50,803 nt of DNA from Crocinitomix sp. (GTDB taxonomy: Bacteria; Bacteroidota; Bacteroidia; Flavobacteriales_D; Crocinitomicaceae): positions 1 through 50,803 of the forward strand of contig JAURQI010000124.1 of NCBI GenBank assembly GCA_030836155.1, written 5' to 3'. A model generated the notes under the pieces. It saw only the letters and a list, made by a program, of their open reading frames with translations, had not been told where the DNA came from and did not search any database. Made by a program: the position numbers and the translations under genes. Positions 1 to 50,803 of this stretch are shown one piece after another. The first letter of the stretch is position 1; each line of letters opens with the position of its first letter.

Positions 1-1247
1 TCAGTCATTTCGATTAGGCCGTCCGCTTCCATTTCTTTGAGAAGTTGAATGCAGTCTGGTAATTCAGTGAATTGCAGGCGCTCTTCAGACCAGTCCGTTT
101 CAAAATGACACATGATGTTTAGGATGTGCTCGCGAATGACCAAGTCTTCAGGTGTCAATAAATGACCTCTTAGCAGCGGAATCTCTCCCTGATTGACCAA
201 GGTTTGATACTCTTCGACCGTTTTTACATTTTGAGCAAAGCTATACCATGAATCGCTAATCGAACTCATACCAAGTCCAATCATTAATTTAGATTTACCG
301 GCGGTATACCTCATGAAATTTCGGTGTAAGGTCTTGTTCACCATTGCCTCATGCAAATTGTCCGTTTTAAGCGCAAAATGATCCATGCCAATCTCAACAT
401 ATCCTATTTCACCAAGTAGACGTTTACCTTCTTCGTACACAACCCGCTTTTCCTGTGCTGAAGGCAAATCATTTTCATCATAACCACGTTGCCCCACTCC
501 TTTAATCCAAGGTACATGAGCATAGCTATAAAATGCAATACGGTCTGGTTTTAATTGCCGGCTCTTTTCGATTGTATCCTTAATACTCTCTAAGGTCTGA
601 TGCGGTAATCCAAAAACCAAATCATGACTAACCGATCGGTATCCTACTTCGCGCGATAAACGCGTCACTTTTTCGACACTCTCAAATGGTTGAATACGAT
701 TTATCGTCTTCTGAACCTTTTTGTCATAGTCTTGAACACCGTAGCTGTTGCGATGGTAACCAAGATCATAAAGTGACTTTAAATGGGCTTCTGTCGTTTT
801 GTTTGGATGTCCTTCATAACTAAATTCAAATGATTCACAACGGTCTGCTTTCGCAAAAATACCGTCCATCATTTTCTTTAGGTTTTCTGGACTGAAAAAG
901 GTGGGTGTTCCTCCACCTAAATGCAATTCTTTTATTTGGGGGCGTTCTGGTAATAATGCGCAGTATAAGTCCCATTCTCTTAATAAAGTGTCGATGTATG
1001 GTTCCTCAACCTCATGACGTTTTGTGATGCGCTTATGGCATCCGCAAAATGTGCAAAGGTTTTCACAGAAAGGGAGGTGAATATAAATACTGATACCTTC
1101 CGCTTGATTACTTTCTTCAAATGCCTGAATGAAAGTTCTTTTCCAATCTTCCATGCGAATGCCTTACTTATCCCAATAAGGAACAGTGGGGTAACTCGTA
1201 TATCTTGATCCAGGAATATTGTACTTCTGTATCAGTCGTTCAGACAT
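1..1247 (-). pseudogene. hemN: Oxygen-independent coproporphyrinogen III oxidase (HemN), in-frame stop, 3' end beyond window
   Basis: Radical-SAM enzyme of anaerobic heme synthesis that decarboxylates coproporphyrinogen III. Reading from ATG at 1247, the N-terminus carries the family motif PGSRYTSYPT; the [4Fe-4S] cysteines lie in FCENLCTFC (about residues 60-68), followed by LHLGGGTPTF and IGLGMSSISD. The frame is open to the window edge (415 codons; the family has about 455) except for a TAA at codon 28 (1164-1166), just after PYWDK. The ATG abuts the queD TAG with no gap, so this start is well placed. A restart at the ATG at 1154 would keep the cluster motif but lose the conserved N-terminal segment. 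It is either an early nonsense pseudogene or an N-terminally shortened enzyme. Family identity is certain; functional state is not. Confidence 0.85.
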
Positions 1248-1697
1248 CTAAGGTGTATTGTCAGATAAAAACCACTCGGCAAAACTATTGTCTGTTTCCT
1301 GTAAACGCGCATACTTTAATGAAATATCAGCAGGCAGTACCTTTAGAATGCGATCTACCATATCAACAAGCATATTCTCGCAAGTTGGTTGATAATCACA
1401 AAGCATAATCTTGGAAAAGCCAGATTCGACTTCTGCATATTTTGCATGTGGCGTTTTTCCGTTCACGAGCAAAGCGTGATCAAAATCTTCAACCACCGCA
1501 GATTTGATGATTTTTTTAAGATCGCCAAAATCGATAATCATTCCGTTTTTCACCTCGTTGACATCATCAATAATGTCACCCGTTATTGAAACAGTCAATT
1601 TGTACGAATGCCCATGAATATTACGGCATTTCCCATCATAACCCCAAAGAGCATGAGCTGTTTCAAAATCAAATATTTTCGTTACGCGTAAATTCAA
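1248..1697 (-). CDS. queD: 6-carboxy-5,6,7,8-tetrahydropterin synthase / 6-pyruvoyl-tetrahydropterin synthase family (QueD)
   Basis: Converts 7,8-dihydroneopterin triphosphate to 6-carboxytetrahydropterin, an early step of queuosine synthesis; related enzymes make 6-pyruvoyl-tetrahydropterin. The 149 residues show the zinc histidines H15, H28 and H30 and catalytic Cys24 in CRNIHGHSYKL, a DHALLVNG motif and a C-terminal LQETDNSFAEW segment with the usual Glu. Length is typical. The ATG overlaps the TGA of the upstream decarboxylase remnant by 4 nt (ATGA), and its TAG abuts the hemN ATG, so the three genes form one minus-strand operon. No other queuosine gene is in view, so QueD rather than PTPS activity is inferred from family frequency in bacteria. 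Confidence 0.88.
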   Translation of the reverse strand: MNLRVTKIFDFETAHALWGYDGKCRNIHGHSYKLTVSITGDIIDDVNEVKNGMIIDFGDLKKIIKSAVVEDFDHALLVNGKTPHAKYAEVESGFSKIMLCDYQPTCENMLVDMVDRILKVLPADISLKYARLQETDNSFAEWFLSDNTP

Positions 1698-2723
1698 ATT
1701 GTGGTCGATTTTACTTTCTTTTGCAAATCTATCAAAAATTCGTCAATGATGTGCTTTTCGGCATGGGTCATTACGACGATTTTCCACCATTTTGGGTCAT
1801 TAAAATTGTCTGCTACTAAATGATATTTTCGAGCAAGGTCATCATCCATGTCCTCCGCATTGATAGCAACGATATTCATTTTAGGATTTCGGAAGTAACG
1901 AATTCCCATTTGATCCAGTGTTTCACAGATATGATCAGTGCGGTCAACAAGCTTTTCCATGAGGTATTGCCAACCGGAATGGCCATGGGTCATTAAAATC
2001 ATCCAAACCGCTATGGCATTGGCCCCGGATCGACTTCCACATAATGTGAAATCTGTGCCTTGCACATAAGAAGCTTCAGCTGTTTGTGCATATTCAATCA
2101 ATCCTTTTTTACAAATAAATATACCGGTTCCATAGGGTGCTTGAAGCATTTTATGGCCATCGATAGTCACTGAATGTATATCTGGATTGCTCAAATTAAA
2201 GTCATTATTTTCAGAAGTGAATGGATAAATCAATCCACCAAATGCGCCGTCAATATGAGAGAAGAAATGGTTAAAATGCTTTTTGACAATTGGAAGAATT
2301 AGAATCGGATCATCTACACTACCATACATGGTTGTGCCCATGGTCATATGAACGACCAAATAACGAATTCCATTTTCTTTGGCATTAATCAAGGCTTTTT
2401 CCAATTCTGCCAAGTCCCATGCTCTGTTTTCATCTATTGCTACTGAAATAGGTGTAAGTCCCAATAAATTGCATCCTTTATGAGCAGAGTAGTGGGCATC
2501 ACTTGAAAAAAGTAAACCAATCTCTTCTAGTTTGGCCTTATGCTCTTTCTGAAAATAATTGCGGTAGACCCATTGCGCTTGAATGTTGGCTTCAGTTCCT
2601 CCAGGAGCAACATTAAGTTGCTGGTAGACCTAAGATATTCGTTTCGCGATAGTTTAGGTTTTTGCCCAAGGCTTCAAAAACCGTTTTTTTAATTTCTTGG
2701 GTTGGCTTTTTCTTCCATTTCAT
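1694..2723 (-). pseudogene. PLP-dependent (histidine/aspartate-type) decarboxylase, internal deletion
   Basis: Group II PLP-dependent amino-acid decarboxylase family. The ATG at 2723 opens a frame ending in ETNILGLPAT and a TAA (about 2612-2614). The family sequence then resumes one base out of frame at VAPGGTEANIQAQWVYRNYF and runs intact to 1694, including the PLP lysine in DGHKMLQAPYGTG. In intact homologues as I recall them, roughly 65 residues separate PAT from the PGGTEAN motif, so about 200 bp appear to be missing at about 2611-2616, leaving a +1 shift. The 256-codon 3' part could be opened by a TTG, but it would lack the N-terminal dimer and PLP-phosphate region. Substrate cannot be told from the sequence. 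It heads the queD-hemN operon. Confidence 0.8.
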
Positions 2724-2763
2724 GGTTGATTGGTTTAATCGATAATAAAACTAAGGATAAAAA

Positions 2764-2792
2764 AAAAGCATCCGTCAGATGCGGATGCTTTT
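2764..2792 (-). terminator. Rho-independent terminator after the FKBP lipoprotein gene
   Basis: Stem GCATCCG (2768-2774) with CGGATGC (2782-2788), extended by A:T pairs, around a 7-nt loop. On the minus strand the stem is followed by a run of T. It lies just past the stop of the FKBP gene at 2811 and separates it from the decarboxylase operon. Confidence 0.8.
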
Positions 2793-2810
2793 CAAAATTA
2801 TTTTTTTGGA

Positions 2811-3341
2811 TTACATCCCTTCAACTGGTGCCCAGTCGATTAATTCGATTTCAAACATTAAGGTTGATCCACCTGGGATTTCTCCGTTGTCGCGATCACC
2901 GTATGCTAGTTCTGAAGGAATAATCAATTTTCCTTTTCCACCTTTTGCGAACAAAGGAATTCCAATTTGCCATCCTGAGATTAATTGGTATAGTCCGAAA
3001 GTTGCAGGCGCTTCACCTGTTCCGTCAAAACGGGTTCCGTCTAATAAATATCCTTGATAGAATATCGTTACTTCATCCATTAAACTTGGGTGCTCATCAC
3101 CTTCACCTGGTTCGTCGATAACATAATATAAACCGCTAGCATGCTTTTCTGCTTCCCAACCTTTTTCTTCTAAATAAGCTTGAATTTCTTCTTCTTTTGT
3201 CAATTCTGGCTCAACCTCTTCAATCACTTCTTCAACAACGTCGGTAACTACCTCTTCGTTATTCGTGTCTTCTGTTTGCTCTCCACATCCAACGAACGCG
3301 AAGAAAGGAATTGCTAATGCTATACTAAATACTCTTTTCAT
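2811..3341 (-). CDS. FKBP-type peptidyl-prolyl cis-trans isomerase lipoprotein
   Basis: Periplasmic or membrane-bound proline isomerase that probably assists folding of exported proteins. The 176 residues begin with a lipoprotein signal (lipobox FVGC, Cys19), continue with a strongly acidic stretch (about residues 28-52, many Glu) and end with one FKBP domain (about 85-172) containing VTIFYQGYLLDGTRFDGT, IPSELAYGDR and GGSTLMFEIELI. Monocistronic: it has its own terminator downstream and 30 nt separate it from the TraB gene upstream. The isomerase class is clear; clients are unknown. Confidence 0.88.
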   Translation of the reverse strand: MKRVFSIALAIPFFAFVGCGEQTEDTNNEEVVTDVVEEVIEEVEPELTKEEEIQAYLEEKGWEAEKHASGLYYVIDEPGEGDEHPSLMDEVTIFYQGYLLDGTRFDGTGEAPATFGLYQLISGWQIGIPLFAKGGKGKLIIPSELAYGDRDNGEIPGGSTLMFEIELIDWAPVEGM

Positions 3342-3371
3342 AATTTCAAATTTTACACAAAGGTATAGATT

Positions 3372-4307
3372 TTACTCGACGGGATTCATATTGATCGCCG
3401 TAATTTCATACCCCTCTTTTTTTAATAGATCAATAATTCCTTGTTCACCAAATAGATGGCCAGCACCTACGGCTACAAAAGATTTATTTTTTTGCATTTC
3501 AGCAATCAGCTTTGGAATCCAACGTTTGTTTCGATCATATAAAAAGAGATCAGCAAACTCCATAAATTCGGGTGATTGTTTCTGTAATAACGGAATCAAT
3601 TTATCAACTTTTTGTTTGGCATAGAGTTGCATTAATTTATCCATTTCCTTTTGCTCTTGTTCAAATGAATAGACGCTTTCCATTACCAAGTCAGCCATGG
3701 CTTTACGCGATATTTGATCAAAGAAACCCAGCTGCTCCTCAGTAGTCTCCAGTCCAACAATAGGAATTTTATTTTCGGCTGCCAAGGCCATGATCATCAA
3801 GTCGTAAGATTGTGCATCTGCCTCGAAATACTTCTGGGTAATGGTTTGCATGATGAGAAACGGTTTCATTTTACCATACGTCATATCAAAAACCTCAGGG
3901 GATAATCCCATTTTTTCATCCATAAATCGTAAGAGTTCAATATGTTGCTCTTTGGTAAAGTAAGAATGTACCGTTCCAGTATCTAAAGCAAGCATTTGAA
4001 AAGTGGTTAAGGGATTTGGTATGCCGTCTACCTCCATGATAATCGTTTCACTTGCTTTGATTTTTGATTGCAAAAAATCTGGAAAACTAAAATATTCCTT
4101 GTTGATCATGTGCATGGTGCCATAGATGTAGGAGGTTTTGATATCCGGTCCATCTACCCGCCACAACAAAGAATTACCATTTTTAACAATTTGGTCGAGG
4201 CTATCTTGTTCAAGCACATCAGAACTGGCATCACTCTTATTGGACGCGCAGGAAAAAACAAGCAGAAAAACAAGTGTTTGAATAAAAAGAATCGATCTCA
4301 TCATCAT
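3372..4307 (-). CDS. TraB/GumN family lipoprotein
   Basis: Member of the TraB/GumN (Tiki-like) family, whose eukaryotic relatives are metalloproteases; bacterial roles are poorly known. The 311 residues have a lipobox ending at Cys20 (LVFSC), the GTMH motif (about residue 62) and the C-terminal signature VAVGAGHLFGEQGIIDLL. Three consecutive ATG codons are possible starts; the first overlaps the TAA of the upstream methyltransferase by one base, so the two genes are translationally coupled. It is the last gene of a three-gene operon. Protease activity is not shown by the sequence alone. Confidence 0.85.
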   Translation of the reverse strand: MMMRSILFIQTLVFLLVFSCASNKSDASSDVLEQDSLDQIVKNGNSLLWRVDGPDIKTSYIYGTMHMINKEYFSFPDFLQSKIKASETIIMEVDGIPNPLTTFQMLALDTGTVHSYFTKEQHIELLRFMDEKMGLSPEVFDMTYGKMKPFLIMQTITQKYFEADAQSYDLMIMALAAENKIPIVGLETTEEQLGFFDQISRKAMADLVMESVYSFEQEQKEMDKLMQLYAKQKVDKLIPLLQKQSPEFMEFADLFLYDRNKRWIPKLIAEMQKNKSFVAVGAGHLFGEQGIIDLLKKEGYEITAINMNPVE

Positions 4308-5005
4308 TATTTTAATTGAGCCAAGTAATTATTACTTTCTCCCTCTAAGATACAAGAACAGTCTAAACCAACGGCTTTTGCATGTTTTTCTAACGTTTGA
4401 TAATCCAAATACAACCAATCAAACCATGGTGTTGAAACATCCTTATAGCACATTTTAAATTGCATTTCGCCTGGATATGTGCTGTTCAAGTCAACCCATA
4501 AAGATCCATCCTCCTCTTCATAGAGATAGGAGATATCCGTTGAGTCAAAGAGAATTTGTCCACCGGGATTAAGTTTTGACTGAAGGTGTTTTAAGAAAGA
4601 CTCTAGTCGATTAAGCTTACCGGCCAGACCAATTCCATTCATCAATAAGAGAATAGTGTCGTAAGTTTCATCAATCTCCCAAAGATCCTTTTTTTCAGCT
4701 TTGATCCCATTTGCTTGCATATAATCCACCGCACCTTGAGAAATGTCAATAGCTGTAACGTCAGCGTTTTTTTTCATTAACCACTTGGAATGACAACCTG
4801 TTCCAGCCCCAATATCGAGGACCTTTCCGGTTGCCTTTTTTAATGCCAGTTGCTCAAGCTCAGGCATTTCCTCAAAAGATCTAAATAAATATTCGACGGG
4901 CATGACATCATCCTCGCATAAATCCGCTTTTACAATAATTGAATCTGCGTTTCCATCTTTAGCAAAGTCATGGATGGCATAACCGATGGGATCGTTTTTA
5001 AACAT
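4307..5005 (-). CDS. Class I SAM-dependent methyltransferase
   Basis: Rossmann-fold methyltransferase of unknown substrate. Of 232 residues, motif I is VLDIGAGTGCHS (about 62-73), the acidic end of strand 2 is AIDIS, and the post-I/motif IV area reads DTILLLMNGIGL; a NPGGQILFDSTD stretch follows. Nothing suggests a specific small-molecule or protein target. It sits between the pRiA4b ORF-3-like gene (2 nt gap) and the TraB-family gene (1 nt overlap), so the three are surely co-transcribed. Confidence 0.85.
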   Translation of the reverse strand: MFKNDPIGYAIHDFAKDGNADSIIVKADLCEDDVMPVEYLFRSFEEMPELEQLALKKATGKVLDIGAGTGCHSKWLMKKNADVTAIDISQGAVDYMQANGIKAEKKDLWEIDETYDTILLLMNGIGLAGKLNRLESFLKHLQSKLNPGGQILFDSTDISYLYEEEDGSLWVDLNSTYPGEMQFKMCYKDVSTPWFDWLYLDYQTLEKHAKAVGLDCSCILEGESNNYLAQLK

Positions 5006-5007
5006 GA

Positions 5008-5556
5008 CTAAATATCGAAATCGTCAATATTTTCGAAGCTACCAAAACCTTCATCATCATCCGAATCAAAATCAGAGAAAATATCATCGATATCATCTCC
5101 TAAATCCGGCAAACCTGTCGGTCCGCCTAAATCAACCTCGCGGTCATCTTCATCGGGTGCCTCACCTACTGCGAAAAATAATTCAGGTTCTTCACTTTCC
5201 ATTGGAAGGACCTCTACCATTTCAATCAAGAAGCACCACATCTTCAAGAAGTCATACACTAGAATTAGTTTTTGACCTTCTCCGCGAACGACAGTGGCAA
5301 TTGGTGTGTCTTTCATTAAAAAAGGAGCATTCAAGTCATTGCCGAGTCCCATATCCATGAGGGCAATCTCGTGACCTTTATCCCAACTGTCATTACTGAC
5401 ATAGAAGGACCCCAATTGATCACCACGAAATCCAAACGATGCGATAATGGCATGATAGAGCACCTCAAAATCATTATGCGGCCCTATAACAATATCTCGA
5501 AAAATATCGCTATCACCTTCGTTATCCAATAAAACTCGAAATTTATAGGAAGACAT
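5008..5556 (-). CDS. Plasmid pRiA4b ORF-3-like family protein
   Basis: 182 residues; the N-terminal two thirds match the pRiA4b ORF-3-like fold family (FRVLLDNEGDSDIFRDIVI, then DFEVLYHAIIASFGF and GSFYVSNDSWDKG). The last 50 residues are very acidic, with runs of Asp. The family is widespread, often chromosomal in Bacteroidota, and has no settled function; presence here does not imply a plasmid. First gene of the operon with the methyltransferase and TraB-like genes. A TATCTTTA box on the minus strand (5575-5582) is a plausible promoter. Confidence 0.78.
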   Translation of the reverse strand: MSSYKFRVLLDNEGDSDIFRDIVIGPHNDFEVLYHAIIASFGFRGDQLGSFYVSNDSWDKGHEIALMDMGLGNDLNAPFLMKDTPIATVVRGEGQKLILVYDFLKMWCFLIEMVEVLPMESEEPELFFAVGEAPDEDDREVDLGGPTGLPDLGDDIDDIFSDFDSDDDEGFGSFENIDDFDI

Positions 5557-5613
5557 GTCCTTCTTTTTTTTACGTAAAGATAATTATAGCTTCATATAAA
5601 TTTGCACAAATCA

Positions 5614-5651
5614 CACCTCAATTCATCAACCATGAAATGTTTGTTGAGGTG
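5614..5651. repeat. Imperfect stem-loop in the divergent intergenic region
   Basis: CACCTCAA (5614-5621) pairs with TTGAGGTG (5644-5651) around a 22-nt loop. It lies between the divergent pRiA4b-like and merR genes and just downstream of a TAAATTTG box (5597-5604). It may be an operator or the 5' end of a short transcript; nothing more can be said. Confidence 0.35.
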
Positions 5652-5804
5652 CATTCCTTATTTTTCTTTATCTTTAGTAATGACATGGACTAGTTCCGAC
5701 TGATTTTACAAAAGTATTACATTTGTATGCTAAGGAGGTAAACGCCCTTATAGTCTAGAAGGCACATTACCTTTGAATTAGCACCTTACAACTTAAACCT
5801 GAAC

Positions 5805-6140
5805 GTGAAAAAAGACCTGACAAAATTATATTATACCATCGGGGAAGTGGCTGATATGTTTGAAGTGAAGGCTTCATTGATTCGTTTTTGGGAGAAGGAG
5901 TTTAAGGGGATTCAGCCTAAAAAGAATAAAAAGGGGAATCGACTTTTTACGCAAGTGGATATCGCGAAATTCGAGGAAATTTATGAATTAGTGAAGGTGC
6001 AAGGATTTACACTTGACGGTGCACGACAGCAATTAAAATTGAAAAATAAGAAAGCCACGGCCGAGCCGCATGAGGAAATTATTGACCGCTTAAAAGCGGT
6101 GAAAAAGGAATTAAAACTTATTCAGGACAACTTATCATGA
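5805..6140 (+). CDS. MerR family transcriptional regulator
   Basis: 111-residue DNA-binding protein. The winged helix-turn-helix starts at YYTIGEVADMFEV and continues through LIRFWEKEF and PKKNKKGNRLFT, as in the short MerR-type regulators common in Flavobacteria; the rest is a short helical tail (KAVKKELKLIQDNL) with no effector domain. The start is GTG at 5805; a later ATG would cut into the helix-turn-helix. Two possible promoter boxes, TACATTTG (5718-5725) and TACCTTTG (5768-5775), lie upstream. Target genes are unknown. Confidence 0.85.
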   Translation: MKKDLTKLYYTIGEVADMFEVKASLIRFWEKEFKGIQPKKNKKGNRLFTQVDIAKFEEIYELVKVQGFTLDGARQQLKLKNKKATAEPHEEIIDRLKAVKKELKLIQDNLS

Positions 6141-6162
6141 AAATGGTATAAAACTTGTTAAT

Positions 6163-7005
6163 ATGGAGTCGAGCAGTAAAAAGAATAAACAAATGAGCAA
6201 GCGGTTAATATTAGGTTTATGATTTGCATTTTTAGCAGGCGGGCTCTTTTCATATATGGATATGGATCGAGCGGAAAAATTAGCCAATAACGACAAGTAT
6301 AAAGTGATTCGTCTTGATGGACATATTATCTTTCAGCGTACCAATTCGGACATGAAAAAAGGTGATATCTTTTTGCCAGGAACCGAGCTGTCGTTTAAAA
6401 CACAGCAATCTCGTGCAGCAGTCATTAGCAGCTTAAAAGGACGCTTTGTACTTTCGGCTTCTGAAAAAGGACAAACAAAAATTTTACCGGCGGCGAATAA
6501 TATTTCTTCCCGTTCTGGAGCGTTAATCAATTTATTAGACCTTCAAAAACACTTTGACGGAAATTATCTGATTATTGAGGAAATGGCATTAGAAATTGGG
6601 GATCAAAATTTTAAGATGGGCGATAAAAACTTTTTTTATGTGAGTTATGCGCATGACGAAGAGACCATCCTTAAAAAACTGGCTTATACCGAAGGAAATA
6701 AATTAGTCATCAGTAAGACCGATTTATTTAAAATTGATGGGGAGCCTATTCCTGTTGAGGAAAAAGAAATGACTTTGTATTATCGTAAAGGAGATGGTTC
6801 TGAAAAAATCAACACATTTACGCCCGTTTTTCCAGAATTAGAGGAGTTAAAAGATGAAGTTCAAATAATACTAGATGAATTTTCTGATAAGGATGATGCC
6901 CAGAAAATTAAGGAGATTACGGCTTATCTTTCTGAGTTCTACGGTAAGCCCAATAAAGAAAATCTTGGAAATTGGTTAGCTGAATCTTTTGATTTAAAAC
7001 CATAA
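6163..7005 (+). pseudogene. Membrane-anchored protein of unknown function, in-frame TGA at codon 20
   Basis: I do not recognise the family. From ATG at 6163 the frame encodes a basic N-terminus, then a hydrophobic segment (LILGL-stop-FAFLAGGLFSY) interrupted by TGA at 6220-6222, and then 250 soluble residues to the TAA at 7005. The soluble part alone can be opened at ATG 6256, but it would lose the membrane anchor. The stop sits exactly inside an otherwise coherent signal-anchor, so the original codon was probably sense (for example TGG). It lies 22 nt after merR and likely shares its transcript. It is either a recent nonsense pseudogene or is made only as the short cytoplasmic form. Confidence 0.6.
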
Positions 7006-7101
7006 ATCATCCAATCTCACCTGTTTTCTACCGAATACTGGATTCATTTCGGCGAATAATTATTTTCAGCTGAAAAATGAACTCAAAAACCATTCTTGTT
7101 T

Positions 7102-7109
7102 TATCTTTG
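7102..7109 (+). promoter_or_regulatory. Promoter -7 box (TATCTTTG) of guaA
   Basis: TATCTTTG matches the Bacteroidota primary-sigma -7 consensus TAnnTTTG. It ends only 4 nt before the guaA ATG at 7114, which would put transcription start at or next to the start codon. No convincing -33 TTG is seen. Confidence 0.6.
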
Positions 7110-7113
7110 CGGG

Positions 7114-8646
7114 ATGCAAGAGACAATTTTAATTTTGGATTTCGGGTCGCAATACACGCAGTTGATTGCCCGAAGATTACGAGAACTGAATGTTTATTGT
7201 GAAATCGTTCCGTGGAATAAGCCAAAGGCACTCGAGTCACATATTAAAGGCGTTATCTATTCAGGTAGCCCATTTTCCGTTCGTGATGAAAATTCACCAA
7301 AACCAGAAGTAGAATTGTACAAAGGCAAAGTTCCTTTATTAGGTGTTTGCTTCGGAGCTCAGTTCATGGCTAGTCATTTTGGAGGTGAGGTATTGCCATC
7401 AAAAATTAGAGAATACGGACGTGCCAATCTTTCATACGTTGATAAATCTGCCCCTTTAATGGCTGGTGTTCGGGACAATTCACAAGTGTGGATGAGTCAT
7501 GGTGATACAATTAAAGAAGTGCCAGCCAATTTCAAAACTATTTGCAGTACAGAGGATGTTGAATATGCTGGATATCATATTGAAGGAGAACACACTTATG
7601 GTATTCAGTTTCATCCAGAAGTATATCACTCGGAGGATGGAAAAGCATTATTAGAAAATTTTGTCGTTAAAATCTGTGGTTGTTCACAAAGTTGGACACC
7701 GGATTCATTCATTGATATTACCGTAGCGTCTTTAAAAGAGCAAATCGGAACGGATCGCGTTATTTTAGGATTGTCTGGAGGTGTTGATTCATCCGTTGCA
7801 GCAACGCTATTGCATAAGGCAATTGGAGATCAGTTGTATTGTATTTTTGTAGATAATGGACTGCTTCGTAAAAATGAATTTGAATCTGTTTTAGAATCGT
7901 ATAAAGGATTAGGATTGAACGTCAAAGGCGTTGATGCTAAAGATCGTTTTTATGATGCCTTAAAAGGAGAAGCAGATCCAGAAAAGAAAAGAAAAATAAT
8001 AGGAGGTGTTTTTATTGATGTATTCGACGAAGAGTCGCATCAAGTGGAAGACGCCAAGTGGTTGGGGCAAGGAACCATTTACCCAGATGTCATTGAGTCG
8101 GTATCTGCTACAGGCGGGCCATCGGCAACAATTAAATCGCATCACAATGTAGGTGGATTGCCCGATTATATGAAGTTAAAAGTCGTCGAGCCGTTGAAGT
8201 CACTTTTTAAAGATGAAGTCAGACGTGTTGGACGGGCATTGGAAATTCCAGAGACCATTATTGGTAGACATCCATTCCCTGGACCAGGATTAGGGATTCG
8301 TATCTTAGGGGATATTACACCTGAAAAGGTACGGATTTTGCAAGAGGTTGATCATGTCTTTGTTGAAGGTCTCAAGAAATGGGATTTATACGATGATGTA
8401 TGGCAAGCTGGAGCGATGTTGTTACCCGTTCAAACGGTTGGCGTTATGGGCGATGAAAGAACCTATGAAAATGCTGTTGCATTGAGAGCGGTAACTTCAA
8501 CTGATGGTATGACAGCCGATTGGTGTCATTTACCGTATGAGTTTTTGGCAAAAGTTTCGAATCAGATTATCAATGGGGTAAAAGGAATTAACCGAGTAAC
8601 CTATGATATCAGTTCGAAACCACCAGCAACGATCGAGTGGGAGTAG
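7114..8646 (+). CDS. guaA: GMP synthase (glutamine-hydrolysing)
   Basis: Converts XMP to GMP using ATP and glutamine. The N-terminal class I amidotransferase has the nucleophile in [12 protein letters not shown] and the His-Glu pair in [14 protein letters not shown]. The ATP pyrophosphatase P-loop is [16 protein letters not shown], and the C-terminal dimerisation domain ends KPPATIEWE. 510 residues, standard length. ATG 7114 is chosen because the in-frame TTG further upstream would overlap the promoter box. It is followed by the LysM protein, an arrangement I recall from other Flavobacteriales. Confidence 0.97.
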
Positions 8647-8682
8647 GTTAACTTATTTCCTCGATATTGAATAGTTAAGATT

Positions 8683-10554
8683 ATGATAAAGAAATTTCTG
8701 AATACATGTTTATTGTTTTTACTCTTTATAGGGTATAGTTGGGCACAGCCTGACAATGCACAAGTAGAAACAAAAGATGGGAAAAAGTACTATGTTCACA
8801 TCGTTGAAAAGGGCAATACCTTATACGGAATTCATCGCCTATACAATGTGGAATTGGAAAAGATTTTAGCTTCCAATGAAGGCTTAGACAATAACCTCAC
8901 ATTAGGACAAAAAATCTATATTCCTGTTCCAGTTTCTAATGAAAAACACTACGGTAACTATACCGTCAAGCAAGGGGAAACCTTATATGGTATCTCTAAG
9001 AAGTTTAATTGTACCGTTGCTGATTTAAAAGAATTGAATGAAGGTTTGTCCGATGGATTGCAACCAGGACAACAATTGACCGTTCCAAAGGCAGCCGATT
9101 CATCAGAACCAGGTGAAGTAATACAAACCGATCCAGTTGTAAAACCACAGGAGACAGAACCGGTTTATAATCTTTCATTGCAGGATTCGATTATCAAACA
9201 TACCGTTCTAAAGCATGAGACGATGTATTCAATTGCCAAACGTTATATGGTAAGTCAGGATACAATCGTAGCGTTGAATAATCTGAAGAGTATTAAGGTT
9301 AAAAAAGGAGATGTTTTATTGATTCCGATTAAAAAAGTGAATTATGATGTCGTTCAGAAAGACCTCACACAATTAGATAATCTGCCATCTGATAGTTTGC
9401 TTCAAATTGATGACACCTTGGTCATGAAGGACGTCTATAATGTCGCTCTGTTCTTGCCATTAATGCTCGATTTAAATGAACGCGAAATGAGCAAATCGCT
9501 CAAATTGGGTCAAGTCCGTGAATTGTATCCAACAACAAAAATTTCATTTGAATTTTACCAAGGATTCTTATTAGCCGCTGACTCATTGTCAAAAGCAGGT
9601 CTGAATGTTGAATTGTTTATCTACGATACCAAGCGCGATACCAACACGATTAAAAAGTACATGAATCAAGACGAGTTTAAGGACATGGATCTTGTTGTTG
9701 GGCCATTGTATCGTAATACGATTGATTATGCTGTAAATGCATGCAAAGAGCGTGGTATTCGCATCGTATTACCATTTAATTCAGATTCGGATGTGCTTTA
9801 TCAAAATCCTTATGTCTACAAAGGTGTGGCTTCAAATATGACGCTTTTAGATGGCATCGTGGATTATGTGATTGAAAAACACAAACACCATAAAATCATT
9901 TTGATCAAGCCAACTTCCGCGGCAGATTTAACTTTGTTTGAGCGTGTCCGTGATCGATACAATGAGCGTATACAATCAGTTAGCGGTGCTTATAGCATGA
10001 AGATCGTAGAGGCTTCTTTAGGAAGTTCAAGCGGACGTGATTTGAATGGTGTGATTAATAAGGATACAACGAATATCTTTATCATTCCATCTACCAATTT
10101 AAAGTTTGTTGCGCGTGCCATGTCAACGTTAAATCAGGTATTGAATATGAATCCTTATTCTAAAAACTTAAAGATCGTTTCATTTGGTTTGGAGGATTGG
10201 AATAAATATGATGATTTAGATGTGAAATACCGTAATCGAACTAATCAGCATTATGCATCTTATCGTTTTGTAGATTATAACTCACCTAAGGCTGTAAAAT
10301 TGATAAAGTCATACCGCGCTGCATATGGGACTGATCCATCTATTTATGCCATTCAAGGATTTGATTTTGGTATGTATTTTATGAGTGCTTTGCATTTATA
10401 CGGAACCAATTTTGATTTAGCCATTGCCAGCCATCGCATGGATTTGGTTCAGAATGACTTTAAATTCAGATTAATCCAACAAGGTTCTGGGCGTGAAAAT
10501 CAACGGGTCGTCATTGTAAGCTACAATGATTTCAAATTGATTCAAATGAATTAA
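8683..10554 (+). CDS. LysM-repeat protein with periplasmic-binding-like C-terminal domain
   Basis: Exported 623-residue protein. A Sec signal ends near GYSWA-QPDN. Three LysM modules (about residues 34-81, 88-135 and 168-213; each with GNTLYGI, GETLYGISKKF or ETMYSIAKRY type motifs) should bind peptidoglycan. The C-terminal half (about 250-620) resembles type I periplasmic ligand-binding proteins (YNVALFLPLML, DLVVGPLYRNT, RIVLPFNSDS). The role is probably at the cell wall; the ligand is unknown. It lies 36 nt after guaA and 4 nt before the next gene, so it is in one transcription unit with it. Confidence 0.85.
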   Translation: MIKKFLNTCLLFLLFIGYSWAQPDNAQVETKDGKKYYVHIVEKGNTLYGIHRLYNVELEKILASNEGLDNNLTLGQKIYIPVPVSNEKHYGNYTVKQGETLYGISKKFNCTVADLKELNEGLSDGLQPGQQLTVPKAADSSEPGEVIQTDPVVKPQETEPVYNLSLQDSIIKHTVLKHETMYSIAKRYMVSQDTIVALNNLKSIKVKKGDVLLIPIKKVNYDVVQKDLTQLDNLPSDSLLQIDDTLVMKDVYNVALFLPLMLDLNEREMSKSLKLGQVRELYPTTKISFEFYQGFLLAADSLSKAGLNVELFIYDTKRDTNTIKKYMNQDEFKDMDLVVGPLYRNTIDYAVNACKERGIRIVLPFNSDSDVLYQNPYVYKGVASNMTLLDGIVDYVIEKHKHHKIILIKPTSAADLTLFERVRDRYNERIQSVSGAYSMKIVEASLGSSSGRDLNGVINKDTTNIFIIPSTNLKFVARAMSTLNQVLNMNPYSKNLKIVSFGLEDWNKYDDLDVKYRNRTNQHYASYRFVDYNSPKAVKLIKSYRAAYGTDPSIYAIQGFDFGMYFMSALHLYGTNFDLAIASHRMDLVQNDFKFRLIQQGSGRENQRVVIVSYNDFKLIQMN

Positions 10555-10558
10555 GGAT

Positions 10559-11158
10559 ATGGCAAAGTGGATTGGTGACAGAATTAGTCATGCGGATGAA
10601 AAAGGGATAACGACGATTGTCATACGCCCTATCAAAAACAACTGGAAAGAGTGGCTTTTAACCTTTTGGGTATTCAGTTTCACCTTTATTGGTTTGGTCA
10701 TGATTTATTTACTTTTTACAGACTTCGAGGCATTAAATTATGCCGAAACACCGGATGTCGAAACCAAAGAAAATCAAACCATTTATGCGATTGTGTTTAT
10801 CGCCTTTTGGGCTTATTTTGAATATAAAACCGTCAAGTCTTTATTGTGGTATAAATACGGGAAAGAATTGATCATGATTGATCACGAAGCCTTATCGATC
10901 AAAAAATCAATTATGTCTTACGGCAAAGCCAACCGGTATTTTTTCGAGAATATTAAAGAGTTCTATCAAGTAAAGGAAGAGCCTCTGTCGTTTAATAACT
11001 TCTTTGAAAATGCCTATTGGTCTTTAGGGACAGATTCCTTAGCCTTTAAATATTTCAATAAAAACAAATCCTTTGGCCGACGTTTACCAGAGCAAGAGGG
11101 GCGTTTGCTATTGCGCTTGATTGATGATCGTGTTAAAAAGCGGTTGAAGAAGAAGTAG
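10559..11158 (+). CDS. Two-helix membrane protein of unknown function
   Basis: 199 residues with two transmembrane segments (around residues 32-53 and 76-94: WLLTFWVFSFTFIGLVMIYL and AIVFIAFWAYFEYKTV) followed by a soluble, positively charged C-terminal half ending in KKRLKKK. The pattern recalls small membrane proteins with a PH-like tail, but no motif settles it. ATG is 4 nt after the LysM gene stop, so the two are likely translationally linked. Its stop codon abuts the end of the convergent gene at 11159. Confidence 0.7.
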   Translation: MAKWIGDRISHADEKGITTIVIRPIKNNWKEWLLTFWVFSFTFIGLVMIYLLFTDFEALNYAETPDVETKENQTIYAIVFIAFWAYFEYKTVKSLLWYKYGKELIMIDHEALSIKKSIMSYGKANRYFFENIKEFYQVKEEPLSFNNFFENAYWSLGTDSLAFKYFNKNKSFGRRLPEQEGRLLLRLIDDRVKKRLKKK

Positions 11159-11497
11159 TTATTGATCTTCCTCTGCAGCTAAATTGAATTCTAATACTCC
11201 CCAAACCACAAGGGAAATCCAAAATCCAAACTTAAAATAATAGGAGAAGGGAAGATGATTAATACTCAAGATTCCTTGAATACACCAAAAACTGATCAAA
11301 ACAAGTTTGATAAAATCGATAGGAGTTCTGTCCGTTTTTTGAATGACTTTAATCGCATAGAAAATGAGGATCAGCCCAAATGCAAGTGACATGATCATAT
11401 TTCCCCCAGCCCAATGCATTATTTTGAAGGTGACACCAATTAGAAGAATCCCTATAGCGAATCTGACGGGTCTGCTGAAGCGATTTAATAGATTCAT
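11159..11497 (-). CDS. Small membrane protein resembling the N-terminus of GldL
   Basis: 112 residues with about four hydrophobic segments. The stretch GVTFKIMHWAGGNMIMSLAF resembles the transmembrane region of the gliding/T9SS motor protein GldL, which carries a similar FKIMHWPG motif, but the long cytoplasmic part of GldL is absent. Function is unknown; a motor role should not be assumed. It ends head-on against the 10559-11158 gene without a gap, and the lipoprotein gene at 11561 lies upstream in the same orientation. Confidence 0.6.
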   Translation of the reverse strand: MNLLNRFSRPVRFAIGILLIGVTFKIMHWAGGNMIMSLAFGLILIFYAIKVIQKTDRTPIDFIKLVLISFWCIQGILSINHLPFSYYFKFGFWISLVVWGVLEFNLAAEEDQ

Positions 11498-11560
11498 AAT
11501 GGCTTAGAATGGTTTGTTTTTAGAGTATTAATGCGCGCAATATATGATTATTACCCGTTC

Positions 11561-12760
11561 TTAAAGCGATTCTTCCAGTGTCTTTTCAATTTTAGTTTTG
11601 GAAGATTCATTAAGATTTAACTCGACTTTTTGAGATTCGGCAATTTCAATCGTTTGAAAATCAAAATAGGTTTTACCACCTTTACTTGCAGTTACGATTA
11701 TTGTTGCTTTTTCACCAACTGGCAATCTCGGTTTTTCATAGTCTCCGTGTGTAAATGAATACGTATTGTCTGCTTTTTGATAGCCCGGCAGGTACATGTT
11801 TTTTGTAATCATTGTTGCATATACAAAATTGAATTCCTCATGGTTTTTGACATTCACGAATAAATCAACATTTGTCGTTCGTGGATCATCTAACAAGCGG
11901 TCTATATTTGCCCAACCGAGTTTTTTCATTTGAAAGACGTAAGATAAATTTTGATCCGTTATGAATGTATTTGTTCCTTGATTCACATTGAATTCTTGTC
12001 TCCAGAATGTCAATGTATCCTGTTTGAAGAATTTCACTTCGAAAGTATCGATCATCAATGAAGAGTCGGCATTGATTTTTAAGCCAGCCCCTTCCCATGC
12101 AATTCTGCTCACTTCATCACGTACTTCAATTGGTTGATCCTCCTGTTTTTCGAAACCTTCTACGAGGTATTTGATATTATGTGATTTTTCAAATTCAAAT
12201 TGAATATCATCTGCCAATGTATCCTCCAAGTCAACTCCGCTGGGGTCATCAATTGGGACAGGATTAAACCAATTAAAACTACCGATGGTATCTCTTGCTC
12301 CTTCAAATATAGACATGCCAGGTAATAGGGTGTCTGATGGAACAGCGACCAACAAATTCTTATTCGCTGCTAATTCCAAATTTTCACCATTAAAAGTGGC
12401 GATGACCTGAATCATACCTCCTGACTCCAATGGTTGGCCTTCATAAGTTGTGGTCAAATTACCCATCACCATGCTCAATGGATCTAGCGCTTCAATTAAG
12501 CTTATGGTAACCGTATCCTTTATGACGTTTCCTTTTGTATCAACAAAAGATTCTTTCTTAATCTTAATTTTAGTACCGTTGTCACCCTCAATAATATTAT
12601 CTACCCGTGTATCGATCGTATATTTTTGATGCTCCAAATTCTCTTCATTATAAACGAAATTTAATAGTTCTGTTTTGCTGCCTTTGTCCTCAGGATTAAC
12701 AGTACATGAGGCCAGTATTAAAGTTAAAGTGATTATTGCAATACTATATTTCATATTCAT
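11561..12760 (-). CDS. Lipoprotein of unknown function
   Basis: 399 residues with a clear lipobox (LASC, Cys19). The body is rich in beta-strand-like segments and acidic residues. The segment SGGMIQVIATFNGENLELAA and then DTLLPGMSIFEGARD look like beta-sandwich or surface repeats seen in other Bacteroidota lipoproteins, but I cannot name a family. Start: ATG 12760; the ATG two codons later is equally possible. No neighbour suggests a role. Confidence 0.7.
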   Translation of the reverse strand: MNMKYSIAIITLTLILASCTVNPEDKGSKTELLNFVYNEENLEHQKYTIDTRVDNIIEGDNGTKIKIKKESFVDTKGNVIKDTVTISLIEALDPLSMVMGNLTTTYEGQPLESGGMIQVIATFNGENLELAANKNLLVAVPSDTLLPGMSIFEGARDTIGSFNWFNPVPIDDPSGVDLEDTLADDIQFEFEKSHNIKYLVEGFEKQEDQPIEVRDEVSRIAWEGAGLKINADSSLMIDTFEVKFFKQDTLTFWRQEFNVNQGTNTFITDQNLSYVFQMKKLGWANIDRLLDDPRTTNVDLFVNVKNHEEFNFVYATMITKNMYLPGYQKADNTYSFTHGDYEKPRLPVGEKATIIVTASKGGKTYFDFQTIEIAESQKVELNLNESSKTKIEKTLEESL

Positions 12761-12824
12761 TATTTATTACAGATGTACACAACCCTAAAAGGTAACCGCC
12801 TTGAAATTTGTGCTTGCTGTTGAT

Positions 12825-12887
12825 GGGGTTTCAACCCCCCACGCCTTAATGTATTCCGCAGGGTTACAAACCCAGCGGGGCGGGGGG
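12825..12887. repeat. Nested GC-rich inverted repeats (REP-like)
   Basis: Two palindromes sit in otherwise AT-rich DNA: GGGGTTTCAACCCC (12825-12838) and CCGCAGGGTTACAAACCC plus AGCGG (12856-12878). An outer pairing of CCCCCCACGCC (12835-12845) with GGCGGGGGG (12879-12887) is also possible. The GGGTTnnnAACCC form resembles dispersed REP-like elements of Bacteroidota chromosomes. It lies between two minus-strand genes and lacks a T-run, so a terminator role is unlikely. Confidence 0.55.
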
Positions 12888-12931
12888 AACTATAGTTGCT
12901 GTGTTATGTTTCGTTTTTTTTGGTAACAACT

Positions 12932-13930
12932 TTATTCATTTTTTATTAATGAACTGATCTGATTTATAGCAACTTTCGATTCCTGCATACTTGCAAGTAC
13001 CCAACCATGAAACATTTTAGGATATTCAAAATAATTCATTGAAATATTTGAAGTTTTGGCTAAGCTTTTAAGCTTTCGGCAGTCTGCAACAAACAAATCA
13101 TGAGTTCCGATAAAAACAGAGATCTTTCCTAATCCTGAAAAGTCACCATATATCGGACTTACCCGATAGTCTTTCAAATCAAGTTCGCCTGCAAATGCCT
13201 TTCCTGCTATCTGCAGCGGTTCAATACCAAGGATTTTATCCTTTTTGTCAATTTCTAATATGTCTTTATTGCTCATTGTCACATCCAACCATGGAAAGAG
13301 CAAGATGATTTGATGGGGTTGAGGTTTGTTTTCTTTGCTCAATTGCATGGCAAACCCTAGTGCTAGGCCTCCTCCGGATGAGTCACCCATCAAGTCAATG
13401 TTTTCAGAGGAGTATTTTTTAAGTAATTCTTGATACAACTGAACAACAAAATCTATAGCATTTTCACAATTTGAACTTGGGGCTAATGGATAATCTGGTA
13501 TGACTATCGTTGCATTTGTTTTTAGAATAAGTTCTTCGACAAACTTCCAGTGGTACTTTTTTATCGTAGACACATAAGCTCCACCATGCAAATAGAGAAC
13601 AACCTTGTCAGATCCGTTTTCCTTGGGTTTTATTGTCCAAACTTTTCTATTGTTTATAATGGATTCCTGAATATCATACTTTTTGCACATGGATGTTGGA
13701 ACGGGAGTCGGAACTTCAGTCGATTTACTTTGATTCGACTTTTTGATCATATCACCACCCTTTTTTACCCCAAAGAGGGAAGACATACTTTGGATCATCT
13801 TTGAAGTAAAACTTGCTTTCTCTGAGTGAATATAGGTTATTGATGAATCCATTTTTGTTTGCCCATTTGTTACGTGTGAAGAGAATATGAATAGGATCGT
13901 AATCAGTACTGTTGTATGATGATTTTTCAT
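12932..13930 (-). CDS. Exported alpha/beta-hydrolase (hormone-sensitive-lipase-like esterase)
   Basis: 332 residues with an N-terminal signal peptide (cleavage near TNGQ). The oxyanion motif HGGAY, nucleophile motif GDSSGGGLAL and C-terminal FHGW (catalytic His) define the HSL/acetyl-hydrolase family; an Asp in the GTHDLF stretch completes the triad. Likely a secreted or periplasmic carboxylesterase; the acyl substrate is unknown. Between the signal and the fold there is a Ser/Lys-rich linker. It stands alone, with about 170 nt on each side. Confidence 0.85.
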   Translation of the reverse strand: MKNHHTTVLITILFIFSSHVTNGQTKMDSSITYIHSEKASFTSKMIQSMSSLFGVKKGGDMIKKSNQSKSTEVPTPVPTSMCKKYDIQESIINNRKVWTIKPKENGSDKVVLYLHGGAYVSTIKKYHWKFVEELILKTNATIVIPDYPLAPSSNCENAIDFVVQLYQELLKKYSSENIDLMGDSSGGGLALGFAMQLSKENKPQPHQIILLFPWLDVTMSNKDILEIDKKDKILGIEPLQIAGKAFAGELDLKDYRVSPIYGDFSGLGKISVFIGTHDLFVADCRKLKSLAKTSNISMNYFEYPKMFHGWVLASMQESKVAINQISSLIKNE

Positions 13931-14106
13931 AGCCTTGATTCGGGAAAGTTCATATATGATGTTCTCAGGTTTGAATTGTTGCGGTTAACCTGCCAAACAA
14001 AAGCACTCCAATAAACGTAAACGACTTAGGTTAATGTCCTCTGAAGATAAAAATAATTTTAACAGCTCCAAGAAAAGCTATCAACAAACCAACCACTAAA
14101 CTCCAC

Positions 14107-15183
14107 CTACCGCTCAATCCGAAAAACAGTAGACGCCACGCGCTTGGTATTTAACCCTTCACGTTCTTCTTCGAGCACCAAATTTTGCGCAGCAGGTGTT
14201 TCAAAAACGGCCTTTAAATCCTTAATCTCAGCGACGGGAACAAAAAGTGCATGCAGTGTTTCCAAAAGGTTTTTCTTTTCAAACTTGATCACCAGGCCTT
14301 CCAGTATTTCTTTCAAAGCAGCGCGGTTGGTGACACGGTTCGCATTCGATCTGAACCGCGGGTCTTCCGCTATGGACGGGGACTCCAGCGTTTTGCAAAG
14401 GTTTTTGAACTGTCGATTACTGCCAATGGCAAAGGTGATGGTTTTGCCATCTTTTGTTTGAAATAGTTCACCGTAAGGTGCAATATTCGGGTGTTGACTG
14501 CCCATACGAACGGGAATGTGCCGGGCCATTAACCAATTGGTGGCTTGATTGGCTAAAGCTCCAACGGCTGCGTCATATAAGGAGACTTGCACATGGGCAC
14601 CGCCTTTTTTCATGGCGTCTCTTTCGTATAAAGCCATCATAATACCGGCTCGCAATTGGTGCCCGGCTAATTCGTCAATGAGTGCTACGGGCATTTTCAC
14701 AGGCCCCGATTCGGGGGTTCCATTCATAGACATAAAACCGGATTCGGCTTGTAAAATTAAATCATAAGCGACTCGGTCGCTATCGGGACCAAAGCCTGTG
14801 ATTTCGCCATAGATTAAATTGGGATTCACTGCTCTCATTTTGGGGTAATCCAATCCAAATTTTTCGGCATCCCCTTTTTTGAAATTGGCGATCAGAATAT
14901 CGGCTTCTTTTATTTTCTGGATGAGTCCTTCAAACTCATCCGGATCCGTAAAATCTATCAAAATAGCCTCCTTATTCCAATTAACTGAGCAATAATAGGC
15001 CGAAATAGGAGCATCAACATCCTCACTCGGCAATTTCCATGACCGTGTAACATCACCTCCCGTTTTTTTATTTTCCACCTTAAGAACAGAAGCTCCGAGT
15101 TCAGCGAAAAACATTCCAACTGAAGGGCCTGCCAAAACGCTGGCGATTTCAACAACCTTTAAATGACTTAAATTGGATCTCAT
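14107..15183 (-). CDS. CaiB/BaiF-type (family III) CoA transferase
   Basis: Transfers CoA between carboxylic acids. About 358 residues: N-terminal LKVVEIASVLAGPSVGMFFAELGASVLKVE is the family start (quoted in parts: LKVVEIASVLAGP, FFAELGASVLKVE), then GGDVTRSW, NPNLIYGEITGFGP and the family-wide FKNLCKTL region. The catalytic Asp of the family could not be assigned with certainty. ATG 15183 places the conserved strand right after a short leader; an upstream in-frame ATG at 15210 would add 9 residues. It is shorter than formyl-CoA transferases and closer to alpha-methylacyl-CoA racemase-like members. No neighbouring pathway genes show the substrate. Confidence 0.85.
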   Translation of the reverse strand: MRSNLSHLKVVEIASVLAGPSVGMFFAELGASVLKVENKKTGGDVTRSWKLPSEDVDAPISAYYCSVNWNKEAILIDFTDPDEFEGLIQKIKEADILIANFKKGDAEKFGLDYPKMRAVNPNLIYGEITGFGPDSDRVAYDLILQAESGFMSMNGTPESGPVKMPVALIDELAGHQLRAGIMMALYERDAMKKGGAHVQVSLYDAAVGALANQATNWLMARHIPVRMGSQHPNIAPYGELFQTKDGKTITFAIGSNRQFKNLCKTLESPSIAEDPRFRSNANRVTNRAALKEILEGLVIKFEKKNLLETLHALFVPVAEIKDLKAVFETPAAQNLVLEEEREGLNTKRVASTVFRIER

Positions 15184-15295
15184 GGGCAAATAACTTAAGG
15201 ATTTGATCAAGCCTTAAAGTTAAGCTTTTTTAGGAGAGGAAGCCCTCCATATTCCACCTGAATTTCGCTACATTCGTAGCCTAGAAATTGCAAAT

Positions 15296-17422
15296 ATGAA
15301 TAGAGAAAAATATATCCAAACCCAAACCACGATTCAACCTAAATCAGTGGCGGCTGTTTTGTCTTTATTGGATGAAGGTGGAACCATTCCTTTCATCGCT
15401 CGGTACCGAAAAGAGCAGACAGGGAATATGGATGAATTACAAATTCAGCAAATTCAGGATACCGATCAGCAATTTCAGGAGATTGAAAAACGCAAGAACT
15501 ATATCCTCTCCATCATAGAAGAAAAAGGGCAACTCACTCCTACTTTAAAGGATAAGTTGACAAGCACCTTTGATTTGAATCGGTTGGAAGACCTCTATTT
15601 ACCTTATAAAACCAAACGAAAAACCAAAGCAGAAAAAGCACGTCAAGCCGGATTAGAAGGATTAGCTAAGATCTTGATGAAGCAAGATAATGGCGATCCT
15701 TATCGAGCAGCAGGTCGATTTACTTCAAAAGAATATGCCAGTGAAGAAGATGCGCTTGAAGGAGCCTGTCATATTATTGCTGATTGGATTAACGAAAACG
15801 ATATTGTTCGGGATCGGTTAAGGGGGAGTTTTATTGAATATGGCGTTTTAACCTCCAAATTGGTCAAGTCAAAAGAGGCCGATGCTCAAAAATACCGCGA
15901 TTATTTTGAGTATGCACAGCGCCTGAATAATTGCCCCGCTTATCGTTTACTAGCTATTCTGAGAGGAGTAGAGGAAGGATTATTACGGATGAAAATTGAG
16001 CCGAATCCGACCTATACCATGAATTGGTTAGAGTGCTTTTATGTAAAGGGAAATAACGAAGCGAGTGAATGGGTAAAAAAAGCCATTAATGATGCTTATA
16101 AACGCCTTCTTCAACCTGCACTAGAGAATGAAACAAAGAAACATTATAAAGATTTAGCAGATGAGCAATCCATTCGGACCTTTGCTAAAAATTTAGATAA
16201 GTTATTATTGGCACCTCCTGTCGGTAATAAACGCGTCCTAGCCATTGATCCGGGCTTTAAATCAGGTTGTAAAGTTGTCTGTTTAGATGAAAGAGGTGTT
16301 TTATTGCATAATGAAACCATTTATCCACACCCTCCTCAAAAAGACCGTTCGAAAGCCGCTGTCAAACTCAGTCAATTGGTACAAGCCTATAAAGTTGAAG
16401 TGATGGCGATTGGAGACGGAACAGCAGGGCGAGAGACCGAGTCATTTGTCAAACAATTGCGATTAGATCGGGATGTTGAAGTCTACGTCGTGAGAGAGGA
16501 TGGGGCTTCCATTTATTCAGCCTCTTCCATTGCGCGTGAAGAATTTCCAAGTTATGACGTTACTGTGCGTGGAGCGGTTTCTATTGGACGACGTTTAATG
16601 GATCCATTGGCTGAATTGGTCAAGATTGATCCCAAATCACTCGGGGTAGGACAGTACCAACATGATGTCAATCAAACCAAATTACAGCATGAATTAGACC
16701 GTGTTGTTTTATCAGCAGTGAATCGAGTAGGCGTGCAGCTGAATACCGCCTCTAAATATTTGTTAGCGTATGTTGCTGGTTTGGGCGGTAAATTGGCAGA
16801 AAATGTAATGGCTTATCGCGAAGAAAACGGCGGTTTTTCATCAAGAGCTGAGCTAAAAAAAGTGCCGCGATTAGGATCGGCTGCCTATCAGCAATGTGCC
16901 GGGTTTTTGCGGATTAAGGAAGGTGAAAATCCATTGGACGACAGTGCCATTCACCCTGAGAATTATGCCATCGTAAAACGTGTTGTGACCAAAGCCGGAA
17001 AATCATTAACGGACCTGATTGGACAACCAGAAGAAGTCAAGCAAATCAGCGAAAGCATTGAAAAAGATTTGATTCAGGAAGTAGGTGCATATACAGCCAA
17101 GGACATTCTGGCAGAATTAGCTAAGCCGGGTATTGATCCGCGGCAGAAAGCAAAGATTCTCAACTTCTCGGAGTCTATCCGAAAGATTGAAGACCTTCAA
17201 ATTGGAATGGAAATTAATGGCATTGTTACCAACGTAACCGATTTTGGCGCTTTCGTTAATATTGGTATCAAAGAGAACGGCCTAATCCACAAGACTAAAC
17301 TCGCTAAACACTTCGTTCAACACCCGACCGATGTCATTTCATTGCATGATCATGTGAAGGTGACGGTTGTGCAAGTTGATATTGATCGGAAACGAATTGG
17401 ATTATCGTTAATAGAAAACTGA
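15296..17422 (+). CDS. tex: Tex family RNA-binding transcriptional accessory protein
   Basis: 708 residues with the complete Tex order: N-terminal helical domain (IPFIARYRKEQTG), YqgF/RNase H-like domain (VLAIDPGFKSGCK and IGDGTAGRETESF), helix-hairpin-helix region (VPRLGSAAYQQCAGFLRI) and a C-terminal S1 RNA-binding domain (IVTNVTDFGAFVNIGI, about residues 640-705). Acts in RNA metabolism and transcript turnover; the exact role in Bacteroidota is not established. Start at ATG 15296. A terminator follows at 17431. Confidence 0.95.
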   Translation: MNREKYIQTQTTIQPKSVAAVLSLLDEGGTIPFIARYRKEQTGNMDELQIQQIQDTDQQFQEIEKRKNYILSIIEEKGQLTPTLKDKLTSTFDLNRLEDLYLPYKTKRKTKAEKARQAGLEGLAKILMKQDNGDPYRAAGRFTSKEYASEEDALEGACHIIADWINENDIVRDRLRGSFIEYGVLTSKLVKSKEADAQKYRDYFEYAQRLNNCPAYRLLAILRGVEEGLLRMKIEPNPTYTMNWLECFYVKGNNEASEWVKKAINDAYKRLLQPALENETKKHYKDLADEQSIRTFAKNLDKLLLAPPVGNKRVLAIDPGFKSGCKVVCLDERGVLLHNETIYPHPPQKDRSKAAVKLSQLVQAYKVEVMAIGDGTAGRETESFVKQLRLDRDVEVYVVREDGASIYSASSIAREEFPSYDVTVRGAVSIGRRLMDPLAELVKIDPKSLGVGQYQHDVNQTKLQHELDRVVLSAVNRVGVQLNTASKYLLAYVAGLGGKLAENVMAYREENGGFSSRAELKKVPRLGSAAYQQCAGFLRIKEGENPLDDSAIHPENYAIVKRVVTKAGKSLTDLIGQPEEVKQISESIEKDLIQEVGAYTAKDILAELAKPGIDPRQKAKILNFSESIRKIEDLQIGMEINGIVTNVTDFGAFVNIGIKENGLIHKTKLAKHFVQHPTDVISLHDHVKVTVVQVDIDRKRIGLSLIEN

Positions 17423-17430
17423 TTGAGATC

Positions 17431-17452
17431 ATGCAGAAAATCTGCGTTTTTT
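17431..17452 (+). terminator. Rho-independent terminator of tex
   Basis: ATGCAGA (17431-17437) pairs with TCTGCGT (17441-17447, one G:U) around AAA and is followed by TTTTT. It begins 9 nt past the tex stop codon. Confidence 0.75.
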
Positions 17453-17531
17453 CTATGAATAATGATTACATTTATCCTTTATTAGACAAAGAATGAATGC
17501 CCTGGAAGCAGGGATAATAGCATAAAATAAG

Positions 17532-18971
17532 ATGCCTGAAAATAGGAGATTAACGACCGAGGAAAAAGCACTTAAAATTAATTTAAGAGAGGACATTTAT
17601 GGTTCTTTTGCAGAAATTGGTGCGGGACAAGAAGTAGCGGCTAACTTTTTTAAAGCAGGCGGATCGTCTGGTACGATTGCCTATACACACTCAGCTTACG
17701 ACATGAAAGTGAGTGATAGTTTGTATGGCAAATGTGCACGTTATGTTTGTGAAGATCGGCTTTTGCAAATGTTAGAGAAGGAATATTCAACTTTAGAAGA
17801 AACCCTTCATGAACGTGCTAAAAAGTCCCGATTTTTTGCATTTGCCAATACGGTAGAATCTTTGAATTATCACAAAACCAATCAAGGTCAAGGCTGGATC
17901 GGGTTAAAATTTCAGGATGAGATCGGGAATGTGCCCAATGAGATTGTGATGCACATTAAAATGCATGACACCAGTCATAAGCGCCAACAAGAAGCACTGG
18001 GGATTCTGGGTGTAAATTTGATTCACGCCGCTTATTTTGAGCACAGCAGTATCGAAAATTTCCTTGAAGCTTTAACGTATCGTTTGCCACACTCGCGTGT
18101 GGAGATCGATATGTTGCGTGTATCCGGTGCAGATTTGCAGCGTTTGGATAACCGTATCATTGCCTTAAAGTTGGTGAAAATGGGCTTGACAGATGCCACG
18201 ATGTTTGATCAGAGTGGTGCTGTATTGCAGCCGCGAACAGCTTTGTACAAAAAGAATGTCCTACTGATGCGTGGACGTTTTAGACCCATGACAAAGGTCC
18301 ATGTGGACATGATTGAATCGGGTACAGAGCAGTATCTAAAGGAGCAAGATGTCGACCTGGACAAGACGGTATTGTTGCTGGAATTAACCCTTAAGGATTT
18401 AACGGCAGATGGTGAAATTTCAGACACCGATTTTATCGACCGTGCAGAATTACTTTGTTCGATGGGTTATACGGTAATGATTAGTAATTACCTCAAGCAT
18501 TATAAGATGATTGAGTACTTGTCTTCCATCACCAAAAAGAAGAAGATCGGGGTATTGTTGGGGATTTATAACCTACAAACCATCTTTGATGAGAAATATT
18601 ATAATACACTAAACGGCGGTTTGTTAGAAGCTTTCGGTCGCGGATTTGGACACAATATTAAAATGTATGTCTATCCAGCACTAAACGTCGAGACTGGTGA
18701 GATTTATGATGTGGATTCTTTTGATATTCCAGAACACTTGAGAGGATTATTGGATTATATGTTAAAAACCAATAAGCTAGCGCAGATCAAGAAATTTGAC
18801 CGCAAATTATTGCATATCCTTTCAGATGATGTACTTTCTAAAATCCATTCTGGAGTTTCCAGTTGGGAAGATGATGTGCCGGAAAGTGTCATGAAAGCGA
18901 TTAAGTTTTATCAATTATTCGGATACCGCGAAGAGAAGTTCAACAAAGCACGGGTTGAGACGAGCTCTTAA
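17532..18971 (+). CDS. Conserved protein of unknown function (often mislabelled TonB-dependent receptor)
   Basis: 479 residues of a family shared by Bacteroidota and cyanobacteria, recognised by YGSFAEIGAGQEVAANFF, GTIAYTHSAYDMKVSD and YGKCARYVCEDRLLQML. It has no signal peptide and no barrel features, so the frequent database label TonB-dependent receptor is almost certainly wrong. A mid-protein GRFRPMTKVHVDMI stretch recalls the GRFxPxHxGH motif of nucleotidylyltransferases, but the second His-containing element is weak. It is cytoplasmic by composition. A 5-bp hairpin (17500-17513) is in the leader. Function unknown. Confidence 0.75.
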   Translation: MPENRRLTTEEKALKINLREDIYGSFAEIGAGQEVAANFFKAGGSSGTIAYTHSAYDMKVSDSLYGKCARYVCEDRLLQMLEKEYSTLEETLHERAKKSRFFAFANTVESLNYHKTNQGQGWIGLKFQDEIGNVPNEIVMHIKMHDTSHKRQQEALGILGVNLIHAAYFEHSSIENFLEALTYRLPHSRVEIDMLRVSGADLQRLDNRIIALKLVKMGLTDATMFDQSGAVLQPRTALYKKNVLLMRGRFRPMTKVHVDMIESGTEQYLKEQDVDLDKTVLLLELTLKDLTADGEISDTDFIDRAELLCSMGYTVMISNYLKHYKMIEYLSSITKKKKIGVLLGIYNLQTIFDEKYYNTLNGGLLEAFGRGFGHNIKMYVYPALNVETGEIYDVDSFDIPEHLRGLLDYMLKTNKLAQIKKFDRKLLHILSDDVLSKIHSGVSSWEDDVPESVMKAIKFYQLFGYREEKFNKARVETSS

Positions 18972-18987
18972 ATGATTGGATTACCTT

Positions 18988-19611
18988 CTATTTATTGGCT
19001 GCATTGATGGTTTTGACTAAGACACCATCTTCGTATTTTTCCATAAACATGGAGTTGCCTGTGGCATCAAAATAGGTGGCAAATCCATTTCTTAATCCAT
19101 TATCGTAATGAATTTCGATATAAGTTTGATCAGAATTGGGGTATTTCTCGTTGCACATACCCGTAAATGGCATACCGTCCAACAAGAAAACAGGTTGCGT
19201 TTCTCCAACAATCATTTTCTGTTCTAATTCTGAACAATCACAATTATGCGGAGCGCCTTCACCACTCCGTTTTTTTTCTCCGTTGACATAAATCTCTTCA
19301 ACCAACACTTTGCCTGATCGGTCAAAATACGTCACCTCACCATGTAAAAGACCATTCATATAATCTTTGGTGATATACTTAATATCGGAATCTGGATAAT
19401 TGAGTTGACAAACTCCTGTATAAACCGACGTGTCTAAAACCGTGATGCCACTTTCATCTTCCATTAAATCATCGCATGAGCAGGTGTCTTGAATATCAAC
19501 CGAGGACATTTCTCCTTGCTCGATAAACTCTGAACCATCTTGTTTTTCCCCTGAACAGGCAAAAGCCAATGAAAGTAAAAACAAGAGAAAAAGAGGTGAT
19601 AATTGACGCAT
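18988..19611 (-). CDS. Lipoprotein with duplicated cysteine/MORN-variant module
   Basis: 207 residues with lipobox AFAC (Cys19). Two copies of one module follow: a CSC or CDC pair, a segment ending YTGVCQLNYPDSD or FTGMCNEKYPNSD, and a MORN-variant (toxin-antitoxin YwqK-like) repeat, NGLLHGEVTYFDRSGK and NGLRNGFATYFDATGN. Probably an outer-membrane or periplasmic lipoprotein; the function of such repeats is unknown. It starts 3 nt after the NlpC/P60 gene ends, so the two are likely co-transcribed. Confidence 0.8.
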   Translation of the reverse strand: MRQLSPLFLLFLLSLAFACSGEKQDGSEFIEQGEMSSVDIQDTCSCDDLMEDESGITVLDTSVYTGVCQLNYPDSDIKYITKDYMNGLLHGEVTYFDRSGKVLVEEIYVNGEKKRSGEGAPHNCDCSELEQKMIVGETQPVFLLDGMPFTGMCNEKYPNSDQTYIEIHYDNGLRNGFATYFDATGNSMFMEKYEDGVLVKTINAANK

Positions 19612-19614
19612 AGT

Positions 19615-20094
19615 TTATGATTTTAGGATATTGATGACTTTGAGAAAACGTCTCACATAACCACTTTCATTAAAACGTGTGACAGTGACTCCATAATGTT
19701 TTTTAGAGGAGCTGCTATGGATAAAGTCAATGGTTCCATTATCATTCTGCAAAACAATACCAACATGACCGATCGTACGCTGTGCCGCATTTGTCCCGGT
19801 AAATAAAATGATGTCTCCAGGGCAAGAACGCCTAAGATCTACTTCGACCCCTTTATTCTTAAAACCACGACTGGTACGTGAAACCGGAATGCCAAAATGC
19901 GTATATACATGATAAACAAACCCAGAGCAATCAAACCCTTTTTCAGACTGTCCTCCCCAAAGGTAAGGTGTTCCGATATATTGCTTTGCAAAATGGACCA
20001 CACTATCCCGTTCAACCACATGGTCGGTTGTTTTTTCATTCGCCAAAGCAGCTGAAGAAAACAAAAAGGTTAAAAGAATAATAACAGGTCTCAT
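19615..20094 (-). CDS. NlpC/P60 family cell-wall peptidase (C40)
   Basis: Exported 159-residue papain-like peptidase that cuts peptidoglycan stem peptides. Signal peptide ends near SSAALA. Catalytic Cys56 is in GFDCSGFVYH, the His in TIGHVGIVLQ, and the third polar residue in DFIHSSS; the YLWGGQSEKGFD lead-in is typical of the family. It lacks SH3 or LysM targeting domains. It is the first gene of a pair with the MORN-type lipoprotein. Confidence 0.92.
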   Translation of the reverse strand: MRPVIILLTFLFSSAALANEKTTDHVVERDSVVHFAKQYIGTPYLWGGQSEKGFDCSGFVYHVYTHFGIPVSRTSRGFKNKGVEVDLRRSCPGDIILFTGTNAAQRTIGHVGIVLQNDNGTIDFIHSSSSKKHYGVTVTRFNESGYVRRFLKVINILKS

Positions 20095-20217
20095 ACACTA
20101 CAAAATTAATATGTTTTATATTTTTATGATAAGAATGTTCATTCGAACTTTCAAAAGTACAATGAATAACCCAAACCCCGTTACAATTCGGGTGATTATT
20201 GATAAGAGAGCAAGATT

Positions 20218-21234
20218 ATGTCGAGAATAAAAAATGCACAAATTAGATATCGCGTTATTGATCGTTCGATAGGGAATAAATATAAACCGTTTCCAACGAA
20301 AGAGGATTTACGAAGAGCTTGTGAAGAAGCATTGTACGGCAGTGATAACGGTACCGATATTTGTGACTCGACCATCGAAAAAGATCTCAAAGCGATGCGC
20401 CTGGATTTTGATGCGCCTATCAAATATAGCAAACGTGATAAAGGTTATTATTACGAAGACGAGAACTATTCGATTGATCAGATTCCACTTTCTGAAGATG
20501 ATATTGACTCGATCCGATTTGCAGCCCAGACTTTGATGCAGTTTAGAGATGTTAGTTTATTTAAGCAGTTTGGTTTTGCGATTGACAAAATTTTTGATCG
20601 GGTGCATATTTCGAATAATCCGACTGAAGAATCGGTTGAAAGCTATGTTCAATTTGAGACGGTCCACGATAGTGGTTCAAACAACGAATACCTGCCTGAA
20701 TTTCTAAAAGCGATAAAAGAAAAACAAGTGGTCACCTTTGACTATACTTCTTACATCAGTGAAAAAACAAAATCACGAAAAGTCTTGCCGCTTTTATTAA
20801 AAGAATACCGAAATCGCTGGTACTTGATCTGTTTTTCAATAGAAAAATCAAAAATCATGACCTTCGGATTAGACCGGATTTCAAATTTGGTTTTAACTGA
20901 AGATTATCAAACGGCCCCAGTTGATTTTAATCCGGATCATTTTTTCGAAAACTCAATTGGTATTACGGCCAATGATAGCGAACCTGTCAAAGTTATTTTT
21001 AAGATTGATAAGGTCGGTTCAAAGTATATCGAATCACAGCCTTTGCATCATTCACAAAAACTACAGAAAAAGGGTAGGAAACGGAATACCTTTTCACTGA
21101 AAGTCATCGTGTCAGAGGAGCTCAAACGTACCTTCTTATCCTACGGTGCCCAGATTGAAGTGTTAAAGCCAGAAGCCCTCCGTAACGAATTGCGCAATAT
21201 CGTTTTGGAGATGAGCGAGATTTATCATGATTAG
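20218..21234 (+). CDS. WYL-domain transcriptional regulator
   Basis: 338 residues. The N-terminal helix-turn-helix (about 1-75) is followed by the WYL domain (about 150-230: VVTFDYTSYISEKT, LLLKEYRNRWYLICFS and TFGLDRI) and a WCX-like C-terminal domain. WYL domains bind ligands such as nucleic acids or nucleotides, and some members regulate DNA-damage or phage-defence genes. No defence genes are adjacent here. Start ATG 20218; the coding frame begins just after a short CCCG/CGGG inverted repeat. Confidence 0.9.
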   Translation: MSRIKNAQIRYRVIDRSIGNKYKPFPTKEDLRRACEEALYGSDNGTDICDSTIEKDLKAMRLDFDAPIKYSKRDKGYYYEDENYSIDQIPLSEDDIDSIRFAAQTLMQFRDVSLFKQFGFAIDKIFDRVHISNNPTEESVESYVQFETVHDSGSNNEYLPEFLKAIKEKQVVTFDYTSYISEKTKSRKVLPLLLKEYRNRWYLICFSIEKSKIMTFGLDRISNLVLTEDYQTAPVDFNPDHFFENSIGITANDSEPVKVIFKIDKVGSKYIESQPLHHSQKLQKKGRKRNTFSLKVIVSEELKRTFLSYGAQIEVLKPEALRNELRNIVLEMSEIYHD

Positions 21235-21362
21235 GGTTGGGGGGAGAAGTAATATCCTCATTATTCCTCGAACATCCCAAATCAGTTGACCCAGAACCTA
21301 AATTATTTCCTCCGAAATCATTAGCTTTAGAACCTATGTTCCCACGGTAAACAAAGTTTATA

Positions 21363-21644
21363 GTGATCACCTTATTGGCTATGCTGATTTTCGCATGCAA
21401 TAAGCATGAGTCAGAGATTGATCCGATTAAACCCGAGTCAAAGATCTTAAAGGATACATTTTATCTAGTGAGCCGAAGCGGGGATACAATTCTAACAGGT
21501 CGGCCGGTTGAGGTTATAAAGCCTTTTAAATCATTACATTCGTCTTTTAAAAGATATCAGCAACCAAATAACCTTCTTTTTCAATACCACGAAAAATCTC
21601 GAAACGTTTTAAATCCCATTTGGAGTAAAACCGATACTCAATAA
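21363..21644 (+). pseudogene. Small lipoprotein-like ORF, probably missing its start codon
   Basis: The frame reads TKFIVITLLAMLIFACNK, a convincing lipoprotein signal with lipobox IFAC, then about 80 polar residues to TAA at 21644. The natural start would lie one or two codons before TKF, but that position reads TAA ACA instead of an ATG codon. The only available start, GTG 21363, removes the positive charge of the signal. It looks like a degraded gene of unknown family in a region of other remnants. Confidence 0.4.
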
Positions 21645-21741
21645 TCACCTTTTTTCTCATCAAAATCGATCAAAAAGTTTCTGAATTATAATTCGGAACC
21701 TCATGGTGTTGATTCCGAACGTTTCTAGTACATACCTGCCT

Positions 21742-21749
21742 TAGATTTG
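21742..21749 (+). promoter_or_regulatory. Promoter -7 box (TAGATTTG) of the oxidoreductase remnant
   Basis: TAGATTTG fits TAnnTTTG and lies 25 nt before the ATG at 21775. The promoter may still be active although the gene is broken. Confidence 0.4.
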
Positions 21750-21774
21750 TCTTCAAATAACAAAAACGAATATT

Positions 21775-22206
21775 ATGAAGGCAATTATTATAAACGCATA
21801 CGGAGGACCAGAGGTATTAAAAATACAACAGGTAGAAAAGCCTACTCCAAAATCAAATGAAATATTAATTAGAATTGAGGCCAGTTCAGTTACAATAGCA
21901 AGCACCATGATGCGAACAGGAACACCATAGTTTGGTAGACTGTTTACGGGTGTCACAAAACCAAAGGTAAAAACACCAGGAACCGATCTTGCTGGAATAG
22001 TTGAAGCAATTGGTTCAGAAACAACCCAATTTAAAGTAGGTGACAAGGTGATTGCTACTACCGATTTAAATTGTGGAGCCTATGCTGAATATATTTCGTT
22101 GCCTGAGGATGGTGTTATCGTTAAGCAACCTGAAAACACAAGTCCTGAAGAAGCAACAGGAATAGTTTTCGATTTTACTATTAAACCCATTATTCCGACT
22201 GGTTAG
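21775..22206 (+). pseudogene. Zinc-type alcohol dehydrogenase / quinone oxidoreductase family, truncated with in-frame TAG
   Basis: N-terminal half of an MDR-family NAD(P)H oxidoreductase. MKAIIINAYGGPEVLKI begins the GroES-like domain; TPGTDLAGIVEAIGS, FKVGDKVIATT and GAYAEYISLPEDG follow. Codon 52 is TAG (21928-21930, between GTP and FGRLF). Similarity stops at about residue 128 (SPEEATGI), just where the Rossmann domain should begin, so roughly 190 residues (including the nucleotide-binding GxxGxxG) are gone; a TAG at 22204 closes the frame. Clearly a pseudogene. Confidence 0.8.
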
Positions 22207-22317
22207 TTGAGCAATAATCAATCTGGGTGGAATCAGCGTATTTGAATTCTGAACAAACCACATCATTCGCTGTTGCATGGTTAGAAACATTAACTTTATA
22301 AAAACAAAAACTGAAAT

Positions 22318-23157
22318 ATGAATTTTAAACTCATTTTGATCGCCGTTTCTTTACTGACGTTGAATTCGACTTTTGGACAGAATGAGACCGAACTGCCACT
22401 TAAAAATGTCAAGCTGAGAGCAGTGGCCGAGATTGGATTTTTAGGTGTTTTTGACCATAAAGTACAATTCGGAAACGATGGCACTTATTTCGATTATCGT
22501 AACGATGGTGGACAGGATGTGCTTTTTCCAATTATTCGTCCTTCCTTGGAATTGGATATCAAACAACGCAATGCGTTTATCTTGTTGTATCAGCCGCTCA
22601 GATTAGAAACGCAGGTATACCTCAATGAAGATTTAATTGTAGACGGTGCATTATTCGCCGCAACAACGAGCGTTAGAACCCTTTATAATTTCCCGTTTTA
22701 CAGATTCAGTTACTTACGAGAACTGGCTCCGAATAGTGAACGATGGAGTTTTGGTATTGGCGGAACAATTCAAATCAGAAATGCAACCATATCCTTTGAG
22801 TCTGGAGACGGTAATTTATATCGAGCGAACAGAGATGTTGGAATTGTACCTGCATTAAAAATTAGAAGTCGCTATCACTTTAGTAAGCAAGTTTATACGG
22901 AATTAGAAGCAGACGGAATCTATGCGCCTGTGAGTTATTTGAATGGCAGTGATAATGAAGTCGTTGGTGCTATTTTGGATGCCAGTTTAAGAACAGGAAT
23001 TAAAGTACATCAAAATGTAGACGCTTTCCTTAATCTCAGGTATTTAGGAGGAGGAGCAGTTGGAACTTCTGATAATACAGATGGACCAAGTGATGGTTAT
23101 GTTAAGAATTGGCTGCATTTTGGCACTGTATCGGCAGGTTTCACGTATTCATTTTAA
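22318..23157 (+). CDS. Outer-membrane beta-barrel protein of unknown function
   Basis: 279 residues with a Sec signal (cleavage near TFGQ), alternating hydrophobic strands throughout and a C-terminal Phe (FTYSF), the usual signature of an outer-membrane beta-barrel. No plug, PorP or OmpA motif is seen. It may be a small porin-like barrel. It follows the remnant region and precedes rluF with its own promoter; the role is unknown. Confidence 0.7.
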   Translation: MNFKLILIAVSLLTLNSTFGQNETELPLKNVKLRAVAEIGFLGVFDHKVQFGNDGTYFDYRNDGGQDVLFPIIRPSLELDIKQRNAFILLYQPLRLETQVYLNEDLIVDGALFAATTSVRTLYNFPFYRFSYLRELAPNSERWSFGIGGTIQIRNATISFESGDGNLYRANRDVGIVPALKIRSRYHFSKQVYTELEADGIYAPVSYLNGSDNEVVGAILDASLRTGIKVHQNVDAFLNLRYLGGGAVGTSDNTDGPSDGYVKNWLHFGTVSAGFTYSF

Positions 23158-23186
23158 GCGATCATTTTCTATTCAATAATCACGAT

Positions 23187-23194
23187 TATATTTG
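23187..23194 (+). promoter_or_regulatory. Promoter -7 box (TATATTTG) of rluF
   Basis: TATATTTG matches TAnnTTTG, 23 nt before the GTG start of the pseudouridine synthase. Confidence 0.5.
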
Positions 23195-23217
23195 TGACAC
23201 ACGTCTAAATCATACAG

Positions 23218-23940
23218 GTGGAACTCATACGCATAAACAAATTCCTCACCGAGGCAGGGTATTGTTCAAGAAGAGAGGCTGATCGACTGATTGAAGCCAA
23301 TCGAGTTACAGTCAATAAGAAAGTCCCTGAACTCGGAACAAAAATTCCTAGAACAGCGGAGGTCCATGTGGATGGAGAACGTATTCGCCTGCAAAGCAAA
23401 GATAAATTTGTTTATATCGCTTTTAATAAACCGGTGGGCATCGTTTGCACGACCGACACACGAAAAGAGCGAGATAATATTATTGACTTTATAGGACATA
23501 AAGAAAGGATCTTTCCGATCGGCCGATTAGATAAACCAAGTGAAGGACTTATTTTCTTAACCAGCGATGGAGATATTGTCAATAAAATTTTGCGAGCAGA
23601 TAATAATCACGAAAAAGAATATATCGTTACCGTCAATCGTCCTTTTGATGATCGTTTCATTCATCGCATGTCAAATGGTATTCCCATTTTAGGAACAAAA
23701 ACAAAGAAGTGTAAGGTCGAAAGGATCAGCAAGAATAAATTTCGAATTGTTTTGACGCAAGGTTTAAACCGACAAATAAGACGGATGTGCGAATATTTGG
23801 GATATGATGTCGTCAAATTGAAACGCATTCGCATTATGAATGTGAGCTTAGATGTGCCTGTAGGAAGTTGGCGTGATTTGACACCTGCTGAGATGAAAAC
23901 AATTAATACACTCGTTAAAAGTTCCTCTAAAACTAAATAA
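23218..23940 (+). CDS. rluF: 23S rRNA pseudouridine synthase, RluF type
   Basis: Isomerises a uridine in 23S rRNA (U2604 in E. coli for RluF). 240 residues: N-terminal S4 RNA-binding domain (INKFLTEAGYCSRREADRLI), then the RsuA/RluB/E/F-family catalytic Asp in GRLDKPSEGLIFLTSDG and the closing LNRQIRRMCEYLGYDVVKLK and RIRIMNVSL motifs, the last being RluF-like. The start is GTG 23218, immediately before the S4 domain; no ATG fits. Confidence 0.82.
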   Translation: MELIRINKFLTEAGYCSRREADRLIEANRVTVNKKVPELGTKIPRTAEVHVDGERIRLQSKDKFVYIAFNKPVGIVCTTDTRKERDNIIDFIGHKERIFPIGRLDKPSEGLIFLTSDGDIVNKILRADNNHEKEYIVTVNRPFDDRFIHRMSNGIPILGTKTKKCKVERISKNKFRIVLTQGLNRQIRRMCEYLGYDVVKLKRIRIMNVSLDVPVGSWRDLTPAEMKTINTLVKSSSKTK

Positions 23941-23990
23941 ATAAAGACTTTAAGGAGTTGAATTAAAATGCATAAAATAATTTTATACGT

Positions 23991-24030
23991 AACATTCAAA
24001 ATATAAATAAAAATATATGGATTGAATGTT
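23991..24030. promoter_or_regulatory. Operator-like inverted repeat upstream of icd
   Basis: AACATTCAA (23991-23999) and TTGAATGTT (24022-24030) are perfect 9-bp inverted copies separated by 22 nt of A/T-rich DNA, 34 nt before the icd ATG. This could be a regulator site or a stem-loop; it lacks a T-run. Confidence 0.4.
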
Positions 24031-24063
24031 GCAAATTTGTAGCGCAAAACACAAAAAAAAGCT

Positions 24064-25500
24064 ATGAAAACTGTAACAATGGCTAAAGGGGACGGAATCG
24101 GTCCTGAAATTATGGAAGCGACTGTTCGCATTATTGAAGCATCAGGCGCAGACGTTCAATTCGATGAAATCAAAGTCGGAAAAAAAGTATATGAGTCTGG
24201 AAACACTTCGGGTATATCGTCAGAAGCTTGGGAAAGTATCCGTAAGCACAAAGTATTCTTAAAAGCACCGATTACAACACCTCAAGGTGGAGGTTACAAG
24301 AGTTTGAATGTAACCATGCGTAAGACCTTAGGTTTATACGCAAACTTGAGACCATGTTCTAGCTTGCATCCTTATGTCAGAACAAAGCACTCGGAAATGG
24401 ATGTGGTAATTGTTCGTGAAAACGAAGAGGATTTATACGCAGGTATCGAGCATCAACAAACAGAAGATGTGGTTCAATGTTTGAAATTGATAACACGTCC
24501 TGGGAGTGAAAAAATCATTCGCTATGCTTTTGAATATGCTAAGCATAATGGTCGCAAAAAAGTGACTTGTTTTTCAAAAGACAATATCATGAAACAAACA
24601 GATGGTTTGTTCCACAAGATCTTTGATGAAGTTGCAGCTGAATATCCTGAAATCGAAAACGAACATTGGATTGTAGACATAGGGGCGGCAAAATTAGCTG
24701 ATACACCAGAAGCATTTGATGTAATCGTCATGCAAAACCTATACGGCGATATCCTTTCAGATGTAGCTGCACAAATTACTGGATCAGTAGGAATGGCAGG
24801 ATCTTCAAATGTTGGGGAGTCTGTTGCTATGTTTGAAGCGATTCACGGAAGTGCTCCAGATATTTCTGGAAAAAACATCGCAAACCCTTCAGGTTTATTA
24901 AGAGGTGCAATTTTAATGTTGAACCATATTGGTGAAAACAAAGCAGCTGAAAAAATTCATAACGCTTGGCTTAGAACGATTGAAGAAGGAACACATACAC
25001 CAGATATTTATAAAGAAGGTGTAAGTACGAAGAAAGTCGGAACAAAAGAATTTGCAGATGCAGTTATCGCAAATCTTGGAAAAAGTCCTGAGCAATTAAC
25101 AGCAGTTGTTTACAATGCAGATAAACCATTCGATCTTCCAAAAGTGAAAGAACGTCCTGCATCGAAAAAAGAATTATTGGGAGTTGATGTTTTTGTTGAC
25201 GATAAGGACAAAAACCCTAACAACGTGGCCGAACGTTTGAAGTCAATCGAATCAGAAGGCTTAAAACTTCAAATGATCACGAACCGTGGGGTTAAAGTTT
25301 GGCCAAATGGATTTGACGAAACATACTGTACGAACCACTGGAGATGTCGTTTTCTAATGCCTTCAGAAGAAGTCGTTGATAAAAAAGAAATCGTGAATGT
25401 ATTAAGCAATGCGCTTGCGAATAATGTAGATGTAATTAAAACTGAAAACCTCTACACCTTTGATGGGAAAAAAGGATTCTCATTAGGGCAGGGGCAGTAA
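24064..25500 (+). CDS. icd: Isocitrate dehydrogenase (NADP-type, with C-terminal extension)
   Basis: Oxidatively decarboxylates isocitrate to 2-oxoglutarate in the TCA cycle. MAKGDGIGPEIMEATVRII opens the isocitrate/isopropylmalate dehydrogenase fold; substrate-binding residues are in LNVTMRKTLGLYANLRP, the metal Asp residues in NLYGDILSDVAAQ, and the cofactor loop in EAIHGSAPDISGK. At 478 residues it has an extra domain of about 140 residues, as in Thermus-type enzymes. Cofactor preference is inferred from family. It is followed at 34 nt by a DUF6671-type gene. Confidence 0.93.
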   Translation: MKTVTMAKGDGIGPEIMEATVRIIEASGADVQFDEIKVGKKVYESGNTSGISSEAWESIRKHKVFLKAPITTPQGGGYKSLNVTMRKTLGLYANLRPCSSLHPYVRTKHSEMDVVIVRENEEDLYAGIEHQQTEDVVQCLKLITRPGSEKIIRYAFEYAKHNGRKKVTCFSKDNIMKQTDGLFHKIFDEVAAEYPEIENEHWIVDIGAAKLADTPEAFDVIVMQNLYGDILSDVAAQITGSVGMAGSSNVGESVAMFEAIHGSAPDISGKNIANPSGLLRGAILMLNHIGENKAAEKIHNAWLRTIEEGTHTPDIYKEGVSTKKVGTKEFADAVIANLGKSPEQLTAVVYNADKPFDLPKVKERPASKKELLGVDVFVDDKDKNPNNVAERLKSIESEGLKLQMITNRGVKVWPNGFDETYCTNHWRCRFLMPSEEVVDKKEIVNVLSNALANNVDVIKTENLYTFDGKKGFSLGQGQ

Positions 25501-25534
25501 GATATAGATACTTTACCTAAAACAATCAGGAGCT

Positions 25535-26380
25535 GTGCACCAACGCTACAAAAATCTTGAACTCGTGATTGCCACGAAACACAAGAAAGAAGCGGTGCTG
25601 GCTCCTGTTTTTGTTTCTAAACTTGGTGTCAACTGTCGTACGATTGAAAACTTTGATACGGACCAATTTGGTACTTTCTCTGGAGAGGTAGAGCGTTTAG
25701 ATTCGCCCCTCGAGGCTGCCCGTAAAAAAAATCGTTTCGCACATGAAATGACAGGTTGTGCTTTAGCCGTAGCAAGCGAGGGCTCTTTTGGTCAACACCC
25801 CCATCTGTTTTTTGTACCTGGTAATGAAGAATTATTGCTCTTTTCTGATTTTGAAAATGGATTAGAAATTGTAGAAAAAAGTATCGTCACCGAAACTAAT
25901 TTTGCAGGTCAGTGCATTCATTCATGGAAGGAAGCAGTGGCATTTGCTGAAAAAATAGGTTTTCCGGAGTCTGCAATTATTCTTCGCAAATCAGAAAGTA
26001 GCCATGAAGATATTGTTAAGGGAATAACCGATCCCAAGCAATTTCAAGAGGCCGTTAAAAATCAGTTGAAGAATCACCAAGAACTTTGGTTAGAAACCGA
26101 TATGCGTGCGCATCTTAATCCGCAAAGAATGGCGCATATAGGAGCTTTGGGTAAAAAACTTTCCGAACGTATTTTATCAGCCTGTCCTTCCTGTCAATCT
26201 CCCGGTTTTGGACCCGTAAAAAACATTGCTGGTTTACCATGTCAATGGTGTAGTCGTCCAACAAGATCAATTAAAACTCAAGTCTGGGGATGCGTTAAAT
26301 GTGACCATCAGGAAGAAAAAAAGCATCCGAACAAGAAGGAATTTGAAGACCCTATGTATTGTGATTTTTGCAATCCATAA
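25535..26380 (+). CDS. DUF6671-type protein with C-terminal zinc-ribbon cysteines
   Basis: 281 residues with three CxxC pairs at the C-terminus (CPSCQS, CQWCSR, CVKCDH) and a final CDFC, which together suggest zinc ribbons. The N-terminal part begins LVIATKHKKEAVLAPVF and includes LDSPLEAARKKNRFA and ALAVASEGSFGQHP. I match it to the DUF6671 family from memory; the biochemical function is unknown. Start is GTG 25535, preceded by an AGGAG ribosome-binding site. Probably co-transcribed with icd. Confidence 0.7.
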   Translation: MHQRYKNLELVIATKHKKEAVLAPVFVSKLGVNCRTIENFDTDQFGTFSGEVERLDSPLEAARKKNRFAHEMTGCALAVASEGSFGQHPHLFFVPGNEELLLFSDFENGLEIVEKSIVTETNFAGQCIHSWKEAVAFAEKIGFPESAIILRKSESSHEDIVKGITDPKQFQEAVKNQLKNHQELWLETDMRAHLNPQRMAHIGALGKKLSERILSACPSCQSPGFGPVKNIAGLPCQWCSRPTRSIKTQVWGCVKCDHQEEKKHPNKKEFEDPMYCDFCNP

Positions 26381-26435
26381 AAGCCTTCGTGCATATCCTG
26401 TTAATAACTAATTCGAATTCATAAAAGACAAGCCT

Positions 26436-26443
26436 TATCTTTG
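26436..26443 (+). promoter_or_regulatory. Promoter -7 box (TATCTTTG) of the aldolase gene
   Basis: Exact TAnnTTTG match, 31 nt before ATG 26475. Confidence 0.55.
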
Positions 26444-26474
26444 TGGCTAGCGAACTGAAAAACTAAAAGAAATT

Positions 26475-27131
26475 ATGAAGTTTTTTATCGATACGGCAAA
26501 TTTGGAAGAAATCAAAGAGGCCAATGACCTAGGTATTTTAGATGGTGTAACCACTAACCCATCATTGATGGCTAAAGAAGGCATCACAGGGGAAGAAAAT
26601 ATTTTAAAACATTATGTAGACATCTGCAATATCGTAGATGGAGACGTAAGTGCAGAAGTTATCTCAACTGATTTTGAAGGAATGGTAAGGGAAGGTGAAC
26701 GCCTTGTAGCTTTGCATCCAAATATTGTTGTCAAAATTCCTATGATCAAGGATGGGATTAAAGCGATCAAATATTTCTCGGATAAAGGAATCAAAACGAA
26801 CTGTACATTGGTCTTTTCTCCAGGACAAGCCATTTTGGCAGCAAAGGCAGGAGCAACTTACCTTTCTCCATTTGTTGGTCGTTTAGATGATATTTCTTCA
26901 AACGGACTAGATTTAATCGCTCAGATTAGAGCGATTTATGATAATTACATGTTTGAAACAGAAATTTTAGCAGCTTCTGTTCGCCACACGATGCACGTAA
27001 TCAACTGCGCTGAGATTGGTGCAGACGTGATGACTGGTCCGCTGAGTTCTATCTTAGGATTATTAAAACACCCATTGACAGATATTGGATTAGAAAAGTT
27101 CTTAGCGGATTATGCTAAAGGCAATAGCTAA
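26475..27131 (+). CDS. fsa: Transaldolase / fructose-6-phosphate aldolase family protein
   Basis: 218-residue short transaldolase-type barrel. The start [20 protein letters not shown], then [13 protein letters not shown], the Schiff-base Lys in NIVVKIPMI and the closing [12 protein letters not shown] are diagnostic of the FSA/TalC subfamily. It acts in the non-oxidative pentose phosphate pathway, or as a fructose-6-phosphate aldolase; the sequence does not separate these with certainty. It has its own promoter and a strong terminator. Confidence 0.9.
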
Positions 27132-27151
27132 AACCAAATAACACGATATAA

Positions 27152-27183
27152 AAAACGCCTTTCGATTTTTCGAAAGGCGTTTT
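27152..27183. terminator. Bidirectional Rho-independent terminator
   Basis: A 14-bp perfect stem (27152-27165 with 27170-27183, core ACGCCTTTCGA/TCGAAAGGCGT) with a TTTT loop, flanked by A-runs and T-runs, lies between the convergent aldolase and GH3 genes and can serve both. Confidence 0.9.
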
Positions 27184-27199
27184 CTTTTTACATGCTTTT

Positions 27200-28303
27200 T
27201 TATAATAGTCCGAGACAGATTTTTAAGCGAATTATTTTCCGCACAGATGCATAGACTTGTCGCTGAAATCCCTGATCGTTGGACATTTCACTGATAATAT
27301 CCTTTAAGGCTTTTTCCTCATCAATAGGCATCAGAATCAAATCGCATCCAGCTTTTGCCGCTTTTAATTCACAGTTTGGGATAGATGCTACACCACCCAT
27401 GTTCATGGCGTCTGTAACAACTAAGCCTTTGAAGTTCATTTTGTTTTTCAGCAAATCCGTCACAATATTCCGTGAAACAGAAGAAGGTAAATCATTCGTA
27501 TTGTATGTCTCATTGTTTTTAATAGCAATATGTGCTACCATAATTGAGAGAACACCAGCATTAATCAACGGTCGATAGTTTTCAACCTCTAGCATTTCAC
27601 CATCTATATAGACCAGTTTCTTATGTGTATCCCCAACCACATAACCGTGTCCAGGAAAATGTTTTGCCGTAGCTACTATACCGCGTTTTTGAGTTTCTTC
27701 AATGAAGACACGCGACCAAATTTGAGCGGTATCGGCATTATCGCCAAAAGCACGATAAGAGATGGCTTCATTTGGGGACATGTCCACAACTGGGGCATAA
27801 TTATAGTTGATGCCAATATCTTTTAAATCTTTACAAATAGAGGCGGCAAATTTTCTAACTTCTGCACGGCTAACCATTAAATTAGCCTTCTTAACAGGCG
27901 TACAGTTTTTAATTTTATAGCCAATTAAACTCGGTTCAGCATCTGCAGAATAGAGCAGTGGTAAACCTCCATGATTGGCATTGATCTGATTAAAGTCATT
28001 GACCATTTCAGTAAAACCAGACTTTGTTCCGTTCAACAATAGAATACCGCCAATGTGATTTTTGCTTAGCAAATTATTTAGATGATCCTGTGATTTACCC
28101 AAACGACCAGCTGCTGGAACGATCATTTGACCTGCTCGACTGGTATCATTGAGACTTTCAAAAACCTCGTCTACCTTCTGCTCGAGCATCGCATCATAAA
28201 CAAAGAAATCACTTAAGTCCCAATCTTGCGCATAAGAAATGGGAGATATTATCAGTAGGAAAAAGAGGATGAGCCGATTGGTCATAATTATTAATTTTTT
28301 CAC
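27200..28303 (-). CDS. Glycoside hydrolase family 3 (beta-N-acetylhexosaminidase-like)
   Basis: 367 residues with a signal peptide (cleavage near ISYAQ). The NagZ-type motif ATAKHFPGHGYVVGDTH carries the His of the His/Asp dyad, and the nucleophile Asp is in VVTDAMNM. It is probably periplasmic and releases N-acetylglucosamine from peptidoglycan fragments or chitin-like sugars. Only the single catalytic barrel is present; Bacteroidota homologues often carry a C-terminal beta-lactamase domain, absent here. Start could be ATG 28303 or the internal ATG six codons later. Confidence 0.88.
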   Translation of the reverse strand: MKKLIIMTNRLILFFLLIISPISYAQDWDLSDFFVYDAMLEQKVDEVFESLNDTSRAGQMIVPAAGRLGKSQDHLNNLLSKNHIGGILLLNGTKSGFTEMVNDFNQINANHGGLPLLYSADAEPSLIGYKIKNCTPVKKANLMVSRAEVRKFAASICKDLKDIGINYNYAPVVDMSPNEAISYRAFGDNADTAQIWSRVFIEETQKRGIVATAKHFPGHGYVVGDTHKKLVYIDGEMLEVENYRPLINAGVLSIMVAHIAIKNNETYNTNDLPSSVSRNIVTDLLKNKMNFKGLVVTDAMNMGGVASIPNCELKAAKAGCDLILMPIDEEKALKDIISEMSNDQGFQRQVYASVRKIIRLKICLGLL

Positions 28304-28385
28304 GAAATTAATAAATCCCCTTATTTTATTGGCTTTACCTGATAAAAAAGGAATTCGGATATAAAAGAATCGTTATTTTTAAGGC

Positions 28386-29474
28386 ATGGCAAAGAAAAAA
28401 TCAATTTTAAGTAAACAAGCACTTAATTTCTTAGAAAGATACCTCAATAATCCATCTCCAACAGGTTTTGAGAGCGAAGGGCAGAAGTTGTGGTTAGAAT
28501 ATATTAGACCTTATGTCGACGATTATTGGGTCGATAATTATGGTTCTGTGGTTGGAATTGTAAATCCAGAGGCAAAATATAAAGTAGTCATTGAAGCGCA
28601 TGCGGATGAAATTTCTTGGTTTGTACATTACATCACCGATGACGGATTTCTTTATTTGCGAAGAAATGGTGGCTCCGATCATCAGATTGCTCCATCAAAA
28701 AGAGTGAATATTCACACGCCAAAAGGAATTGTAAAAGCAGTTTTTGGTTGGCCTGCAATTCATACACGCAAGGCCAAAGAGAATCCACCAGAACTGACCA
28801 ATATTTTCCTAGATTGTGGATGCGAATCGAAAGAGGAAGTTGAAAAATTAGGAATCCATGTGGGATGCGTTGTGACTTATGAGGATGAGTTTATGGTGTT
28901 GAATAAGAATAAGTTTCTAGGCAGAGCGTTGGATAATAGAATCGGAGGTTTTATGATTGCTGAAGTGGCCAAAATGTTAAAAGAAAACAAAGTCAAACTT
29001 CCATTTGGTCTATACATAACGAATTCAGTTCAAGAGGAAATTGGTTTACGTGGGGCGCAAATGATTGCAGAAAAGATTAAACCGGACGTCGCGATTGTTA
29101 CGGATGTTTGCCATGATACTTCAACGCCGATGATTGATAAAATTCAACAAGGTGATCTAAAATTTGGTAAAGGTCCGGTTCTAACATACGGTCCGGCTGT
29201 TCAAAATAACTTATTAAGCCTAGTGCTCAGTGCGGCAGAAGAGAAAAAGATTCCTTTTCAGCGAGCCGCTGCTTCAAGAGCAACGGGCACAGATACAGAT
29301 GCGTTTGCCTACTCAAATTCAGGTGTTCCATCTGTATTAATTTCTACACCATTGCGCTATATGCATACGACGGTTGAAATGGCGCATAGGGAAGATGTCG
29401 AGAATGGTATCCTCTTAATTTATGAAGCATTATTGAATATAGAAGACGGGCATGATTTTAGATACTTCACTTAA
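28386..29474 (+). CDS. M42 family metallopeptidase (glutamyl/deblocking aminopeptidase)
   Basis: 362-residue dinuclear-metal aminopeptidase. Metal and catalytic motifs are visible: VIEAHADEISWF, GRALDNRIGGFM, SVQEEIGLRGAQ, TDVCHDTST and the C-terminal MHTTVEMAHREDVEN. Cytoplasmic; trims N-terminal residues from peptides, often as a dodecamer. It lies 7 nt before the broken WD40 gene but shares no obvious function with it. Confidence 0.92.
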   Translation: MAKKKSILSKQALNFLERYLNNPSPTGFESEGQKLWLEYIRPYVDDYWVDNYGSVVGIVNPEAKYKVVIEAHADEISWFVHYITDDGFLYLRRNGGSDHQIAPSKRVNIHTPKGIVKAVFGWPAIHTRKAKENPPELTNIFLDCGCESKEEVEKLGIHVGCVVTYEDEFMVLNKNKFLGRALDNRIGGFMIAEVAKMLKENKVKLPFGLYITNSVQEEIGLRGAQMIAEKIKPDVAIVTDVCHDTSTPMIDKIQQGDLKFGKGPVLTYGPAVQNNLLSLVLSAAEEKKIPFQRAAASRATGTDTDAFAYSNSGVPSVLISTPLRYMHTTVEMAHREDVENGILLIYEALLNIEDGHDFRYFT

Positions 29475-29481
29475 CTAAAGT

Positions 29482-31795
29482 ATGATCATCATGATGCGTA
29501 ACTTATTAACCTTGTTCTTTCTCCTTTCGGGGTTCTTGCTTATGGCGCAAGATAGTCCGGATGTTATTTTAACAACAGGACATAATGATCAGGTCAACGC
29601 AATGCGCGTGACAAAAGATGGTCGTTTTTTAGCAAGCGCATCAAATGACAAACAAGTTAAAATCTGGGAGTTGGCAACCGGAATGGAATATAGGACCATT
29701 TCGGGCACAGCAGGTAGGGCAGAGCAGTTGGCTTTCTCTCCTGATAATATCCATTTAGCAGCAACAACTTTTAACAATGAATTATTAGTCTGGAATGTGA
29801 TTTCAGGTGAAACGGTTTATACCTCTACATCTCAAAATACATGAGGTTTATCTTTTTCAAGTGCTGGAGATGAATTGTATTTTACAAATGACGATTCAAA
29901 GCTAACGGCTGTAAATACAAATAGTTAGTCTGAAAAGGTCATGTCTGATTCGTATTCAACCGAATTCATTGTAGATACGAGCAAAGCCGTTGGGTATATT
30001 CTCGATCATTTGGGTAATATTCATCATGTAAATTTGAAGGATGGAACGGCCATTAGCACGGTCAAACTTTTTGAGTCGTTTTTGTATCCTTTTAGCAATA
30101 GTGATATCTCTCAAGAAGGACGTTATATTGCCACTGGTTTTACTGATGATCGCTTGAGGATTTATGAGATGGAGAAAGGCAGTTTTTCCTATGTTTCGAA
30201 ACCACAAAAAGGTAAGATAATAAGCTTGGCTCTTGATCGAAAAGACCCGATCTTATACCTCTCTTTACACTCCGGCGGTGTTGCCATTTTTGATGTCGAA
30301 AAACAAAAATTAATTGATCATCCCAATGGCAGCGGTAGTCCATTTGTAACACAAAGTTTAACAACCCACCCTAACGGAGAAATTGTCCTGTTTGCTAATC
30401 ACGACGCCATAACACTTTATAATTTTAAAACCCGTCAAGTCTTTAAAAAGTTGACCAGAAAGGTCAATCGTATTTTTAATATGGCGCACGACCCAAATGG
30501 TAGATATTTGGCAGTAGCAACCGATAAGGTTCAATTAAAAATATGGGATTTGCGTCTCAATAAAGTAGTCGATAGTATCCGTGCTTTTTTTCCTTGTGTA
30601 TTCACGTCTGATGGACAATCAATTATTGCGATGAGTTCAGCTATAGGGTTGGCACAATACGATATTGAAACAGGTAAGCAAACGGCAACGTTTAATACCG
30701 ACTATGAATTAATTCAATCGGTTGCAGTGTCTGAAGATGGTCGCTATCTGGCAGGAGCTGGTTATCATAATGTTTTAAAAGTGTGGGATATCGAAACCAG
30801 AAAAAGAGTAGCGGATTTGACAGGCCATACAGGAGGAATTCTGTCTATTGACTTTCATCCGACAAAACCCTGGCTGGTAAGCGGTTCTCTCGACGGTACT
30901 TCACGTATATGGGACTATCAAAAGAAAAAAGAAATCCAACAATTTACCGATCAGACAATATCAATAAAAGATGTTGCTTTTAGTCCAGACGGAAATCAGT
31001 TAGCTACCGCCGCTTGGGATCGGACTATTTTGTTACGCAATACAAGTGATTGGCAGATTCAACATAAATTAGAAGGACACGTCAGTGTGATTAACTCCAT
31101 TGCTTATGGTAAAGACGGTAAAAAATTAATTTCAGGTGGTGGAAATAATTCTGTAAGTGATGCTGATAATGCTATCATTGTTTGGGATACGTCAACAGGA
31201 GCAAAATTATATCAGTTAAATGATCATCGCTCGGAAATTGTCAAGATTGTTGGTGATCAAACCGCATCATGCGTTTATTCGGCATCAGTAGACGGAGCGG
31301 TGAAGTATACGAATTATGAATCCTGCGAATTATTGGCCACTTATCATGCTATTGGCTCGCGTGAATTCTTAATCTATACACCAGATAATTTCTACATGGC
31401 ATCCCGAAAAGCGCTAGAAGGAATTGCTTTTCGATTAAATGGGCGATTGGTACCATTTGAGCAATTTGATTTGCACCTCAATCGTCCAGATATTGTTGCT
31501 GAACGAATTGGTAAAAGTTCGGCTCAACTCATCCGCGCATATTATTACCTCTATAAAAAACGATTGAAGAAATTAAACTTAGAAGAAGGTGATTTAAGGT
31601 TGGATTATAAATTACCAAACCTCAAACTTGAGTCGAAGCCAGATATCGAATGACGAGAACGACGATCAGAAAGTTTACCTTTCTGAAATCCGCGAATATG
31701 TCAACCAAGGAGTGCAAGCATTATCCAAAGGAAAACAAATTGCAACCGCTCGAGAGGAGAATATTAGTCGCGATTATATTATATTCGGAAAATAA
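29482..31795 (+). pseudogene. WD40-repeat protein with lost caspase-like domain; two nonsense codons and an internal deletion
   Basis: The signal peptide (GFLLMAQ) is followed by WD40 repeats (for example DGRFLASASNDKQVKIWEL, VAFSPDGNQLATAAWDRTIL). The frame is cut by TGA (29842-29844) and TAG (29926-29928) but stays in phase, so a 570-residue second part runs from 29941 to 31653. It passes the post-propeller region REFLIYTPDNFYMASRKAL and stops at PDIE. One base out of phase, 649-795 (31649-31795) then encodes KVYLSEIREYVNQGVQALSK and GKQIATAREENISRDYIIFGK, which match the extreme C-terminus of WD40-caspase proteins. The intervening linker and C14 caspase-like domain (about 300-400 residues in homologues as I recall them) are missing. 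The final TAA abuts the next ATG. Confidence 0.78.
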
Positions 31796-32209
31796 ATGGA
31801 GCCATATCCTATCATAACGCCAGCCATTCCCTCTGGACAGGTATATCAATTTACGACTGATCATGAGGTTGAATATGAGGTTCGCTTTGGTCGCAAGAAG
31901 AATGATATCTTCCATGCGGTTGTGGTTTTTGGCGTTTTGAATGAGGAGTATGAGGGAGAAGAATATGTGGTAACGAATAAGGGAGATGCTTTCCGTGTAA
32001 TGACGACTATATCAGAAGTCATTAGGATCTATTTAAAAGAGCATCCTAATATGCAAATCATAGAGTTTACTGGAATTATGCGAGAGGATGAAAAAGAAGA
32101 GGTTTCTAAACGGACAAAACTTTATTTGCGTTTCCTTCCGCGTGTTTTTCCGCCGTCAAAATGGAAGGCTAATATTACAGGAAATAGAATCTTAGCCAAG
32201 AGGATCTAG
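31796..32209 (+). CDS. Protein of unknown function
   Basis: 137 residues, soluble, mixed charge; I do not recognise the family. VYQFTTDHEVEYEVRFGRKK, then AVVVFGVLN and a TTISEVIRIYLKEHPN helix suggest a small alpha/beta fold. ATG directly follows the TAA of the WD40 remnant, so it was probably its operon partner. The TAG overlaps by 2 nt the original end of the convergent leucine-rich-repeat gene. Confidence 0.65.
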   Translation: MEPYPIITPAIPSGQVYQFTTDHEVEYEVRFGRKKNDIFHAVVVFGVLNEEYEGEEYVVTNKGDAFRVMTTISEVIRIYLKEHPNMQIIEFTGIMREDEKEEVSKRTKLYLRFLPRVFPPSKWKANITGNRILAKRI

Positions 32210-33599
32210 AAGATCAATTTACAGCCTTCAGGAACAACGGATCGTATCCACTTTTCTTGCTCGAAACTAATGACATTCCCTTCCAAGGATAGGTACTGCA
32301 AATTCTTTAGTTGAGCAATTGTTTCGGGTAATTTTTTAATCACGTTATTCTCTAAACTTAAGTAAGATTCTCTAATAAACCAATGGAATCTGGAATCTTT
32401 TTGATTTGATTACCGTTCAAACTCAGATACTTTAATGAAGTCAAACCGCTGAGATCTTTCGGTAATTTCCGTATATTATTGCCGTCTAGTTCAAGGTTCT
32501 CTAATTCGTGATAATCCGATAAATTCTTCGGTAGTTTTTTAATAAAGTTCCCATCCAGTTTTAATGATTTCAATTTCGTCAGTCCCATAATTTCGTTCGG
32601 CCAAACTTCCATGAGATTCTCGCCCAAATCAATTTGTTCTAGGGCAGACAGATGGATAACGGAAGTGGGTAAATGATCGATTTGATTTTCTCTGAGCATC
32701 AAAGTTTTTAATTTGGTTAAATCACCAATCGTTGACGGTAATCTTTTTAACTGATTCCGAGATAAGTTTAGATATTCCAGTTCTTTCCACTCATTTATTT
32801 GATCCGGCAAAGCATCGATATAGTTTCCGACAATAGATAATTGTTGCAACATCTTCAGTTTTGCAAGTGCCGCCGGAAAAGATTTGATTTCATTATCGTC
32901 CAGGTTGATGAGACGCAATGCTTGTAAACTTCCGATGTTCTCGTTTATCTCAGATATGATATTCTGATTGAGTTTTAACGCTTCTAATTGTTTGAAATTA
33001 CCAATTGAAGCAGGTATAACACTCAAACGATTAGAACTCAGATAAAGTGCTTTTAATGATTCGAAGCCAGTAATGGATTCTGGTAGTTTTTCGATTTCAT
33101 TAAGCGTTAAATAAAGCTCTTCGAGACGCTTTAATTGTCCTAATTCGTTCGGGAAATTAGTTAAGAGGTTTCCTTGAAGATAGATAGACTCAATTGGTGC
33201 CGAAGGAAGGTTAATCAAACTCAACCCTTCTATATTTAGATTATTCTCACTTAAATCGAGGATATGTAAATTTTCCATTGTCCACACCTCACTTGAGACG
33301 AGTTTTATTTGCTTCATCGCAAAGTTCAGGTAACGCAGTTTTTTTAAATCCCCCATCCAATCAGAAATGGCGTCGAGTCCGTTTAAATGAACATCCAATG
33401 AGTCTAATGAAGACAATTCGCTAATGCCATCGGGTAAATGGGTGAGCGCATTGCGTCCTAATTTCAAAACCTCTAAAGATTTTGTATTTTTTATAGCATT
33501 TGGAATTTTGGTTAATTTATTTCCAGTAACATCAAGGTACCTCAGGTTTGAAGCATTGGCTATATCCTGATGGACTCGAACCAAACGGTTAGCTTTCAA
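32206..33599 (-). pseudogene. Leucine-rich-repeat protein, frameshifted near the C-terminus
   Basis: About 18 LRR units of the 23-residue type (LxxLxxLxLxxNxLxxLPxxI) fill the protein; no signal peptide. The open frame runs from TTG 33599 to TAA at 32358 (413 residues) and ends at GLLENLT. In another phase the repeat continues at once as YLSLENNVIKKLPETI and ends CKLIF at 32206. Three copies of CTTA would keep the frame; only two are present (about 32355-32363), a 4-bp loss. The start is also odd: TAG lies just before LYLKANRL, so the first repeat lacks a cap. LRR arrays usually bind proteins; target unknown. Confidence 0.75.
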
Positions 33600-33644
33600 A
33601 TACAGCTAAAAATAGTGATTTTACCTATAAAACACGCTGATTTT

Positions 33645-35024
33645 CTATGATTTGTGATATCCTAGTTTTTTTTCAATGGCTTTAATCATAAGCCCAGCAA
33701 TATCTGTACCAGTAGCACCTTCTATACCTTCTAGTCCAGGAGAAGAATTAACTTCTAATACCATAGGCCCTTTATTCGAACGAATAATGTCTACGCCTGC
33801 AACAGGTAGATTCAATACTTTTGCCGCTTTAACAGCAAGTTTCCGCTCTTCTGGAGTGATTTTAATAACACTCGCTTTGCCTCCCATATGAATATTCGAT
33901 CGGAATTCTCCTTTTTGTGCTTCTCGCTGTATAGAGGCTACCACTTTATAGTCAATAACAAAGCAACGTATATCCTTACCTCCAGCTTCACGGATAAATT
34001 CTTGTACCAATATATTCGCATGTAAACTTTTAAATGCATTGATAACAGATTCAGCGGCCTTACTAGTTTCAGCAAGAACAACTCCTTTACCTTGCGTGCT
34101 TTCTAGCAGTTTTACAATTAGAGGTGCACCACCGACCATCTCGATTAAACCTTTGGTATCTAAAGGAGATTTAGCAAATCCGGTTATAGGCGTGTTTATG
34201 CCGTGTTTGGAAAAGATTTGAGACGAATATAATTTATCCCTTGATTTTAGAATAGCGTCTGCATTGTTCAAAGCATAAGCGTTTAAACTTTCAAATTGGC
34301 GAACCAATGCGCAACCATAATGTGTCATAGAAGGTCTTAGTCTCGGAATAACGGCATCCAATTTATTCAAAATCGTTCCGTCGCGATAGCGAACTTCAGG
34401 ATCCGAACTATCCATCTTCATGTAACACAATTCTGCATTTAAGAACTTCAGATCATGCCCGCGTTCTTCAGCGGCTTCCATGATACGTCTGTTACTATAT
34501 AAATCACGGTTTGTTGCTAATAGTCCTAGTTTTAATCCTGCTAATTCACGCTTTTCATTGATGTAAAATTTCTTAATGTCTTCCTCGTCATAGTCTTTTA
34601 ATAAATACTGACCTGACGGATCAACGATAAATCGACCTTTCATCGCTTCTCTTCCGAGTAGCATGCGAAAGCCCATCGCGTCGCGATTAGCGAGCGTCAT
34701 TTCAATCTCAAAAGACTCTCCATTCATTTCAAGGGTCGTGCGAATAACGTAACGACTTTCACTAGACCCCCCCGTATTCTTTACTTTCCGCACAGCAACA
34801 ATAGGTGCCTCATTTCGAATCGCAATGTGTCGCGACTCAGGTAAAGGATGGATTTCAAACCTCACCCAATCTTCACCATTCTTCGTAAATCGTCGAATAT
34901 CTGAAGCATGTATAGATGAGGTTTGAGCACCGGAGTCAATTCGCGCTCGTATAGCGGGTGTGTTCAATTCGGGAAAAGAACACCATTCTTGACTTCCGAT
35001 AATTGTTAAGTTTTGATCTGTCAT
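33645..35024 (-). CDS. Retropepsin-like (ATP-dependent zinc protease) domain fused to RimK-type ATP-grasp ligase
   Basis: 459 residues in two parts. Residues 1-145 are the PF05618-type putative aspartic/zinc protease domain, with DSGAQTSSIHA (about 31-41) and GREAMKGRFIVDP. Residues 160-455 are a RimK-like ATP-grasp ligase with LKLLESTQGKGVVLAE-like ATP loop (here IVKLLESTQGKGVVLAE), FVIDYKVVASIQRE, GGKASVIKITPEE and the metal motif MVLEVNSSPGLEGIE. RimK adds glutamates to ribosomal protein S6; the target here is not proven. In many genomes the two domains are neighbouring genes. It lies 45 nt before the LRR gene. Confidence 0.88.
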   Translation of the reverse strand: MTDQNLTIIGSQEWCSFPELNTPAIRARIDSGAQTSSIHASDIRRFTKNGEDWVRFEIHPLPESRHIAIRNEAPIVAVRKVKNTGGSSESRYVIRTTLEMNGESFEIEMTLANRDAMGFRMLLGREAMKGRFIVDPSGQYLLKDYDEEDIKKFYINEKRELAGLKLGLLATNRDLYSNRRIMEAAEERGHDLKFLNAELCYMKMDSSDPEVRYRDGTILNKLDAVIPRLRPSMTHYGCALVRQFESLNAYALNNADAILKSRDKLYSSQIFSKHGINTPITGFAKSPLDTKGLIEMVGGAPLIVKLLESTQGKGVVLAETSKAAESVINAFKSLHANILVQEFIREAGGKDIRCFVIDYKVVASIQREAQKGEFRSNIHMGGKASVIKITPEERKLAVKAAKVLNLPVAGVDIIRSNKGPMVLEVNSSPGLEGIEGATGTDIAGLMIKAIEKKLGYHKS

Positions 35025-35222
35025 GCTATGTTAAATGTGTTATGCGTTCAACGAAATTATACTTTTTTTTACTTTTCCTATCCTATTTCAGATTATTCTC
35101 CTGTTATCCTGCTAGTCAGTTGCTCAATATGATAATCATAAAGGAAGATAATTTGTTCGGTCATTTTTTGATTACCTTTTCTAAATCTCCAATAGCTTAG
35201 AAAAAACATCCTTGATTTGAAA

Positions 35223-35244
35223 GAGCTAAGGCGGTTTTTAGCTC
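35223..35244 (+). other. Stem-loop followed by T-run upstream of the NtrC-type gene
   Basis: GAGCTAA (35223-35229) pairs with TTAGCTC (35238-35244), followed by ATTTTT. It could be an attenuator or a terminator of an unseen short transcript; a TATCTTTA promoter-like box (35253-35260) comes right after it. Confidence 0.4.
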
Positions 35245-35287
35245 ATTTTTAATATCTTTACGAGTCAATTTCCAAAAGGTAGAAACT

Positions 35288-36457
35288 ATGCCAAAAATTT
35301 TAATCATTGATGATGAAAGAAGCATCAGACGAACGTTAAAAGAAATTCTTGAATTTGAAGATCATACGGTAGATGCTGTAGAGGATGGGATTTCTGGAAT
35401 TCGTGAGGCCAAAGAGAACAATTATGATGTCATTTTTTGCGATATTAAAATGCCGCAAATGGATGGAATGGAGGTGCTAACCAAATTGAAAAATGATGGT
35501 TTAGAAACACCGATCATCATGATTTCTGGTCATGGTAATATCGAAACAGCAGTTGAATCAATCAAAAATGGGGCTTACGATTTTATTGAAAAGCCATTGG
35601 ATTTGAACCGTATATTGGTAACGATAAAAAATGCATTGGACAGAACTGACCTTGTGGAGGAGACAAAAGTGCTTAAAAAGCAAATCAAAAGACATTCAAA
35701 GAATTATAATATTATTGGAGAGTCTGCACTATTACAAGAGATACGCGACATGATCGGAAAGGTCGGTCCCAGTGATGCTCGAGTTTTAATTACTGGTCCA
35801 AATGGTGCGGGAAAGGAATTGGTTGCACGTCAATTGCATGAGCAAAGTGCGAGAAATAAGGAACCGTTTATAGAGGTGAACTGTGCTGCCATTCCCTCTG
35901 AGTTGATCGAATCCGAATTGTTCGGACATGAAAAAGGAGCATTTACATCTGCTGTAAAACAGAAGAAAGGCAAATTCGAATTAGCAACTAAAGGAACACT
36001 TTTCTTAGATGAAATTGGAGATATGAGTGCTTCGGCTCAAGCCAAAGTATTGCGAGCCTTGCAGGAAAATAATATCACCCGAGTTGGTGGTGAAAAGGAT
36101 ATCAAAGTGAATCCAAGAGTCGTTGCGGCAACGAATAAGGATTTACGAAAAATGATTGAAAATGGTGAATTCAGAGAAGATCTTTACCATCGTTTAAGTG
36201 TAATTGTGATTAAAGTTCCTTCTTTAAATGAAAGAGTAGATGACATTCCAATCTTAACTGAATTTTTCCTTGAGAAAGTATGCGGCGAATATGGGATGGC
36301 GACCAAATCAATTTCTGATATTGCTGTCAAAGCGTTACAAGGTATTGATTGGACTGGAAATATCCGTGAATTAAGAAATGTTGTTGAGCGCCTCGTTATT
36401 TTAGGAGGTGAAGAAATTTCTGAAGCGGATGTGAACGCTTTCGTTGCAATCAAGTAA
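35288..36457 (+). CDS. NtrC-type response regulator lacking a DNA-binding domain
   Basis: 389 residues. Receiver domain 1-120 with the phospho-acceptor Asp52 (FCDIKMPQMDG) and Lys102; AAA+ sigma-54 interaction domain about 140-380 with Walker A GPNGAGKE (170-177), Walker B TLFLDEIGDM and the arginine-finger region FREDLYHRL. The sigma-54 loop reads GAFTSA rather than GAFTGA (217-222). The protein ends within a few residues of the AAA+ C-domain, so the usual Fis-type helix-turn-helix is absent. No histidine kinase is adjacent. It may work without sequence-specific DNA binding. Confidence 0.88.
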   Translation: MPKILIIDDERSIRRTLKEILEFEDHTVDAVEDGISGIREAKENNYDVIFCDIKMPQMDGMEVLTKLKNDGLETPIIMISGHGNIETAVESIKNGAYDFIEKPLDLNRILVTIKNALDRTDLVEETKVLKKQIKRHSKNYNIIGESALLQEIRDMIGKVGPSDARVLITGPNGAGKELVARQLHEQSARNKEPFIEVNCAAIPSELIESELFGHEKGAFTSAVKQKKGKFELATKGTLFLDEIGDMSASAQAKVLRALQENNITRVGGEKDIKVNPRVVAATNKDLRKMIENGEFREDLYHRLSVIVIKVPSLNERVDDIPILTEFFLEKVCGEYGMATKSISDIAVKALQGIDWTGNIRELRNVVERLVILGGEEISEADVNAFVAIK

Positions 36458-36465
36458 AACTTAGA

Positions 36466-37326
36466 ATGGATTATTTAAATAGAGAATCGATTCAAGAGAT
36501 TGTTGAAAGAGCGTTAATTGAAGATCTTGGAGACGGTGATCATACGAGTTTAGCTACCGTTCCTGAACAAGGTCACGGCAAAGCACGTTTATTAGTAAAA
36601 GATGATGGTGTCTTGGCTGGTGTAGAATTAGCTGAGATTATTTTTAAAAGAGTAGATCCCAAATTACAAATGGAAGTGCTGATTAAGGATGGTGCTCGCA
36701 TTAACAAAGGGGATATTGCCTTTTATGTAGAAGGCCCATCACGGTCAATTTTGAGTGCAGAACGTTTGGTGCTGAATTTTATGCAGCGCATGAGTGGTAT
36801 TGCGACCAAAACAGATGAGCTAGCGAGCATCATTGCGCATCTTCCCACTAAATTGTTAGACACAAGAAAAACAACTCCTGGAATTCGTCTCATGGAAAAA
36901 TGGGCAGTAAAAATTGGAGGCGGACATAACCACCGGTTTGCACTCTATGATATGGTCATGATTAAAGATAATCATATCGATTATGCAGGAGGAATTCAAC
37001 AAGCTATCGAACGAACCCATCAATACCTTAAATCAAAAAATAAGTCGCTCAAAATTGAAATTGAAACGCGCAATTTAGCTGAGGTAAAACAGGTCCTTGC
37101 AGACGGTCGGGTAGATCGAATCATGTTGGATAATTTTACACCAGATCAAATTCGAGAGGCCTTATCAATTATTGATTCCGATAAATTTGAAACCGAAGCT
37201 TCTGGTGGTATCAATGCGAATTCGATTTTGGCTTATGCCGAAACCGGTGTAGATTATATCTCCTCAGGTGCCTTGACTCACTCTTTTAAAAGTCTTGACC
37301 TGAGTTTAAAGGCCGAGTTTAGCTGA
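36466..37326 (+). CDS. nadC: Nicotinate-nucleotide diphosphorylase (carboxylating)
   Basis: Quinolinate phosphoribosyltransferase of NAD synthesis. 286 residues: EDLGDGDHTSLA at the N-terminus, LNFMQRMSGIAT, LDTRKTTPGIRLMEKWAVKIGGG split over TRKTTPGIR and KIGGGHNHRF, then MIKDNHI and ASGGINANSILAYAETGVD near the end. All substrate-binding motifs are present. It lies 8 nt after the NtrC-type gene; the pairing probably reflects convenience of transcription rather than function. Confidence 0.95.
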   Translation: MDYLNRESIQEIVERALIEDLGDGDHTSLATVPEQGHGKARLLVKDDGVLAGVELAEIIFKRVDPKLQMEVLIKDGARINKGDIAFYVEGPSRSILSAERLVLNFMQRMSGIATKTDELASIIAHLPTKLLDTRKTTPGIRLMEKWAVKIGGGHNHRFALYDMVMIKDNHIDYAGGIQQAIERTHQYLKSKNKSLKIEIETRNLAEVKQVLADGRVDRIMLDNFTPDQIREALSIIDSDKFETEASGGINANSILAYAETGVDYISSGALTHSFKSLDLSLKAEFS

Positions 37327-37330
37327 TTGG

Positions 37331-38596
37331 TTATTGTTTGAGAACGCGATAATGAACCCCGCTAACAGTAATGAGGTAGATGCCATTTTCGTAATTCGAC
37401 AGATCAATTGTTGATGATTCTTTCATGAAATGTTTGAACAGAATTTTACCATGCTTATCCATTAATACAATTTCCTTTTGTTGGTTGTCACTAGTTTGAA
37501 TTGTCAAATTGGAAACTGTTGGATTGGGATATAATTCAACACGAGCTAATGAATGTTTTTCATTCGACAAGTCAGACGTAACAGCAATGGACGCTGTCAT
37601 CTCTTGCACATCACCGTTACAAACATAAACAGTCAAAATCACTTCATAAATTCCCGATGATGGGAAAGTGTGGCTGGGATTTTCTTCTATATAGATTGTT
37701 CCATCGATATTCCATTCCCAACTTGTGGCATGTTCACTTAAGTTTTCAAAATTGACGGTTAAATCGTCTATATAATAATCGAAATTGGCGATGGCGTCTA
37801 CTTCATCATAAGTATCAATACGCCAAACATCAAACTCCTCTCCTAAGACGACTGTGGCAGCAACGGTCTGAAAATATTCGGCGAGGTCTGCGTCTAATGA
37901 TGCCGTATAAGTTGTTCCTAATGGACTTTCTCGGTATATCGTAGCATACATAACACATGCAGCTAGGTAAGAACCATTGATGTTTGGATGACTTTCATCT
38001 CCCGTATAGAGTTCAATCTCAGGCGAATCGTTAATCACATAGCGCCAAGCCTCACCCACGGGAGACACAGACGCGTCATTCTCGATAGCAAAATTGACAT
38101 ATGCATTTCTTAACTCCGTTTGCATGCCGTCATAGGTACATACAGGAGGATGGAAGTCACAATAATAATCATCACCATTTTTACGTCCCCAAGTCATGAA
38201 AAAGATAATGTCAGTGCAATCAAAATTGCTGCGTATAGTATCGCAAATAGCGGTCGCATGAGGATTGCTATGATCTTCTCCCGTAATTTCTTCAGGTAAA
38301 GATGGGATTTGACTTTGTTGCTGAAGGACGACAAGGTCCCAGTTTTCACTATCTATTTTTCCGATCGTTGTTGCATTGTCTTTATGCAGCCGCCAATGGT
38401 AACCGCCCGGCGTATACGAATCGTATGTAATTTCTTCACCTTTTCCTGCAGCAATTTCAGAGACAAGCAACGGAAGGTTATTCGCTCCGGTATAGCTATT
38501 GCCAATGAAAAGGACTTTGGTTTGCGCATATGACAAATGACATACAAATATCACAAAGCTAAAGGTGAATAGAATTAAATTTAACTCTCTTTTCAT
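37331..38596 (-). CDS. Secreted SGNH-like hydrolase with PKD domain and T9SS type A sorting tail
   Basis: 421 residues: Sec signal (SYAQ), an SGNH/DUF4886-like domain beginning KVLFIGNSYTGANNLPLL and closing around DESHPNINGSYLAA, a PKD-like beta-sandwich (about 270-345, SWEWNIDG and SHTFPSSGIYEVILTVY) and a C-terminal sorting domain (ELYPNPTVSNLTIQ ... YENGIYLITVSG). The tail marks it as a cargo of the type IX secretion system, so it is released or anchored at the cell surface. Substrate unknown; esterase activity is inferred from the fold. Confidence 0.85.
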   Translation of the reverse strand: MKRELNLILFTFSFVIFVCHLSYAQTKVLFIGNSYTGANNLPLLVSEIAAGKGEEITYDSYTPGGYHWRLHKDNATTIGKIDSENWDLVVLQQQSQIPSLPEEITGEDHSNPHATAICDTIRSNFDCTDIIFFMTWGRKNGDDYYCDFHPPVCTYDGMQTELRNAYVNFAIENDASVSPVGEAWRYVINDSPEIELYTGDESHPNINGSYLAACVMYATIYRESPLGTTYTASLDADLAEYFQTVAATVVLGEEFDVWRIDTYDEVDAIANFDYYIDDLTVNFENLSEHATSWEWNIDGTIYIEENPSHTFPSSGIYEVILTVYVCNGDVQEMTASIAVTSDLSNEKHSLARVELYPNPTVSNLTIQTSDNQQKEIVLMDKHGKILFKHFMKESSTIDLSNYENGIYLITVSGVHYRVLKQ

Positions 38597-38683
38597 TTTT
38601 GGATTAAAAGGATTAAGCTATTCTGTTTCCCCTCAATAACGGCTGGAATCCGAAGCGGTTGCTCTGTCTAATAAATTGCAGAA

Positions 38684-38716
38684 AAAAAAGACCCACAATA
38701 AATGCAGGTCTTTTTT
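38684..38716 (-). terminator. Probable terminator of the acyl-CoA synthetase gene
   Basis: AAAAAAGACC (38684-38693) pairs with GGTCTTTTTT (38707-38716) around a 13-nt loop; on the minus strand it ends in a T-run, 17 nt past the stop at 38733. Confidence 0.65.
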
Positions 38717-38732
38717 CTATTCTTCAGACGGT

Positions 38733-40493
38733 TTAGCTATAAATCTTATCGTATAAATCTTTGTGTCTTTCCAATAAAACACGACGTTTTGGTTTAAGTG
38801 TAGGTGTTAAATCGCCCGATTCAGGTGTCCATAAATGATCCACCAATTCAAAACGTTTGATTTGCTCCCATTTTCCAAATCCAGCATTATATCGATCTAC
38901 TTCTTTTTGTACCCGCTCGATTACGATTTCGCTGCTGGCAATATCAGTTTCGGAAGAACCAATATTATGTCCCTTATGTTTGGCCCATTCTTGGATGAAT
39001 TCAAAAGCAGGAACAATGAAAGCAGCTGGCATTTTTTGATTTTCGCCAATGACCATGATCTGCTCGATAAAACGTGATTCTTTAAACTTGTTTTCCATCA
39101 CCTGTGGAGCAATGTATTTCCCTCCAGATGTTTTGAAAATCTCTTTCTTTCGATCAGTGATTTTTAAGAATTTACCTTCGACGAATTCTCCTATGTCACC
39201 TGTATGGAACCAACCGTCCTTATCAATAGCTTCAGCCGTTTTTTCAGGTTGATTATAATATCCCATCATCACATTCGGTCCTTTCGCCAAAATCTCACCA
39301 TCTTCGGCAATCTTAACTTCGACGTTGTCTAAAACCGGTCCGGTTGTTCCAATACGTACATTATTACCTTCCTCAAAGTTTACACTAATAACAGGAGAAG
39401 TTTCCGTCAAACCATAACCTTCCATCACTGGAATGCCAGCCGCTAAAAAAACCCGCGCTAGACGTGGTTGTAAAGCCGCACTTCCAGAAGCGACTGCCAA
39501 TGTTTGTCCGCCAAGTGCTTCTTGCCATTTGCTAAAAATGAGTTTTCTAGCAACTTTTAATTTAAAATTATACCATCCAGAGCGTCCGACAACATCATAT
39601 TGCTCACCTATGTCAACGGCCCAGAAAAATAGTTTTCTTTTAATACCTGTTAATGCTTCTCCTTTTGCGATAATCTTATCGTATACTTTCTCTAATAGTC
39701 GAGGCACTGCAGTAAATACTTGTGGTTTAACTTCTTTTAAATTATCGCCAATGGTGTCCATTGACTCTGCAAAATAAATAGAAACACCTGTATATTGATA
39801 AAGGTATAATAACATGCGTTCATAGACATGGCAAACGGGCAAAAAACTTAATGATTTCGCCGATGAATCAACCGGTAGGCGTGGCTCACAGGCGATTACA
39901 TTGCTTAGTAAATTCTGGTGAGAAAGCATAACACCTTTTGGATTTCCAGTTGTACCAGAGGTATAAATCAGAGTAACCAAATCTTCATATTTAATCGCTG
40001 CTTTACGTTTCTCAATTTCTGCATCCAATTCAGCATCGGGATCCTCCAATAATTCAGTCCATGATTTTGTGTCGTTCACGGCTTCAAAAACGTAAACCTC
40101 ATTTAGGGTACTTACATTATCGATAATGGAATTAACCTTGTGGTATAATTCCTCATCGGAAACAATGCACAATTTTACACCGGCATCATTAAATATATAA
40201 TCATAATCCTCAGCGCTGATCGTGGGATAAACCGGAACGCCAATGGCGCCGACTTGCTGAATACCAATATCGCAGATATTCCACTCCGATCTATTATTCG
40301 AAATCATGGCAATTTTATCACCTGGTTCAATACCCTTTTTAATTAAACCGCGACTTATAGCATTCGCCTTTTCAATATACTCGGCAGTGGAGGTTTTTCG
40401 CCACTCTCCGTCTACTTTGTCACAGAATGCTTCATCCTGTGGGAATTTTTCCATCTGATAATACGGAAGGTCAAATAATCTTTTTACGTCCAT
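38733..40493 (-). CDS. Long-chain acyl-CoA synthetase (AMP-binding)
   Basis: Activates fatty acids to acyl-CoA through an acyl-adenylate. 586 residues with the AMP-binding P-loop TLIYTSGTTGNPKGVML, motif VMEGYGLTETSPVIS, GWFHTGDIGEF and KITDRKKEIFKTSGGKYIAP. No signal peptide or membrane span. It is the long-chain (FadD15/FAA-like) type rather than acetyl-CoA synthetase. It reads divergently from the ECF sigma gene, and the 207-nt gap holds both promoters. Confidence 0.92.
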   Translation of the reverse strand: MDVKRLFDLPYYQMEKFPQDEAFCDKVDGEWRKTSTAEYIEKANAISRGLIKKGIEPGDKIAMISNNRSEWNICDIGIQQVGAIGVPVYPTISAEDYDYIFNDAGVKLCIVSDEELYHKVNSIIDNVSTLNEVYVFEAVNDTKSWTELLEDPDAELDAEIEKRKAAIKYEDLVTLIYTSGTTGNPKGVMLSHQNLLSNVIACEPRLPVDSSAKSLSFLPVCHVYERMLLYLYQYTGVSIYFAESMDTIGDNLKEVKPQVFTAVPRLLEKVYDKIIAKGEALTGIKRKLFFWAVDIGEQYDVVGRSGWYNFKLKVARKLIFSKWQEALGGQTLAVASGSAALQPRLARVFLAAGIPVMEGYGLTETSPVISVNFEEGNNVRIGTTGPVLDNVEVKIAEDGEILAKGPNVMMGYYNQPEKTAEAIDKDGWFHTGDIGEFVEGKFLKITDRKKEIFKTSGGKYIAPQVMENKFKESRFIEQIMVIGENQKMPAAFIVPAFEFIQEWAKHKGHNIGSSETDIASSEIVIERVQKEVDRYNAGFGKWEQIKRFELVDHLWTPESGDLTPTLKPKRRVLLERHKDLYDKIYS

Positions 40494-40627
40494 TTATTTT
40501 GATATTAAGGAAATGTTTTAATGTTTTTTTCGTTCTTGAAATATACTAAAAATACCCATAGAATCAGCGAACTGATAATAATTTCGTAACTTGTACATTC
40601 TAAGAAATAAAAAAAAAATAACGTACC

Positions 40628-40657
40628 TGTAACTTTTGGGACCGTTAGATTGTTTTA
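40628..40657 (+). promoter_or_regulatory. Putative ECF-sigma-dependent promoter element, copy 1
   Basis: A 30-nt block starting TGTAACTTTT and ending ATTGTTTTA, 43 nt upstream of the sigma gene. A second copy at 44182-44211 matches at 21 of 30 positions without gaps, including the first ten. An AAC-containing -35 is typical of ECF promoters. Assignment to this sigma factor is inference. Confidence 0.5.
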
Positions 40658-40700
40658 GCTTTTTGTTAAGGGATGTTATAACATTCAAGAAAACGCGATT

Positions 40701-41189
40701 TTGACAAGGAAAGAATACAATAGCACAGTGAAAGACTACTCCGGACGTTTGTACGGATTTGCGCTGAAATACCTCAAGAATAAAGAGGATGCTGATGATA
40801 TTGTGCAAGATGCTTTTGAGAAATTGTGGAAGAACAGAAAAAAGGTAGAATTTCAAAAAGCCAAATCATGGCTATTCACCTGTGCACACAATGCCTTGAT
40901 TAATATGATCAAGAAAAATAGTCGAATGACGTATCAAGAAACAACAGTATCTAATCATACGGTTGAGTCGCATGCACATGAATTTGAAATGAAAGAAGTT
41001 GTCGCGAATTGTATGGCAATTTTACCACCTGTTCAAAAGTCGATCATTTTATTGAGAGACCTTGAAGGATATAACTATAAAGAAATTGGAGAAATACTTT
41101 CCTTGTCCGAATCACAAGTGAAAGTTTATCTATTTCGTGCCCGCAAGAAATTAAAGAAACATCTAAAGGATCTAACAGTACTCGTATGA
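40701..41189 (+). CDS. ECF-type RNA polymerase sigma factor
   Basis: 162 residues with the two ECF regions: sigma2 (YGFALKYLKNKEDADDIVQD, with QDAFEKLWKNR after it) and sigma4 (LPPVQKSIILLRDLEGYNY, then YKEIGEILSLSESQVKVYL and FRARKKLKKHL). The start is TTG 40701 (MTRKEYN); an in-frame TAG lies upstream and no ATG fits. The stop overlaps the next gene by 4 nt (ATGA), so the sigma factor and its presumed anti-sigma factor are translationally coupled. Likely autoregulated through the element at 40628. Confidence 0.92.
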   Translation: MTRKEYNSTVKDYSGRLYGFALKYLKNKEDADDIVQDAFEKLWKNRKKVEFQKAKSWLFTCAHNALINMIKKNSRMTYQETTVSNHTVESHAHEFEMKEVVANCMAILPPVQKSIILLRDLEGYNYKEIGEILSLSESQVKVYLFRARKKLKKHLKDLTVLV

Positions 41190-42889
41190 ATATTCACGAA
41201 AATTTTGACAGATGGATGTTCGATTACATGGAAGGGAATCTCTCTTCCGGTGAGGTAGAAGTCTTTGAGCAATTTTTAGCTCAGAACCCTAGCTTTGAGC
41301 CAGACGTAGACGCATGGCAAAACACCGTAATTCCAACAGAAAATGTCATATACCCCAATCAACACAAGCTTGAGCGCAAAAGGAAAGTGGCCGGATGGTA
41401 CGGCTGGGCTGCCGCAGCGGTCTTGATCACTGGATTATTGTTCGGTGGGATTAACTTGATTAACTCAGGCGATTCAAATGATACGCTCGCCTCAGAGCGC
41501 GCAACCACTTCTATCGATTATCATACGAACCATAGTTTCTTTATGCCCACTGAAACCGGTTCAACCGTTACGGACGTTCAATCGAATGATGTAACCGATA
41601 ATCAATTGAACGATTATACAACTAGTTTGACGGCCAATCAGAACGAACGAAATAATGCACAATACGATAGCCGTTCAAACAATACCAATAGTCGACCTGA
41701 TGCAGATGTAAATGGAGAAAGCAATGCTTTAACCACAACACAAAATCATACCAGCTTATTCGATGAGGTACATACTGTTGAAGAAGCAATGATTGTAAAA
41801 GGAGGAAAAGCGATTGATCAGGCACTGGATAATCTAGAGGGTTCTGGTAACGTTGCTTATTATGCAAATAATCCTGGATTGACAGATGTTGAATTAGATT
41901 TAAAACCAAGTTCGAATCTCAAGTTGAATGCCTTCTCTTATAAAGCTAAACGATTCTATAGAAAAGTTGAACGCATGTTAGGTTATCCTGTTGGTTTAAC
42001 GAATCTAAGAGATCCTAGATTAATACTACCAGAAAATGACTTGACTAATTTTAACCCAGCTTTTACAGGCGGACTTTTAAAACCACGTTTTGAAATGAAT
42101 ACCAGAGCGCAGTGGTTGGGATCTGAAATCGCTATGCAACGCAGCAGAATTGCTTTTGATAATTACAGAAGTGGTATCCGCGGTGGTGTTGGAATAAGCA
42201 TTGATGCCGCAACGGCGCATTCAGGTGCTTTTGGTCAATACAGTATTAACTTAACCTATTCACCAAAAATCAATTTAGGAGATAATCTGGTGTTAGAGCC
42301 AGGGATCAAATTAACATTAGGTATGATCGATGGACGCAATGAAAACTTCGGTTCAGTTAATGCATTTGAACTAGAAAGAGGATTGGTATTAAATAAGCCT
42401 GAAGCTTACACGGCCGGAGCCAATCAGATCTGGTACAAAGACTGGGGCGCAGGTTTTGTATTAAATGCTGAAAGAATGTATGTCGGCTTCAGTGCAGATA
42501 ACCTTGGCGGACATTATGCCAGTGTGTATCCAGTTGAAGGAAGCTTTGAGCCTGAAGCTGCACCGGTTCGCTATACAGGAATCATAGGGTTAGATTTCTT
42601 GAAAAACAATCGAGATCGATCTTTTAGTCCGTTTATTACAGGTCGTCATTTTGGAGCAAACACAGAGGGATGGGCAGGATTTAACGCGAGAGTTGGAGCT
42701 TTCACCATGGGTGGTGCTTATTCTACAAAACAAGATTTTGCAGCCTCTATAGGTCTTCAGCTTAAACACGTTAGCCTAACTTATCAATACGATCAATCAA
42801 CTTCCTATGCGTTGAATCAACGGATGGGTTCACATAGCCTCGGATTAAGAATTGTCGGAGGAAAAAGAAAAGTAAGACTCAACAATTAA
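41186..42889 (+). CDS. Dual-membrane anti-sigma factor: anti-sigma domain, TM helix, linker, PorP/SprF-type beta-barrel
   Basis: 567 residues. Residues 1-65 look like a Bacteroidota anti-sigma N-terminus (FDRWMFDYMEGNLSSGEVEV, then FEQFLAQNPSFE). A basic stretch KLERKRK is followed by one transmembrane helix (about 71-93). Residues 94-250 are a low-complexity linker rich in Asn, Thr, Ser and Asp. From about 285 a PorP/SprF-like barrel begins with NFNPAFTGGLLKPRFEMNTR, followed by GGVGISIDAATAHSG and repeated amphipathic strands to the C-terminus. There is no cleavable signal. The same protein would bind the sigma factor inside and sit in the outer membrane, as reported for Dma proteins of Bacteroides thetaiotaomicron. 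Signal and barrel partner are unknown. Confidence 0.82.
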   Translation: MNIHENFDRWMFDYMEGNLSSGEVEVFEQFLAQNPSFEPDVDAWQNTVIPTENVIYPNQHKLERKRKVAGWYGWAAAAVLITGLLFGGINLINSGDSNDTLASERATTSIDYHTNHSFFMPTETGSTVTDVQSNDVTDNQLNDYTTSLTANQNERNNAQYDSRSNNTNSRPDADVNGESNALTTTQNHTSLFDEVHTVEEAMIVKGGKAIDQALDNLEGSGNVAYYANNPGLTDVELDLKPSSNLKLNAFSYKAKRFYRKVERMLGYPVGLTNLRDPRLILPENDLTNFNPAFTGGLLKPRFEMNTRAQWLGSEIAMQRSRIAFDNYRSGIRGGVGISIDAATAHSGAFGQYSINLTYSPKINLGDNLVLEPGIKLTLGMIDGRNENFGSVNAFELERGLVLNKPEAYTAGANQIWYKDWGAGFVLNAERMYVGFSADNLGGHYASVYPVEGSFEPEAAPVRYTGIIGLDFLKNNRDRSFSPFITGRHFGANTEGWAGFNARVGAFTMGGAYSTKQDFAASIGLQLKHVSLTYQYDQSTSYALNQRMGSHSLGLRIVGGKRKVRLNN

Positions 42890-42893
42890 TATT

Positions 42894-43883
42894 ATGAAAA
42901 AAATAATCAGCATATGTGCACTGGTGTTTTCACTCACAGGTTTTTCACAAGACCCTGAGTTTACCCAGTTTTATGCCAATCCGATTTATTTGAATCCAGC
43001 AATGGCCGGAACACATGGTTGCCCTAGGTTAAACATGAATTACAGGAATCAATGGGCTAATATCTCGGGAGCATTTGTAACAAACAGTGTCTCTTACGAC
43101 CAGTTTGTAAATGTTTTGCAAGGTGGTGTAGCTTTGATGGTAACAAACGACATGGCTGGTAAGAATACGCTCAATTGGACAACAATTAATTTAGCGTATT
43201 CTTATCACCTACAAGTATCTCGTAAATTTACCATGCTATTCGGTGCTCAAGCAACTTGGAATCAGAAGTTTTTGGACTGGACAAAGTTGACCTTTGGAGA
43301 TCAAATTGATCCACGAAGAGGATTTATTTATCAAACAGGTGATTTACCAAGAGGTAACTTTTGGAATGATAACGATAGCTGGGGAACAAAAGGTTTCTTT
43401 GATGTTTCAGCTGGTCTTGTGGGCTATTCGGAAAACTTTTATTTCGGATTCGCGGCAAAACACTTGAACACCCCTGAAGAAAGTTTGATTTTGAATCCTG
43501 ACGGCGAAAGTAGAATGCCGATGCGTTTTACTGGTCATATGGGTGCAAATATTGAATTTGGTAAAGGATCACAGTATCAGAATGTGACGGCTATTTCACC
43601 GAATGTGATCTATACTTATCAAGACGGCTTTATGCAGCTAAATGTTGGTACCTACATTAAGTACGGCGCTTTTACGGCGGGTGCTTGGTGGCGTCCAAGA
43701 GATGCATTTATCCTCTCTGTGGGTATTGATGCCGGGTCATTCCGATTTGGTTATAGTTATGATATTACTATTTCTCCTTTGACGAACGCGTCAGGAGGTT
43801 CACATGAATTGTCATTAGGATTCAATTTTAGTTGTAAGGAAAAGCCGAAGCGTTTTAGAACGATTTCGTGTCCTTCATTCTAA
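42894..43883 (+). CDS. PorP/SprF family type IX secretion-associated outer-membrane protein (first copy)
   Basis: 329 residues, signal peptide (cleavage near TGFSQ), then the family start DPEFTQFYANPIYLNPAMAG, the NYRNQW motif, GGVALMVTNDMAGKNTLNW and the closing tail CKEKPKRFRTISCPSF. PorP/SprF proteins are outer-membrane barrels tied to T9SS; SprF is needed for export of the adhesin SprB, and partners often carry type B C-terminal domains. It lies 4 nt after the anti-sigma fusion, so it is in the sigma operon. Its barrel shares the NPA-G/NYR-QW pattern with the anti-sigma fusion. Confidence 0.93.
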   Translation: MKKIISICALVFSLTGFSQDPEFTQFYANPIYLNPAMAGTHGCPRLNMNYRNQWANISGAFVTNSVSYDQFVNVLQGGVALMVTNDMAGKNTLNWTTINLAYSYHLQVSRKFTMLFGAQATWNQKFLDWTKLTFGDQIDPRRGFIYQTGDLPRGNFWNDNDSWGTKGFFDVSAGLVGYSENFYFGFAAKHLNTPEESLILNPDGESRMPMRFTGHMGANIEFGKGSQYQNVTAISPNVIYTYQDGFMQLNVGTYIKYGAFTAGAWWRPRDAFILSVGIDAGSFRFGYSYDITISPLTNASGGSHELSLGFNFSCKEKPKRFRTISCPSF

Positions 43884-43897
43884 TGTCTTGAAAAAAC

Positions 43898-44124
43898 AAT
43901 TCTTTGGGTTTGATCTATTTGTTTGGTTATATTTGAGTCAAACCCAAAGAATTTCAACCTGATATTACTTTGCAAAAATCAGGTTGAGACAGGGGTGGTT
44001 CCCTGTTTTAAAAGTGCGTCATTTTTGTTTGGTACGCACGATTTCTGATCAATTTGATTGATCAGATGATTTCTTTGTTTTGCAAGAAGGGTAAATGGTC
44101 TAATGCTGTTTACCCTTCTTTTGT
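43898..44124 (+). ncRNA. Cluster of six consecutive stem-loops (candidate structured RNA)
   Basis: Within the 475-nt gap between the porP genes, six perfect or near-perfect stems follow each other: 43898-43913/43938-43953 (16 bp), 43954-43963/43978-43987 (10 bp), 43989-43994/44001-44006 (6 bp), 44014-44019/44034-44039 (6 bp), 44045-44052/44058-44065 (8 bp) and 44084-44095/44109-44120 (12 bp, then TTTTG). A TATATTTG box (43928-43935) in the first loop could start a transcript of about 185 nt ending at the last, terminator-like hairpin. No known RNA family is recognised. It may instead be the structured 3' end of the operon mRNA. Confidence 0.45.
44084..44124 (+). terminator. Terminator-like hairpin ending the stem-loop cluster
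   Basis: AAGAAGGGTAAA (44084-44095) pairs with TTTACCCTTCTT (44109-44120), 12 bp, followed by TTG and further T-rich DNA. It probably ends the sigma operon, or the candidate RNA, before the second promoter. Confidence 0.6.
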
Positions 44125-44181
44125 TAAGTGCTGTTTTTCAGTGTTTTGAAGTTAAAAAAAACTCAAAAAAAAGTTTTGTTA

Positions 44182-44211
44182 TGTAACTTTTAAGTCTACT
44201 TAATTGCTTTA
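44182..44211 (+). promoter_or_regulatory. Putative ECF-sigma-dependent promoter element, copy 2
   Basis: TGTAACTTTT ... ATTGCTTTA, the ungapped counterpart of the element upstream of the sigma gene (21/30 identities). It lies 147 nt before the ATG of the second porP gene; the long leader contains a small AGCAT/ATGCT hairpin (44307-44320). Confidence 0.5.
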
Positions 44212-44358
44212 CTTATAAACAAAAATCAAAATAGAAAAGGCCTTTTGTATTGCGATTTCCTTCTTGATTTATTGAATATGATTATCCTGTAAATGCTTTT
44301 GCGTTTAGCATAGTTATGCTCAATATGATTCTGAGGGAATAACCAAAAACTCAATAAT

Positions 44359-45333
44359 ATGCGATACATTTTTCCCTTTATGATCATTCTATTAAATACG
44401 CCTGCAATTGCTCAAGATCCCGAGTTTTCACAATTTTACAGCAATCCGATATATTTAAATCCCGCGATGGCTGGAGCAAATGGATGTCCAGAAATTCATC
44501 TGAATAACCGAGACCAATGGATGAATATTTCAGGAGCCTATGTTACAAATAGCGTCACTTATGATGCTTATGCCCCATCTTTGCGCGGTGGTCTGGCTTT
44601 TATGATTACCAATGACATGGCTGGTCAAAACACACTAAATTGGACAACGGTTAATTTGGCTTACGCTTATCACCTGCAACTATCAGCGAACTGGAAACTG
44701 CAAATAGGCGGGCAGACGAGTTGGAATCAGAAGTTTCTGGACTGGAATAAATTGTCATTTGGCGATCAAATACATCCAAAAGATGGCTTTGTCTATCGAA
44801 CAAATGACTTGCCATCAAACCTCATAAAGAACAGCTCTTGGTCAACACGCGGTTTTTTTGATGTGTCTGCAGGTTTTTTTATTCATAATCCTAAATTTTA
44901 TGCAGGATTTGCGGCAAAGCATCTCAATGAACCTAATCAAAGTATGACATTACGAAATAGCGAACTTTCTGCGCGTTATACTTTTCATGCAGGTTTTAAT
45001 TATGAAATTGGCGGCCAATCTCCAGGTATACAAACCGCCACTGTTTATCCTAATTTTTTGTATACCTATCACTCCGGAGCTAAGCAATGGAATCTTGGAT
45101 GTTATGTCCATTATCGTTCGGTCACTTTTGGTGCTTGGGTAAGAGAAGGAGATGCTTTCATTCTTTCGATGGGAGTTGAAACCGGTGTTTATAAGATAGG
45201 ATATAGTTATGACGCTACCATATCTGCTTTAACAAATGCCTCTGGAGGTTCGCATGAAATTTCATTGAGTTTTTCATTGCCATGCAAAGAGATGCCCAAA
45301 CTCTTTAGGACAGTAAATTGCCCCTCGTTTTAA
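44359..45333 (+). CDS. PorP/SprF family type IX secretion-associated outer-membrane protein (second copy)
   Basis: 324 residues, clearly a paralogue of the preceding porP gene: signal peptide (IAQ), DPEFSQFYSNPIYLNPAMAG, LNNRDQW, GGLAFMITNDMAGQNTLNW and the tail CKEMPKLFRTVNCPSF. It is separated by 475 nt holding the stem-loop cluster and its own promoter-like element, so it can be regulated together with but apart from the sigma operon. A duplication of a complete barrel gene next to a barrel-containing anti-sigma factor suggests an exchangeable partner set. Confidence 0.92.
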   Translation: MRYIFPFMIILLNTPAIAQDPEFSQFYSNPIYLNPAMAGANGCPEIHLNNRDQWMNISGAYVTNSVTYDAYAPSLRGGLAFMITNDMAGQNTLNWTTVNLAYAYHLQLSANWKLQIGGQTSWNQKFLDWNKLSFGDQIHPKDGFVYRTNDLPSNLIKNSSWSTRGFFDVSAGFFIHNPKFYAGFAAKHLNEPNQSMTLRNSELSARYTFHAGFNYEIGGQSPGIQTATVYPNFLYTYHSGAKQWNLGCYVHYRSVTFGAWVREGDAFILSMGVETGVYKIGYSYDATISALTNASGGSHEISLSFSLPCKEMPKLFRTVNCPSF

Positions 45334-45337
45334 ATAA

Positions 45338-46978
45338 TTATCTACCATCAAAAACACATTCGCCATCAACAAATGTCTGCTCTACAAACGTGGTCAAAAT
45401 TTCTGAAGGCGCTATTTTCATGATGTCCTTTGTCAGGATAACAAAATCGGCTGCTTTTCCTTTTTCAAGTGTTCCTTTTTCTTGATCTTCAAAATTAGAA
45501 AAGGCAGGCCAAATGGTCATACCTAGAAGGGCTTCTTCTCGACTTAGGCTTTCATCTGGGTAGAAGCCGCCTTCGGGCGACCCTTCTCGATCTTGACGTG
45601 TGATGGCAGCATAAAATGTCTCTAAAGGATAAATCCGTTCTACTGGAAAATCTGTACCAAGCACAATCATACCCGTTTTGGAAAGCAAGGTTTGGTATGC
45701 GTAAGCGTGCTTCAACCTGTGTTTCCCTAATCTTTGCTCTGCCCATCGCATGTCAGAAGTGCAATGCGTTGGTTGGACAGATGGAATGATATGGTGATTT
45801 TGGAAATAGGCAAAATCTTCTGGTTGAATGACTTGTGCATGTTCAATCTTCCATCGATGATCCGGTTTACCTTGATTAAGATCAGCATATATTTTTAGCA
45901 TGACCCGATTAGCTGAATCTCCGATACAGTGTGTATTCACTTGATAACCAATTTCTGATGCGAAGTAAGCAATGTCATATAAAGCAGCAGAATCACGTAA
46001 TAAAAACCCATAATGGTCTGTCAAATCAGAATAAGGTGAAATAAGACAAGCGCCTCTGGAGCCTAAAGCACCATCAGCCAATAGTTTAAATGATCCGATA
46101 TGGAGGTTGCCAATATTTTTTATTCCTTCTGTTTTTGCAAAATCGAGGTTTTCATCATCCGCAAATAACATGGCATAAGACTTAATGGTAAGGTCATTAT
46201 TGCCATACCATTGCTCGAAAAGTTCGCGATCTTCATGATTGATTCCCGCGTCATTAAGAGAGGTCAAACCAACTTCAAAAAGACTGTTTTCTGCTCTTTT
46301 TAAATAGGCTAGTTTTGTGTCAGGATCCATTTCTGGTATTACACCCGCAACCAGATCATAGGCATTATCAAGCAATATTCCGGTCAAATTGCCGTCTATA
46401 ACTTCAATCCATCCGCCTTCAATAACCGTAGCAGATGTAATTCCAGCAAGATCTAATGCGGCTTGATTGGCTAACGCCGCATGTCCATCTACTCTCCGTA
46501 TCAAAATAGGTCGGTCTGGAAATAATTCATTTAAACGAGCATTGTTTGGGAATGCAGCAGGATCCCAAAGGGTCTGATCCCAACCGCGTCCCTCAATCCA
46601 TTCCGTCTCACATGTTTCAGCAAAGGATTGAATCCGATCAATACATTCGTCAAAGGAAGCGGACCCAGTCAAATCTGCTTGGGCTAGTGTTTTTGCATAT
46701 CCCCAAAAATGGGCATGACCGTCATGAAATCCGGGGAAAACGGGTCTTAATTGCGCATCTATTAGATGATCACATTTGTAGCCATTTAGAATTTCTCTTT
46801 CGGGTCCGAGTTGTATGATTTTTCCATCTCTAATCGCCATAGCTTCATAGATGGTAAATGATTCATCACAACTGTAAATTTGAGCGTTGTGTATGATTAA
46901 ATCGGCACTGTCGCCTTGATAGCATCCAGTAAATAAGAGCAAGGAAAATAAGCCCGCAATAAAACGATTAGTTTTCAT
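45338..46978 (-). CDS. YtcJ-like amidohydrolase lipoprotein
   Basis: 546-residue metal-dependent amidohydrolase with lipobox FTGC (Cys19). The N-terminal composite domain leads to metal motif GFHDGHAHFWG; GSFKLLADGALGSRGA, HCIGDSANR, KIEHAQVI and VLGTDFPVE mark the YtcJ/imidazolonepropionase-like family, and GTLEKGKAADFVIL closes it. The cyclic amide substrate is not evident. It ends head-on 4 nt from the second porP gene and overlaps a tiny upstream membrane ORF by 11 nt. Confidence 0.87.
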   Translation of the reverse strand: MKTNRFIAGLFSLLLFTGCYQGDSADLIIHNAQIYSCDESFTIYEAMAIRDGKIIQLGPEREILNGYKCDHLIDAQLRPVFPGFHDGHAHFWGYAKTLAQADLTGSASFDECIDRIQSFAETCETEWIEGRGWDQTLWDPAAFPNNARLNELFPDRPILIRRVDGHAALANQAALDLAGITSATVIEGGWIEVIDGNLTGILLDNAYDLVAGVIPEMDPDTKLAYLKRAENSLFEVGLTSLNDAGINHEDRELFEQWYGNNDLTIKSYAMLFADDENLDFAKTEGIKNIGNLHIGSFKLLADGALGSRGACLISPYSDLTDHYGFLLRDSAALYDIAYFASEIGYQVNTHCIGDSANRVMLKIYADLNQGKPDHRWKIEHAQVIQPEDFAYFQNHHIIPSVQPTHCTSDMRWAEQRLGKHRLKHAYAYQTLLSKTGMIVLGTDFPVERIYPLETFYAAITRQDREGSPEGGFYPDESLSREEALLGMTIWPAFSNFEDQEKGTLEKGKAADFVILTKDIMKIAPSEILTTFVEQTFVDGECVFDGR

Positions 46979-47147
46979 GAATTTCTGTTTGGAATGGGCG
47001 TTTTGCTGCTATAAGTGCATAGAGCAAAAGAAGTATTTCGGCACCAACTTTATAACGTACAATGGCACCTAAAATCGGTATAGTCCAACCGATCAATAAG
47101 AGGATGCACAAAGCTGCTAGTAAAATGAAAAAACCAATTGCGCCCAT
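46968..47147 (-). CDS. Small two-helix membrane protein
   Basis: 59 codons from ATG 47147: a hydrophobic start (MGAIGFFILLAALCILLLIG), a short turn, then a second hydrophobic segment (AEILLLLYALIAAKRPFQ) and stop TAA overlapping the amidohydrolase start by 11 nt. The composition is strongly membrane-like and the overlap suggests translational coupling. No family is recognised, and chance cannot be excluded for so short a frame. Confidence 0.5.
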   Translation of the reverse strand: MGAIGFFILLAALCILLLIGWTIPILGAIVRYKVGAEILLLLYALIAAKRPFQTEIHEN

Positions 47148-47246
47148 AATCGTTTTTGCTAAGATACTGATTTTACATCAAAAACATTGTTGATAAAAAA
47201 AGGTAACAATTCAAAAGAAAGTAAAGTTCAAACCAAAGAGATTAAC

Positions 47247-47254
47247 TAATTTTG
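47247..47254 (+). promoter_or_regulatory. Promoter -7 box (TAATTTTG) of purL
   Basis: TAATTTTG fits TAnnTTTG. Its last base is the G of the upstream in-frame GTG, which therefore cannot be the start; the ATG at 47281 lies 26 nt after the box. Confidence 0.55.
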
Positions 47255-47280
47255 TGGACGAAAATTTATCGGTTGTAAAA

Positions 47281-49515
47281 ATGGAAAACAATACACAACA
47301 ACTATCAACGCTGGAAGACGCTGTAGAACTCGGTTTGCTTCCTGAAGAGTTTGATAAAATCAAAGAGATATTAGGAAGAACGCCCAACTTTACGGAATTA
47401 TCAATTTATTCTGTAATGTGGTCAGAGCATTGTTCATACAAAAACTCTATCAAGTGGTTAAAAACCCTACCTAAAGAAGGTCCACATATGTTGGTAGAAG
47501 CAGGTGAAGAAAATGCCGGTTTGGTAGATATTGGAGACGGATTGGGCTGTGTGTTTAAGATTGAATCTCACAACCATCCGAGTGCTTTAGAGCCATATCA
47601 GGGCGCAGCAACAGGTGTTGGTGGTATCAACCGAGATATTTTTACCATGGGCGCTCGACCAATTGCTCAATTGAACTCTTTGCGTTTTGGAGAAATCGAA
47701 AAAGAAAGAACCAAATGGCTTGTTAAAGGTGTTGTAAAAGGAATTGGTGATTATGGAAACTCTTTTGGAGTGCCAATTATCGGTGGCGAAACCATGTTCG
47801 ATAAATGTTACAATACCAATCCATTGGTGAATGCTTTTTCAGCTGGAATTCTTGAAGGGAAAATGATTTCGGCTACTTCAGCTGGACCGGGTAACCCTGT
47901 TTACATTGTAGGTTCAGCTACGGGAAAAGACGGAATTGCAGGTGCGGCTTTTGCAAGTAAAGATATTACGGAGGAATCCTCAGAAGATTTACCTTCTGTT
48001 CAGGTAGGTGATCCTTTTCAAGAGAAGTTACTCTTAGAAGCAACTTTAGAATTAGCGAAGACTGATGCTGTAGTGGGAATGCAAGATATGGGAGCGGCAG
48101 GAATTACTTGTTCATCTTGCGAGATGAGTGCAGCTGGAGAAAATGTAGGGATGGATATTGACCTTTCAAAGGTGCCAACCCGTCAAGACAATATGAAAGG
48201 CTGGGAAATCTTACTTTCAGAATCTCAAGAACGTATGTTATGCGTTATAGAAAAGGGAAAAGAAAATGTCGTTGAGGCAATTTTTGATAAGTGGGATTTA
48301 CATGCCGTGCAAATTGGTGTTGTAACAGAAGGCGGAACAATAAACTATCATAAAGATGGAGAATTGATCGCTTCTGTGCCTGCTGAGTCGCTTGTTTTAG
48401 GCGGAGGAGCACCAGTTTATGAACGAGAGTATACTGAGCCTGCATATTATCAAGAGTTTAAGAAGTTTAATATTGATAATGTAGAAGAGCCTGAAGATTT
48501 AACTGAGGTAGCGAAAAAGTTATTACAGCATCCTAATATAGCTTCGAAAAGATGGATTTATGAGCAGTATGACTCAATGGTTGGAACGAAAACAATGACA
48601 ACCAATAGACCTTCAGATGCAGGTATTACGAATATTAAAGGTTCAAATAGGGCTTTAGCCATGACGGTAGATTGTAATTCACGTTACGTGAATGCTGATC
48701 CTGAAATCGGAACGCAGATTGCGGTATCTGAAGCGGCAAGAAATATTGTTGTTTCAGGTGGTATTCCCAGCGCTGTGACAAATTGTTTGAATTTTGGTAA
48801 TCCATATAATCCAGAATGCTATTGGCAGTTTGTTGGAGCAATTAATGGAATGGGAGCGGCCTGTAGAAAATTTGAAACACCCGTAACAGGTGGAAACGTA
48901 TCTTTCTATAATCAAACAGTTATGGATGGTAAGGAAGAACCTGTTTTTCCAACGCCGACAATTGGTATGATTGGTATTGTTCCGGATAAAAGTAAAATCA
49001 TGTCTCTAGATTTTAAACAAAAAGGAGATCTGATTTTTATTATTGGAGAATCAAAGAATGATATCAGTTCTTCAGAATATTTGGTTTCTTATCACGGAAT
49101 CGAACAATCACCAGCTCCTTTCTTTGATTTGGATGCAGAGTACGCATTGCAAGAAACAATGAAAAGCTTAATTGATCAACAATTAATTAATGCAGCGCAT
49201 GATTGTGCAGATGGAGGTTTGTTTGTCGCATTAACAGAAATGTCTATGCCGAATGGACTTGGATTCGATATCGTTACAGATGCTGAAATTCGCGAAGATG
49301 CTTTCCTTTTTGGAGAGGCACAGAGTAGAGTTGTTGTGACAATTAATGAGGATCAAGAGGATGCTTTTATCGAACATATGATGAATCAAAAAGTACCATA
49401 TACTTTATTAGGCCACGTTACAAAAGGTAAAATGTGTGTAGATGATGAGCATTATGGTTTTGTTGATGAGATTAAAGAATTATACGATACAGCTTTGGAA
49501 AAAGCCTTGAGTTAA
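47281..49515 (+). CDS. purL: Phosphoribosylformylglycinamidine synthase subunit PurL
   Basis: Fourth step of purine synthesis: ATP-dependent amidation of FGAR to FGAM, together with PurQ and PurS (not in this window). 744 residues, the small-type length, with [20 protein letters not shown] (catalytic His region), [46 protein letters not shown] and the C-terminal [15 protein letters not shown]. Start ATG 47281 is preferred over GTG 47254 because the promoter box overlaps the latter. A bidirectional terminator follows. Confidence 0.95.
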
Positions 49516-49534
49516 TCGTAACCGATATAGGCAT

Positions 49535-49571
49535 AAAAAAAGCCTCAATCGAATAGAATGAGGCTTTTTTT
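49535..49571. terminator. Bidirectional Rho-independent terminator
   Basis: A 13-bp stem (49535-49547 with 49559-49571, core AAAGCCTCA/TGAGGCTTT) with an 11-nt loop and A/T tails lies between the convergent purL and OsmC genes. Confidence 0.9.
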
Positions 49572-49589
49572 ATGTCTGAATAATTCGTT

Positions 49590-50003
49590 TTAGAGGTAAA
49601 TAATCTCGTAAGTAACTTTTGAGAAAGCCTTGAACATCTCAATAACTCCGCAATATTTATTAAAAGAAAGATCAACTGCTTTTTCAATTTTCTTCTCGTC
49701 AAAATCCTTACCAGAGAATATGTATTTAATATGTGTCTCTTTATAATATTTAGGATGCTCTTCTGTAAGACTAGCTTCAACTTGAACTTCAAATTGATCA
49801 AGAGTTACGCGCATTTTCTTAAGTAAAGAAACGATGTCCATCCCCGTACAACCAGTTAACGAAGACAACATGAGAGGTTTTGATCTGAGTCCCTGACCAG
49901 AGCCACCAGCTTCTTTTGCTGCATCTAAATGAATTTCTCCAAGATCACTCTTACTAATAAAATGCATGTCCTCTGTCCATACGGTGGTGATGCTATGCTT
50001 CAT
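49590..50003 (-). CDS. OsmC/Ohr family protein
   Basis: 137 residues of the OsmC fold, thiol-dependent peroxidases. The two redox cysteines are in SLTGCTGMDIV (about residue 52) and YCGVIEMF (about 118). The N-terminal strand order and the GSGQGLRSKPLMLSSL lead-in are typical of the OsmC/YhfA type rather than Ohr. Probably detoxifies organic hydroperoxides; the preferred substrate is not shown. Divergent from the GNAT gene with about 100 nt between. Confidence 0.87.
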   Translation of the reverse strand: MKHSITTVWTEDMHFISKSDLGEIHLDAAKEAGGSGQGLRSKPLMLSSLTGCTGMDIVSLLKKMRVTLDQFEVQVEASLTEEHPKYYKETHIKYIFSGKDFDEKKIEKAVDLSFNKYCGVIEMFKAFSKVTYEIIYL

Positions 50004-50095
50004 TTTCTATTTTTTTGATGACAAAGATAAGAAGTTATACTGCTTTTTATAAGCATTATTATGCGTAAACAAGGGTAGGCCATTTTTCTTTCTAT

Positions 50096-50103
50096 TAAAT
50101 TTG
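50096..50103 (+). promoter_or_regulatory. Promoter -7 box (TAAATTTG) of the GNAT gene
   Basis: TAAATTTG fits TAnnTTTG and ends 4 nt before ATG 50108, the same tight arrangement as at guaA. Confidence 0.55.
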
Positions 50104-50107
50104 CGAG

Positions 50108-50608
50108 ATGAAGTTTCGAAACTACAAGCCAACGGACCATAAAGCATGTTTAAAACTATTTGATTCGAATTGTCCCCCTTTTTTTGATGAGAGTGAAAGG
50201 CTTTTATTTGATAATTGGCTTTTAGCGTTTGATACTAATGAAGTAGCTCATGCTAACATTAATCAATCCTTATATTATGTAGGTGAGTTGAATGACGTGA
50301 TTATCTGTTGCGGAGGGATCTATTCTTTAAAAGAAAAAAATGAGGTTCGTTTGTCTTGGGGGATGGTTTTGCGCGAATATCATCAGAAAGGATACGGAAA
50401 GACGTTATTGAAGTATAGGCTAGAAGAATTTAATAAACACTTTTCAGGTTTTAATTTGAAGCTAGATACTTCACAATTAACCGTCGGTTTTTACAAACAA
50501 ATGAATTTTAGAGTGACAAAGATCGAAAAGGATGGATACGGTGTAGGATTAGATCGATATGATATGGATTATCAAAACATGAAAATAGACAATGAACCTC
50601 GCGAATAA
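50108..50608 (+). CDS. GNAT family N-acetyltransferase
   Basis: 166 residues of the GCN5-related acetyltransferase fold. The acetyl-CoA pyrophosphate loop is HQKGYGKTLLKYRLEEF (Q/R-x-x-G-x-G/A type), preceded by the VRLSWGMVL strand and followed by FYKQMNFRVTKIE, the usual GFY-like segment. Substrate is unknown. Start ATG 50108 follows the promoter box directly. Confidence 0.88.
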   Translation: MKFRNYKPTDHKACLKLFDSNCPPFFDESERLLFDNWLLAFDTNEVAHANINQSLYYVGELNDVIICCGGIYSLKEKNEVRLSWGMVLREYHQKGYGKTLLKYRLEEFNKHFSGFNLKLDTSQLTVGFYKQMNFRVTKIEKDGYGVGLDRYDMDYQNMKIDNEPRE

Positions 50609-50708
50609 CATTAAAAAACATTCATTTATAATCCCTTTAATAATAAGGGTTTAAAAAAAAGATTAAAAAAAGGTTAAGAAAGATACCATCAGAATAAAAA
50701 AGACTACT

Positions 50709-50716
50709 TACCTTTG
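50709..50716 (+). promoter_or_regulatory. Promoter -7 box (TACCTTTG) for a gene beyond the window
   Basis: TACCTTTG preceded by A/T-rich tracts (50650-50700) that could act as an UP element. No ORF starts in the remaining 87 nt. Such an arrangement is usual upstream of rRNA operons in Flavobacteriales, but the gene itself is outside the window. Confidence 0.5.
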
Positions 50717-50803
50717 CGGCCTCCTTAAGCGAAGGGGATATACAAAAGCTTGAAATCGGAAGTAATAAGTTTTTTTTGAAAAAAAATACAAAAGTGTATT
50801 GGA

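Follow-up and report, generated by a model that had tools for sequence, protein, structure and literature searches.

To our knowledge, the means by which Bacteroidota monitor their T9SS and gliding track are still largely unexplained. The locus described here raises that question in a concrete form. At positions 40701-45333 of a 50,803-nucleotide stretch of Crocinitomix sp. DNA (the window), an ECF sigma factor gene is followed by a 567-codon gene that fuses an anti-sigma-like protein to a PorP/SprF barrel, and then by the standalone genes PorP1 and PorP2 (Table 1). Why would an anti-sigma-like protein end in such a barrel? The answer that we tentatively favour, with a probability of roughly 40%, is that the barrel mimics PorP, so that a sigma/anti-sigma switch would adjust the supply of the T9SS/gliding shuttle.

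Architecture of the locus and of the fusion protein

The sigma factor matches Sigma70_r2 (63.4 bits) and Sigma70_r4_2 (63 bits) of Pfam, both above cut-off, and NF058625 of NCBIfam (137.4 bits, cut-off 130). Its TTG start codon recurs in all 32 loci compared. The gene pair with a 4-nt overlap reported in an earlier note on this DNA was confirmed, coordinates included. As for the two PorP genes that the note placed after the fusion, both are present, but 475 nt separate PorP2 from PorP1, and PorP2 is preceded by a promoter element of its own. The operon of sigma factor, fusion and PorPs includes no gene for a type B cargo.

Table 1. Features of the sigma factor-fusion-PorP locus (positions in the window)
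Feature	Position	Strand	Basis or remark
Predicted ECF-type promoter element of the operon	40628..40657	+	TGTAACTTTT-N12-TTGTTTTA
ECF sigma factor, 162 aa, TTG start	40701..41189	+	Pfam, NCBIfam
Anti-sigma-like protein fused to PorP/SprF barrel, 567 aa	41186..42889	+	Profiles, model, conservation
Anti-sigma-like N-terminal domain, residues 1-66	41186..41383	+	Conservation, hhalign, two helices in model
Transmembrane helix, residues 74-92	41405..41461	+	Hydropathy
Polar periplasmic linker, predicted disordered, residues 93-284	41462..42037	+	Composition, pLDDT, dN/dS
PorP/SprF-type 14-strand barrel, residues 285-567	42038..42886	+	PF11751, model, Foldseek
PorP1, standalone PorP/SprF, apparent signal peptide	42894..43883	+	PF11751, 205.5 bits
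PorP1 C-terminal tail FRTISCPSF	43854..43880	+	Tail common to other proteins
Promoter element copy 2, 5' of PorP2	44182..44211	+	1 mismatch vs strict form
PorP2, second PorP/SprF, tail FRTVNCPSF	44359..45333	+	PF11751, 197.4 bits

The barrel announced for the C-terminal half of the fusion was borne out by both profile and predicted structure. PF11751 (PorP_SprF) covers residues 289-555 at 85.5 bits, against a Pfam cut-off of 22.3, and TIGR03519, whose cut-off is 90.55, gives 92.1 bits for the barrel alone and 89.9 for the whole fusion. An AlphaFold2 model of the fusion, of low overall confidence (shallow alignment of 13 rows, mean pLDDT of only 51.9), has 14 long strands at residues 301-557, and Foldseek returned outer-membrane barrels for the fused barrel. 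A PDB sequence search with PorP or the fusion returned nothing relevant. In the same model pLDDT is below 50 across residues 40-277, and the N-terminus forms two helices, with block pLDDT values of 55-76 over residues 1-40.

Library profiles match the N-terminus weakly (NF052375, 22 bits vs a cut-off of 100). In hhalign (96.7%, E 4e-10) it aligns with the beginnings of three other proteins encoded next to sigma factors, themselves only presumed to be anti-sigma factors. The domain carries the motif WxFxxxEGNL, and nine residues (M1, N6, W10, F12, E16, G17, L19, F30 and W44) are invariant in a reference alignment of fusions from 24 loci. A single hydrophobic stretch starts at residue 74, with five basic residues ahead of it and one behind, and the best hydrophobic segment begins at residue 67-80 in every aligned fusion. 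It is followed by a linker of 192 residues, 61% of which are N/S/T/Q/G/D/E/K/P. Compared with ordinary PorP/SprF proteins, the fusion has no signal peptide and its barrel, cysteine-free and with a basic tail, begins only after the helix and the linker. PorP1 and PorP2 are ordinary in domain content and, by eye, in their signal peptides.

Profiles, hydropathy and model recover the Dma-like succession of anti-sigma-like N-terminus, transmembrane helix, linker and PorP/SprF barrel. From its sequence, the fusion is predicted to be one polypeptide reaching from the cytoplasm to an outer-membrane barrel.

Spread and conservation

At least 113 of the 245 genomes examined in the host order share this long frame, not counting the split or cut frames of G502, G513, G525 and G585. 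Because of this recurrence, we reject a chance fusion, a frameshift or an assembly artefact. A survey of gene order agreed with the arrangement seen here: in all 24 aligned loci a sigma factor gene lies 5' and a PorP gene 3' of the fusion. In 17 of them the whole PorP can be read and has a CP(S/T)F tail; in the other 7 the contig ends after the start of the PorP gene. Four of four further whole loci (L195-L198) have the same flanks. In two genomes, G057 and G451, the fusion has no downstream PorP and hmmscan does not match PF11751 to its barrel; both genomes encode standalone PorPs with the tail elsewhere.

Both end domains of the fusion have low dN/dS, with values of 0.05-0.34 for the N-terminal domain in five of five pairs, and the linker has higher values. 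The distances of both ends correlate with those of the sigma factor (0.855 for the N-terminus, 0.885 for the barrel), which does not single out the N-terminus as its partner. No other end-to-end match to the fusion was found among 392 genomes of the wider phylum, few of which belong to the host order and in most of which scoring was limited to the top three candidates. G095 has a 594-codon frame, which was discarded as, by eye, a PorP with another C-terminal domain. As for NF058625 relatives in other classes, the matches listed mostly have, by eye, short neighbours without a barrel. Separately, L125 may represent another barrel anti-sigma factor.

Kinship of the barrels and the promoter element

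A link of the barrel to the T9SS, suggested earlier from its resemblance to PorP, and also to gliding is supported by phylogeny: in the tree it lies closest to the PorP type whose gene stands between porU and gldJ. In this unrooted tree the fused barrels form one clade (support 100/100), on a long branch of 1.95. They share a side of a split (95/98) with the operon PorPs and the gldJ-linked PorPs, and ten other PorPs of the same genome fall apart from them. A PorP of the gldJ-linked type adjoins gldJ in 18 of 22 genomes examined, and the type also occurs in genomes devoid of the switch (G025, G038, G043, G050 and G053). The in-genome vs cross-genome comparison of PorP closeness gave 7/10.

In the Crocinitomix genome itself, PorP1 and the PorP between porU and gldJ are 95.2% identical in amino acids but only 51.8% identical at third codon positions, which indicates that the protein has been held the same at both loci. 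The two share the ending FRTISCPSF, and similar tails close the operon PorPs, the gldJ-linked PorPs and a DUF4139 protein. The cysteines of PorP1, C314 and C326, are separated by 11 residues.

An ECF-like promoter element with the consensus TGTAACTTTT-N11/12-TTGTTTTA precedes the sigma factor gene in all 37 genomes scored, at up to three mismatches. Among the first 32 loci, 31 have it at no more than two mismatches and all 32 at no more than three, against 1 of 1920 shuffled control sequences at no more than two; the 5 further genomes have it at no more than three. The Crocinitomix genome contains a single exact match to the strict pattern, that of the operon, three matches to a relaxed pattern (none in the reversed control) and six at up to two mismatches (one in the reversed control). 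These sites lie 5' of the sigma factor gene, of PorP2, of a divergent PorP and of a lipoprotein, the other two being intragenic. The switch seems, on the placement of these sites, to control extra copies of the shuttle PorP. No match at up to two mismatches precedes the gldJ-linked PorP of this genome, and in L032 and L034 the 320 nt upstream of the second PorP hold no TGTAAC.

In relatives, the strict element also precedes genes for other outer-membrane-like proteins, which points to a regulon wider than PorP; in 3 of the 15 cases the element is not followed by a frame within 200 nt. The element lies within 1 kb of the lipoprotein in 15 of 17 fusion-carrying genomes vs 2 of 12 that lack the fusion. 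Scoring of a shorter upstream stretch at up to three mismatches, which missed tandem copies and left out L220 and L221, gave 9 of 16 carriers and 1 of 12 others (G002 included). The mere co-occurrence of the lipoprotein proved useless as a marker, with relatives in 55 of 59 genomes; only the element upstream differs.

A putative gauge of PorP supply and its alternatives

In the reading that we tentatively favour, one polypeptide would act as the anti-sigma factor and run from the cytoplasm through the inner membrane and the periplasm into the outer membrane, where it would end in a diverged copy of the T9SS/gliding shuttle PorP. At rest, the N-terminus of this protein would keep the sigma factor at the inner membrane. 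A change would pass along the tether and free the sigma factor once the PorP-like barrel encounters something that the real PorP should have bound (for instance a type B cargo domain left unclaimed, or a component of the track or translocon) or is disturbed in another way. The release step might be a pull, a refolding or a proteolytic cut. The freed sigma factor would then transcribe its own operon, PorP1 included, as well as PorP2 and the genes of a few envelope proteins, and would do so for as long as PorP is in short supply. A narrower formulation, to which we give somewhat less credence, is that of a secretion gauge working by mimicry: a shuttle paralogue devoid of the Cys tail would sample the cargo or track partners of PorP and switch on a second PorP copy.

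Control of an ECF sigma factor by an outer-membrane barrel is known from TonB-receptor/FecR/FecI surface signalling, which uses two separate membrane proteins instead of the one polypeptide found here. In Porphyromonas gingivalis, the state of the surface and the T9SS likewise reaches an ECF sigma factor through PorA-PorXY-SigP (PMC7712824). That route employs a CTD protein at the surface together with a two-component system, not the single anti-sigma protein proposed here, and its surface component PorA is reported only from Porphyromonas. The fused barrel resembles the PorP/SprF shuttles in family and strand count (PMC9143113, PMC12618676, PMC12635249), and differs from them by its anti-sigma-like start, helix and tether and by the absence of a Cys tail. 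The C-tail of SprF is given as Cys-X-Cys (PMC12635249), unlike the spaced pair of PorP1 and the cysteine-free fusion.

The closest likeness is to Dma anti-sigma factors, which have an anti-sigma N-terminal domain, one helix, a long disordered tether and a C-terminal barrel and are encoded beside the gene of an ECF sigma factor, of the ECF21 group in their case, dma2 in a three-gene operon. As this architecture is published, the kind of protein is already known; the likeness concerns domain order and an ECF sigma neighbour. Here the barrel is of the PorP/SprF family, PorP genes are in the operon, and no link to vesicles or PULs is seen. The earlier note knew of no account of a PorP version, and searches of openly licensed PMC papers returned none; within that scope, neither a PorP barrel of this sort nor its circuit has been described. 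Three observations are new: the ECF-like element conserved ahead of the sigma factor gene, the near-identity of PorP1 to the gldJ-linked PorP, and the grouping of the fused barrels with the gldJ-linked PorP type. The note mentioned neither of the first two, nor the Cys tail or the wide occurrence of the gene.

This likeness could mean that the fusion is a generic Dma-like regulator of the outer membrane or of vesiculation, with the barrel as an anchor or a reporter of membrane state and no T9SS ligand. Dma1 and Dma2 are reported to affect vesiculation in Bacteroides thetaiotaomicron (PMC13088901), and several barrel-like and lipoprotein genes are among the element matches. We nevertheless find this unlikely, given that the clearest targets in the Crocinitomix genome are PorPs (own operon, PorP2 and the divergent PorP) and that the fused barrel groups with the gldJ-linked type.

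The fusion might instead be a sentinel of outer-membrane protein assembly, cut in the exposed linker or barrel when the barrel fails to insert, with destruction of the anti-sigma domain. In its favour, anti-sigma factors are commonly degraded by proteases, and all 24 aligned fusions have a polar linker of 177-281 residues. However, none of the six element matches in the genome (at up to two mismatches) precedes, by eye, a recognised assembly factor or chaperone, and we regard this scenario as distinctly improbable. The PorP directly 3' of all 24 aligned fusions brings to mind an obligate partner or co-sensor, with PorP1 sitting on the anti-sigma barrel or tether and loaded vs empty PorP1 as the signal. 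The fusions of G057 and G451, without an adjacent PorP, argue against this, although both genomes encode tailed PorPs elsewhere, and we give it still less weight. Finally, the weak library matches of the N-terminus might suggest a mainly tethered shuttle with a vestigial N-terminus, which is highly improbable in view of its low dN/dS in all five pairs, its nine invariant residues and the sigma factor gene upstream in 24 of 24 loci.

If the PorP-mimicking switch is correct, a sizeable clade within the Bacteroidota would gauge its T9SS shuttle with one protein, and the barrel would find its rationale as a copy of the very part whose supply is regulated. The input, a ligand of PorP, and the output, PorP genes behind a defined promoter element, could then be tested together, and the Dma class, linked to vesicles and glycans, would come to include secretion and motility. 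Should the mimicry formulation hold, a single polypeptide would provide a direct readout, from the outer membrane to RNA polymerase, of the occupancy of the T9SS shuttle.

Composition and predicted fold of the operon

The earlier note had described an ECF sigma factor gene overlapping by 4 nt a gene for an anti-sigma factor with its own PorP/SprF barrel, followed by two PorP/SprF genes. Our coordinate check bore out the four positions and the overlap, and the first product matches ECF sigma factor profiles of Pfam and NCBIfam. The PorP/SprF search proposed for the fused barrel returned PF11751 at 85.5 bits (cut-off 22.3), and PorP1 and PorP2, the third and fourth products, scored 205.5 and 197.4 bits with this profile, which has 15 places in the window's own genome, fusion included.

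Features of the operon, its surroundings and related loci
Feature	Location	Strand	Remark
RimK-type ligase	window 33645-35024	minus	residues 165-454, over cut-off; retropepsin-like RimB/RloA domain fused ahead (residues 4-141, under cut-off)
AMP-ligase-like gene	window 38733-40493	minus	divergent, before operon
Promoter-like element	window 40628-40657		before sigma
ECF sigma factor	window 40701-41189	plus
Fusion	window 41186-42889	plus	567 residues
PorP1	window 42894-43883	plus
Inverted repeat	window 43898-43953		perfect 16 bp, 24-nt loop, directly after PorP1, without T run behind
PorP2	window 44359-45333	plus	element match at 44182
Amidohydrolase-like gene	window 45338-46978	minus	convergent, after operon
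PorP with in-frame C-terminal domain	L131:2533-4254 (G095)		added domain resembles OmpA by eye; a further natural PorP fusion
Sigma-adjacent protein	L125:1995-3161 (G085)		389 residues; C-terminus barrel-like by eye, no Pfam barrel match
DUF4140/DUF4139 protein (Pfam)	L147:2172-3920 (G027)		FRT(I/V)SCPSF tail; behind sigma's element
DUF4139 gene (Pfam)	L136:194-1930 (G007)		tail-less; after gldJ

The fusion comprises an N-terminal domain of about 66 residues, a single hydrophobic helix beginning at residue 74 with basic residues on its inner side (hydropathy), a mostly polar linker of 192 residues and the barrel. As for the N-terminal domain, it gives weak matches in profile libraries; in profile-profile comparison it matched three other proteins encoded immediately downstream of ECF sigma genes, one of them in the same genome, at 96.7% (E 4e-10, 62 columns). 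Position and homology make an anti-sigma function likely.

Structure prediction of the fusion recovered 14 long strands at residues 301-557 in a model that is weak overall (AlphaFold2, 13 rows, mean pLDDT 51.9, pTM 0.46). Block pLDDT across the strands is mostly 63-80 and falls to 40-55 in two places. The model also contains two N-terminal helices; residues 40-277 are under 50, as is the long helix at 60-93. Foldseek returned outer-membrane barrels, the best being porins, along with FadL, the 14-stranded OmpG (2f1c, target TM 0.64) and chain F (PorV) of the T9SS translocon entries 8gl6 and 6h3i. The PorP1 model (mean pLDDT 68.5) has the same number of long strands, and matched a FadL mutant best and 6h3i_F at TM 0.54/0.52. 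PMC9143113 describes PorP-like proteins as 14-stranded barrels of the FadL family.

Spread and conservation of the fusion

We searched 59 relatives and then 245 genomes of the order for the long frame, which is present in at least 113 of the 245. These comprise 79 genomes matched almost end to end, 33 partial cases and one (G057) from the 59-genome search; four split or cut cases were excluded. The partial cases are frames of at least 497 codons whose listed match is confined to a portion of the profile, in most cases the barrel; G556 and G560, the two inspected, do open with the N-terminal motif. By family of the order, the fusion occurs in 99/155 (f1), 8/16 (f3), 3/3 (f10), 1/1 (f11) and 2/6 (f13) genomes, with none among the matches listed for seven other families (0/64). 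The four named relatives examined are Crocinitomix MAGs, and 392 phylum-wide genomes, few of them from the order, yielded no further end-to-end match. The fusion is real and old.

In all 24 aligned fusions, the window's own included, a single helix segment lies at residue 67-80 and the linker leading to the barrel measures 177-281 residues; 20 of the 24 are cysteine-free. In five pairs, dN/dS was low for the N-terminus (0.05-0.34) and the barrel (0.02-0.11) and higher for the linker (0.11-0.49), which at the sequence level portrays the protein as two constrained ends plus a tether.

The survey of gene order suggested in the earlier note found sigma directly 5' of the fusion in all 24 loci, with a 4-nt overlap in 22 (exceptions L016, 1 nt, and L022, 14 nt), and a PorP 3' of it in all 24 (17 complete, seven with the start visible before the contig or locus end). 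Two f13 loci outside the alignment (L138, L139) have no PorP behind the fusion, so an adjacent PorP is not needed. By eye, the AMP-ligase-like and amidohydrolase-like genes also flank the operon in G641 (L195), the former lies ahead of it in G045 (L196) and the latter behind it in G556 (L198); the locus therefore looks old and vertically kept. TTG is the start codon of sigma in 32/32 scored loci, which perhaps keeps sigma below its anti-sigma factor.

Predicted promoter element and regulon

The element TGTAACTTTT-N11/12-TTGTTTTA, or GTAAC-N16/17-TGTTTTA, lies upstream of sigma in all 32 loci scored, starting 48-75 nt ahead of the TTG. Loci were scored where start and N-terminus fitted our filters; L017 was excluded for too little upstream DNA. 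At most two mismatches were found in 31 loci and at most three in 32, compared with at most two in 1 of 1920 dinucleotide-shuffled sequences, and five fresh genomes (L021, L096, L195, L196, L197) carry the element at up to three. ECF promoters have an AAC box and, 16-17 nt on, a -10 box, which the element resembles in form; from its conservation we infer probable promoter activity.

A search of the own genome with a relaxed form of the pattern matched three places (reversed control 0): before sigma, before PorP2 and inside a frame on contig C154. Allowing two mismatches gave six (control 1): sigma, PorP2, a lipoprotein of about 130 residues on C102, a divergent PorP on C82, 5 nt ahead of its frame, and two within genes. 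The strict pattern gave 31 matches in 16 of 17 family genomes (none in G013; reversed control 0), 16 preceding sigma and 15 elsewhere. Of these 15, twelve are at most 200 nt from a downstream frame that by eye begins like a signal peptide or lipoprotein, and three are not. Behind the twelve are, among others, a standalone SCPSF-tailed PorP (G016), a DUF4139 protein (Pfam; G027) and, in three genomes (G007, G012, G027), the C102-type lipoprotein. Within 1 kb of the lipoprotein, the element (at most three mismatches) occurs in 15/17 fusion-carrying versus 2/12 fusion-lacking genomes (Fisher p 3e-4, kinship uncorrected). This comparison drew on 30 loci out of matches in 55 genomes and excluded G002 (84% complete, no fusion seen, element present).

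PorP1, its gldJ-linked twin and related systems

When 73 PorP domains are placed on an unrooted tree, the 24 fused barrels form a single clade (100/100) on a long branch, which sides with the operon and gldJ-linked PorPs against ten other own-genome PorPs (95/98). The C82 PorP groups with the ten on a very long branch. Some of the ten adjoin large secreted proteins, such as L037 with a CHU_C type IX signal, and two adjoin gldK (NCBIfam) and apparent gldL, gldM and gldN (by eye). The own genome has one PorP between porV-porU and gldJ (NCBIfam), and in 18 of the 22 genomes examined gldJ comes after a PorP of this kind; the remaining copy in G016, G045 and G054 fell outside this sample, and the G011 copy (L188) has no gldJ within the 1.5 kb examined.

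PorPs of this type end in FRT(I/V)SCPSF or a near variant. The tail's DNA pattern occurs at 39 places in 20/22 genomes (reversed control 0): at least twice in 15 of the 17 fusion carriers, once in G013 and nowhere in G045, whose tails deviate; of five genomes without the fusion, four have one copy each and G038 none. In 30 tail loci examined, it sits on PorPs except in L166 (G006) and L168 (G011), whose C-termini resemble the G027 DUF4139 protein. The C-terminal cysteine tail is common to two unrelated envelope families.

According to PMC12635249, SprF is joined to GldK of the gliding track by a Cys-X-Cys tail, whereas PorP1 has two near-end cysteines (C314, C326) and no Cys-X-Cys, and the fused barrel lacks any cysteine. 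GldK of the own genome has four cysteines in addition to that at residue 18; on this basis, we would guess at a covalent track link for SCPSF PorPs. An orphan shuttle not directly behind a type B gene serves three gliding-machinery cargos, according to PMC12618676, a precedent for the orphan PorP of this operon. The domain order of the fusion equals that of Dma, the dual-membrane-spanning anti-sigma factors, as given in PMC13088901, and our search of openly licensed literature brought up no anti-sigma factor described with a PorP barrel. The kind is known, the variant with a PorP barrel appears to be new, and the surrounding circuit is unusually well supported.

Identity between PorP1 and the gldJ-linked PorP is 95.2% at the protein level, 80.6% for DNA and 51.8% over third codon positions; the corresponding pairs of G012 and G014 are nearly identical in DNA as well, as after recent copying. 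In 7 of 10 genomes (exceptions G001, G006, G027), the operon copy is closer to its in-genome partner than to any cross-genome counterpart. Fused barrels of six same-genus genomes share only 39-50% identity with the window's. With the twin held near-identical and the fused barrel diverged, what the switch controls seems to be an additional supply of a protein that has to remain unchanged, via a sensor free to diverge. As the predicted regulon includes other envelope proteins, a broader envelope role is possible.
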